A stretch of DNA of 47,176 bases from Bacteroidota bacterium. GTDB taxonomy: Bacteria > Bacteroidota > Rhodothermia > Rhodothermales > UBA10348. The stretch's first letter is position 1. The number at the start of each line of letters is the position of its first letter. The stretch is taken from contig JADFHF010000027.1 in NCBI GenBank assembly GCA_022567305.1, positions 1-47,176 of the forward strand. The letters are read 5' to 3'. This document shows, piece after piece, positions 1-47,176 of the stretch. A model generated the notes under the pieces. That model saw only the letters and a list, made by a program, of their open reading frames with translations. It had not been told where the DNA came from and searched no databases. Both the position numbers and the translations under genes were made by a program.

Positions 1-120
1 AACACGCAGTTCGAGGTCAAGCTGATCGTTCCGATCGCGATGGAAAAGGGACTTCGCTTCGCGATCCGCGAAGGTGGCCGTACGGTCGGAGCCGGTGTCG
101 TATCAACCATTCATGACTAA
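1..120 (+). CDS. tuf: Elongation factor Tu, C-terminal fragment
   Basis: The first 39 codons in frame 1 end at a TAA and read as the last beta-barrel (domain 3) of EF-Tu, including the near-invariant stretches [20 protein letters not shown] and [12 protein letters not shown]-Tu carries aminoacyl-tRNA to the ribosome as a GTP complex in the cytoplasm. The GTPase domain lies before the window, so the entry is partial at its 5' end. Its position just before tRNA-Trp and secE is the usual place of a tuf copy in bacteria. Confidence 0.96.
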
Positions 121-137
121 CTAAATATTATGCCGAT

Positions 138-154
138 TGGCGCGGCCCGCGCCA
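138..154 (+). terminator. Strong GC hairpin between tuf and tRNA-Trp
   Basis: TGGCGCG and CGCGCCA form a perfect 7-bp stem closed by the three-base loop GCC, 18 bases after the tuf stop and 8 bases before the tRNA. No T-run follows, so this is not a textbook intrinsic terminator. It may instead attenuate transcription, protect the tuf mRNA 3' end, or mark a processing site ahead of the tRNA. Confidence 0.5.
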
Positions 155-161
155 CAGAGCA

Positions 162-235
<74 letters not shown>

Positions 236-256
236 CAACGAAACGAATAAAAGACT

Positions 257-439
257 ATGAACAAGATTGCAACGTATTTAGAGGACGTCGGTAAGGAAAT
301 GCGGAAGGTTAGTTGGCCAACACGGCCCGAGCTCATCAGTAACACGCTGGTTACTATTTTGGCAACCGTTGTGATTTCGCTATTCGTTTATTTGACGGAC
401 CACCTCATTGGCATCGTTTTGAATGTCGTTTACGGCTAA
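257..439 (+). CDS. secE: Preprotein translocase subunit SecE
   Basis: The 60-residue protein is the short, single-membrane-span form of SecE, which clamps SecY in the SecYEG channel of the inner membrane. The amphipathic N-terminal helix carries the family motif KVSWPTRPEL (residues 18-27). It is followed by one hydrophobic segment at about residues 32-55. E. coli SecE has three spans, but most bacteria have the one-span form seen here. The gene lies 21 bases after tRNA-Trp and 41 bases before nusG, so the two protein genes are probably co-transcribed. No good Shine-Dalgarno sequence is visible before the ATG. Confidence 0.95.
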   Translation: MNKIATYLEDVGKEMRKVSWPTRPELISNTLVTILATVVISLFVYLTDHLIGIVLNVVYG

Positions 440-480
440 CGAATCCACCACAATCATACTCTGAATCATCGTACGTGCTG

Positions 481-1038
481 ATGGAGACCCCGAAAGAAAA
501 AACCATCCAAAAATGGTATGTCTTGAGAACGTTTTCAGGGCACGAGAAAAAGGTAAAAACGTACCTCGAAAGCGAAGCCGAGCGGCTGGGTATCGACGAT
601 AAGCTGAGTGAAATCATGATCCCGACCGAGACCGTTTTCGAAATGCGCCGCGGTAAGAAAAAGACGAGGGAAAAGACATTTTTCCCGGGCTATATCCTGA
701 TAAATGCCCATCTCGACAACGCGCTGAAGCACGTTATTGGGGGTATTCCGTCCGTCGTAGGTTTTCTGACAACGGGTGACCAACCCACACCACTCAGACC
801 CGACGAAGTGATGAGGATCATGGGGAAAATGGACGAAGCGAGAGAAGCAGGTGAGCAGCCGGAGATTCCTTTCATGATCGGAGATGCCATCAAAATCGTC
901 GACGGTCCGTTTAACAACTTCATTGGCACGGTTGAAGAAGTGTATCCAGACAAGATGAAAGTCAAAGTCATGGTTTCCATTTTTGGCCGAAAAACGCCTC
1001 TGGAGCTCGACTATCTGCAGATTGAACACGAAGAGTAA
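481..1038 (+). CDS. nusG: Transcription termination/antitermination protein NusG
   Basis: NusG binds RNA polymerase through its NGN domain and contacts Rho or ribosomal S10 through its KOW domain, coupling transcription to translation. The NGN domain is seen in [19 protein letters not shown] and FFPGYILI. The C-terminal KOW domain is seen in [20 protein letters not shown] and ends in the beta-rich [16 protein letters not shown]. The ATG at 481 gives 185 residues, typical for the family. An in-frame GTG at 475 would add only two residues and is less likely. The gene sits between secE and rplK as in most bacteria. Confidence 0.97.
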
Positions 1039-1045
1039 ACACTTC

Positions 1046-1073
1046 AAGAACCGTTTCATCTTCACGGGTTCTT
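1046..1073 (+). terminator. Stem-loop after nusG
   Basis: AAGAACC (1046-1052) and GGTTCTT (1067-1073) are perfectly complementary, with a 14-base loop, starting 8 bases after the nusG stop. There is no T-tract, so termination would be partial at best. It may separate secE-nusG from the ribosomal protein genes. Confidence 0.35.
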
Positions 1074-1081
1074 ACCGAAAC

Positions 1082-1126
1082 TGATCATCCGATACGGAAC
1101 AAGGTAGTTGGGTGATCATATATAAT
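1082..1126 (+). promoter_or_regulatory. Inverted repeat and possible promoter before rplK
   Basis: TGATCATCC (1082-1090) and GGGTGATCA (1110-1118) form an 8/9 inverted repeat with one G-T wobble. A TATAAT hexamer follows at 1121-1126. No convincing -35 box lies 16-18 bases upstream, and the lineage may not use the TTGACA/TATAAT consensus. The stretch could hold the promoter of rplKAJL or be an extension of the downstream leader structure. Confidence 0.3.
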
Positions 1127-1154
1127 CGGCTAGTGTGTTTTAGCATCTTTTTAA

Positions 1155-1185
1155 GCGGGAGCCAGCACCCAGGCGTTCTGACCGC
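1155..1185 (+). promoter_or_regulatory. Candidate L1-type autoregulatory leader before rplK
   Basis: The element begins GCGGGAGCC and ends TGACCGC. GCGG pairs with CCGC to close it, and a short inner GCC/GGC helix can form. It ends 8 bases before the rplK ATG. A closely related copy occurs before rplA. In several bacteria ribosomal protein L1 represses the L11-L1 operon by binding a leader that mimics its 23S rRNA site, so that role is inferred here. The sequence duplication itself is directly visible. Confidence 0.5.
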
Positions 1186-1193
1186 AATCATAT

Positions 1194-1634
1194 ATGGCGA
1201 AAAAGATTGACGGCTACATTAAGCTCCAGATTCGAGCTGGTGTGGCAAATCCGGCACCTCCAATCGGCCCTGCTCTTGGTCAACATGGTGTCAGCATCAT
1301 GGAATTCTGTAAGCAGTTTAACGCTGCGACACAGGATCAGATGGGGACGATCCTCCCGGTTGTTGTTACCGTTTATGCGGATAAGTCCTTCTCTTTTATC
1401 GTAAAGAGCCCGCCCGCAGCCGTGTTGCTCAAAGACGCTGCCCGCATCAAGTCCGGCGCAGCCGACTCCCTTCGTGAACACGTTGGAACGGTCTCCTGGA
1501 AACAATGCCTGAAGATAGCGGAGAGAAAAATGGAAGATTTGAACGCCCATGATCTGGAGGCCGGTGCGATGATGATAGCAGGCACGGCACGTTCAATGGG
1601 TATTGAAGTGCAAGGCATCCCAAAACAGGCCTAG
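1194..1634 (+). CDS. rplK: 50S ribosomal protein L11
   Basis: L11 binds the GTPase-associated centre of 23S rRNA at the base of the L7/L12 stalk and is needed for factor binding and the stringent response. The 146-residue protein has the full family layout. The N-terminal domain carries [20 protein letters not shown] and [17 protein letters not shown]. The C-terminal RNA-binding domain carries [18 protein letters not shown] and ends [12 protein letters not shown]. The proline-rich [10 protein letters not shown] hinge, where thiostrepton-class drugs act, is intact. It is the first gene of the rplKAJL block and follows the structured leader. Confidence 0.97.
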
Positions 1635-1678
1635 CAACTCGAATAGAGCTTCTACCAATACGAAGACAATTATAAACC

Positions 1679-1716
1679 GCGGGAGCTTGCACCCTGACCG
1701 CAGGCGTTTGAACCGC
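1679..1716 (+). promoter_or_regulatory. Second copy of the leader element, before rplA
   Basis: GCGGGAGC-two bases-GCACCC and AGGCGTT followed by a TGA- and CCGCA-like end match the element before rplK base for base over most of their length. This copy carries a seven-base insertion, TGACCGC, in the middle, so GCGG can pair with either of two CCGC segments. Such alternative pairing would suit a switch controlled by L1, the product of the next gene, but that is inference. Confidence 0.45.
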
Positions 1717-1732
1717 AGAGATCTTGCTGATC

Positions 1733-2443
1733 ATGGCTAAAAGAGGGAAGCGGTATCAGGCTGTACGAGAGCTTGTTAATGCAGCCGAAGGTCCAATGGA
1801 TGTAGTTCGTGCCATTGGTCTGCTCAAACAAACCTCATTCGCCAAATTCGACGAATCCGTCGATATTGATATTCGGTTGGGTGTCGATCCACGACACGCC
1901 GATCAAATGGTCAGAGGCACCGTGGCGCTGCCCCATGGAACCGGCAAAGACGTTCGAGTCCTGGTTCTGGCAAATGAAAGTAAGCAGGAAGAGGCGACCG
2001 AAGCCGGAGCGGATCATGTGGGCCTGGAGGATTATGTCGAGAAAATTCAGAAGCAGGGTTGGCTTGACTTTGACGTAATGATCGCCACTCCCGACGTTAT
2101 GGCCCAGGTCGGTAAGCTGGGTCGCGTTTTGGGACCGAGAGGATTGATGCCGAATCCGAAAACCGGCACCGTTACGATGAACGTCGCGCAGGCCGTGAAG
2201 GAAGTGAAAGCAGGAAAGATTGATTTTCGAGTCGACAAGGCCGGGATTTTACACGCAGCCATTGGTAAAGCATCATTCAGCGAAGAACAGCTCCGCGAAA
2301 ACGCCGATGCGTTTCTTCGTGAAGTCCTGCGTTTGAGACCGGCCGCGGCCAAAGGGATATATATGCGTTCCATCACGCTTTCATCGACGATGGGCCCCGG
2401 TATTTCCATTGACAGAGGAGAAGTTCTGGCTGCGCTTAGATAG
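1733..2443 (+). CDS. rplA: 50S ribosomal protein L1
   Basis: L1 forms the mobile stalk that helps release deacylated tRNA from the E site, and in many bacteria it represses its own operon. Family motifs are clear: MAKRGKRYQ at the start, [40 protein letters not shown] followed by PNPKTGTV, and the end motif [11 protein letters not shown]. The ATG at 1733 gives 236 residues. The upstream TTG at 1724 would add three residues and is unlikely. The spacing of 98 bases after rplK is filled largely by the repeated leader element. Confidence 0.97.
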
Positions 2444-2500
2444 CGGAAGCATGTTCAGAAATCTACCGCGCGATGCGGAAGCAGACTGAGTGATAGAATT

Positions 2501-3028
2501 ATGGCGATGACGAAAGAACAAAAGACGGCAGCGGTCCAAGAGTTGGTCGGCAAGCTCGAAGAGGCGCCCACCGTTTACCTGACGAATTATTCGGGTCTTA
2601 CAGTAGCCCAGGCCAACAATTTACGCGGTCAATTTCGAGCTGCGGGCGTCGAGTTTAAGGTGGTCAAAAACACGCTCCTGAAGCTGGCAATGGATAAGGT
2701 CGGCGGTTATGATGAGCTCCTGGATTATTTGAATGGTCCTACGGCGATCGCGTTTACACAAGAGCCGGCCGCACCTGCCCGCGTTATTAAGAAATTCGTA
2801 AAGGAATCCAAGACGGAGAATCCATCTCTGAAAGGCGCAATCGTTGAGGGAGCCATCTTTCATCAGGATGCTCTGAATATACTCGCGGACCTCAAGTCCA
2901 CGGACGAGCTTCTCGGCGATATCGTCAGTCTGCTTATGGGGCCGATGTCCAATATCGTCAGTGCCATTCAAGCACCTGGAAGCAATTTGGCGGGCGCTGT
3001 AAAAGTATTGGCTGAGCGCGAAGCATAG
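2501..3028 (+). CDS. rplJ: 50S ribosomal protein L10
   Basis: L10 is the base of the ribosomal stalk: its N-terminal part binds 23S rRNA and its C-terminal helix binds L7/L12 dimers. The 175-residue protein shows the typical start (KEQKTAAVQELVGKLEEAP), the TNYSGLTVAQANNLRGQFR block, the FKVVKNTLLKLA block and the C-terminal helix with NIVSAIQAPGSNLAGAVKVL. An in-frame ATG at 2507 is an alternative start that would remove two residues. Only 57 bases separate it from rplA, too short for the long L10 leader of some phyla. Confidence 0.96.
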   Translation: MAMTKEQKTAAVQELVGKLEEAPTVYLTNYSGLTVAQANNLRGQFRAAGVEFKVVKNTLLKLAMDKVGGYDELLDYLNGPTAIAFTQEPAAPARVIKKFVKESKTENPSLKGAIVEGAIFHQDALNILADLKSTDELLGDIVSLLMGPMSNIVSAIQAPGSNLAGAVKVLAEREA

Positions 3029-3094
3029 AATCTAACGGTCGAATCGTCTGAAAGAACAAAATTTTCGAATATCAACACACCGAAACCATAAGAG

Positions 3095-3126
3095 GCAGCG
3101 TAGCTCAGAAGAGCAGAGACCGCTGC
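3095..3126 (+). promoter_or_regulatory. Hairpin between rplJ and rplL
   Basis: GCAGCG (3095-3100) pairs perfectly with CGCTGC (3121-3126), and an inner GCTC/GAGC stem (3103-3106 with 3111-3114) closes the tetraloop AGAA. The element ends 18 bases before the rplL ATG, and an AGAGGA Shine-Dalgarno-like stretch follows it. L7/L12 is needed in several copies per ribosome, so an internal promoter or RNA-processing site here would make sense. The role is not shown by sequence. Confidence 0.4.
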
Positions 3127-3144
3127 AGGAATAAAGAGGAACCA

Positions 3145-3522
3145 ATGGCAGACATTAAGAAAATTGCAGAGCAGCTAGTTGACCTGAGTATCAAGGACGC
3201 CAGTGAATTGGCTACGCTTCTCGAGGAGGAGTATGGGATTAAACCTGCAGCCGCGGCGGTTGCGATGGCAGGCCCAGGAGGCGGAAACGGCGTGGCGGCA
3301 GCTGAAGAGCAGACCGAGTTCGACGTTATTCTGACATCGATTGGCGAAAAGAAGATCAATGTCATCAAGGAGGTTCGCGCGATCACAGGCCTTGGTCTCA
3401 AGGAAGCCAAAGAAGTCGTCGATGGAGCTCCCAGCACGGTCAAAGAGGCGGTATCCAAAGACGAAGCTGATCAGATTAAGACCAAACTTGAGGAAGCAGG
3501 CGCCGGAGTCGAACTCAAATAG
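3145..3522 (+). CDS. rplL: 50S ribosomal protein L7/L12
   Basis: L7/L12 is the multicopy acidic stalk protein that recruits translation GTPases. The 125-residue protein has the N-terminal dimerisation domain ([20 protein letters not shown]), a flexible Ala/Gly-rich hinge at about residues 36-53 ([19 protein letters not shown]) and the globular C-terminal domain with [20 protein letters not shown] and [13 protein letters not shown]. It lies 116 bases after rplJ. The upstream AGAGGA is one of the clearer ribosome-binding sites in the window, in line with high expression. Confidence 0.97.
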
Positions 3523-3557
3523 AACTTCTCAGCATGCTGTCAAGGGCCATTTTCAGT

Positions 3558-3575
3558 ACGGAATCAACGTTCCGT
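3558..3575 (+). terminator. Stem-loop after rplL
   Basis: ACGGAA and TTCCGT form a perfect 6-bp stem with a six-base loop, 36 bases after the rplL stop. No T-run follows. An attenuator between rplL and rpoB is known in other bacteria and lowers rpoBC relative to stalk-protein expression. This element is in the right place but is weak. Confidence 0.35.
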
Positions 3576-3729
3576 TCCCAGATTTCGGGGACGGTTCTCC
3601 GTGTTTCTGATCCCGGATCCTTGACAATAAAATGGAGCGGTGTCCCGCACTCGCTCATTTATTTATAGAAATGACCGGTACGCAACGTGCCGAATCATTT
3701 CTAGAGCAATCATGGAAATCGATTGAATT

Positions 3730-6700
3730 ATGGCCACTGTCAAAAGTCAGAGCACTCGAACTAGCTTTTCACGTATCGAGAGCGTTCACGACTACCCGGA
3801 TTTTCTCGACGTACAATTAAAATCTTATCACGAGTTCGTTCAGGACGAGATACCCCCTGAGGAAAGAGTAGACTTCGGGCTTCAGTCAGTTTTTAAAGAG
3901 CATTTTCCGATTCAGGACAGCCGTGAGAGATATACGCTCGAGTTCATCAATTACATTCTCGATTCTCCAAAGCACTCTGTTGAAGAATGCATTGCGCAGG
4001 GATTGTCTTTCTCGGTTCCATTGAAAGCCAAACTACGCCTTTCGAGTAAGGCAGATGAGGACGAAGATGAGGCGGAAGAGGCGGTAGAGCAGGAAGTGTA
4101 TCTCGGAAACCTGCCCTTCATGACCGAACGCGGTACGTTCGTTATCAATGGCGCCGAACGTGTGGTTGTGTCTCAGCTTCACCGAAGTCCAGGCGTATTT
4201 TTTGGCCAAAGTGTTCATCCGAACGGTACAGAGCTGTTTTCAGCACGGGTGATCCCTTTCCGCGGATCCTGGATTGAATTTTCGACCGATGTCGGCAACA
4301 TGATGTGGGCCTACATCGACAGGAAGAAGAAGCTTCCAGTGACGACGCTTCTTCGGGCCCTGGGATATTCCTCCAATGGAGAAATCGTTTCTTTGTTTGA
4401 TCTTGCCGACGAAGCATCCGTCAAGACCAAGCGCGGATATGCTAAGCTCGTAGGTCGCCAACTTGCAGCGACGGTTTCGGTCGAACGGGTGACCGAGGTT
4501 GTGGACGAAGACACGGGGGAAGTTTTAGAAGAGCGCAAGGAACGCGAAATCATTCTTCCCGCTCAGCACGAGTTGACCGAAGAGGACTACGATACACTCA
4601 AAGAGGCCGAAATTGAATCCGTATATTTGATTCGGGAGGATTCAGACGACGATTCTCTTGACAAGTCCACACTTCTGAATACGCTTAAAAGAGATCCGAC
4701 GCACTCCGAGGCCGAAGCTCTTGAATATCTGTATTTGCAACTGCGCGGCACGGAAGCGCCGGACATAGAAACAGCCCGAGGTGTTCTCGAGCGCCTCTTC
4801 TTCAGTGACAAGCGATACGATCTGGGAGAGGTGGGTCGGTACCGCATCAATTCCCGACTGAGACTGAAGCAGGGTCTTGACATGCTGACCCTGACACGCG
4901 AAGACATCATTGCGATCGTGAAAGAATTGGTCATGCTTCGCAATGGCCGCAGCAAGGTCGATGACATCGACCATCTTGGCAATCGCCGTGTGCGCTCGGT
5001 GGGTGAACAGTTAGCTTCTCAATTCTCTCTGGGACTGGCCCGGATGGCCAGGACAATCAAAGAGCGAATGAATCTCCGCGACGCGGAAAAGCTTACGCCA
5101 CAGGATCTGGTCAATGCCAGAACCGTCTCGTCGGTCATCAATACCTTCTTTGGCACGAATCAACTCAGTCAATTCATGGACCAGACGAATCCGCTGGCTG
5201 AGTTGACTCATAAACGACGCATGTCGGCGCTTGGACCCGGTGGCCTCACTAGAGAACGTGCAGGGTTCGAGGTTCGAGATGTTCACTATACCCATTACGG
5301 GCGTCTTTGCCCCATTGAGACTCCTGAAGGACCGAACATTGGTTTGATTTCGTCTCTATGCGTGCACGGACGTGTGAACAGCTATGGTTTTATCGAGACC
5401 CCATATCGTATTGTAAAAAAGGGAAAAGTTTCTAAGAAGATTCAGTATATGACGGCTGAAGAAGAAGACAACGTCGTCATCGCGCAGGCCAACGCCCCTC
5501 TCCGGGAGAACGGCACCTTTGCAAACAAGTACGTCAAGTGTCGCCATCGCGGGGACTTTCCCATCGTCCAGCCAAATGACGTTCAATTCATGGACGTGGG
5601 ACCGAATCAGATTGTATCGCCCGCGGCAAGTTTGATTCCTTTCCTAGAGCATGACGATGCGAATAGAGCCCTCATGGGGTCAAACATGCAGCGTCAGGCC
5701 GTACCTCTTTTGCGCTCTGAAGCACCTATAGTTGGAACGGGTTTAGAAGGGCGCGTCGCTCGCGATTCCAGGGCGGTTCTCGCGGCGGAAGGGAAGGGAG
5801 AAGTCACGTATGTAGATGCCAATAAGATCGTCATCAAATACGACCGATCGGCCAAGCAGGAGGAATTGTCTTTCGATGATCCCATCACGTCGTACTCGTT
5901 GACCAAGTTTCGTAGAACCAATCAGGATACTTGTGTAAATCAGCATCCTATTGTTAAAGTCGGGCACCGTGTTCAGGAGGGTACCATTCTTACAGATGGA
6001 TTTGCGACGGATAAAGGCGAGCTGGCGCTCGGCAAAAACGTGCTGGTGGCCTTTATGCCTTGGCGCGGATACAATTTTGAAGACGCCATCGTAATCTCTG
6101 AACGACTGGTCTCAGATGATGTCTACACGTCGATCCACATTGAGGAGTTTGAACTCCAGGTTCGTGATACGAAACGAGGCGAAGAAGAGCTGACTCGCGA
6201 AATTCCGAACGTTTCAGAGGAGGCAACCAAAGATCTGGATGAGAGAGGTATCATCCGCATTGGCGCTGAAGTGAAGGCCGGTGATATTATTGTCGGTAAG
6301 ATCACGCCGAAAGGGGAGTCGGACCCGACCCCGGAAGAGAAACTCCTTCGTGCCATTTTTGGAGATAAAGCTGGAGACGTAAAAGACGCATCCCTCAAGG
6401 CTTCTCCAGGAATGAAGGGTGTCGTCATCGATACGAAACTGTTCAGCCGCCGCAAGCTTGATCCGGCATCCAAAAAGGTTGAGACTAAGCGACTGGCAGA
6501 AATCGATCAGGATCGTGAGCTAAGCTTGAATGATCTGAACGAAAAGTTCTGGGAGAAATTCTTCAGCCTTTTGGCTGGCGAGAAAGCAGCGGACCTGGTA
6601 GATCGTGAAGGCCGCGTCATCGTTTCGAAGGATGCCAAGATCGAGCAGAAGAAATTTAACGACGTCGAACCCCTACAGATCGATCCGCGAGCTGCTTTTA

Positions 6701-7557
6701 CCTCCGATAGCGCTGTGAACAAGAGTGTTAAACAGCTCATCCGGAATTACGAAAAAGAAGAAAAGGATATCCAGGGTACGGCGAAGCGGGAAAAGCATCG
6801 CGTCCAGATGGGTGATGAACTACCCCCGGGAATCGTGCAGCTTGCCAAAGTTTATGTGGCTAAGAAACGAAAGATTCAAGTCGGAGATAAAATGGCCGGC
6901 CGTCACGGCAACAAGGGTGTTATTGCCAAGATCGTTCCCGTTGAGGATATGCCTTTTCTGGATGATGGAACACCGGTGGATATTGTTTTGAATCCGCTAG
7001 GTGTCCCATCTCGAATGAATCTCGGACAGATTTATGAAACGCTGCTTGGATGGGCCGGAAAGCGACTCGGTGTATCCTTCGCGACCCCGATATTTGACGG
7101 TGCGACCGTTGACGATGTAGCCACTAAAATGGAGGAAGCCGGATTACCAGTCGATGGCCGGACTCAACTTTACGATGGACAATCAGGTATCGCGTTCGAT
7201 CAGGAAACGACTGTCGGGTACATTTACATGTTAAAGCTCAGTCACTTGGTAGAGAACAAGATTCACGCCCGCTCCATCGGTCCATACAGCCTCATTACGC
7301 AGCAGCCGCTAGGTGGGAAGGCCCAATTTGGGGGCCAGCGCCTTGGAGAGATGGAAGTCTGGGCCTTGTATGCCTACGGTGCTGCGAATGTGCTCCAGGA
7401 GATGCTCACGTACAAATCAGACGATGTGCAAGGTCGTTCGAAAGCGTACGAGAGCTTGGTTAAGGGAGACTTAATGCCTGAAGCCGGGACACCTGAGAGC
7501 TTTAACGTGCTCGTGAGAGAACTACAAGGACTTGGCCTGGAAGTCAATTTAGACTGA
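3730..7557 (+). CDS. rpoB: DNA-directed RNA polymerase subunit beta
   Basis: The beta subunit forms one side of the RNA polymerase active-site cleft. The 1275-residue protein is full length, from the N-terminal [20 protein letters not shown] to the C-terminal [16 protein letters not shown]. The rifampicin-binding cluster near residues 474-512 includes [33 protein letters not shown] and [13 protein letters not shown]. Asp484, His494 and Ser499 match the drug-sensitive residues Asp516, His526 and Ser531 of E. coli, so resistance through these sites is not expected. [11 protein letters not shown] and [20 protein letters not shown] near the C-terminus complete the catalytic and clamp contacts. 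It follows rplL after 207 bases and precedes rpoC by 76. Confidence 0.99.
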
Positions 7558-7633
7558 TCGCGCATCGGACCCGGGGCCGTTCCCCGAGATTCTCGATGCC
7601 CAATGAACGGACTTTAAAATACCGCGATCAAAT

Positions 7634-10600
7634 ATGCCGTACGGAAAGACACAGAATATCAAGAAGAACTTTACCCAGATAACCATTAGCCTGGCTTCTC
7701 CAGAGTCCATTCTGGAACGGTCATACGGTGAGGTACTCAAACCGGAGACGATCAACTATCGATCGTTCAAACCCGAAAAAGACGGTCTCTTTTGTGAGAA
7801 AATTTTCGGCCCGGTAAAGGATTGGGAATGCCATTGCGGCAAGTACAAGCGAATCCGATACAAAGGTATCATCTGCGACCGGTGTGGGGTTGAAGTAACC
7901 CAAAAATCGGTGCGCCGTGAGCGGATGGGGCACATCACGCTTAGCGTACCCGTGGTCCATATTTGGTACTTCAAAACACTTCCCAACAAGATCGGTCACC
8001 TGTTGGGTATCCGTTCGAAAGACCTCGAACGCATTATCTACTACGAAAATTACGTTGTCGTTCACCCCGGCGCCGCCGCCAGCCTGGGTATTGAGGAGAA
8101 GCAGCTTCTCTCCGAAGACGAATATTTCAATATTCTTTATCAGATTCGAGAGGACAACAACCGTCTCGATGACGACGACCCGGAAAAATTCGTAGCCAAA
8201 ATCGGCGGCCACGCCGTCGAAGAATTGCTGACGCGACTTGACCTGGTCATGCTTTCCAAGGAACTCCGATTCCAGATCAAGACGGAATCCAGTCAGCAAC
8301 GAAAAGCCGAAGCGCTCAAGCGTCTTTCTGTTGTTGAATCGTTCCGGGACGCCAATCGGCGCATGGAAAATCGTCCGGAATGGATGGTCATGCGCGTAAT
8401 CCCTGTTATTCCGCCTGAACTTCGACCGCTTGTTCCACTGGAGGGTGGTCGATTTGCGACCAGTGACCTGAACGACCTCTATCGCAGGGTAATCATCCGC
8501 AATAATCGTCTCAAGCGCTTAATTGACATCAAGGCGCCCGAGGTTATTCTTCGAAATGAGAAGAGAATGCTTCAGGAAGCCGTCGACTCACTCTTTGACA
8601 ACAGTCGCAAGGCGAACGCGGTTCGTTCCGACTCAAACCGTGCGCTCAAATCCCTCTCGGACATGCTGAAAGGGAAGCAGGGTCGGTTCCGTCAGAATTT
8701 ACTTGGAAAACGTGTTGACTATTCCGGCCGTTCGGTCATTGTCGTGGGTCCGGAACTCTTGCTCCACCAGTGTGGACTGCCGAAAGAAATGGCAGTCGAG
8801 CTTTTCAAGCCGTTCATCATCCGGAAGCTGATCGAACGAGGCATCGTCAAGACCGTCAAGAGTGCGAAGAAAGTCGTCGACCGGCGGACGGCCGACGTAT
8901 GGGACATACTGGAGAAGGTGATCAAGGGCCGACCGGTTCTCCTTAACCGTGCTCCAACGCTTCACCGCCTAGGTATCCAGGCGTTTCAGCCTATTCTTAT
9001 TGAAGGGAAAGCCATTCAGCTTCATCCTCTCGTCTGTACGGCATTTAACGCCGACTTTGACGGAGACCAAATGGCCGTTCACGTTCCACTCAGTGACGAT
9101 TCGGCGCTTGAGGCCATGTTGTTGATGCTTTCCAGCCACAACATTCTTAGTCCGGCGCACGGTGGTCCTGTCACGGTGCCAACCCAGGACATGGTTCTCG
9201 GTCTCTACTATATGACCAAGTCTCGCGCGGGTAAGAAAGGAGAAGACATGCGCTTTTCCAGCATGGTCGAGGCCCATCAGGCTTTTGATCAGGGCGTTGT
9301 TGATTTGCACGCAAAAATCCATGTTCGGTTAGACGATGGTCAATTAGTCAACACGACTATGGGACGCGTTCTCTTCAATGAGGTCGTGCCGCCTGGGGTT
9401 GGATACATAAACGAGGTGCTCACAAAGAAAAATCTTCGGAGCATCATCGGGCGCGTATTAAAAGCTACTGGATTTCCGGAGACGTCCCAGTTCCTGGATA
9501 ACATCAAGAAGCTTGGATTTGAGCGCGCCACAACCGGTGGTCTCACGTTCTCGCTTTCGGATATTGTTGTCCCAGAGGAGAAAGAAAAGCTGATCAATGC
9601 TGCTTTGATCGAAGTGGACAAGGCTCGATCCAACTATTCGAAGGGCTTCATCACGGAGAACGAGCGATACAACCAGGTTATCGATATTTGGACGCATACC
9701 AATAACCAGGTCTCGGAAGTTCTGTTTGAGACGCTCACGAAAGACCAGGAAGGGTTTAATGCCATCTATATGATGGCCGACTCGGGGGCTCGAGGGTCGA
9801 AGGAGCAGATTCGCCAGCTGGGAGGAATGCGTGGTTTGATGGCCAAGCCTCAAAAGAGCCTTGTCGGTAGTGCGGGCGAGATTATTGAGAATCCGATTAT
9901 TTCGAATTTCAAGGAAGGTCTTTCCGTTCTGGAGTATTTCATTTCGACGCACGGTGCGCGTAAAGGACTCGCCGATACGGCCCTGAAAACGGCCGATGCT
10001 GGATATCTGACGCGTCGCCTCGTGGACGTCGCCCAGGATATGACGGTTACTCTGAATGACTGCGGAACCCTTCGCGGGATACGAATTTCGGCGTTGAAGG
10101 ACAACGAAGAAGTGGTTGAACCTCTGGCCGACCGTATTCTTGGTCGCGTTTCTGTCCACGACGTGAATGATCCACTGACAGACGACATCCTTGTTGCCGC
10201 GAATGACTTAATCGACGAGGAAAAAGCTAGATCCATTGCGGAAACCTCGATTGAGGAAGTCGAGATTCGATCCGTTCTAACGTGTGAGTCGCGTCGCGGC
10301 GTTTGCGCGCTATGCTATGGAAGAAATCTGGGTAGTGGGCGTCTTGTTGAAACAGGCGAGTCCGTCGGTGTGGTTGCGGCGCAGTCCATCGGTGAACCCG
10401 GTACGCAGCTCACGCTCCGAACCTTCCATATTGGTGGTACGGCGAGCCGTATTTCAGCTGAAAGCACGATTCAGACCAAATTCAGTGGAAAAGTCAAGTT
10501 CGAAAACCTGCGTACGGTTTCCTTCGAAGACGGAGACGAAACCAAAGAAGTGGTCCTCTCTCGACAAGGTGAAGTGCGAATCATGGATCCATCGGAATCC

Positions 10601-11929
10601 AGCAGACAGCTTATCTCCTATCTAATTCCGTACGGCGCGGAAGTGCTCGTGTCGAAAAATAGAAAGGTGGAGAAAGGACAGATAATAGCCAGTTGGGATC
10701 CGTACAACAGTGTCATCATGTCCGAAGTGACTGGAAAAGTCGGGTATCAGGACATCGTCGAGGGTACAACGTTCCGTGAGGAATCTGACGAACAGACGGG
10801 ATACAAGGAAAAGGTTGTCGTCGAAAGTCGCGAGCGTACACTTACGCCCGCTATTTTGATCAAGTCAAAGGACGGATCGACTCGAGAGTACCCGCTACCG
10901 GTCCGCGCCCGCATCCAGGTTGACGACAAAGAATTCGTCTCAGCAGGATGCATTCTGGTCAAGATTCCTAGACAGTCTGCTAAAACGCGAGACATTACGG
11001 GAGGTCTGCCACGTGTGACAGAGTTGTTCGAAGCTCGCACACCAGCAGATCCGGCGGTGGTTACGGAAATCGATGGCATCGTCGCATTCGGTGGTAGAAA
11101 GCGTGGTTCGCAAGAAGTCATCGTCACGAGTAGGGACGGATCCGAATCCAAAACCTATCTGGTTTCGCTGACCAAACACAGGCTCGTTCACGAAAATGAT
11201 TTCGTACGCGCCGGCGAACCGCTGTCAGATGGTCAAGTCTCGCCACAAGATATTCTATCTATTCTAGGGCCTCGTGCTGTGCAGGAGTATCTCGTGAATG
11301 AGATCCAGGAGGTTTATAGACTCCAGGGAGTAACCATTAATGACAAGCATATCGAAACGATTGTTCGTCAGATGATGCAGAAAGTGAAGGTAGTCGATGC
11401 GGGTGATACAACGCTACTGGAAGCCGACTTGGTTGATCGTTTCGTCATGGAGGACATGAACGACAGGCTGTACGACAATTTCGTGATCACAAAGCCTGGC
11501 GAATCTGGCCTTCAGATCGGCGAAGTAATTGACCGACGACGCCTTAGAGAGGTCAATTCCCGTATGACGCGTCAGGATATGAAGCAGGCCGAAGTACGCG
11601 ATACGCAGCCTGCGGTGGCTGAACCCGTACTGCTGGGAATAACCCAGGCTGCCCTATCCACGGATTCATTTATTTCGGCCGCTTCATTCCAGGAAACCAC
11701 GAAAGTGCTTACGGAAGCGGCCATCACTGCCAAGGTCGATCCGTTGTACGGTCTCAAGGAAAATGTGATCGTTGGACACCTGATTCCAGCGGGTACCGGT
11801 CAACGCGCGTTCCGCGACATCGTCGTCGGGTCCAAGACCGAACTCGAGGAATTCCAGGCTGCGCTTGGTACTGAGGACACTGAAGATGCGCTTGGAGGTG
11901 CTGGATCACCTTCGGCGGTCGAGGCCTAA
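7634..11929 (+). CDS. rpoC: DNA-directed RNA polymerase subunit beta'
   Basis: The beta' subunit carries the catalytic magnesium site, NADFDGDQM at residues 472-480. The N-terminal zinc ribbon has Cys66, Cys68, Cys81 and Cys84. The second zinc site uses the Cys of NDCGT together with Cys884, Cys891 and Cys894 ([11 protein letters not shown]). The bridge helix and trigger loop region contains [20 protein letters not shown] and [16 protein letters not shown]. The length of 1431 residues is usual for Bacteroidota-type beta'. Unlike in many Bacteroidota, rpsL does not follow; an unrelated oxidoreductase gene does. Confidence 0.99.
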
Positions 11930-11961
11930 GCACCTCTCTTCCTTTGTACATAAACGGTTGT

Positions 11962-11991
11962 TTCGGTTGAAGCTGCGAATGCCCAACCGAA
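11962..11991 (+). terminator. Inverted repeat after rpoC
   Basis: TTCGGTTG (11962-11969) and CAACCGAA (11984-11991) are perfect 8-base complements with a 14-base loop, 32 bases after the rpoC stop. No T-run follows. It is a candidate end of the ribosomal/polymerase transcript, or an operator for the next gene. Confidence 0.4.
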
Positions 11992-12053
11992 TCGAGTTGA
12001 TGTGTTTGATCTGAATCGGCTGGACATGGCCAGGTCGGTCGCAAGAAGATGAT

Positions 12054-13103
12054 ATGATCCGTCTTGGAATAATCGGTACGGGATCGATGGCCGAAGTCCA
12101 TGCCGAGGCATTCGATCAGATTGAGGGCGTTTCGTGTACAGCTTGTTGTGACCTGGATTTGGATCGAGCCTCGTTGTTCGCGGAGAACTTCAAGATTCCG
12201 AACGTCTATCCGGATTCATCAGACCTGATCAATGAGGCTGAAATCGATGCGGTAAGTATCGTTACGCCGGATCGTTTCCATGCTCCGATTGCCCTTCAGG
12301 CACTGGGAAAGGGTTTACATGTTCTCTGCGAAAAACCCCTGGCTACGTCAGTCAAAGATGCAAAATGCATGACCGTAGCAGCTCACGATGCGGGCGTCGT
12401 CCATATGGTAAACTTCTCCTATCGGCGATCAGCGGCACTCCTGGCGGCGAAGGAAATGGTTGCGAGTGGAGAAATCGGGCGTCTGCTTCATGTAGAGGCT
12501 CAATACCTGCAGTCATGGCTTGTCTCGAAGGCCTGGGGTGACTGGCGAGAGGAGGACACGTGGTTATGGCGACTGTCGAAAAAGCACGGTAGCGGAGGAG
12601 TCCTGGGGGACATCGGCGTTCACATGCTCGACTTTGTAACCTATTGCGCTGGCGATGTAGACTGGCTTCGATGCGATCTCCGGACATTCAGCAAAGTTGA
12701 GGGCAATCAGGTGGGCCCGTACGAGCTGGATGCCAATGATTCTGCTGTTCTGACATTATCTTTTGAGAATGGTGCGCTCGGTACGCTGCATATGAGTCGG
12801 TGGGCAGCGGGGCACCTGAATTCAATCGGTGTGTCGCTATACGGTGAAAGGGGAGCGCTTCGAATCGATCTTGACGAATCCTATGAGACGCTTCAGTGTT
12901 GTTTGGGTGAAGATGTCGACGAGGCCATTTGGAAGACAAAAACGTTGGAACCGGCGCCTTCAATCTTCGAACGGTTTGTGCGCGGTATTCAAACGGGCGT
13001 TCCGGAAGGGCCAAATTTCGATAGAGGGACGTACGTCCAAAAACTCCTGGATTCGGCCTATCGTTCAGATGCAACAAACGAGCAAATCTTTTTGAGTCAG
13101 TAA
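12054..13103 (+). CDS. Gfo/Idh/MocA family oxidoreductase (cytoplasmic)
   Basis: This 349-residue protein is an NAD(P)-dependent sugar or inositol dehydrogenase-like enzyme. The Rossmann motif is at the very N-terminus (RLGIIGTGSMAEVHAEAF), followed by the EKP motif at residues 93-95 in HVLCEKPLATS. The C-terminal alpha/beta domain carries GGVLGDIGVHMLDF, with the Asp/His pair used for catalysis in this family. There is no signal peptide, unlike the related gene at 33190. The substrate cannot be read from sequence. Its 3' end faces a sugar isomerase/epimerase gene across only 13 bases, a combination common in catabolism of unusual sugars or polyols. Confidence 0.85.
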   Translation: MIRLGIIGTGSMAEVHAEAFDQIEGVSCTACCDLDLDRASLFAENFKIPNVYPDSSDLINEAEIDAVSIVTPDRFHAPIALQALGKGLHVLCEKPLATSVKDAKCMTVAAHDAGVVHMVNFSYRRSAALLAAKEMVASGEIGRLLHVEAQYLQSWLVSKAWGDWREEDTWLWRLSKKHGSGGVLGDIGVHMLDFVTYCAGDVDWLRCDLRTFSKVEGNQVGPYELDANDSAVLTLSFENGALGTLHMSRWAAGHLNSIGVSLYGERGALRIDLDESYETLQCCLGEDVDEAIWKTKTLEPAPSIFERFVRGIQTGVPEGPNFDRGTYVQKLLDSAYRSDATNEQIFLSQ

Positions 13104-13116
13104 CCCATTGAGAAGT

Positions 13117-14025
13117 TTACGGCTCCGGATTGGGCCGGAATTCACCTCCCCTGCATTGCTTCAGATAATTCAGGGCAAACACCTGGCCGGTCATCTCCAA
13201 TTCGTCTCGATAAACCGGGTCGTGCCAACCCTCGATATCTACGGAACCTTTGAACTCCCCGGCTCTCAATTCAGTGAATATATTCGTCCAGTCGGTGTCC
13301 CCGAATCCCGGAGTGCGATGATACGAGAATATTTTGGAGCCACGGATTCCAATCTCCCGAATGGTATCCGTATTGATCGTAGCACATTTCCCATGGATAT
13401 GAAAAATCTTCTGCACCCACGTACGAAGTTGGGGAAGTGGTTCGATCAGATTAATCATCTGGTGGCACGGCTCCCATTCCAATCCAACGTGATCGTCGGG
13501 AAGAGCGTCGAACATGAGTTCCCAGGCATCCGGACCGTGGGCGATATTCCAGTCTCCGGTGTTCCAGTCTCCACCCATCGAACAATTCTCAAATCCAATT
13601 TTCAGGCCCAATTCTCCGGCCTGATCGACGATTGGAGCAAATACTTCAGTAAATTTGGGAATGGACTCGGGAATTGGCCGATTTATTATTCGTCCAGTAA
13701 AACCCCCAATCACACCGGCCCCAAACGCATCCGCATGGCGTATGAGCTGGGACCAACTCTCCCGGGTTGCTAAAGCCTCCTTCGAATCGAGAAGCGGATT
13801 TCCGTATACGCCCAGCGAACTGATCACGGCATTAGATCCATCGAGCACAGCCAGAATCCGATCGGCGAGTGCCGGCAAATCAAGATTATTCACAGCTGAG
13901 CCAAACGTCAATTGAAAAGACTCAAATCCATGGGGAAGTATTTGCTCGATATAATTTGCTGGATCCGAGGACGTGCCGTCTACCAGAGTGCCAATCCGAA
14001 TTGATCTGACGGGATTTGGGTTCAT
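13117..14025 (-). CDS. Sugar phosphate isomerase/epimerase (AP endonuclease family 2 TIM barrel)
   Basis: The 302-residue protein fits the xylose-isomerase-like TIM-barrel superfamily. Candidate metal ligands are seen in KIGFENCSMGG, GLEWEPCHQM, FHIHGKC and SVDIEGWHDP, at the ends of successive strands. These enzymes isomerise or epimerise sugars, or act on 3-keto-sugars, with a divalent metal. It is the third gene of a leftward set after the phosphodiester-glycosidase-like lipoprotein and peptidase T, 36 bases behind the latter. It also converges on a Gfo/Idh/MocA gene, its frequent functional partner. The substrate is unknown. Confidence 0.82.
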   Translation of the reverse strand: MNPNPVRSIRIGTLVDGTSSDPANYIEQILPHGFESFQLTFGSAVNNLDLPALADRILAVLDGSNAVISSLGVYGNPLLDSKEALATRESWSQLIRHADAFGAGVIGGFTGRIINRPIPESIPKFTEVFAPIVDQAGELGLKIGFENCSMGGDWNTGDWNIAHGPDAWELMFDALPDDHVGLEWEPCHQMINLIEPLPQLRTWVQKIFHIHGKCATINTDTIREIGIRGSKIFSYHRTPGFGDTDWTNIFTELRAGEFKGSVDIEGWHDPVYRDELEMTGQVFALNYLKQCRGGEFRPNPEP

Positions 14026-14061
14026 AAACGCTGCATGATACCGGATGTTAAAAGTGGCTGT

Positions 14062-15348
14062 CTATTCTGAGGTATCGCTTAAATGCCGGCCCCAACAATG
14101 TACGAGGGCCTTCGTGTACGCGAGGGAGCGTTCTAAATTTTCGACCGTATTCCACTCAAATCGGCTGTGGTAGTCGTACCCACCGTTGAACACATTGGGC
14201 GTAGGTAATCCTTTCTCAGATAACCGGGCACCATCGGTACCTCCACGGATAATTTCCTCCTTTAATTCAATGCCCATATCCAATGCGGCTTCAAAAGCGA
14301 TTTCGATCGTACGAATATCCAGCTCCTCGATATAGGAGCGCATGTTTTTATACTCATCTTTGATCTCGAGAGAAATACTGGCTCCGGGGTATTCTTCGCG
14401 CTTTCTATCCACCACAGAACTCAGAAACTGTTTTCGCTCCACTAAACCTGACGAGCTAAAGTCACGAAGGATGATCTGGGCGTTTGCCGAGGTGACATCA
14501 CCCGCCGACGTCGTGTGGGCATGATAGTAGCCTTCCCGATCCTCCGTCGTCTCGGGCGCTTCATCGGCTGGAAGAGACGCGACGATCTCTGCGAGAATTC
14601 GGACAGCGTTGACCAATACACCTTTTGCATAGCCGGGATGTACCGATAGACCAGCCACCTTGACATAGCCGACAGCAGCGTTAAATGTCTCAAATGAAAT
14701 GGTGTCAATTCCGCTACCATCCAGCGTATAGGCGACAGAGGCGCCCAGTTGGTCAAGATCCAGATGGTCGACTCCACGACCAATCTCCTCGTCGATTGTA
14801 AAACAAAGCCGGATCGTTGGTCGAGGGGACTCATCCCGGAGGAGATCCTCGGCTAATTGGACCAAGATCGCGACTCCGGCTTTATCATCGCTCCCCAAAA
14901 GCGTTGTCCCGTCGCTCGTAATTACGCGTTCTCCCTTGTGTCGAAGAAGTGCAGGTTGCCGCTCGGGGTCTAACTTGACCGCGGGATCCCCCGGGAGTAC
15001 GATCGTGCCGCCGTCATATGGAGGATGCACCATTGGGAGTACGTTCGCCCCCGATTCGGCCGGAGCCGTATCCATATGGGCCAAAAGTGCAAGTACGGTC
15101 TGTTTCCCATGCGAGTTTGCGTTCAGCGTTCCCGGAATGGTGGATACAACATATCCGTACTGATCCATTTCGACATCTTTCAGGCCGATTTCGCACAACT
15201 CGTCCACAAGAACACGCGCCAGATTCTTTTGCTTTTCGGTCGAAGGGACGGTCTCGGATGTCGGATTCGATTGGGTGTCAATTCGCACATAGCGAAGAAA
15301 TCGCCGAGTAACAGGGGGAAACGTGTGTTCAGGATCTCCGATATTCAT
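14062..15348 (-). CDS. pepT: Peptidase T (tripeptide aminopeptidase)
   Basis: Peptidase T is a cytoplasmic dizinc aminopeptidase that removes the N-terminal residue of tripeptides. The 428-residue protein is close to the usual length of about 410. Zinc ligands of the M20B family can be seen: His91 and Asp93 in LLAHMDTAPAESG, the bridging Asp in LLGSDDKAGVAIL, and the catalytic Glu pair in FTIDEEIGRGVDHLDL. FNGGYDYHSRFEWN near the C-terminus holds the last histidine. The start codon overlaps the stop of the upstream lipoprotein gene as ATGA, so translation is probably coupled. Confidence 0.92.
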   Translation of the reverse strand: MNIGDPEHTFPPVTRRFLRYVRIDTQSNPTSETVPSTEKQKNLARVLVDELCEIGLKDVEMDQYGYVVSTIPGTLNANSHGKQTVLALLAHMDTAPAESGANVLPMVHPPYDGGTIVLPGDPAVKLDPERQPALLRHKGERVITSDGTTLLGSDDKAGVAILVQLAEDLLRDESPRPTIRLCFTIDEEIGRGVDHLDLDQLGASVAYTLDGSGIDTISFETFNAAVGYVKVAGLSVHPGYAKGVLVNAVRILAEIVASLPADEAPETTEDREGYYHAHTTSAGDVTSANAQIILRDFSSSGLVERKQFLSSVVDRKREEYPGASISLEIKDEYKNMRSYIEELDIRTIEIAFEAALDMGIELKEEIIRGGTDGARLSEKGLPTPNVFNGGYDYHSRFEWNTVENLERSLAYTKALVHCWGRHLSDTSE

Positions 15349-16340
15349 TCGCTGGGAATACTTGAGGACTCCGTGTTTGAATCAACAGAGTCATGACAGA
15401 TAATGGAAATCGCTGAGACGATTTCACGCTCGGTGGTTCCTCCAACCGGTCTATTTAGAAGCCGTCCGTTGACAACGAACGAGGATGAACCACCGCCGTC
15501 CAGATTAAGCGCTTCTTTGACTCCAAGATTCAGAAGAATCTGTGCCAAATCGTTTAGGTTGACCCCTCTACTCTCGGACTGTCGTCCATCGACGACAAGA
15601 AGGATTAAGTGACCATCACCTGTAATACCTACGGCTGTTCTGGGATGTACGTTAGGAATCGCAGACTGATCAAATAGCTCCTCATTCACGGTTATGTTGA
15701 ATTTTCCTTCGCGGAGAAGGGAGGGTCCGGCCGAGACAGCGTGGCGAACGGGCCAGTGCGCCGCCTCACTTCTTTCCAATACTGACGAATCAGAGACTAA
15801 GGAGCTTCGAGGCGGTTTTGGCCATGCAAAAACTGAATCTCCCTGTGATGTTACCCATCGGATGGCGACGGACCCATCGTGTGCAAATCCGATGGCGGCG
15901 CGTGCCACCTCATATCGCTTATCATCGCGGAAGAGACGTTGAGTAGCACTTCGGACTAACTCGCTGTCTATTACCAGCAACCCGATGTGCCGTGCCTGCT
16001 TATCCTGTACTGAGAAATATCCTGCGTTGACCGACAGGCACGCCCCCGAATTCTGAGAAAGACTGGAGGTCGTCTCTTTTCCATCGTCATCGCCAGACGC
16101 CTCTACATGAATACTGACCGATGGTGACGAGAGACTCACCCGAGCATACCAAGCGTGCAGCGGAGTTTCGTCATCTCGACCCTCATACACGCCGATCGAG
16201 GCAGGCAACGCACCCACTTCGGAGGTGATATCGTTCCAGGCTATGGCTGGACTGCCTGAAGAGACTGTGCGAGTTCGGCACGCGGCAAGTCCGCTCAGAA
16301 CTGTAATTATTAAAAAGAGAACCCGCGAAAACGAATTCAT
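15345..16340 (-). CDS. Phosphodiester glycosidase (NAGPA-like) domain lipoprotein
   Basis: The 331-residue protein starts with a lipoprotein signal (hydrophobic VLFLIITVLSGLAAC, lipobox Leu-Ala-Ala-Cys near residue 21), so it is probably anchored outside the inner membrane. The rest matches the family named after human N-acetylglucosamine-1-phosphodiester alpha-N-acetylglucosaminidase. Signs are CLSVNAGYFSV, AVSAGPSLLREGK, PRTAVGITGDGHLILLVVDG and the hallmark EALNLDGGGSSSFVVNG. Family members in bacteria cleave or act on sugar-phosphodiester or exopolysaccharide linkages, and the substrate here is open. It is the first gene of a leftward operon with pepT and a sugar isomerase, and it is divergent from the ECF sigma operon. 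Confidence 0.85.
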   Translation of the reverse strand: MNSFSRVLFLIITVLSGLAACRTRTVSSGSPAIAWNDITSEVGALPASIGVYEGRDDETPLHAWYARVSLSSPSVSIHVEASGDDDGKETTSSLSQNSGACLSVNAGYFSVQDKQARHIGLLVIDSELVRSATQRLFRDDKRYEVARAAIGFAHDGSVAIRWVTSQGDSVFAWPKPPRSSLVSDSSVLERSEAAHWPVRHAVSAGPSLLREGKFNITVNEELFDQSAIPNVHPRTAVGITGDGHLILLVVDGRQSESRGVNLNDLAQILLNLGVKEALNLDGGGSSSFVVNGRLLNRPVGGTTEREIVSAISIICHDSVDSNTESSSIPSE

Positions 16341-16537
16341 GGCCGATGCCCAAAAGATGGTGGCCCGAAGGTAATTCGAATCAGGGATAAACGTTCGCTC
16401 TTTCGTTCATTTGAATCCCTTCACCGACGTTTTCGTCAAACGCGCGTGTGAACTCTCCGAAGTAATCGCTATCTACCGACAGCCTCTGCGCAAACCAAAA
16501 TCGAACAGAAGTTGTCCAATCCCCGAAGAATCGATTC

Positions 16538-17143
16538 ATGAATTCACGAATGAATTCGAGCGAAACCGAGCTCGTTCAGGCTGCGCAGGGAGGAGATACT
16601 CTTGCGTTCGAGGAGTTGATCCGTCGTTATGAGCGGCGTCTCCTCCAGGTTGCTCATGGTATCATGGGAAATATGCAGGATGCATACGACGCCTACCAGG
16701 ACGGAATTATCCGGGCATATACCAAGCTCGACTCATTTCGATTCGAGAGTTCATTCGGGACTTGGCTTACACGAATTGTTATCAATCAATCACTTAATCT
16801 AAAGAAAAAGCTCCGCTGGAGCAGTCGACTTTCACTCGATACCTTGATGAGTGACAAGATGGAATTTGAGGAAATTTCTCACGCGGAGCAGCCCGACGAA
16901 TTAATGGTACGGACCGAACTTTCAGCGACCATTCAGATGAGCCTAGATAATCTCTCTGACCGAGAGCGAACGGTATTTGTACTCAAGCATCAGCATGGCT
17001 ACAAACTGAGGGAGATCGCGGTAATGCTGGAATGTGCAGAAGGCACGATAAAGAATTATATGTTCAGAGCGACCCAGAAGATGCGAAAAGCGCTTGGTGC
17101 GCATGCGCCCGTTACTTCCGCATCGACCCTGGGATCAGATTAA
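16538..17143 (+). CDS. ECF RNA polymerase sigma factor
   Basis: This 201-residue protein has the two-domain layout of ECF sigma factors. Region 2 lies at about residues 20-85 (LAFEELIRRYERRLLQVAHG, DAYQDGIIRAYTKLDSFR, FGTWLTRIVINQSLN). Region 4 lies at about residues 130-185 (LDNLSDRERTVFVLKHQHGY, LREIAVMLECAEGTIKNYM). It should direct polymerase to a small regulon when released from its anti-sigma factor. An in-frame ATG four codons later (16550) is an alternative start. The gene is 15 bases before an anti-sigma-like membrane protein gene, and two DUF4097 genes follow. The 197 bases upstream are shared with the divergent lipoprotein gene. Confidence 0.92.
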   Translation: MNSRMNSSETELVQAAQGGDTLAFEELIRRYERRLLQVAHGIMGNMQDAYDAYQDGIIRAYTKLDSFRFESSFGTWLTRIVINQSLNLKKKLRWSSRLSLDTLMSDKMEFEEISHAEQPDELMVRTELSATIQMSLDNLSDRERTVFVLKHQHGYKLREIAVMLECAEGTIKNYMFRATQKMRKALGAHAPVTSASTLGSD

Positions 17144-17158
17144 TAGAGTGCACGACCC

Positions 17159-18115
17159 ATGTTGAATTCATCTTCCTGCAAGCACGACAAGAAAGACCTC
17201 GTTTTTCACTATTACGGCGAGTTGAACGAGGCAGAAACGGCTCTGGTGGATCTGCGTCTTCAGAGCTGCCCCGCGTGTGAGGAATACTACGCCGGGCTTG
17301 TTTCCATGGAGTCCGTTTTTCCGCGCACTCCGTCGGTCGAGCCGGATGAATCCGTAATGGCTGCGATCCGAGCGGCAACGACACGTCGTTTGCGAGAGAG
17401 GGAGGGTCAAAGATCTCATGGGATTGCGCGTCGTAGTATCATCTGGTCCGTGCCGGCGTGGGCTCGTGTTTCGCTTGCAACTGCCGTAGTCGTGCTGGCT
17501 TTCGTTGGAGGGCGCTACTCAATGGGGGACGGCGCGGTGCCACTCAGTGGTGGGAATGATTCGATGATCGCAGACATTTCGAATATTCTGTTCGACGTCG
17601 AGACGGGTGAGGTCCATGTGGAATATCGGTCCATCGGCACGAGTTCAGTGCGAGGTTCACTGGATGATCAGAACATTCGAACGCTGCTTAACCATGCACT
17701 CACCAATAGGGATAATCCAGCAACCCGCCTGAGAGCGGTAAAAATGTTGAATATGCTCGAACCTGAGGTCGTTCGACCGGATAATGAGTTAGCCAGCGCT
17801 TTGGGAGTCATCATTCGAGATGACCCGAACGATGGCATGAAGCTTCAAGCTATCTCAGCGTTAAGAAAAGTATATGGCGGAGCCGAGTTGGGTAGTGAAT
17901 TAAGAGATTTGCTCATGCAGATTTTGGACACGTCGCCGAACAGTGCGCTTAGGATCGAAGCGCTCAAGGTGTTGACGGAGAGCGAACTGGCACGCCAAGA
18001 TCTTACCCGCGTTTTGGCGAGGGCTTCGCGAGACAATAATAGTTTTGTTCGATTTCGGGCGCGGACGGTTATGAACGATCTTGACGGGACCATCCCCTTA
18101 GAGCAGCTGAACTAA
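17159..18115 (+). CDS. Membrane anti-sigma-like protein with C-terminal HEAT-like repeats
   Basis: The 318-residue protein has three parts. The N-terminal part resembles a zinc-binding anti-sigma domain, with Cys7, His17 and a CxxC pair at Cys37/Cys40. The histidine normally found three residues before the CxxC is an arginine, so zinc binding is atypical. A single membrane segment lies at about residues 102-117 (RVSLATAVVVLAFVGG). The C-terminal half (about 170-315) is built of helical repeats such as ATRLRAVKMLNML, GMKLQAISALRKV, ALRIEALKVL and FVRFRARTVMNDL, which look like HEAT repeats. Its position right after the ECF gene makes an anti-sigma role likely. The extracytoplasmic HEAT-like part would then be the sensor, which is inference. 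Confidence 0.75.
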   Translation: MLNSSSCKHDKKDLVFHYYGELNEAETALVDLRLQSCPACEEYYAGLVSMESVFPRTPSVEPDESVMAAIRAATTRRLREREGQRSHGIARRSIIWSVPAWARVSLATAVVVLAFVGGRYSMGDGAVPLSGGNDSMIADISNILFDVETGEVHVEYRSIGTSSVRGSLDDQNIRTLLNHALTNRDNPATRLRAVKMLNMLEPEVVRPDNELASALGVIIRDDPNDGMKLQAISALRKVYGGAELGSELRDLLMQILDTSPNSALRIEALKVLTESELARQDLTRVLARASRDNNSFVRFRARTVMNDLDGTIPLEQLN

Positions 18116-18127
18116 TCATTGCATACC

Positions 18128-19369
18128 ATGCTACTTCTTCGATTATCAACATTGGTCGCCCTCTTAATATGCACGGTTGCTTCTGTCCGGGCACAAACAA
18201 TATCCAGGGTTAGAAATGGATTCGAAGTTGAAATCGAGCACACGTTCACGATTAAATCCGAGACATCTACCCTCGAGATTGAGCGGTACTCAGGAGATGT
18301 AGACCTCGTTGGCGGCGATCGCGACCAGGTGATCGTAAGAGAGGTCGTATATGTAAAAGCCAGAAATGAAGAGGAAGCCCGTGAGAAAGGCGTTCGGTTC
18401 TTTACCGAAATTGAGGAGACGGGGGACGGTATTCGGATTGAGGGTGCTCTTCGGTACGGGGACAATAAGAGCTTGTACGTCGAACTCGCTCGCGGAATGC
18501 GTGTGTTTGTTTCGACGACCAATGGCGATATTACGGTCTACTCTACAGATTCTGAAGTTGAACTGGGGACGGGACACGGAGACATCTCAGTCGTCCGGTC
18601 GTCATCAGACGTGGAAGTCCGCTCTGGAAACGGAGACATTGATATCTCTGATGTAGGTGGAACGGTGACTGCTTCGAGCGGTGCGGGAGACATCACACTG
18701 TCGGAAGTTGACGATTACGTTGATCTTGAAACCGGTGCCGGAGATATCGAAGTCGTTCGCGTTAAAGGAAGCGTTAAGGCTCAAACGGGTGGAGGAGATA
18801 TCACGGTCGAAGAAGTCGCAGATCAGGTTGACCTTCGGACAGCGGGGGGAAGCATCGAGGCTTACCGAATAGCCGGATCGGCAGATTTGAGAACGGCTGG
18901 AGGGAGCATCGATGTGGTCGATATTGGGGGCAATCTATTCGCAAGCACGTTTGGTGGCGATATCGAAGGAAATTCTGTTGGCGGAACGATCTCGGCCGAA
19001 ACGCTCGCCGGGGATATCGAGTTTTTCAACGTCCAAGATGATATCGTCGTTACGACGGAGGTGGGAGATATCACCGTCAGCATTAGAAATTCTGAGTTTC
19101 TGCAACATGGATTCGTCGAACTCCGTGCGGACAACGGGGACGTGGATCTCAGGTTGCCGAGAAACACAAACGCGAACGTTTCGATTGATCTTGGCTTCGA
19201 TGGCGAGTTTGATACTCAAGACAGTCCTCGATCATTGCGGCTTAAGGAAATGACGCAGGGCCTTCGACGAGGACGTGTTCGAAGCGTGAAAGGAATCTTG
19301 AACGGGGGAGGTGGACGTATTGAAATCCGGACTGGTTCTGGAGAAGTTTCGATTGACGCTTCCAGATGA
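18128..19369 (+). CDS. DUF4097 family beta-strand repeat protein, secreted
   Basis: The ATG at 18128 gives 413 residues with a clear Sec signal peptide (LLLRLSTLVALLICTVASVRAQ, cleavage near Ala-Gln). An upstream in-frame TTG at 18119 is less likely. After an N-terminal beta domain, the protein runs through about ten repeats of roughly 18-20 residues centred on GxGDI or GGSI. Examples are SGNGDIDISDVGG, SGAGDITLSEVD, TGAGDIEVVRVKG, TGGGDITVEEV and TFGGDIEGNSVGG. This pattern suggests a right-handed beta-helix or solenoid. Its biochemical role is not known. It lies 12 bases after the anti-sigma-like gene, so it is probably part of that operon and may be a target or an input of the sigma factor. 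Confidence 0.85.
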   Translation: MLLLRLSTLVALLICTVASVRAQTISRVRNGFEVEIEHTFTIKSETSTLEIERYSGDVDLVGGDRDQVIVREVVYVKARNEEEAREKGVRFFTEIEETGDGIRIEGALRYGDNKSLYVELARGMRVFVSTTNGDITVYSTDSEVELGTGHGDISVVRSSSDVEVRSGNGDIDISDVGGTVTASSGAGDITLSEVDDYVDLETGAGDIEVVRVKGSVKAQTGGGDITVEEVADQVDLRTAGGSIEAYRIAGSADLRTAGGSIDVVDIGGNLFASTFGGDIEGNSVGGTISAETLAGDIEFFNVQDDIVVTTEVGDITVSIRNSEFLQHGFVELRADNGDVDLRLPRNTNANVSIDLGFDGEFDTQDSPRSLRLKEMTQGLRRGRVRSVKGILNGGGGRIEIRTGSGEVSIDASR

Positions 19370-19492
19370 ACAAAGAGTGCTAGAATGGCCAAAAAGGCGG
19401 AGAAATAATACGAATCCCTTGTAACCCCGTCGCGGAATGCCCGTAATGTCTATCGCCCACAGGAAACACATTTGTAGATCCAACCAACTAGA

Positions 19493-20425
19493 ATGAAGTT
19501 TTTAGCTACAGTTTTCCTCCTGCTTTTCGTTGCTGCGACCGTTTCCCCAATGATTTCGCAGGCCAACGTCAAACCCGATCCGCGGAGCGACAAGCCCGGG
19601 ACGAAAGACATTATCAAAGCACGTTTTGATGTGCGGCCCGGCGGAACGCTTTACATCGACATCGATCGAGGAACGATCCAAATTGAGACCTCGGGAGACG
19701 ATGAGGTTTATGTCCAACTCAAGCGCGAGGTCCGAGGCGTGAGTTCTGAAGAGGAAAAAGAAATCCTCGAGCACCATGAGTACGACATTTCAAAGGATGG
19801 AAACAACGTGGTTGTAGAATCGCGATTTGATGCTGAGAACAGCGGGTCTTGGTCGTGGAGACGACTCCGTAAGAAGAGGGTATTTAAGCTGACCGTTACC
19901 ATTCGCGTTCCAGAGCGCTATAACATCGACTTCGAGAATGGTGCCGGCAACGTTTCAATTGAAGACCTGGACGGTATGGTGGTGGGACGTACGGGAGCCG
20001 GAAACATAGTGGTCGGCGATATCAATGGTCCTGTCGATATTTCGTCCGGTGCAGGGAATATCGATATTGAGTCTGTGGTAGGCTACGTCGACGTTCGAAC
20101 CGGAGCCGGCAACATTACGATAGACGACGTGGCCGGTGAAATCAATGCACAGACTGGAGCTGGAAACGTGGTGGCCACAGTTACAAGTCAACCGCGCGAG
20201 GATTCAGATCTTGGAACAGGCGCTGGAAATGTCACGGTATATCTTGCAGAGGACATTGCCGTGAATGTAGAAGCCCACTCAAGCCTTGGATCGGCAAGTT
20301 GTGATTTCGATCTCAGAGTCAAAGGGAAGTGGATGTCAAAATCCTTTGGCGGAGAATTAAACGGGGGTGGACCTGCGCTGACACTCCATTCGGGTGTCGG
20401 AAACGTCTCACTAAAAAGATATTAA
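19493..20425 (+). CDS. Second DUF4097 family beta-strand repeat protein, secreted
   Basis: This 310-residue paralogue of the previous gene also begins with a signal peptide (FLATVFLLLFVAATVSPMISQA). The repeats have the same spacing but carry Asn in place of Asp: NGAGNVSIEDLDG, TGAGNIVVGDINGP, SGAGNIDIESVVG, TGAGNITIDDVAG and TGAGNVVATV. A basic patch (WSWRRLRKKRVFKLTV) near residues 121-136 precedes the repeats. The 123-base gap after the first DUF4097 gene has no obvious gene or strong terminator, so co-transcription is likely. A strong intrinsic terminator follows, which marks the end of the sigma operon. The function is unknown. Confidence 0.85.
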   Translation: MKFLATVFLLLFVAATVSPMISQANVKPDPRSDKPGTKDIIKARFDVRPGGTLYIDIDRGTIQIETSGDDEVYVQLKREVRGVSSEEEKEILEHHEYDISKDGNNVVVESRFDAENSGSWSWRRLRKKRVFKLTVTIRVPERYNIDFENGAGNVSIEDLDGMVVGRTGAGNIVVGDINGPVDISSGAGNIDIESVVGYVDVRTGAGNITIDDVAGEINAQTGAGNVVATVTSQPREDSDLGTGAGNVTVYLAEDIAVNVEAHSSLGSASCDFDLRVKGKWMSKSFGGELNGGGPALTLHSGVGNVSLKRY

Positions 20426-20448
20426 GCCCAAACAGGCTTTGTAAAGAG

Positions 20449-20477
20449 GGTCGCGACTCGCATTGCGGCCTTTTTTT
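20449..20477 (+). terminator. Intrinsic terminator of the sigma/DUF4097 operon
   Basis: GGTCGC (20449-20454) and GCGGCC (20465-20470) form a 6-bp stem with one G-T pair and a ten-base loop. Seven T residues follow directly. It starts 24 bases after the second DUF4097 stop, the expected place for a Rho-independent terminator. Confidence 0.8.
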
Positions 20478-20556
20478 AATGACTTCCCACGGCCGACGTC
20501 GTTCCAGCCACGGCAGAATCAAAAGTCGTTTTTTCGTAACAGAAACTATTATCCGG

Positions 20557-20577
20557 TAACTTAACAGTGTTAAGTTA
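20557..20577 (+). promoter_or_regulatory. Perfect palindromic operator of the fad operon
   Basis: TAACTTAAC and GTTAAGTTA are exact 9-base complements around AGT, which gives a 21-base operator. It ends 11 bases before the tetR start codon. A TATTAT hexamer lies just upstream at 20547-20552 and could be the -10 box. A TetR-family dimer bound here would block transcription of its own gene and the fad genes, and acyl-CoA is the likely inducer by analogy with other fatty-acid regulators. No second full copy was seen in the window. Confidence 0.72.
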
Positions 20578-20588
20578 TCACGTGGTCT

Positions 20589-21206
20589 ATGGGACAAGAA
20601 TCGAAAAACGGCCTTCAGCGGAGAATTTTGGATACCGCACGGCGCCTTTTGATCTCGGACGGCTACGCCCGTCTGTCCATGCGCAAGATTGCCAGGGAAA
20701 TTGGTTATAGCGCGACAACCATTTATCTGCACTTCAAGAACAAAGACCAACTCGTCCATGCCCTGATCGAAGAGGGCGTTTCTCGATTGCATAGACGACT
20801 TCTTTCACGATCCAATCAGAATGGGGAGGGCGTTCGTAAACGACTTCGAAATCTCTGTAGTGAATACGTGGTTTTCGGCTTGGACAATCCTGAGTACTAC
20901 GAGATTATGTATATGCTGCATCCAGAAAACCTGGCCAGGTATCCAGCCGACAAATACCGTCGGGCAAGAAAAAACCTGGAACTGCTTGCGAGCGTCTATC
21001 AGGAGGGTGTAGACGGAAACGTATTTCAGAGACTAGACCCCATGCTCGCGGCAAGCATCATCTGGTCCCATATGCACGGGGTCGTTTCCCTGATACTGTC
21101 CGAGCGATTTGATGCTCGGCTCGATAAGGATCGCGTGATAGGAGAATCCATAGAACGAGTGATAAGGGGATTCGAACCTGAACATCGAATTCGATCAACG
21201 GTGTGA
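20589..21206 (+). CDS. TetR family transcriptional regulator of fatty-acid degradation
   Basis: The 205-residue protein has a typical TetR N-terminal helix-turn-helix (residues about 8-60: RRILDTARRLLISDGYARLS, MRKIAREIGYSATTIYLHFK, NKDQLVHALIEEG) and a helical ligand-binding C-terminal domain. The domain includes DNPEYYEIMYMLHP and AASIIWSHMHGVVSLI, the WHG-like form. It is the first gene of the fad operon, and its stop overlaps the GTG start of fadD. It most likely binds the palindrome just upstream and responds to long-chain acyl-CoA. The ligand is inferred from context only. Confidence 0.9.
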   Translation: MGQESKNGLQRRILDTARRLLISDGYARLSMRKIAREIGYSATTIYLHFKNKDQLVHALIEEGVSRLHRRLLSRSNQNGEGVRKRLRNLCSEYVVFGLDNPEYYEIMYMLHPENLARYPADKYRRARKNLELLASVYQEGVDGNVFQRLDPMLAASIIWSHMHGVVSLILSERFDARLDKDRVIGESIERVIRGFEPEHRIRSTV

Positions 21207-23107
21207 TATCAGACACGGATAATATTGCTAAACGAGTGGGAGAACGGTCTTTCCTGGGGCGCTCACTGCCGTCATTGCTGTACCACGCAAATGCGGTTTA
21301 TCCAAATGATTCTGCATTCGTACAGAAAACGGAATCCGGTTGGAAGCCATTTGCATCGGACGAATTCCGTCGGTCGGCCGAGGAAACGGCTCTCGGGCTA
21401 TTGGCTTCGAAGCTTGCTCCGGGCGATCGGGTAGCGATGTATATGGAAAGCGATGTCTATTTTTGTCTGGTCGATATGGGTTGCCTCATTGCCGGGCTCG
21501 TCGACGTACCCATTTACCTGACGCATACTCAAGAAACGGTCGAGTACGTTCTGGACCATGCCGAAGTCCACGCAATCGTGGTCTCGGATCTTGAAAAATT
21601 CCGAGATATTCTTCCGGCACTGATACAAAGCGAATCCGTGCACACTCTCATTCTGGTGGATGGCTCCGTTTTGCCGACAGAAGGCGAAGTACCAGAGCGG
21701 ATTACTGTGACTACGCTGTCGGATATCAAAGAATTGGGACGCGCAGCCATCGAGAAAGAACCGATGCTGGTCCGGCAGCTTTCTGACCGCCTGGAACCCC
21801 ATGACTTGGCCACCATCATCTATACGAGTGGTACTACCGGGCGACCGAAAGGGGTTATGTTGACGCACGAAAACATAAGCTACAATGCACTCAGTGCGTT
21901 CGAAGGCCTAGAGGGATACGAACCGGGCCCGGGAGGAGAGACGCTCCTGTCATTTCTACCTCTCACACACGTGTTCGCCCGGACGAATTACTATTTGGCT
22001 CTCTCGCAGGGATCGAGCTTGTACTTTTCGACCCCGGATGACCTCGTTCGAGATCTTGCGGACGTTCATCCGTCGATGCTGATTACGGTGCCTCGGGTTC
22101 TGGAAAAGGTGTACGCGCGAATTCTTGAGCGCTCGGGTAAGACTCCCGGCTTGAAAGGACGGATTGCCCGATGGGGAGTCCGCCTCTCTCAGGACAAGGA
22201 TAAAAGCAAAAAGACTTCCTTTTGGAGACGCTACAAGATGGGGGTGGCCGACAAGCTGGTCTATTCGAAATGGCGTGCGGGACTGGGCGGTCGGCTCAAG
22301 TTTTTAATCAGTGGCGGTGCAGCACTGAGCACGGAAATAGCCTTGGTCTTTGAAAGCGCCGGAATACCGGTTTTGCAGGGGTACGGATTGACGGAAACCA
22401 GTCCCGTGATCTCGTTCAATAGACCCGGGAGCAACCGCCCAGGAACCGTTGGCCAGGTTCTGGAAGGGGTTGAGGTCATGATTGCGGATGATGGAGAGAT
22501 TCTGACCAGGGGTCCACACGTGATGGCTGGATATTTCCGAGACGAACAGCTCACAGAAAAGGTGATCTCAGACGAGAAATGGTTCTATACGGGAGACATC
22601 GGTACTCTTTCGGAGGATGGATTCCTCACGATCACAGACCGAAAAAAGGATCTGTTCAAGCTCTCGACGGGGAAGTACGTTGTGCCTCAGCCACTTGAAA
22701 ACAAGATGTCTGCCTCACCTCTGATCGAACAGGCTGTTGTGGTGGGTGCGGGTTACAAATACGCTACAGCACTCATCTTTCCGGAAGAATCCGCAGTCAT
22801 GACTCTGGCGAAGACCCTTCGCATAAAATCTGGAGCCGACTTCCACAGACTGATCAAAGATTCAAAAATCGTTGCCACGTTCCAGAAACTGGTAGACCAT
22901 GCCAACGATGGGGTAGCCCACTGGTCAACGATTAAGAAATTCGTACTCATCCCCGACGTAGCAACGATCGAAAACGGGCTTCTGACTCCAACCCTAAAGG
23001 TTCGGAGGACAGCCGTAAACTTAAATTACACCAACCAAATCAAGGCGATGTACGAAGATGAGCTGGAGGAGAACGACGTGAATACGCATCCAGAGGAAAA
23101 CGAATGA
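21203..23107 (+). CDS. fadD: Long-chain fatty acid-CoA ligase
   Basis: This 634-residue AMP-forming enzyme activates fatty acids to acyl-CoA. The ATP/AMP signature is IIYTSGTTGRPKGVMLTHEN (about residues 209-228). Further motifs are LPLTHVFARTNYY, GYGLTETSPVISFNRPG, YTGDIGTLSEDGFLTITDRK and KLSTGKYVVPQPLENKM. The C-terminal lysine motif appears as NGLLTPTLKVRR. The insertion after VPRVLEKVYARI places it with the long (FAA1-like) bacterial FadD proteins. The start is GTG within the sequence GTGA that also contains the tetR stop, and the gene's own stop overlaps the next start as ATGA. These overlaps point to one tightly coupled operon. Confidence 0.93.
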   Translation: MISDTDNIAKRVGERSFLGRSLPSLLYHANAVYPNDSAFVQKTESGWKPFASDEFRRSAEETALGLLASKLAPGDRVAMYMESDVYFCLVDMGCLIAGLVDVPIYLTHTQETVEYVLDHAEVHAIVVSDLEKFRDILPALIQSESVHTLILVDGSVLPTEGEVPERITVTTLSDIKELGRAAIEKEPMLVRQLSDRLEPHDLATIIYTSGTTGRPKGVMLTHENISYNALSAFEGLEGYEPGPGGETLLSFLPLTHVFARTNYYLALSQGSSLYFSTPDDLVRDLADVHPSMLITVPRVLEKVYARILERSGKTPGLKGRIARWGVRLSQDKDKSKKTSFWRRYKMGVADKLVYSKWRAGLGGRLKFLISGGAALSTEIALVFESAGIPVLQGYGLTETSPVISFNRPGSNRPGTVGQVLEGVEVMIADDGEILTRGPHVMAGYFRDEQLTEKVISDEKWFYTGDIGTLSEDGFLTITDRKKDLFKLSTGKYVVPQPLENKMSASPLIEQAVVVGAGYKYATALIFPEESAVMTLAKTLRIKSGADFHRLIKDSKIVATFQKLVDHANDGVAHWSTIKKFVLIPDVATIENGLLTPTLKVRRTAVNLNYTNQIKAMYEDELEENDVNTHPEENE

Positions 23108-25548
23108 GTAGCGAACTCACTCAGATCCGGATGATCGATTGGGATCGGGCACGAATGTCCCGACCATTCAAGCGAGTCGCTGTTCTAGGCGCTGGCACCA
23201 TGGGAAGCCAGATTGCCGCGCATCTGGCGAACGCCGGTGTGTCCGTGCTTCTTCTGGATATTGCCCCAGATAACATTGCCCCGAATGACGCTGCGCCGCA
23301 AGATGGAAACAACCCGAATGCAATCGTCGAATCCGGTTTTAATAAGATGCTTCGGCTTCGCCCGAATCCGCTGTTCACGACCGCCACAGCTAAGAGGATC
23401 CAACTCGGGAACTTCGATTCCAACTTTGACGATCTGGCCAATGTGGATTGGGTCATTGAGGCGGTGCTGGAACGTCGGGACGTGAAGGAATCGGTGATGC
23501 AACGGTTGGAACAGGTCACCGGCAGCTCTACCGTCATATCGTCAAATACAAGTGGCATTCCTATCGAAGACTTGGGTAAGGGTCGATCCGACGCTTTCCG
23601 GGCCCGGTTTCTTGGGACCCATTTTTTCAATCCTCCCCGCTATTTACCTCTACTAGAACTTGTTCCAACGAAGGATACCGATTGGGATGTGGTTGAGCGG
23701 GTGGCCTCGTTCAGCCGAATTCATCTGGGTAAAGGTGTGGTTCTGGCGAAAGATTCCCCCTATTTCATCGGAAACCGCGTCGGTATCTATTCGATGCTCG
23801 TGGCGATGCGTGAGCAATCCAGTGGCGGTTATACGATCGAAGAAATCGATACACTTTCGGGTACTCTGGTAGGTCGTCCAAAGTCAGCCACCTTTAGAAC
23901 GGCTGATGTTGTCGGGTTGGATGTAATGAAGTCGGTGATAGACAATCTTTATGAAGCCGTCCCGAACGACGAATCGAGAGAGCTTTTCAAGGTACCGGAG
24001 TTTCTGAATCAGCTCATTGAAGCAGGGCACCTGGGGTCAAAGACGAATTCGGGGTTTTATCAAAAAGCAGGAGGCGAGATTCTTTCTTTTGATTTGAATA
24101 CAAATTCATATCAATCGGCGGCCGAGCTGAATCTGCCCGCACTTTCAGAGTTGAAAAATCAGAGGGGTCTCGGTAACCGATTAAGAGCACTGTTCGATTC
24201 CACGTCCAGGTCCGGGAAGTTTTTCAAGCGAACAATACTTGAGACCATGGCATACGCCGCGCGTCGTATTCCAGAAATCGCCGACTCGCCGGCAGATGTC
24301 GACAGGGCGATTCGTTGGGGTTTTGGTTGGCGGCTTGGACCCTTTGAAACCTGGGACGTGCTGGGATTTGAGAGAGTCGTTGACGCGATGAATGAGGCTC
24401 AGATAGATTTCCCCGATTGGGTTCAAGGGATGTCAGACGACGGACAGAACTCGTTTTACGATTCATCGACCGACCCTCCAACTGTTTTTATTCCGATAGA
24501 GCAGACCAGGATCGAAACGAAACCTCCAGACGACGAAAGGTCGCTCACACTACTTCGCGGCGTTCCTGGTCGTACCGTTTGGGAGAGCCCGGATGCCGCA
24601 CTGATGGATATGGGGGAGGGTGTTGTGCTTTTCGAATTCAGAACCAAAGCGAACACTTTAGGTGCCGGAGTCATCAGCGGCTTACTCGACGCCATCGATC
24701 GGATTGAAGGCGACCCCAATATCCGGGGAATGGTGATTGGGAATGAAGGATCCAACTTCTCCGTAGGGGCAAACCTCGGAGAAGTCGCCGCGGCATTACT
24801 GGAGGGGAAATTTGCAACCGTCGAAGAGGCGGTACAACGGTTTCAGGCAGCGATTCAGCGCGTCCGTTATGCTCAAAAACCTGTCGTTGTGGCGGTACAT
24901 CAACGTGTTTTAGGAGGGGCATGCGAACTGCTGCTTGCCGCTCCTTCATCAGTGGCGGCCGCAGAAAGTTATATTGGTCTTGTTGAATTGGGTGTCGGAT
25001 TGATTCCTGCCGGGACCGGTTCGACAAGATTGGCCGCCATGGCATCGAAAAATGCCCCCAATGGATTCGACAACGAAATCCAGGCGTCTCTCGGTCGATA
25101 TTTTGAGCAGGTAGCCATGGCACGAGTATCTACGAGCGCCAGAGAGGCACAGGAAATGGGTTATTTACCGTCCCAGGCATCCATTGTTATGCGGCCGGAG
25201 AGACGGTTTGAAGTCGCAAAACAGGAGGTCATTCGACTCTCATTGGCCGGCTATCTATCACCGGTCGAGAGTGATCTCATCACGGTCCTTGGATCGCCAG
25301 GACGTGCCGCTTTGGAGGTGATGGCTTACCAGTTCCATCAGGGACGATTCATCAGTGATTACGACTTTCGACTCGCTCGAGAACTGGCAAAAGTACTCAC
25401 GGGTGGTGATCTGCCCGGGTCGACGAGCGTGGACGAAAGCTACTTGCTTGACCTCGAACGAGAGGTTTTCATGTCTCTTCTGGGTGAAAAGAAGACACAG
25501 GAACGGATTCGACATATTCTTGAGCACAACAAGCCGCTTCGCAACTAG
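23104..25548 (+). CDS. fadN: 3-hydroxyacyl-CoA dehydrogenase/enoyl-CoA hydratase fusion (FadN type)
   Basis: The 814-residue protein joins two beta-oxidation activities. The N-terminal part is a 3-hydroxyacyl-CoA dehydrogenase with the NAD motif GAGTMGSQIAAHLANAG (Gly29, Gly31, Gly34), SSNTSGIPIEDLGKG, the catalytic His in GTHFFNPPRYLPLLELVPT, and KDSPYFIGNRVG. A second dehydrogenase C-terminal half follows (DSPADVDRAIRWGFGWRLGP). The C-terminal part from about residue 500 is an enoyl-CoA hydratase, with the oxyanion segment NFSVGANLGEV and both catalytic Glu positions in GGACELLLAA and VELGVGLIPAGTG. The HAD-first order matches Bacillus FadN and is the reverse of E. coli FadB. The thiolase gene starts three bases after its stop. 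Confidence 0.92.
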   Translation: MSSELTQIRMIDWDRARMSRPFKRVAVLGAGTMGSQIAAHLANAGVSVLLLDIAPDNIAPNDAAPQDGNNPNAIVESGFNKMLRLRPNPLFTTATAKRIQLGNFDSNFDDLANVDWVIEAVLERRDVKESVMQRLEQVTGSSTVISSNTSGIPIEDLGKGRSDAFRARFLGTHFFNPPRYLPLLELVPTKDTDWDVVERVASFSRIHLGKGVVLAKDSPYFIGNRVGIYSMLVAMREQSSGGYTIEEIDTLSGTLVGRPKSATFRTADVVGLDVMKSVIDNLYEAVPNDESRELFKVPEFLNQLIEAGHLGSKTNSGFYQKAGGEILSFDLNTNSYQSAAELNLPALSELKNQRGLGNRLRALFDSTSRSGKFFKRTILETMAYAARRIPEIADSPADVDRAIRWGFGWRLGPFETWDVLGFERVVDAMNEAQIDFPDWVQGMSDDGQNSFYDSSTDPPTVFIPIEQTRIETKPPDDERSLTLLRGVPGRTVWESPDAALMDMGEGVVLFEFRTKANTLGAGVISGLLDAIDRIEGDPNIRGMVIGNEGSNFSVGANLGEVAAALLEGKFATVEEAVQRFQAAIQRVRYAQKPVVVAVHQRVLGGACELLLAAPSSVAAAESYIGLVELGVGLIPAGTGSTRLAAMASKNAPNGFDNEIQASLGRYFEQVAMARVSTSAREAQEMGYLPSQASIVMRPERRFEVAKQEVIRLSLAGYLSPVESDLITVLGSPGRAALEVMAYQFHQGRFISDYDFRLARELAKVLTGGDLPGSTSVDESYLLDLEREVFMSLLGEKKTQERIRHILEHNKPLRN

Positions 25549-25551
25549 ACG

Positions 25552-26742
25552 ATGGAATCGAACTCAACAGCCTATATCGTTAGCGCCGTCAGAACACCTG
25601 TAGGTAAAGCAAAAAAGGGAAGCTTGAGGAACGTGCGGCCCGAGGAGTTGGGCGCCACGGTTGTTCGAGAAGCAATCAAGCGCGTACCCGATTTGGAAGA
25701 CGCCATGGTGGATGACGTGCTCGTCGGATGCGCCATGCCGGAAGGAGCCCAGGGGATGAATATGGGTCGTATCGTTGCACTCCGTGCCGGTCTACCGGAT
25801 TCCGTACCTGGAGCGACTGTCAATCGCTTTTGTTCTTCTGGGCTACAGACCATTGCCATGGGTACGCAGGCGATTGCCGCAGGGTTTGCAGATATCGTGA
25901 TTGCTGGGGGTACGGAGTCCATGAGTCTCGTCCCGATGAGCGGATTCTATTTTCAACCCGATCCGGGCCTTCTCGAGACCGATTTGAACGCGTACGTCTC
26001 GATGGGAATTACGGCGGAAAACGTCGCTGAGAAGTACAGTATATCGAGGGCCGATCAAGATCGATTTTCTCTTCAGTCTCACGAACGGGCCACCGATGCC
26101 ATCCAATCCGGTCGCTTCGGAGAGGAAATAATTCCATATCAGATTGAAGAGGCCGTCTTCAACAACGGTTTGATTGTACGGAATACGCGAGAACTGAAAA
26201 ACGACGAAGGTCCGCGCGCCGATACGAGCATCGAGGCACTCGGCAAACTCAGGCCCGTATTCAAAGCTGGAGGGACCGTTACTGCGGGAAATTCTTCGCA
26301 AATGTCCGACGGAGCAGCGGCCACCGTACTACTGAGTGAAAGAAAACTCAAGGAGTTGGATGTTCAACCGATGGCTCGTCTGGTCGGGTTCGCTGTCGCT
26401 GGCGTCGCTCCTGAGCTCATGGGAATCGGGCCTATTGAGGCTGTTTCCAAAGTGTTAAAGCAAACCGGGCTCGAGCTGAAGGATATCGGGCTGGTGGAAC
26501 TGAACGAGGCCTTTGCATCCCAAAGCCTGGCGGTAATCAGCGAACTCGGACTGGACGAATCGATCGTAAACGTGAACGGGGGTGCCATAGCCCTGGGTCA
26601 TCCCCTGGGATGCACCGGTGCTAAACTCACGACGACTCTCATCTACGAAATGAAGCGGCGAGGCGTCCGATATGGAATTTGTACCATGTGCATCGGTGGC
26701 GGAATGGGCGCCGCTGGAGTCATCGAAAACCTGTCTCTATAG
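25552..26742 (+). CDS. fadA: Acetyl-CoA acyltransferase (thiolase)
   Basis: This enzyme completes the beta-oxidation cycle by splitting 3-ketoacyl-CoA into acetyl-CoA and a shortened acyl-CoA. In the 396-residue protein the nucleophile is Cys94 in [11 protein letters not shown]. The catalytic His350 is in [16 protein letters not shown], and Cys380 in [14 protein letters not shown] acts as the second acid/base. The start [16 protein letters not shown] is typical of the FadA branch. It is immediately downstream of the HAD/ECH fusion, with which it should form the trifunctional complex. All three catalytic residues are present, so activity is expected. Confidence 0.94.
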
Positions 26743-26784
26743 TTGACCCCGACGAATTGATCGACGCATAAATTCAGAAGCAAT

Positions 26785-29295
26785 ATGAATCTGCCACTTT
26801 TCAATTTTTTGAGCGCTCTTCCCGGTTGGGCAGCCATCCTCGTGATCATTCTGGTACTCTTCACGGCTGGGTACACGGGAATGGGCGTTCGCATCTGGAT
26901 CTTTCTAATCGCCGTCGTCATGTACGGGCTCGGCGTCGGAAGCTGGGCTTGGATTTCGTTGGGCATTTTTGCGTTGGTCTTCGGATTACCTCCCTTCCGG
27001 CGGATATTGTCTCGAATGCTCATTGTAGTGGTCGAGAAGATGGAATTTATGCCGTCTATATCTCAGACGGAACAGGAGGCCATTGACGCTGGAACCGTAT
27101 GGGTAGAGGGCGAGCTGATTTCGGGGAAGCCGGATTTCAAGAAAATGATGGCCGAGGATTTCCCGGGCTTGACAGCTACGGAGCAGGAGTTCCTGGACGG
27201 ACCGACTGAGGAGCTCTGCAATTCTGTTCGTGATTGGGACGTTTTTCTCCAGAAGGATTTGCCTCCCAAGGCCTGGGAGGTCCTGAAGAAACACCGATTC
27301 TTTGGAATGATTATTCCGGAGGAGTTTGGAGGACTGGGATTCTCGGCGTCTGCAAACAGCGCTGTCGTCGGAAAAGTGAGTGCGGCGAATACGGTCCTAG
27401 GCATTACTGTCATGGTTCCGAATTCACTGGGCCCCGCCGAACTACTGATCCACTACGGAACCGAGGCCCAAAAAGAGTACTACCTGCCTCGGCTCGCGCG
27501 CCACGAGGAAATTCCAGCATTCGCTCTAACGGAACCGAATGCGGGTTCAGACGCCGGTGCTATCGAGTCCACTGGAATTGTATTCCGAGGGGATGATGGG
27601 GCGCTCTATCTGCGCTTGAACTGGGAAAAACGGTATATCACCCTCGTTTCTGTCGCTACCGTTCTCGGACTGGCCTTCAAGCTCAGAGACCCGGAAAACC
27701 TCCTCGGAAAAGGCACCGACCCGGGGATTACATGCGCATTGATAAAAGTCGATACTCCCGGTGTTGAGACGGGACGGCGTCACGATCCCATGGGCATCCC
27801 CTTCCACAACGGACCTACGATTGGTAGGAATGTGGTCGTTCCGCTGGAGGAAGCCATCATTGGAGGCATAGACGGAGCCGGCAAGGGATGGCGAATGCTG
27901 ATGGAATCACTGGCCGCGGGGCGAGGGATTTCACTTCCTGCGATGAGCACATTTAGTTCAAAAATGGTTGCCCGGGTTGCCGGAGCCCACGCAGTAGTCA
28001 GAAAACAGTTCGGCCTTTCTATCGGAAAATTTGAGGGAATTGAAGAGCCACTTGCTCGAATCGGTGCGTTCACTTATATCATGGATGCGGCCCGACGCTA
28101 CACGAATGGTGTTCTGAACAAGGGCGGGAAGCCCGCCGTCGTCACGGCGATCATGAAGTACAATACGACGGAGCTGTTCCGAAAGGTGATCAATGATGGC
28201 ATGGATATTCTCGGCGGCAACGCCATCTCTCGGGGTCCTCGCAACACACTGGCACACGCATACATCAATACACCCATCGGAATTACGGTAGAGGGTGCAA
28301 ATATTCTGACACGTACTCTCATCATCTTTGGGCAGGGTGCTATTCGGTCTCATCCATACGTGTTGAGGGAAATCAATGCACTTCGAGACAAAAATGTGCG
28401 AGAGTTTGACGCCGCTTTTTGGGGTCACGTAGGCATGATCGTCCGAAACTTATTCCGCCTTATAGGACTTACCTGCACCAGGGGCCGACTGGCCTCGGCT
28501 CCGGTCGGCGGGCCCACATCCAAATATTTTCGAAAGCTTGCCTGGGTTTCGGCAAAGTTCTCGTTTTGGGCCGATCTAACCCTGTTTTCGCTGGGCGGGG
28601 ATCTGAAGAGAAAGGAGAAGCTGACGGGTCGCTATGCAGATATATTTTCTTGGATGTTTCTAGTCATCGCGACGCTTCGTCGATTTGAAGCAGACGGACG
28701 CCCGCAGGAAGATCTACCATTCGTACGATGGAGCATGAGTTATGCCTTTTCCGAGATTCAGTCTTCGTTTGAACAGATCTATGACAATCTGAAGATTCCA
28801 GGCTTGACCTGGCTGATGAGGGGTCCGCTTGGACTTTTTTCACGGATGAATCGGATCAGCAGTCGGCCAGATGATCGCACGGGGCATCAGATCGCGGTGA
28901 TTCTCCAGACTCCGGGTGCTCAGCGCGACAGGCTGACCTCCGGGATCCATTTGCCCGTAGAGAAGGATTGGCCTATCTCGAGGCTGGATCATGCCATGGA
29001 GCTCAGTGTCGCCGCAGAGCCGATTACTGCTTCAGTGAGAAGGGCCGCTCGATCGAGATCGATCCAACGTGGTGCGCTCGAAGACATGCTTAAAGAAGCC
29101 GTCGAAAAGCAGTTAATTTCGTCTGAGGATGCCGATCTGGTGTTGGAAGCTGAGGCGGTTCGTAACGATACGATTCAGGTGGACTCGTTCACGCTCGAAG
29201 AATATGGGTTGGGTGCAGTCATTTCAGACCCTGCCCGTGCGTTAGAAAACCAAACTGTTTCGGCCGAATCGTCGGTGGTGCATGAATCGCATTAA
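26785..29295 (+). CDS. fadE: Membrane-associated acyl-CoA dehydrogenase (FadE type)
   Basis: FadE performs the first, FAD-dependent oxidation of acyl-CoA. At 836 residues the protein is of the large FadE class rather than the 400-residue soluble class. Its N-terminal hydrophobic stretches (about residues 12-35, 38-52 and 56-75: PGWAAILVIILVLFTAGYTG, IWIFLIAVVMYGLGVGSW, WISLGIFALVFGLP) are predicted to anchor it in the membrane. The dehydrogenase core is seen in FGMIIPEEFGGLGFS, PAFALTEPNAGSDAG, DGAGKGWRMLMESLAAGRGI and DGMDILGGNAISRGPRN. The C-terminal DUF1974-like half follows from about residue 545. It is the last gene of the operon, 42 bases after the thiolase. Confidence 0.92.
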   Translation: MNLPLFNFLSALPGWAAILVIILVLFTAGYTGMGVRIWIFLIAVVMYGLGVGSWAWISLGIFALVFGLPPFRRILSRMLIVVVEKMEFMPSISQTEQEAIDAGTVWVEGELISGKPDFKKMMAEDFPGLTATEQEFLDGPTEELCNSVRDWDVFLQKDLPPKAWEVLKKHRFFGMIIPEEFGGLGFSASANSAVVGKVSAANTVLGITVMVPNSLGPAELLIHYGTEAQKEYYLPRLARHEEIPAFALTEPNAGSDAGAIESTGIVFRGDDGALYLRLNWEKRYITLVSVATVLGLAFKLRDPENLLGKGTDPGITCALIKVDTPGVETGRRHDPMGIPFHNGPTIGRNVVVPLEEAIIGGIDGAGKGWRMLMESLAAGRGISLPAMSTFSSKMVARVAGAHAVVRKQFGLSIGKFEGIEEPLARIGAFTYIMDAARRYTNGVLNKGGKPAVVTAIMKYNTTELFRKVINDGMDILGGNAISRGPRNTLAHAYINTPIGITVEGANILTRTLIIFGQGAIRSHPYVLREINALRDKNVREFDAAFWGHVGMIVRNLFRLIGLTCTRGRLASAPVGGPTSKYFRKLAWVSAKFSFWADLTLFSLGGDLKRKEKLTGRYADIFSWMFLVIATLRRFEADGRPQEDLPFVRWSMSYAFSEIQSSFEQIYDNLKIPGLTWLMRGPLGLFSRMNRISSRPDDRTGHQIAVILQTPGAQRDRLTSGIHLPVEKDWPISRLDHAMELSVAAEPITASVRRAARSRSIQRGALEDMLKEAVEKQLISSEDADLVLEAEAVRNDTIQVDSFTLEEYGLGAVISDPARALENQTVSAESSVVHESH

Positions 29296-29416
29296 CGACG
29301 ATCGTTTTGACGAGGATCGTTCAGGCGAGCGATGTTCCTACCAGGGATGTTCGAAACACCACCGGTTTATTCGTGTACCAATAGACTGAATTTCCTCTAG
29401 TAAAAAACAAAAACTC

Positions 29417-29611
29417 ATGGCAACGGAAGCGATGAACGAGAGCTGGGCGAGTGTCACGACCCAGATCAAGACCATCTGGAACGAACAGGAATTTACAGAT
29501 GCAGAATTGAAGAAAGCTCGTGGTGACCTAAAGAAAATGGTAGCGTTAATCAACGAGCGGACCGGTGAGGAAGAGGCGGATATTCTTCAGAAAATTTCGG
29601 CGTTTCTCTAG
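29417..29611 (+). CDS. CsbD-like small stress protein
   Basis: The 64-residue hydrophilic, helical protein has the spacing of the CsbD/YjbJ family: a Trp-containing first helix (ESWASVTTQIKTIWNEQEFT), a DAELKKARGDLKKMVALINE helix, then a Gly-centred turn and an acidic tail (TGEEEADILQKISAFL). CsbD proteins accumulate under general stress, and their molecular role is not known. It has its own terminator and lies 121 bases after fadE. The intervening sequence contains two GATCGTT direct repeats but no gene, so it is probably transcribed on its own. Confidence 0.68.
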   Translation: MATEAMNESWASVTTQIKTIWNEQEFTDAELKKARGDLKKMVALINERTGEEEADILQKISAFL

Positions 29612-29643
29612 CCCCGATATTCCCTGGTCTTGATGGTCAGATT

Positions 29644-29671
29644 AGCCCGACCCGTAGGGGCGGGCTTTTTT
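29644..29671 (+). terminator. Strong intrinsic terminator after the CsbD-like gene
   Basis: AGCCCG (29644-29649) pairs with CGGGCT (29661-29666). After one mismatch, an inner CCC/GGG stem closes a GTA loop, and a T-rich run follows (TTTTTTCTTTT). It ends only about 24 bases before the next start codon, so the acyl-CoA carboxylase gene either has a very short leader or is controlled through this element. Confidence 0.85.
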
Positions 29672-29694
29672 CTTTTAGCTGTTTCATATTCCAA

Positions 29695-31380
29695 ATGCCC
29701 AGAAAAACCGGACTCGGACGCGAACTGAATCTCAGTAGCAAATCGGTCAAGACTCGAACTGATTCGTATATCGCGATGATCAGTGAACTGAACCGTCGCC
29801 GCACTCAGGTGGCTGCCGGCGGTGGGAAAAAACGTCAGGAAAGAGAGCACAAACGAGGAAAACTCCTGGCGAGGGAGCGCGTCTCCAGGTTGCTTGACGA
29901 GGGGAGCGAATTCCACGAGATCGGGTCATTCGCTGCATACGGGATGTACGAAGAAGACGGAGGATGTCCGTCAGCTGGTACGGTAGTGGGCTTGGGGCAC
30001 GTATCCGGTCGACTTTGCATAATCGTGGCCAATGATGCCACGGTGAAAGCAGGTGCCTGGTTTCCGATGACAACGAAAAAGAACCTCCGCGCACAGGAAA
30101 TCGCTCTGGAAAATCGGATTCCTATCATCTACCTGGTGGATTCGGCGGGCGTGTACCTCCCGATGCAGGACGAAGTATTTCCTGACCGGGACCACTTTGG
30201 GCGAATATTTCGAAACAATGCTGTTCTTTCGAGGCTCGGGGTCCCGCAGATCAGCGCAATCATGGGGAGTTGTGTCGCTGGAGGTGCTTATCTCCCGATA
30301 ATGAGCGATGAGGCCCTGATTGTTGAAGGCACCGGTTCTGTATTTCTTGCGGGGCCGTTTTTGGTCAAAGCGGCCATTGGCGAAACGGCGGAAAAGGAAA
30401 CACTCGGAGGTGCAGCCACCCATTCGCAGATTTCAGGCGTAACGGACTATCAAATGGCCGACGACGACGAATGTCTGGCGACCATTCGGGAATTGATAGG
30501 TCGACTTGGAGAGCAACAAAGGGCCGGATTTGATCGAATAGAATCGGTAGAGCCGGCTTTTGCTCCTGAGGAATTGTATGGTCTGCTTCCAATCTCGGCA
30601 TCCAGTTCTTACGACATGAGAGACGTGCTCGCCAGAATTGTTGATGCCGAGTCGTGGACTGAGTACAAGGAGGGTTACGGCAAGACTATTATAACCGGAT
30701 ATGCCCGTATCGACGGTTGGAGTGTGGGAATCGTAGCTAATCAACGACTGGTGGTCCGGGCGAAAAGCGGGGTCAAATCTCAGGTGGATGAAATGCAGGC
30801 CGGAGGTGTGATTTATTCAGATTCTGCCGACAAGGCCGCTCGGTTCATTATGATCTGCAATCAGAAGAAAATTCCGCTTGTCTTTTTCCAAGATGTTACC
30901 GGATTCATGGTGGGCTCCAGAGCGGAGCATGGAGGGATTATCAAAGATGGTGCGAAAATGGTGAGCGCAGTAGCAAATAGTGTTGTGCCCAAATTCACGG
31001 TTGTTGTCGGAAATTCGTATGGCGCCGGGAACTATGCCATGTGTGGGCGGGCATACGACCCGCGTCTTATTCTCGCCTGGCCAACTGCCAGAATCGCAGT
31101 TATGGGAGGCGCACAAGCGGCGGAAACGCTCATGCAGATCCAGGCGACAAAACGCGAACGCGAGGGGGAAGAACTTTCAGAGGAAGAGAGGGCGGCTCTG
31201 CTTACCGAAATTCAGGAACGATATGATTCTCAAACCAGCCCTTATTATGCTGCGGCAAGACTGTGGGTTGATGAACTGATCGATCCGATAGAGACCCGAA
31301 GTTGCCTCTCCACCGGATTGGAAATGGCCAACCATAACCCGGACATTCCTCCATTTAGCCCGGGAATTATTCAGACTTGA
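29695..31380 (+). CDS. Acyl-CoA carboxylase, carboxyltransferase (beta) subunit
   Basis: The 561-residue protein belongs to the biotin-dependent carboxyltransferase family and is closest in pattern to methylcrotonyl- or propionyl-CoA carboxylase beta subunits. N-terminal signs are KRGKLLARERVSRLLDEGSE, IVANDATVKAGAWFPMTTKK and VYLPMQDEVFPDRDHFGRIF followed by RNNAVLSRLGVPQI. Oxyanion-hole glycines occur in GSCVAGGAYLPIMSDE (N-half) and GNSYGAGNYAMCGRAYDP (C-half). The start at 29695 is very close to the upstream terminator, and an ATG at 29776 is an alternative. No biotin carboxylase subunit is encoded nearby, so the alpha partner must lie elsewhere. The exact acyl-CoA substrate cannot be settled here. 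Confidence 0.88.
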   Translation: MPRKTGLGRELNLSSKSVKTRTDSYIAMISELNRRRTQVAAGGGKKRQEREHKRGKLLARERVSRLLDEGSEFHEIGSFAAYGMYEEDGGCPSAGTVVGLGHVSGRLCIIVANDATVKAGAWFPMTTKKNLRAQEIALENRIPIIYLVDSAGVYLPMQDEVFPDRDHFGRIFRNNAVLSRLGVPQISAIMGSCVAGGAYLPIMSDEALIVEGTGSVFLAGPFLVKAAIGETAEKETLGGAATHSQISGVTDYQMADDDECLATIRELIGRLGEQQRAGFDRIESVEPAFAPEELYGLLPISASSSYDMRDVLARIVDAESWTEYKEGYGKTIITGYARIDGWSVGIVANQRLVVRAKSGVKSQVDEMQAGGVIYSDSADKAARFIMICNQKKIPLVFFQDVTGFMVGSRAEHGGIIKDGAKMVSAVANSVVPKFTVVVGNSYGAGNYAMCGRAYDPRLILAWPTARIAVMGGAQAAETLMQIQATKREREGEELSEEERAALLTEIQERYDSQTSPYYAAARLWVDELIDPIETRSCLSTGLEMANHNPDIPPFSPGIIQT

Positions 31381-31395
31381 ACTCGGTCGATTCGG

Positions 31396-31863
31396 ATGCC
31401 GGACATTCATATGAGCAACAGTTCTACATCAGACCCCATTTGGAAGCGTTCGTTCGATATTGAATGGCTGAACCGATTCAGCGATCATTGTATGGTTTCA
31501 CACGTTGGAATCGAGTTCGTCGAGATAGGAAACAATTTCTTGCGGGCCAGGATGCCCGTTGACGAGCGAACAACGCAGCCGCTTGGGTTGTTGCACGGTG
31601 GCGCTTCTGTAACGTTAGCTGAAACGCTTGGCAGCACCGCTGCACACTGCTCAGTCGATGAGACTCACTACTGCGTTGGGATAGAGATCAATGCAAACCA
31701 TATCCGCGGTGCCACGAGCGGATATGTAGAGGGAATTACGCGACCCATTCACCGTGGGAAAATGACACACGTTTGGGAAACCCGAATCACGGACTCTGAG
31801 GGGCGGCTGTTGAGCACGAGTCGCATGACGCTGGCTGTTCTGGAGAAGGAGCAGGCACAGTAA
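31396..31863 (+). CDS. Hot-dog fold acyl-CoA thioesterase (PaaI/MenI-like)
   Basis: The 155-residue protein shows the single hot-dog domain of the YdiI/MenI/PaaI group, which hydrolyses acyl-CoA or 1,4-dihydroxy-2-naphthoyl-CoA. The core motif is QPLGLLHGGASVTLAETLGS, with His67 and the probable catalytic Glu76. GIEINANHIRGATSG forms the next strands. The start is uncertain: ATG at 31396 or at 31411, which would remove five residues. It follows the carboxyltransferase gene by 15 bases, which suggests acyl-CoA turnover. Menaquinone synthesis is an alternative, as the motif order is very like MenI. Confidence 0.85.
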   Translation: MPDIHMSNSSTSDPIWKRSFDIEWLNRFSDHCMVSHVGIEFVEIGNNFLRARMPVDERTTQPLGLLHGGASVTLAETLGSTAAHCSVDETHYCVGIEINANHIRGATSGYVEGITRPIHRGKMTHVWETRITDSEGRLLSTSRMTLAVLEKEQAQ

Positions 31864-32022
31864 GCTTGAAGCCTTCCGGAGCACGTACCACGAGTGAATT
31901 CTCTTCATCGTGCTACATAGGTCTGTTCGTGCTCCCGGGAAGCCGATGCGCATGAATTTGTGTTACGCATTACCTTTCGTGACCCTCATTTTTCTCGATT
32001 ACAGATCCGCAAATCCTGGCCA

Positions 32023-33090
32023 ATGCGAATGCCCACCCCATTCAGGCTGACTGCATCAGTCGTCGTCCTTTTTCAGCTTGGCAGCTGTAGCTCGTCACAG
32101 ATCCACGGACCCACCAGCGACATAGTTCCAACACCACGCTCGGACGGTGACGTTGTTGATCAAACGGTCGAAAATGAATCGCAAGAAGCGGTGTCTGGAG
32201 AAATCGTTCAGTATCGCATTCCGGGAAGCGCCATATCATTTGAAATGATTGTTGTTCCTGGTGGCTCATTCAAACTGGGAAGCCCGGACGGTACGGAAGG
32301 AAGGAAGGAAGACGAAGCCCCTCAAGTGGACGTAACCGTCGATGCATTTATGATTGGACGGTATGAGGTCACACATGATGAGTATGCCCTCTTCCGGTAC
32401 GTCGACCGAGACAGCGACTCAACGGCAGTCGAAGGACACCGCATGGAAATCGATGCTGTGGCCCGCCCGAGTACACCCTACGAAGATCCAGCGCACGGGA
32501 GGAGTGGACGGGGTTTTCCGGCCGTCGGTATGACCCAGTGGGGTGCGTTGCATTATGCCAAGTGGTTGTCCGAAAAGACGGGTGAGTTTTTTAGAATCCC
32601 AACCGAGGCTGAGTGGGAACTTGCCTGCAGGTCCGGCGGCAATGGTGACCTTACTGAGTCGGCCCTTCAGGAAGTAGGCTGGATCAAGAGCAATTCGGGG
32701 ACGGAACTGAAAAAGGTAGGGACCCGAACCGCCGACGGACTCGGGATTCACGATATCCTAGGAAATGCTGCGGAATGGACCCTCGATCAATATGACAAAG
32801 CATTTTATTCCTCGATAGAGTCTACAGACGGACTCAATCCGTGGAGGCGTCCGACACGACTGCATCCGAGAACCGTCCGTGGTGGAGCGTATGATGATGA
32901 TTCATCTGAGGTGCGATGTGCAGCGCGGATGGAGTCCAATTTGAACTGGAAACGCCGAGATCCACAGATTCCCAAAAGCTTTTGGTGGAATACGGACTCG
33001 CCATTTGTAGGATTTCGGCTTGTCCGTCCTCTCAGTCAACCTAGTACAGACGACCAAGTCACGTTCTGGCAGCTTGTTCTAGGAGAATAA
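32023..33090 (+). CDS. SUMF1/formylglycine-generating-enzyme-like lipoprotein
   Basis: The chosen ATG at 32023 gives a 355-residue protein that starts with a lipoprotein signal (FRLTASVVVLFQLGSC, lipobox Leu-Gly-Ser-Cys). A GTG at 31960 would place 21 extra residues before it and is less likely. From about residue 70 the FGE-sulfatase (SUMF1) domain is seen: MIVVPGGSFKLGSPDGTEG, IGRYEVTHDEYALF, YAKWLSEKTGEFFRIPTEAE followed by WELACRSGG, LGNAAEWTLDQYD, VRGGAYDDDSSEVRCAAR and PFVGFRLVRPL. The LCHxxYC copper-site cysteines of true formylglycine-generating enzymes are absent near RGGAY, so oxidase activity is unlikely. It precedes two exported sugar-enzyme genes. Confidence 0.82.
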   Translation: MRMPTPFRLTASVVVLFQLGSCSSSQIHGPTSDIVPTPRSDGDVVDQTVENESQEAVSGEIVQYRIPGSAISFEMIVVPGGSFKLGSPDGTEGRKEDEAPQVDVTVDAFMIGRYEVTHDEYALFRYVDRDSDSTAVEGHRMEIDAVARPSTPYEDPAHGRSGRGFPAVGMTQWGALHYAKWLSEKTGEFFRIPTEAEWELACRSGGNGDLTESALQEVGWIKSNSGTELKKVGTRTADGLGIHDILGNAAEWTLDQYDKAFYSSIESTDGLNPWRRPTRLHPRTVRGGAYDDDSSEVRCAARMESNLNWKRRDPQIPKSFWWNTDSPFVGFRLVRPLSQPSTDDQVTFWQLVLGE

Positions 33091-33189
33091 ACCCGAATTC
33101 TGGTCTATATTCCTCCATTGTCCCCGCGAAATTGCCCCCGAGAAATAGCCCACCTCGGAACGACCCACCACGAACTGGACTACGTTCAT

Positions 33190-34530
33190 ATGAAGAATTC
33201 TAAGATCACGTTGGACGGCGTTTCACGCCGAGACTTTGTAAAGACGTCGGCGGCCGTTGTTGGCTCACTGATTGCCGCTCAATTTCCCGACCGTGCCAGC
33301 GCCTTTTACCCCTCTGACGACGCCATCAATATTGGACTGATCGGTTGCGGAGGGCGCGGTACAGGAGCAGCGGTCCAGGCACTCAGCACCTCCCAAAACG
33401 TTCGTCTCGTGGCGATGGCAGATGCCTTCCAGGATCAACTGGAGGATAGTCTCGACAACATCACCAAGGCCGACGCCGATCACGCCGAAGCCGTGGCTGG
33501 ACGGGTTGATGTACCCAAGGATCGCCAGTTTGTAGGATTCGAAGCGTATAAACAGGTGATTCCACTGGTCGACGTGCTTGTCATTGCCACACCACCCGGA
33601 TTTCGGCCTATCCACTTTGCTGCCGCTATCGACGCGGACAAGCATGTGTTCATGGAGAAACCGTTGGCTACCGATTCACCTGGCATTCGCAGTGTGTTGG
33701 AAACGGCTCAACGTGCGAAGCAGAAGAAACTAAACGTCGTCGTCGGGCTACAGCGACATTATCAAATTCGCTACCAACGGTGGGTTGAGCACCTGCAGAA
33801 CGGGATGATCGGCGATATTACGATGTCCCGAGTGTATTGGAACAGTGCCGGGGTGTGGGTCCGGGAGCGCAAACCGGGTCAGACCGAGATGGAATATCAG
33901 ATGCGCAACTGGTACTATTTCACCTGGCTCTGCGGTGATCATATCGTTGAACAACACATCCACAATATCGACGTTTCGAACTGGGTTAAACAAGGCTACC
34001 CTGTTCGGGCCCAAGGCCAGGGCGGACGTCTTATTCGCACCGGCCCGGATCACGGACAGATATTCGATCACCACTATGTCGAGTACGAATACGAGGATGG
34101 AAGCAGGATGATCAGCCAGTGTCGCCATATGCCTGACTGCATGAATCGGGTATCTGAGGCTTTTCATGGTTCCAATGGCGTAGCGCCTCGACCCGGCGTG
34201 ATACAATCCTCGTCGGGACACACCCTGTTTGAACATGAGGGAAAGAATGACCCTGATCCCTATCAAGTGGAGCACGACGAACTATTTGCTGCCATTGCTG
34301 CCGGGGAATACAAATTTGCCAACGCTGAATACGGTGCAAAATCAACGTTCACAGCAATCCTTGGTCGGATGGCAACCTACTCAGGCCAGGTCCTGGAGTG
34401 GGATGAAGCACTGAACTCAGACGTAAGTTTGATGCCTGAGACGTTTTCCTTCGACGCTGATCCTCCGGTTCTACCCGATGCAGAAGGGCACTACCCTGTT
34501 CCAGAGCCAGGCATGTCCATTGTAATCTAA
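33190..34530 (+). CDS. Gfo/Idh/MocA family oxidoreductase with Tat signal
   Basis: With the ATG at 33190 the protein has 446 residues and starts with a twin-arginine signal (SRRDFVKTSAAVVGSLIAAQ), so it is folded with its cofactor before export. A TTG at 33118 is an unlikely earlier start. The Rossmann motif IGLIGCGGRGTGAA and the EKP motif in HVFMEKPLATDSPG define the family. The C-terminal domain has a Trp/Tyr-rich segment (MRNWYYFTWLCGDHIVEQHI followed by HNIDVSNWV), common in the exported Bacteroidota branch. That branch includes enzymes of 3-keto-glycoside metabolism and GH109-like hydrolases, and the substrate here is unknown. A TIM-barrel isomerase follows after 20 bases. Confidence 0.87.
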   Translation: MKNSKITLDGVSRRDFVKTSAAVVGSLIAAQFPDRASAFYPSDDAINIGLIGCGGRGTGAAVQALSTSQNVRLVAMADAFQDQLEDSLDNITKADADHAEAVAGRVDVPKDRQFVGFEAYKQVIPLVDVLVIATPPGFRPIHFAAAIDADKHVFMEKPLATDSPGIRSVLETAQRAKQKKLNVVVGLQRHYQIRYQRWVEHLQNGMIGDITMSRVYWNSAGVWVRERKPGQTEMEYQMRNWYYFTWLCGDHIVEQHIHNIDVSNWVKQGYPVRAQGQGGRLIRTGPDHGQIFDHHYVEYEYEDGSRMISQCRHMPDCMNRVSEAFHGSNGVAPRPGVIQSSSGHTLFEHEGKNDPDPYQVEHDELFAAIAAGEYKFANAEYGAKSTFTAILGRMATYSGQVLEWDEALNSDVSLMPETFSFDADPPVLPDAEGHYPVPEPGMSIVI

Positions 34531-34550
34531 CTCTCGAAGAGTCGAAACAG

Positions 34551-35483
34551 ATGAGAAGACGTGCCTTTGTGAAGTTGGGAATGACCGGTTTCGCAGCCTC
34601 GGCTGTTCCAACGAGTCAACTGTTTGGTCGCGATCGGACTGAATCCCAAACGATCTCACGTTCGATCGAATCCTTCCAGCTCAACTATGCGCCCCATCTT
34701 GGAATGTTCAGACATCATGCGGGTGAGGACCCCGTGGATCAACTGAATTTCATGGCCGATGAAGAATTTACTGCGTTTGAAGACAATGGCATGCGTGAAC
34801 GAGATATCGCCGTTCAAAATGTCATGGCCCAAACGATGGCCAATCGTGGAATTCAAATGGGTGTATTCGTCGCCCACAAAATTTACTGGAACGAGCCGAA
34901 CCTGGCATCGGGTGATCCGGACTGGCGTGAGGAATTTCTCTCTTTCATTCGTCAGTCAGTGGATGTTGCGAGAAGGGTAGGTGCCAAATGGATGACGGTC
35001 GTTCCGGGATTTGTGGCCCTGAGAAAGGACATGGGATACCAGACGGCGAACGTGGTGGAAAGCCTCAAGCGGGCCTGTGATATCCTGGAACCACACGGAC
35101 TCGTAATGGTGCTCGAACCGCTAAATCCACGCGATCATCCTGGCCTTTTCCTGACCAAAATTTCGCAGGCGTATGAAGTTTGTAAAGCTGTGGCGAGCCC
35201 AGCCTGTAAAATTCTCGACGATCTCTATCACCAGCAGATAACTGAGGGTAACCTGATCCCGAATATCAATGCAGCGTGGAATGAGATCGCATACTTCCAG
35301 ATCGGCGACAATCCGGGTCGGAAAGAGCCAACGACAGGCGAGATTAACTACAAAAACGTTTTTCATCATATCCACCAGAAAGGATTCTCCGGAATTCTTG
35401 GTATGGAGCACGGAAACTCCATCCCCGGCCCAGCCGGTGAACGAGCCGTTATCGACGCGTATCGTTACGTGGATTCATTCTGA
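34551..35483 (+). CDS. Hydroxypyruvate isomerase-like TIM barrel with Tat-like signal
   Basis: The 310-residue protein starts with RRRAFVKLGMTGFAASAVP, a short twin-arginine-type signal, so it is probably exported with its upstream partner. The remainder matches the hydroxypyruvate isomerase (Hyi) branch of sugar isomerase/epimerases. Metal-ligand segments are VMVLEPLNPRDHPG, ILDDLYHQQITEGN, YFQIGDNPGRKEPTTGEINY and LGMEHGNS. Cytoplasmic Hyi converts hydroxypyruvate to tartronate semialdehyde, but an exported copy beside a Gfo/Idh/MocA gene more likely acts on a keto-sugar. It lies 69 bases before the ABC ATPase gene, which may or may not be in the same transcript. Confidence 0.84.
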   Translation: MRRRAFVKLGMTGFAASAVPTSQLFGRDRTESQTISRSIESFQLNYAPHLGMFRHHAGEDPVDQLNFMADEEFTAFEDNGMRERDIAVQNVMAQTMANRGIQMGVFVAHKIYWNEPNLASGDPDWREEFLSFIRQSVDVARRVGAKWMTVVPGFVALRKDMGYQTANVVESLKRACDILEPHGLVMVLEPLNPRDHPGLFLTKISQAYEVCKAVASPACKILDDLYHQQITEGNLIPNINAAWNEIAYFQIGDNPGRKEPTTGEINYKNVFHHIHQKGFSGILGMEHGNSIPGPAGERAVIDAYRYVDSF

Positions 35484-35552
35484 ATGACGTGCTGAATAGC
35501 GAGCTCGCTTCCATCGGAGCACTCCGACATCGCTGACCTCCCCAGATGGCCA

Positions 35553-36179
35553 ATGTATCAACTTCGGACAGAGAACATAGGCAAGCGATTTGGTCGACGA
35601 GTACTCTTTCGGAGGCTATCGATTGAAGCACGCCCGGAGCGTACGCTGGCCATCACGGGGTCAAACGGGTCTGGCAAATCAACGCTTATTCGAATACTCG
35701 CGGGAGTGATGAGACCAACACGTGGCGCAGTCCATCTGTCCATCGGAAACAGAGAAATCTCCGAAGAAGAAAGACCCATGTATGTCGGCCTGGTCGCACC
35801 GTATCTGAATCTCTACGATGCATTCACTCCCCGTGAAAACCTTCGATTTGTAGCAAAGGCGCGCAGAATCCGTGCGTTTCAAGATCGTATATCTGGGGTT
35901 CTCGAAAAGGTTGACCTTAGCGAGAGAGCAGATGATCCCGTCGGGACATTTTCCTCGGGTATGAAGCAGCGGCTCCGGTTTGCTTTTGCCCTCTTCACCG
36001 AACCGCCACTCTTACTACTCGATGAACCGTTTGCAAATCTGGATGCTAGCGGTGTAAGGTTGGTTCGAGCGATCATTCATCAAGCAAAGGGCGCCGGTCA
36101 GATTGTTATTGTGGCAACCAACAACGTGGACGAAGCCGCGTCGTGCGATGACTCGATCTGCATAGAGGATTTCCGCTAG
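35553..36179 (+). CDS. ABC transporter ATP-binding protein (CcmA-like)
   Basis: The 208-residue protein is a single nucleotide-binding domain. It has Walker A GSNGSGKST (36-44), the signature FSSGMKQR (133-140), Walker B LLLLDEP (153-159) and D-loop ANLD. The Q-loop glutamine is not found at its usual place (GLVAPYLNLYDAFTPRENL), and the H-loop histidine is replaced in VATNNVDEA (Asn190/Asn191). The size and the YLNLYDAFT segment resemble CcmA-type heme-exporter ATPases. No permease gene is next to it: the next gene is convergent comF with only three bases between stops. Its partner and cargo are therefore unknown. Confidence 0.83.
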   Translation: MYQLRTENIGKRFGRRVLFRRLSIEARPERTLAITGSNGSGKSTLIRILAGVMRPTRGAVHLSIGNREISEEERPMYVGLVAPYLNLYDAFTPRENLRFVAKARRIRAFQDRISGVLEKVDLSERADDPVGTFSSGMKQRLRFAFALFTEPPLLLLDEPFANLDASGVRLVRAIIHQAKGAGQIVIVATNNVDEAASCDDSICIEDFR

Positions 36180-36182
36180 CGG

Positions 36183-36872
36183 CTATTTTAAGCGAACGAG
36201 GCCTAGACTCGCCACACTGCAATCGCTGATTGGTGCCTTAGTCAGGGTTCGGATCGCTGCAAGCATCGTGGCACCCGTTGTAATAACGTCGTCGACAATC
36301 AGAACATGAAGACCTCGAATGGTGTCCCCACGCCTGATCGCAAAAGCGTTTGAAAGATTTTCCAGTCGTTCAGCTCGACTCAAGCGAACCTGCGATCTCG
36401 ACAGGTGCTTTCTACTCAAAACATCTGCCGAAACGAAGGCTCCGAGTTCACTGCTGATGCCAACGGCCAGGGCTTCTGCTTGATTGAATCCCCGTTCAAG
36501 TACACGGATGGGGTGTAGCGGTACGGGGATGACCACGTCGGGAAGATTCCGTCGGCTTTCATTCGCCGCGGTCAAGAGTTGCCGGGCGATGCATCTTCCC
36601 AGGAATTGCCCCAAGCGATACCCCTCCCTGTATTTGAGCCTCTGATGGAGTGTTTTAACTGGCCCGTTCCGGTCGTAGTACCATAGCGACACGGCAAACT
36701 CCAGCTGTTGCTGATTTTCAGTCGGGTCCAGAATTCTTCGGACGTCATCGTCCCGGGGTGATTCAAGCATTGAGAGACAGTAGGAGCAGATCGGGATGGG
36801 GGAAAGCATGGAAACAAATCCACACGCTACACACTTCGTTGGAAATATCAGCCCGCTAATACTTTTTCTCAC
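36183..36872 (-). CDS. comF: ComF family phosphoribosyltransferase-like protein
   Basis: ComF proteins are linked to natural DNA uptake and to replication/repair of single strands. The 229-residue protein has an N-terminal zinc knuckle (Cys14, Cys17, Cys29, Cys32 in CVACG and CSYC). It also has a type I phosphoribosyltransferase fold with VVIPVPLHPIRVLERGFNQA and the PRPP-binding loop VLIVDDVITTGATM. The start is GTG, and a CGGGTA/TACCCG stem abuts it. No other competence genes are in the window, so a role in transformation is not proven. Confidence 0.9.
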   Translation of the reverse strand: MRKSISGLIFPTKCVACGFVSMLSPIPICSYCLSMLESPRDDDVRRILDPTENQQQLEFAVSLWYYDRNGPVKTLHQRLKYREGYRLGQFLGRCIARQLLTAANESRRNLPDVVIPVPLHPIRVLERGFNQAEALAVGISSELGAFVSADVLSRKHLSRSQVRLSRAERLENLSNAFAIRRGDTIRGLHVLIVDDVITTGATMLAAIRTLTKAPISDCSVASLGLVRLK

Positions 36873-36888
36873 GGGTAACTTCTACCCG
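36872..36888 (-). promoter_or_regulatory. Hairpin abutting the comF start codon
   Basis: CGGGTA and TACCCG form a perfect 6-bp stem with a five-base loop. Its last base on the minus strand is the first base of the comF GTG. In the mRNA it would occupy the place of a ribosome-binding site and could lower translation. It could also be a regulator site. No function is established. Confidence 0.3.
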
Positions 36889-37057
36889 ATCGCAAGTTCA
36901 TTGTCACCCGGGATGGATTGGATGAGGATCGCGTAAAATGATGACTCAAACTGGAATCCGTCTCAGGCTCAGGTACACGAGATGCTCAAAAGTTGTATCA
37001 TGCTGACGTGTTGTTAGAGGACAAGAGACCGAATTTTGTAACGGTGAGCGTAAGGGT

Positions 37058-37291
37058 ATGGCAACGAGAAAACGCAAAGGAATGCTGATTAAGAATACGA
37101 ACACGTATTCGGTTGAGATCGCCATGAAATCCCGGGAGATTCGTCTCGCACCAGGTGATGAGGCGTTATTAACCGCGGAAGAAGTGTTGGATCCGGAGCT
37201 TCGTGCAAAGTTGCAGATTCGGGCCGTTTCAATTGTTCGGCCTGCCACGGATGAAGAAGAGGGCGGAGAAAATGATTCGAATGATGATTGA
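37058..37291 (+). CDS. Small conserved-looking protein of unknown function
   Basis: The 77-residue protein begins with a basic stretch (ATRKRKGMLIKN), continues with a compact alpha/beta-like core (NTYSVEIAMKSREIRLAPGD, EALLTAEEVLDPELRAKLQI) and ends in a strongly acidic tail (DEEEGGENDSNDD). No membrane segment or cysteine is present. I do not recognise a family. It is the best ORF in this interval, and its mixed-charge layout looks like a real protein. It lies 39 bases before the DUF3524 glycosyltransferase, so the two may be co-transcribed. The 185 bases upstream, shared with divergent comF, hold the hairpin at the comF start and nothing else obvious. Confidence 0.6.
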   Translation: MATRKRKGMLIKNTNTYSVEIAMKSREIRLAPGDEALLTAEEVLDPELRAKLQIRAVSIVRPATDEEEGGENDSNDD

Positions 37292-37330
37292 ACGATTCTT
37301 CGATTGATGTCTTAGAAGGGATAGGTCTGG

Positions 37331-38491
37331 ATGAAAGTACTCGCGCTCGAACCCTGGTATGGCGGCTCACACAAGGCTTTTCTGGATGGCCTGATGAAGT
37401 ACAGTCGACACGAATTCGACTCCGTGACCATGACCGCCCGATTCTGGAAATGGCGGATGCATGGTGGGGCCGTGACCATGGCCCGGAAGGCTGAGGAGCT
37501 TGTCAAGAAGGGAAATATGCCTGACGTGATCTTCGCAACAGACATGGTGAATGTTCCCGCTTTTCTTGCCTTCACGCGGCGATATTTTTCGGATGTCCCC
37601 GTGGTTCTATATATGCACGAGAATCAGCTGACCTATCCGATTCAGGAAGAACAAAAAAGGGATTTTACTTACGCTTACATCAATTATCTCTCTTGTTTGG
37701 CGGCCGACCATGTTCTTTTTAATTCTCAGTTCCACTACGATGAATTTATGGAGGCCTTGCCCGGTCTTCTCCGTCAATTTCCTGACTATACGCACTTGAA
37801 CACGGCTGCGGAGATCCGAGATCGGTGCTCCGTTCTACACCTCGGGATGAAACTGTACGATCACGACAAATTCGCCACGGACTTTACTCAGCATGAATGG
37901 GGCCCCGGTATGCGTCCGCCGATCGTCCTTTGGAATCAGAGATGGGAATACGACAAGGATCCGGAGGCATTTTTCCGCCTAATGAATCGGCTGGACGATG
38001 CGGGATTTTTATTCCGACTGATTCTGGCCGGTGAACATTTCGAGGTGCTGCCCGTCGAGTTCGAAAGAGCCTTCGAACGATACGCCGAGCGAATACTACA
38101 CTACGGCTACGCGGAGGACTTCGCCGAGTATAGCAAACTGCTCCATCGTGCCGACATCGTGATATCCACGTCGATTCACGAGTTTTTTGGGATTGCCATA
38201 CTAGAGGCGATTTATTGTGGCTGCCATCCCCTGTTACCGGAGCGACTTTCGTATCCGGAGCTCGTCCCTGCGTCGCTTCATCGGCCCCTCTTGCACGCGC
38301 CCGTCCTGTACGAGGACGAAGAGGATCTATTCTCCACCATGAAGAAGATTCTCAGCGGAAACGAGAAGCCCTTACCGCTTTCGACACTGAAAGGGATATC
38401 AAAGCACTTGGAATGGAGCCAGCATGTTGATCGATACGACGATCTGCTGGAAGAAGTAGTCCAGCGTCGTCAGGAGACTATTCGCGCGTAG
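37331..38491 (+). CDS. DUF3524 glycosyltransferase, tRNA-queuosine alpha-mannosyltransferase-like
   Basis: The 386-residue protein opens with the hallmark of the DUF3524 family, LALEPWYGGSHKAFLDGLMK, followed by ARFWKWRMHGGAVTMARKAE. This family includes vertebrate GTDC1 (QTMAN), which mannosylates queuosine in tRNA-Asp. The GT-B core is seen in YMHENQLTYPI and FNSQFHYDEFM. The nucleotide-sugar-binding half has LWNQRWEYDKDPEAFFRLMN, STSIHEFFGIAILEAIYCGC and LPERLSYPEL. The function in bacteria is not assigned by sequence: it could modify queuosine or another nucleoside, or use a different acceptor. Transfer of a mannose-like sugar is inference from the family. Confidence 0.82.
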   Translation: MKVLALEPWYGGSHKAFLDGLMKYSRHEFDSVTMTARFWKWRMHGGAVTMARKAEELVKKGNMPDVIFATDMVNVPAFLAFTRRYFSDVPVVLYMHENQLTYPIQEEQKRDFTYAYINYLSCLAADHVLFNSQFHYDEFMEALPGLLRQFPDYTHLNTAAEIRDRCSVLHLGMKLYDHDKFATDFTQHEWGPGMRPPIVLWNQRWEYDKDPEAFFRLMNRLDDAGFLFRLILAGEHFEVLPVEFERAFERYAERILHYGYAEDFAEYSKLLHRADIVISTSIHEFFGIAILEAIYCGCHPLLPERLSYPELVPASLHRPLLHAPVLYEDEEDLFSTMKKILSGNEKPLPLSTLKGISKHLEWSQHVDRYDDLLEEVVQRRQETIRA

Positions 38492-38501
38492 TCGGGTTCG
38501 G

Positions 38502-39740
38502 CTATCCCATATTGCCTACCATCGCATCGGCGAATTCGCTGCACTTCAAGAGTGTGGCATCGTCCATCAGCCTCTCGAAGTCGTAGGTCACCCGTTTTTG
38601 GGAAATGGTTTTTTCCAGGGATGAGACGATCTGATCGGCTGCTTCACCCCAACCTATGTATCGGAACATCATTTCACCGGACAGAATAACGGAGCCGGGA
38701 TTGACCTTATCCTGATTCGCATACTTGGGGGCCGTTCCGTGAGTCGCTTCAAAAATCGCCAGGCCCGTCTCGTAGTTGATATTCGCACCCGGAGCGATCC
38801 CGATACCGCCGACCTGCGCAGCGAGAGCATCGGAAATGTAGTCGCCGTTCAGGTTCATCGTCGCGATGACATCATATTCGGCTGAACGAGTCAGAATCTG
38901 TTGCAGGAATGCATCGGCAATGACGTCTTTGATAACCGTACCATTCGGGAGTTTGCACCAGGGGCCGCCGTTCCATTCTTCAGCGCCGAACTCCTCTTTT
39001 GCCAGTTCATATCCCCAGTCGCGAAACGCCCCCTCAGTGAACTTCATGATGTTCCCTTTGTGCACAAGCGTAACGCTCTCCTTGTTTTCGTCCACCGCGT
39101 ACTGAATAGCGGATCGGACCAGTCGACGTGTGCCCTCTTTCGAAATCGGTTTGATTCCAATACCGCTGGATTCTGGAAATCGAATAGAGGAAACTCCAAG
39201 TTCATCCTGTAGAAACGAAACGAGACGCTTCACCTCATCTGTTCCTTCAGCGTACTCAATCCCAGCATAGATGTCCTCTGAGTTTTCCCGGAATATGATC
39301 ATGTCAATGAGCTCCGGTTTCTTGACGGGTGATGGCACTCCTGCGAAATACCGTATTGGGCGAACGCAGGCAAAAAGATCGAGTTTTTGCCGAAGAGCCA
39401 CGTTGAGAGATCGAAAACCGCCTCCGACGGGCGTAGTGAGAGGTCCCTTAATCGCAACCACATAGTTGGCAATCGCAGTCAAAGTGTCTTCGGGTAACCA
39501 TTCTCCAGTTTGCGCGAACGCCTTTTCACCAGCGAGTACTTCGAACCAGACAATTTTTCGGGTTTCACCGTAGGCCCTCGCGACGGCCTGGTCGAAAACG
39601 TGCTGTGCAGCTCTCCATACGTCCGGCCCAATTCCATCTCCCTCAATAAAGGGAATCACGGGACGATCGGGTACGCGCAAGCCATCGTCACCCTTTAAAA
39701 TGGGTTCTCCGTCGGTCGGGGGAATGAGATTTTTGTACAT
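38502..39740 (-). CDS. icd: Isocitrate dehydrogenase (NADP)
   Basis: This TCA-cycle enzyme oxidises isocitrate to 2-oxoglutarate and CO2. The 412-residue protein is of the homodimeric E. coli type: [16 protein letters not shown], the substrate loop [20 protein letters not shown] with Ser111 at the place of the phosphorylated Ser113 of E. coli, and [33 protein letters not shown] supplies metal and active-site residues. [17 protein letters not shown] carries the Lys-Tyr pair and Val that favour NADP. No isocitrate dehydrogenase kinase gene is in the window. It is transcribed leftward and converges on the DUF3524 gene across ten bases. Confidence 0.95.
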
Positions 39741-39845
39741 AAACTCCGAAGTCTATCAGCAAATGGTGGCGGTGAAGCCGGGCCCGAAGATAAGGTGGAT
39801 GCTCCTAAGTCGAGGGGAGGATCCCGTGAATCCAGGTAGCTGACG

Positions 39846-40589
39846 TTAGAGCTTTCGGAAAATCGAACGCAAGCGGAGTTCCCAGACTTTTAGTATCGCT
39901 TCGCGCACAATCGATTTGGTCATCTTGGATTCGCCGTCAGTACGTTCAGTAAATACGATGGGCACTTCATCAATTCGAAAACCCAACTTCCATGCTCGGT
40001 AGTTAATCTCAATTTGAAAAGAATACCCATTGGATTTAACGCGGTCCAGCGGAATCGCCTCAAGAACCCGCCGATGGATGCATTTGTAGCCCGACGTGAC
40101 ATCTTGAAGGGGAAGCCTGGTGATCATTCGAGTATAGATGCCCGCACTGTAAGAAAGAATCAATCTGGACAGAGGCCAATTCATGATTCGAACGCCGCCG
40201 ATATAGCGGGAGCCCACGACCAGATCGGATTCGCCGGTTGCCACAGGACGGATGAGTCGCGGTAGATCTTTGGGATCGTGTGAACGGTCTGCGTCCATCT
40301 CGCAGACCAGTTCAAACTTCTTATCCAAAGCAAATCTGAACCCTTCTAAGTAGGCAGTGCCCAGGCCAAGCTTTCCGGCTCGTTCAATCAGATGTACTCG
40401 CCCCGGATATTCTTGGGCAGATGCTTTCACCAGGAGGGCTGTTCCGTCCGGGGATGCATCGTCGATGACGAGGGCACTCAGATCATCAGGAAGGCTCATG
40501 ATCTCAGAAATGACGGTGGCAATATTCTCAGCCTCGTTGAAGGTTGGAACAATCACAAGCGTCTTTTGACGGAAGGAATCTTGGTCCAA
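39846..40589 (-). CDS. Polyprenol monophosphomannose synthase-like glycosyltransferase (GT2)
   Basis: The 247-residue protein is a compact GT2 enzyme of the dolichol-phosphate mannose synthase type, which moves mannose (or a related sugar) from a nucleotide sugar onto a polyprenyl phosphate. Motifs are VIVPTFNEAENIATVI, VIDDASPDGT, the DxD-like MDADRSHDP (Asp99, Asp101), VVGSRYIGGVRIMNWPLSR and DVTSGYKCIHRRVLEAIPLD. The C-terminal ERTDGESKMTKSIVREAI holds the usual basic end. No membrane span is visible, as in the shortest members. It lies 105 bases upstream of icd on the same strand, with no gene in between. The lipid-linked sugar may feed protein or envelope glycosylation. Confidence 0.9.
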   Translation of the reverse strand: MDQDSFRQKTLVIVPTFNEAENIATVISEIMSLPDDLSALVIDDASPDGTALLVKASAQEYPGRVHLIERAGKLGLGTAYLEGFRFALDKKFELVCEMDADRSHDPKDLPRLIRPVATGESDLVVGSRYIGGVRIMNWPLSRLILSYSAGIYTRMITRLPLQDVTSGYKCIHRRVLEAIPLDRVKSNGYSFQIEINYRAWKLGFRIDEVPIVFTERTDGESKMTKSIVREAILKVWELRLRSIFRKL

Positions 40590-40734
40590 GTTTTCTGTGG
40601 TCAGGTCTTCTGATGAATGGACGAATAAACGGAAGATCTTCGTCTACGTCAAATCACAGAATCGTTGCTGAATCTGGCCCAACGTGTGCGGGGGATCAAA
40701 TGCTCACCCCCTAGCCAGGACTAACTCGAAATGG

Positions 40735-41010
40735 TCAATTACGATGGATATTCGCCTTCAAGAAATCGAGCGTGCGCTCAACGAGCTGGTCGGGTATAGA
40801 AATAGCTTTCTGCTCGTTGACCATTTCCACCGTTGCCTTGTACTGCTCGAAATAGGAGATGCACGCACTACAGTTGCTGAGGTGAGCCTGGAACTTTGCC
40901 CGGGTTTTTTCAGGTAGGGTTCCTTCCATGTATTCACAGAGGAATCGATTAACGTCTTCGCAGGACGGCCCGCGCATGAAGGGACGGAATACTAGTTTTA
41001 GTGGATTCAT
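40735..41010 (-). CDS. Zinc-finger (ZAS/zf-HC2) anti-sigma factor
   Basis: The 91-residue protein carries a classical anti-sigma zinc site: Cys17 or Cys25 in the first helix and His43-x3-Cys47-x2-Cys50 (AHLSNCSACISYF). It has no membrane segment, so it is a soluble one-domain regulator, possibly redox sensitive through the zinc cysteines. It lies 60 bases behind the ECF sigma gene on the same strand, the standard pairing. A GGGGG/CCCCC inverted repeat at 40690-40711 lies after its stop and may aid termination, though no T-run follows. Confidence 0.88.
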   Translation of the reverse strand: MNPLKLVFRPFMRGPSCEDVNRFLCEYMEGTLPEKTRAKFQAHLSNCSACISYFEQYKATVEMVNEQKAISIPDQLVERTLDFLKANIHRN

Positions 41011-41070
41011 GTTACCGTGATCTTATCTGGCCATCTAGTCTAGAAATCTACTCTGGCGATCGAAAAAAAT

Positions 41071-41670
41071 TCAGTCTCGAAAATGAGTTTCCAGCATACT
41101 TCGAAGCGCCTGCCGGGCTCGGTGAAGACGTACCCGAACGGCTCCACCGCTGATGTCAAGCATCTTGGAGACATCATCCGTCGAGTGCTCTTCGATGTCT
41201 CGTAGGATGACAACGGTTCGGTAATCGTCAGGTAATTGATCGATGGCATCATGAACGACACGCTGTCGTTCGGATTTTTCCGCAAGTTGTTGAGGGTTCC
41301 ATTGTTCGAAGGTTTGCGAAAACATGCCTCTTGAAAACGTCGGCTGCATGCGATCGATATCATGCTCGTCCAACGAACTGAGTCGCTTCGATTTACGAAA
41401 AGAAGCTCTGGCAAGATTAATCCCAATGGCGTAAAGCCATGTTGTAAACTTGGATTCTTTCCTAAACGTGTCCAAACCCAGATACGCTTGTAGAAATGTT
41501 TCTTGCAAGACGTTTTCGGCCTCGGCCTCGTCGTTTAGGATGCGCATGATCACCCGGAAGAGTCTGGGGCTTTCCGAGACGACGAGGTGCTCGAATGCCC
41601 TCTGATCGCCCTTTAGGAGTGCTTCGATATCAATCCCGGGCTTCTTTGAAAGATCACTCGATTGCTTCAA
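41071..41670 (-). CDS. ECF RNA polymerase sigma factor
   Basis: The 199-residue protein contains sigma region 2 (about residues 25-95: RAFEHLVVSESPRLFRVIMR, DEAEAENVLQETFLQAYLGL, KFTTWLYAIGINLARASFRK) and region 4 (about 140-195: IDQLPDDYRTVVILRDIEEH, STDDVSKMLDISGGAVRVRL). A 40-residue linker separates them. It should form a regulatory pair with the zinc anti-sigma protein encoded next. Its 346-base upstream region is shared with the divergent pdh genes and contains several inverted repeats. It is not closely similar to the ECF factor at 16538. Confidence 0.93.
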   Translation of the reverse strand: MKQSSDLSKKPGIDIEALLKGDQRAFEHLVVSESPRLFRVIMRILNDEAEAENVLQETFLQAYLGLDTFRKESKFTTWLYAIGINLARASFRKSKRLSSLDEHDIDRMQPTFSRGMFSQTFEQWNPQQLAEKSERQRVVHDAIDQLPDDYRTVVILRDIEEHSTDDVSKMLDISGGAVRVRLHRARQALRSMLETHFRD

Positions 41671-42016
41671 CGTCGATGTAGCTGAGTTGCTAATGTCTTT
41701 GAGACGTTACAAGTTAACGGTTTTGTTCGACTCAACGAATCATGGGATGTTCACATCGGAGTCGTGATTCGACGTGGTACGAAGCGAAGATATCACTACA
41801 TGTAATTACAACTGAATTAAGTTCTGATTAATCTGGATACATCTGAATGACAAATGTCGTATCATGCCAACCCAGAATAGACCAATACCAATCCGTATCG
41901 GCCTATTTAAGGGCTTTTTTATCGGGGTCGGGTGTGCGGCGACTCTTGTGAGATTGGACTTAATCCATTCATCCGGTACGTCGAATCACTGTAGCAATCA
42001 TCCAAACCAATCAGGA
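41671..42016. other. Structured intergenic region between ECF sigma and pdhA
   Basis: I see no convincing gene in this divergent stretch. It contains GACTC (41729-41733) complementary to GAGTC (41759-41763), and CGAATCA (41736-41742) complementary to TGATTCG (41765-41771). The two pairs are interleaved, and a GATG-TTCA-CATC hairpin (41746-41757) sits between them. A perfect ten-base palindrome TGTAATTACA is at 41801-41810. Near 41901-41922 a weak GCC/GGGC stem is followed by TTTTTT. The pdhA reading frame is open back to 41864, but the translation there does not resemble E1 alpha and is taken as leader. Confidence 0.5.
41801..41810. promoter_or_regulatory. Palindrome TGTAATTACA, possible regulator site
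   Basis: The ten bases are a perfect palindrome in an AT-rich part of the sigma/pdhA intergenic region. Sites of this form often bind dimeric repressors. Its distance from the pdhA start at 42017 would suit a site near a pdh promoter. No regulator can be named from the sequence. Confidence 0.3.
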
Positions 42017-43189
42017 ATGGCTAACGAGATCCAGCGAAACAAGACCCAGTCAAAACGCTCCGCCAAAACATCAAAGAGTACGGCTACGCGAACACGGGCC
42101 CCTAAAACCAGAGCGCCTGCATCTACGAACGCGAATTTTCCGGACGAGATTAATATTTCGCTGACGTTTGAAACCTATCCGGCTGGAAAGTACACTCACG
42201 GCGACGTGGGGTTGAGTGACCATCAGGTCCTTTCGATGTATCAGAACATGCTTCTCCAGCGGCGATTCGAGGAACGCGCAGCGCAGATGTACGGGAAGCA
42301 GAAGATTGGCGGCTTTTTGCATCTGTACATTGGACAGGAGGCCGTTTCAACTGGCTCGGCGGCTGCCATAAACATCGGCTCGGACTCCGTCATCACAGCC
42401 TATCGCGATCATGGACTGGGCCTGGCACTCGGAATGTCTGCGAATGAGTGTATGGCCGAATTGTTTGGAAAAGTCACGGGTTGCTCGCGCGGAAAAGGCG
42501 GTTCTATGCATTTCTTTTCCAAAGAGTGTCGCCTTTTTGGCGGTCATGGCATCGTGGGCGCCCACGTTCCCGTCGGCGTAGGAATTGCATTTGCTCATAA
42601 ATACAAGGACGATGGTGGAATTTGCCTCATCTATTTCGGAGACGGTGCCGTAGGACAGGGGGCCGTTCACGAGGCCAGTAATTTGGCGTCGCTCTACGAG
42701 CTGCCTGCGATACTCATTATCGAGAATAACGAGTATGCCATGGGCACGGCGATACACCGCGCTTTTGCCGAACCCCGATTTACATATCACGCTGTGAGCT
42801 ATGACATGCCGGCGGCGGTCGTGGATGGGATGGATGTCTTCAGTGTGTACAAGGCGATTCAGGTTCATGCCGATCTCGCCCGTCAAAGGAAACCTTCCAT
42901 TCTTGAAGTGAGGACGTACCGGTATCGAGGTCATTCGATGAGTGACCCTATGAACTATCGAACGAAGGAGGAGCTAGATTCGAAGAAGAACGAAGATCCG
43001 ATCCTCAGGCTAAAGGCATATATCGTTGAGCACCAGTTGGCGACGCTCAAAATCCTGGATCAGATCGACGAGGAGGTGAAGGAAGTCGTCCTTCGATCTG
43101 TGGAGTTTGCCGAGGAAAGCCCGGTTCCCGACTTGGACACGATCTACGAAAACATTTACGAGGAAAGCGATTATCCGTACCTGGTGTAG
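42017..43189 (+). CDS. pdhA: Pyruvate dehydrogenase E1 component, alpha subunit
   Basis: E1 alpha with E1 beta decarboxylates pyruvate using thiamine diphosphate. The ATG at 42017, preceded by CAGGA, gives 390 residues. An earlier ATG at 41864 would add 51 residues unlike the family. Even so, the first 45 residues are a Lys/Arg/Thr/Ala-rich low-complexity tail (such as KRSAKTSKSTATRTRAPKTR). The core includes GGFLHLYIGQEAVSTGSAAA, AYRDHGLGLALG, GKGGSMHFFSKECRLFGGHG and the thiamine/Mg motif GDGAVGQGAVHEASNLA ending in ENNEYAMGT. The phosphorylation-loop-like YRYRGHSMSDPMNYRTKEE is also present. It heads a pdhA-pdhB-pdhC operon. Confidence 0.94.
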   Translation: MANEIQRNKTQSKRSAKTSKSTATRTRAPKTRAPASTNANFPDEINISLTFETYPAGKYTHGDVGLSDHQVLSMYQNMLLQRRFEERAAQMYGKQKIGGFLHLYIGQEAVSTGSAAAINIGSDSVITAYRDHGLGLALGMSANECMAELFGKVTGCSRGKGGSMHFFSKECRLFGGHGIVGAHVPVGVGIAFAHKYKDDGGICLIYFGDGAVGQGAVHEASNLASLYELPAILIIENNEYAMGTAIHRAFAEPRFTYHAVSYDMPAAVVDGMDVFSVYKAIQVHADLARQRKPSILEVRTYRYRGHSMSDPMNYRTKEELDSKKNEDPILRLKAYIVEHQLATLKILDQIDEEVKEVVLRSVEFAEESPVPDLDTIYENIYEESDYPYLV

Positions 43190-43239
43190 TTCAGAGTACC
43201 CTTTGATTCAGGCTACACGGTACGAACAGATTAAGTTTT

Positions 43240-44220
43240 ATGGCAGAAATTCAGTTTAGAGAAGCGATCCGACAGGCGATGGTGGAGGAGATGAGACGAG
43301 ATGAGTCCATTTTCTTGATGGGAGAAGAGGTGGCCGAATACCATGGCGCCTACAAGGTGAGTCAGGGGATGCTCGCGGAGTTTGGATCAAAGCGAGTCAT
43401 TGACACGCCAATCTCCGAGAATGGATTTTCCGGATTGGGTATCGGCGCCGCGATGAACGGGCTTCGTCCCATCATCGAATTCATGACCTTCAATTTTTCC
43501 TTCGTTGCCTTCGATCAGATCATTAACAATGCGGCGAAGATTCGGTATATGTCAGGTGGTCAGTTCCGGGTACCCATTGTTTTTCGCGGTCCGAACGGCG
43601 CCGCGGGTCAGCTCGGCGCTACGCACAACACGTCGACCGAATCCATATTTGCTACGCTACCCGGGCTGAAGGTGGTTTCACCGTCAAATCCAGATGACGC
43701 AAAAGGTCTGTTGAAAACGGCTATTCGAGATGACAATCCGGTTTTGTTTCTTGAGAGTGAAGTGATGTACGGAATGAAGGGAGACGTTTCCGAGGACGAA
43801 GATTACCTCATTCCAATCGGGAAGGCTCGCATGGCTAGAGAAGGTGAGGACGTAACGATCGTGGCCCACGGTAGGAGTTATTGGGTGGCACTAAAAGTGG
43901 CCGACAGATTGTCGGCCGACGGTTATTCGGCCGAAGTGATTGATCCCCGGACGATTCGTCCACTGGACATTGAATCCATCGTAGCGTCCATCAAGAAAAC
44001 AAACCGGTGCGTGATTATCGACGAAAGCACGCCGTTTGCGGGCATTTCGGCTGAGATCACGTATCAAATTCAGGAACTTGCGTTTGATTACCTGGATGCT
44101 CCGATCGCCCGAATTACCGCAAAGGACACGCCCGCGCCATATGCCAAGAATCTGATGGAGTACTACATGCCCGGTGAGGATGACGCGTACGAAGCGTGTA
44201 GGCGAGTGATGTATCTGTAA
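43240..44220 (+). CDS. pdhB: Pyruvate dehydrogenase E1 component, beta subunit
   Basis: The 326-residue protein completes the alpha2-beta2 E1. The N-terminal thiamine-binding domain contains REAIRQAMVEEMRRDESIFL, MGEEVAEYHGAYKVSQGMLA, IDTPISENGFSGLGIGAAMN and FRGPNGAAGQLGATHNTSTE. The C-terminal transketolase-like domain contains DVTIVAHGRSYWVALKVADR, VIDPRTIRPLDIESI and ITAKDTPAPYAKNLME. The length and residues are standard for Gram-negative E1 beta. It lies 50 bases after pdhA and 51 before pdhC, consistent with a single transcript. Confidence 0.96.
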   Translation: MAEIQFREAIRQAMVEEMRRDESIFLMGEEVAEYHGAYKVSQGMLAEFGSKRVIDTPISENGFSGLGIGAAMNGLRPIIEFMTFNFSFVAFDQIINNAAKIRYMSGGQFRVPIVFRGPNGAAGQLGATHNTSTESIFATLPGLKVVSPSNPDDAKGLLKTAIRDDNPVLFLESEVMYGMKGDVSEDEDYLIPIGKARMAREGEDVTIVAHGRSYWVALKVADRLSADGYSAEVIDPRTIRPLDIESIVASIKKTNRCVIIDESTPFAGISAEITYQIQELAFDYLDAPIARITAKDTPAPYAKNLMEYYMPGEDDAYEACRRVMYL

Positions 44221-44271
44221 CACTTTCTAAACAGAATCAGAAGACTAATCCGATTTAGAGGTACGTTCCAA

Positions 44272-45603
44272 ATGGCGATTCCGGTTGAAATGCCAAAAAT
44301 GAGCGACACCATGGAAGAAGGGGTCGTTGTCGCCTGGATGGCCGAGGAAGGTCAAGAAGTCGCGGCCGGGGATATTATTGCTCAGGTTGAAACGGATAAG
44401 GCCACAATGGATCTCGAGGTTTACGATGACGGCGTGCTGCTCAAGCGGGTCGTCGAAGAAGGCGATGCCGTTCCAATCGGTGGTTTGATTGCAGTCTTGG
44501 GAAGTAAGGGTGAGGATATTAGCGACCTACTCGCTCGTTACGCCGGCAGCAGCGGCGACGGGGCAGCTGCCACGAAGCCGGCGAAGGACCAAGATGGATC
44601 GGTGGCCGAGGCACTGGTATCTGAACCGGAACCAGAAAATAAACAAGCGTCGGCTACAGCTCCGCCGGAAGAACTCGTCACGCAAACCGGTCGCGTCAAG
44701 TCATCTCCACTCGCACGCAAACTAGCGGATGATCATGGAATCGATCTTGCGGCCGTACCGGGGACGGGTCCTGAAGGGCGAATTATTAAGAGAGATATCG
44801 AGGCGCGCATGGGAGAGTCGTTAGTGGGGAAGGGGGCGAGAAAGGACGAAGCGCGAAGGCTGCGCGTTGCAACCCTGAGTACAGGGCGGCCTTCATCCGT
44901 CGAAGGGGGATACGAATCGGTCGGCATTTCGCAGATGCGTAAAACCGTAGCCCGAAGGCTTGCGGAAAGCAAATTTGGCTCGCCTCATTTCTATCTGACG
45001 GCTGATCTCGCGATGGAGCGGGCTGTTGCCGCACGGAAGCAGATCAACGAAATAACTGAGGCGCAGGGTCTCGCCCGAATATCCTTCAACGATTTGATCA
45101 CCAAGGCTTGCGCTCATGCACTTCGGGAGCACCGGTGGATAAACGCTTCTTATCTGGAGCAGGAAGGTGAGGTTCGACTCCACAATGATATTCACGTCGC
45201 TGTCGCCGTGGCCGTTGACGACGGTTTGATCACGCCTGTGATTCGACATGCCGATGAAAAAGGACTGTCCGAGATTGCATCGGAAACCAGAGCTCTTGCG
45301 GAACGGGCCCGAGCGAAAGAGCTGCAACCGGAGGAGTATAGTGGATCGACATTCACCACGAGCAATCTTGGAATGTTTGGCATTGATGAGTTTACAGCTA
45401 TAATCAACCCGCCAAATGCCTGCATCCTTGCAATTGGAACGATCAGAGATGTCCCAGTGGTTGAAGAGGGGGAAGTCATAGCCGGGAAACGCATGAAAAT
45501 CACGTTGTCTTGCGATCACCGGATCGTTGACGGAGCAACCGGAGCACGCTTCCTCGCTACGGTCAGAAAGTATATCGAAGATCCGCTCACGTTGCTTCTG
45601 TAG
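44272..45603 (+). CDS. pdhC: Dihydrolipoamide acetyltransferase (E2) of pyruvate dehydrogenase
   Basis: E2 forms the core of the complex and moves the acetyl group to CoA. The 443-residue protein has one lipoyl domain (residues 1-80) with the lipoylated Lys43 in VETDKATMDLEV. An acidic/Ala-Pro linker follows, then a peripheral-subunit-binding domain (about 142-178: SSPLARKLADDHGIDLAAVP, GTGPEGRIIKRDIEARM) and the catalytic domain, with His416 in LSCDHRIVDGATGARF. FNDLITKACAHALREH and STFTTSNLGMFGIDEFTAII are also typical. A dihydrolipoamide dehydrogenase (E3) gene does not follow and must be elsewhere. An AGAGG stretch lies about 14 bases before the ATG. Confidence 0.95.
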   Translation: MAIPVEMPKMSDTMEEGVVVAWMAEEGQEVAAGDIIAQVETDKATMDLEVYDDGVLLKRVVEEGDAVPIGGLIAVLGSKGEDISDLLARYAGSSGDGAAATKPAKDQDGSVAEALVSEPEPENKQASATAPPEELVTQTGRVKSSPLARKLADDHGIDLAAVPGTGPEGRIIKRDIEARMGESLVGKGARKDEARRLRVATLSTGRPSSVEGGYESVGISQMRKTVARRLAESKFGSPHFYLTADLAMERAVAARKQINEITEAQGLARISFNDLITKACAHALREHRWINASYLEQEGEVRLHNDIHVAVAVAVDDGLITPVIRHADEKGLSEIASETRALAERARAKELQPEEYSGSTFTTSNLGMFGIDEFTAIINPPNACILAIGTIRDVPVVEEGEVIAGKRMKITLSCDHRIVDGATGARFLATVRKYIEDPLTLLL

Positions 45604-45620
45604 CCTCCCCAATTCATATC

Positions 45621-46469
45621 ATGAAAACGGAGAGCCTCACCGGCGCGAAACGGTCTGAATACCGTATCGCTCACATTTCAGACATTCACTTTGGCCGAAT
45701 TGCTCACCCGGCGATCGTCGAGTCGCTGGTGACCGAGATTAACGATGCTGGTGTGGATTTAGTCGTCGTGAGCGGCGATTTGACGCAGAGAGCCTTTCCG
45801 CATCAATACCGGGCTGCCGCTCAGATGCTCGCATCGTTTGACGCCCCCTGGATCGTTGTCCCAGGCAATCACGATGTATTCCCGTGGTGGAGGACCTTTT
45901 CACGGCTCTTCGATCCGCTCAGAAGGTACCGCCGAATGATCACTGACGATCTATCTCCTCAGTTCACGCGGGACGGGCTCGCCGTTTTGGGAATCAACTC
46001 GGCCTTCGGGAGAACCATTAAAGGAGGCAGGATCGACGATTCACAGCGAGTTGCGATGAGGGCTTTTTTTGGAAGTCTACCTGACTCCACGTTTCGTGTA
46101 CTTACCGTTCATCATCACCTGACGGCACTCGAGGCGCTGGGAGATCATGACATCGCTCATGAGGCTGAGGCCACCCTGGCCTGCGCAGCGGAGATGAATG
46201 TTGATCTGGTTCTATGTGGGCATCTTCACGTCTCCCACGTCGCACATGTTCAGGTATTTCCCAGTGGACACCCTCTCGTTATTGCTTCGGCTGGAACAGC
46301 TACAAGCGACAGAGGGAGAAAGCCACACAAGAAGACCAACTTCTACAATCAGATTTTCATCACGGACACGAATTTCGATGTGGTGGAGCACCAGTTTAGT
46401 CCCGAAGGCATGGTTTTCGAAGAAGTGCGAAGAAGCACGTTTCCTCGCATTGTTCGCGCAGGGGGCTGA
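45621..46469 (+). CDS. Calcineurin-like metallophosphoesterase
   Basis: The 282-residue protein has all five blocks of the family: Asp21 and His23 in IAHISDIHFGR, Asp53 in VVVSGDLTQR, Asn83-His84 in VPGNHDVFPW, VHHHLTALEAL, and CGHLHVSHVAHV. These bind two metal ions and hydrolyse phosphomonoesters or diesters; the order and length resemble the CpdA/cyclic-nucleotide and 3',5'-phosphodiesterase group. No signal peptide is visible, so it acts in the cytoplasm. It starts 17 bases after pdhC and may be read through from that operon. The substrate is not known. Confidence 0.88.
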   Translation: MKTESLTGAKRSEYRIAHISDIHFGRIAHPAIVESLVTEINDAGVDLVVVSGDLTQRAFPHQYRAAAQMLASFDAPWIVVPGNHDVFPWWRTFSRLFDPLRRYRRMITDDLSPQFTRDGLAVLGINSAFGRTIKGGRIDDSQRVAMRAFFGSLPDSTFRVLTVHHHLTALEALGDHDIAHEAEATLACAAEMNVDLVLCGHLHVSHVAHVQVFPSGHPLVIASAGTATSDRGRKPHKKTNFYNQIFITDTNFDVVEHQFSPEGMVFEEVRRSTFPRIVRAGG

Positions 46470-46500
46470 CCGCTCGCACCCGGAAGTTCAACTGATCTCC

Positions 46501-47176
46501 TCATTTCAGGACGATCATCTTTCCCGTTCCAGTTAAAAGAGATCCGCGTGTTCGGGCGTCGATTCGGTAGAGATAGGTGCCGGAAGCAAGACGAGAGGCA
46601 TCGAACGCTATTGTCTTTCCCTTTCCAGGCTGCATGTTCGCATACTCTATTGTGAAGACCACACGTCCTAGCATGTCCACCACGGTAAGCCTGATATTGG
46701 CCGCATACGGCAAATCGTAGAGAAGCGTGGTCGCAGGATTGAACGGATTTGGATAGTTGCCGTGAATCACAAACTGCCTCGGAATTAGGGTTGGCTCTTC
46801 GGGCGTCTCAGATTTTGTGATTAGCGTACTCGCAAGAATCGATCCGTCGCTCAAGAGGACGGAAAGCTTCAAGTACTTTTCAGGTCCCGCGGACTGCGGT
46901 GGATTCAGATAGCCCGAGAGAAGAAGGATCGGTGTGCGACCGGCAAGAGGAGAAAAGTCGAATTCAAACCGATCCGTTATGTCCACACCTACTTGCTGGA
47001 TGAATTGAATGACGGTGTATTCCGGCCGGGCGATGACGGGAGGGAATATGCTGCCAACTGCAGCTCCAGCAAATAGGGGTGATCCGCTCTCATTCAGTTC
47101 GACGTGCATAATTGGAAAATCAGCGCTCGCGTTGATGAATCCGAGACCAAGGTCCGTCATGGGTACGGATCCAAAG
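46501..47176 (-). CDS. Protein with C-terminal T9SS-like sorting domain (5' partial)
   Basis: The reading frame is open to the window edge, so the N-terminus lies outside; a Met at 47160 is probably internal. The visible part of about 225 residues begins with a beta-rich domain. It ends in about 85 residues of the type A sorting domain: FVIHGNYPNPFNPATTLLYD, LTVVDMLGRVVFTIEYANMQ, FDASRLASGTYLYRID and GKMIVLK. Such domains direct secreted proteins to the outer surface through the type IX system in Bacteroidota and relatives, where the YPNPFNP form is frequent. It converges on the metallophosphoesterase gene across 31 bases. The function of the upstream domain is not recognised. Confidence 0.82.
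   Translation of the reverse strand, partial: FGSVPMTDLGLGFINASADFPIMHVELNESGSPLFAGAAVGSIFPPVIARPEYTVIQFIQQVGVDITDRFEFDFSPLAGRTPILLLSGYLNPPQSAGPEKYLKLSVLLSDGSILASTLITKSETPEEPTLIPRQFVIHGNYPNPFNPATTLLYDLPYAANIRLTVVDMLGRVVFTIEYANMQPGKGKTIAFDASRLASGTYLYRIDARTRGSLLTGTGKMIVLK

Follow-up and report, generated by a model that had tools for sequence, protein, structure and literature searches.

A QTMAN-like glycosyltransferase gene of Rhodothermales bacteria, its probable link to queuosine-modified tRNA, and a lineage that keeps the gene without tgt

The gene at 37331..38491 (+ strand) of the window, the whole stretch of 47,176 nucleotides analyzed here, raises the question of which acceptor a QTMAN-like glycosyltransferase might serve in a bacterium. 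In the literature searched, mannosyl-queuosine is described from animals; there, mannose is alpha-linked to the allylic 3-OH of queuosine (Q) in tRNA-Asp, with QTMAN identified as the transferase (PMC12518689; PMC8654956). Neither bacterial mannosyl-Q nor the QTMAN family in bacteria was found reported in the literature searched, in which subscription papers were thinly covered. Since Pfam already names the domain QTMAN_N, the homology itself is not new; as far as the literature searched shows, what is new is the bacterial distribution of the family and its presence in a lineage lacking tgt.

The gene runs from ATG to TAG and encodes a QTMAN-like GT-B (GT4) glycosyltransferase of 386 amino acids. 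Its N-terminal domain (37334..37849, + strand) is QTMAN_N or PF12038, which we take to be the former DUF3524; it spans residues 2–173, covers the complete profile (1–168 of 168) and, with 213.5 bits against a cut-off of 25 (E 2.2e-63), is judged by this score to be far above a chance match. This domain carries the EPWYGGSH, WKWRMHGGA, and HENQLTYP motifs, and the DUF3524 signature noticed in a sequence-only reading of the locus is borne out in both of its parts, EPWYGGSHKAF (residues 7–17) and FWKWRMHGGA (residues 38–47). The following Glycos_transf_1 (GT4) nucleotide-sugar domain (37901..38263, + strand; residues 191–311, 38.1 bits in Pfam) holds R204-x4-K209, presumably with the donor-binding role seen in GT4 enzymes. 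E284 and E292 (38180..38206, + strand), read directly from the sequence, are taken by us as the EX7E motif of retaining GT4 enzymes. The protein was likened to the human enzyme by way of the Pfam model, and no NCBIfam equivalog scored above its cut-off for it. It is the sole PF12038 match in the genome of the window (3.76 Mb, 95.6% complete).

An AlphaFold2 model based on a 75-row alignment (mean pLDDT 93.9, pTM 0.92) aligns over its whole length with GT4 enzymes of known structure, in agreement with the full GT-B domain that had been read from the sequence; it superposes on sucrose-phosphate synthase (6kih_A; Z 31.0, rmsd 3.0 over 341 residues) and MshA (3c4q_A; Z 29.6, rmsd 3.0 over 336 residues). 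The protein as modeled is thus a GT-B glycosyltransferase, and the enzyme would be retaining and cytosolic. A search by sequence for a solved structure of the QTMAN family returned none, the best match, 5i45, covering the C-terminal half only.

The sequence-only reading had named tgt, queA, and queG as the genes to look for in the genome, the absence of queuosine genes counting as a refutation, and all three are there (E 1.4e-142, 3.3e-119, and 6.8e-110, respectively), so that Q-modified tRNA should be available as an acceptor. QueH was absent from all 49 genomes searched; of the 79 genomes in which queA was sought, 49 were also searched for queG, and these include 3 of the 13 members of the tgt-less genus discussed below. 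In the mechanism proposed here, Tgt, QueA, and QueG would put queuosine at position 34 of tRNAs with GUN anticodons, and the QTMAN-like enzyme would then most likely transfer a hexose to one of the hydroxyls on the cyclopentenediol of queuosine. By homology, this hexose may be mannose from GDP-mannose, and the target is most likely tRNA-Asp.

PF12038 was detected in 78 of 296 near-complete genomes of the phylum. All 74 sampled genomes of the window's class, that of the window included, carry it, with four more outside the class; therefore, the QTMAN-like gene is ancestral in this class. Two copies occur in 15 genomes of one family, f14 (loci L002–L010, L041, and L042), and in the rows examined one of them is the class orthologue while the other falls in the tree into a second deep clade, which also holds Marinimicrobia, Flavobacteriales, Desulfuromonas, and others. 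The two copies might differ in the tRNA or the sugar that they use. Scanning GTDB contigs yielded at least 575 relatives, 80 of which were kept; these loci come from Rhodothermales, Balneolales, Chloroflexota, Marinimicrobia, Calditrichota, and others. The alignment of the family (A2) omits a pseudogene (G195) and two loci with stops (L109 and L136), and L160 failed the same check.

In the phylum sample, tgt is present in 292 of 296 genomes and its association with PF12038 runs counter to a link with queuosine: it is missing from 3 of the 78 genomes with PF12038 vs. 1 of the 218 without, and present in 71 of the 74 carriers of the window's class. The distribution of tgt is patchier in Chloroflexota (239 of 300 genomes), and there tgt is found in 38 of 39 carriers vs. 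201 of 261 non-carriers (Fisher p 0.0012, kinship ignored); two of these 39 PF12038 matches are weak (G543 and G595, E about 1e-11), and the homologue in G543 is only 24% identical. The one Chloroflexota carrier without tgt (G649) shows 19 changes at positions conserved in at least 90% of the family, among them W41, a residue that does not vary in 75 aligned relatives. Tgt was also found in 32 of the 33 genomes behind the distant homologue loci, one of these matches being a short fragment where a contig ends (G336); the exception, G326, is a metagenome-assembled genome of unknown completeness, and its QTMAN-like homologue keeps the motifs.

The genomes lacking tgt in the phylum sample are three PF12038 carriers of a single genus in the window's order, g11 (G147, G195, and G199), and one genome without PF12038 (G040), and a broader TGT model agrees on these misses. 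The genus is probably Salinibacter, as we take G147 to be Salinibacter ruber DSM 13855. All three members also lack queG and retain queA. Within the family of this genus, f6 (27 genomes, 56–99% complete), PF12038 is present in 22 genomes and full-length tgt in 11, including only 2 of the 13 genomes of g11 (G309 and G313). Single absences of tgt are weakened because some assemblies are incomplete: completeness is 62–83% in the tgt-less G310, G311, and G312, and 99% in G147, G195, G199, G306, and G308. Three genomes whose tgt status is unclear (G296, G312, and G302) were omitted from the comparison of tgt-containing and tgt-less genomes. Two weak TGT-domain matches (E 4.7e-10 and 6.7e-6) lie in long frames on contig C90 of G307 and perhaps belong to a DNA-modifying relative of TGT.

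Signs of erosion are seen in this genus. The orthologue in G195 (L036, 2236–3383) is a pseudogene, disrupted by an in-frame TGA and the deletion of one base; the frames of seven other tgt-less genomes of g11 are intact over the aligned part, and they have changed 2, 2, 2, 3, 5, 5, and 6 of the positions conserved in at least 90% of the family. The same count for the 11 tgt-containing genomes of f6, rows on both sides being related and hence not independent, is zero in five, one in four, and eight in two of genus g144; six of these 11 are in A2, and five were counted separately (G299, G317, and G319 with one change each, G300 and G301 with eight each). The homologue of the two g144 genomes (L073 and L071), which shares about 47% identity with the window protein, may be another paralogue. 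Such positions vary in other tgt-containing lineages too (9–10 changes in f12, nine in f16, and nine in f3), and one of the changes of the tgt-less genomes, S132T, also occurs in the tgt-containing G298 and G299. H14R was considered as an unambiguous sign that Q has been lost and rejected, because the tgt-containing lineages f3 and f16 share this Arg and f12 has Tyr. The QueA-like protein retained in the genomes without tgt and queG (4805–5851 of L161 in G147; L162; L163) departs at 4, 4, and 7 positions from those otherwise invariant in a set of 22 rows. As a sign of erosion this is weak, because the tgt-containing G290 and G203 have five departures each and the tgt-less G040 has seven.

Nei-Gojobori dN/dS values, calculated with the pseudogene omitted, indicate what has been kept. 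Among five tgt-less species, dN/dS of the QTMAN-like gene is 0.069–0.117 (10 pairs), and it is 0.044 for the tgt-containing pair G309/G313. Neighboring genes in the same tgt-less species range overall from 0.048 to 0.271: a comF-like gene shows 0.151–0.271 (0.096 in the tgt-containing pair), a gene that we read as msrA-like 0.087–0.184 (0.092), one that we read as ndk-like 0.048–0.166 (0.048), and an unnamed gene 0.141–0.161 in three tgt-less pairs (0.085). The roughly two-fold rise of the ratio is thus common to the neighbors, and the QTMAN-like gene is still constrained; purifying selection acts on the orthologue of the tgt-less clade and is no weaker than that on most neighbors.

The gene neighborhood shows no sign of a tie to Q. 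Immediately upstream lies a 77-aa ORF on the same strand (37058..37288, + strand) with no Pfam family, which keeps this 5′ position within the order, in 10 of the 12 loci compared, and may be co-transcribed with the QTMAN-like gene, and beyond it are a comF-like gene and then an ABC ATPase. The downstream side has isocitrate dehydrogenase, then a GT2 enzyme resembling polyprenyl-phosphate sugar synthases (39846–40589, − strand), and, farther on, genes for pyruvate dehydrogenase E1 alpha, E1 beta, and an E2-type protein in a row (41864–45603, + strand); by our reading, mutL- and dnaB-like genes are also among these housekeeping neighbors. No Q gene recurs as a neighbor in the 80 loci, the recurrent neighbors being housekeeping genes, and no surface-glycan gene cluster recurs there either. 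The GT2 gene, two genes away and retained at 7 of the 21 Rhodothermales loci, together with a GT4 fold typical of such enzymes, would fit an ordinary glycosyltransferase for cell-surface polysaccharide or glycolipid that happens to have a QTMAN-like N-domain. However, QTMAN_N is matched very strongly and over its full length, the gene is single-copy in the genome of the window and present class-wide, and its surroundings are not those of glycan clusters, which together make such an enzyme highly improbable.

Two further readings deserve more weight. Within the tgt-less clade only, the gene could be a slowly decaying relic, tgt having been lost late or several times so that the low dN/dS reflects mostly the time before the loss. 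The pseudogene of G195, the motif changes in this clade, and the long branch of G307/G308 in the tree are in keeping with such decay, but the tgt-less rows form one clade (support 88/92), so that one or two old losses of tgt are simplest, and species pairs at dS 0.39–1.26 still show a dN/dS of about 0.1; a relic is thus conceivable for this clade, if somewhat doubtful. A broader reading is that bacterial members of the family glycosylate something other than Q-tRNA, whether another nucleoside, a cofactor, or some small molecule, with animal QTMAN as a specialized offshoot and the association with tgt a matter of shared ancestry. Selection on the orthologue in several tgt-less species, three of which were tested for queG and also lack it, speaks for this, as do the absence of nearby Q genes and the small-molecule GT4 enzymes (MshA, BshA, SenB, and BH4 glucosyltransferase) among the nearest solved folds of the model. 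Against it, conserved positions have eroded and a pseudogene has arisen in the tgt-less clade, tgt is seldom missing from carriers in other phyla, and likeness to many GT4 folds is uninformative on the acceptor. We therefore regard a family devoted to other acceptors as unlikely.

The tgt-less clade as a natural test cuts both ways: erosion of the orthologue where tgt has been lost counts for Q-tRNA as acceptor, and purifying selection in the same clade counts against a reading confined to Q-tRNA. From these sequence comparisons, we conclude that the protein appears to be selected without Q in several species of g11, yet shifted at sites conserved in the family, and that some form of the enzyme would thus do something that is selected without Q. 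Constraint on the protein would have been relaxed only in part in this sister lineage, which lacks Tgt and QueG, and this implies that its acceptor there is an additional or an altered one. In Q-making species, Q-tRNA appears the likeliest acceptor. Taken as a whole, a QTMAN-family enzyme that glycosylates Q-tRNA, with a further or changed acceptor in the tgt-less lineage, is rather probable. The sequence-only reading had left a choice between a sugar-modified queuosine and another nucleoside; the former gains from the presence of tgt, queA, and queG, and the latter also stands, since tgt-less species keep a constrained orthologue. More speculatively, glycosylated Q may be a widespread, unreported tRNA modification of bacteria, the animal enzyme may derive from a bacterial one, and the Salinibacter lineage may have taken up a new, non-queuosine acceptor after losing Tgt and QueG. 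Because Q-making genomes across the class carry the orthologue, bacterial glycosyl-Q can be tested for directly in species that can be grown, and tgt-less species with a retained, altered orthologue offer a natural control for the acceptor of the enzyme.

Among known systems, the closest is QTMAN (GTDC1), reportedly the Q-tRNA mannosyltransferase of animals (Zhao et al., Cell 2023, as cited in PMC12518689). The window protein shares its QTMAN_N and GT4 domains; unlike it, the window protein is bacterial and known from sequence, and some of its relatives live without tgt. QTGAL is a GT2-type enzyme, of a fold other than that of the window protein. The bacterial glutamyl-Q-tRNA synthetase, GluQ-RS (YadB), likewise decorates the Q cyclopentenediol in tRNA-Asp; it adds glutamate, has a synthetase fold, and is unrelated in sequence to the window protein. 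MshA, BshA, sucrose-phosphate synthase, and PimA/PimB′ have the GT-B fold in common with the window protein but are only about 10–19% identical to it and use other acceptors. In product, the predicted enzyme would resemble QTGAL, the animal Q-tRNA galactosyltransferase (PMC12518689), in that both would yield glycosylated Q.
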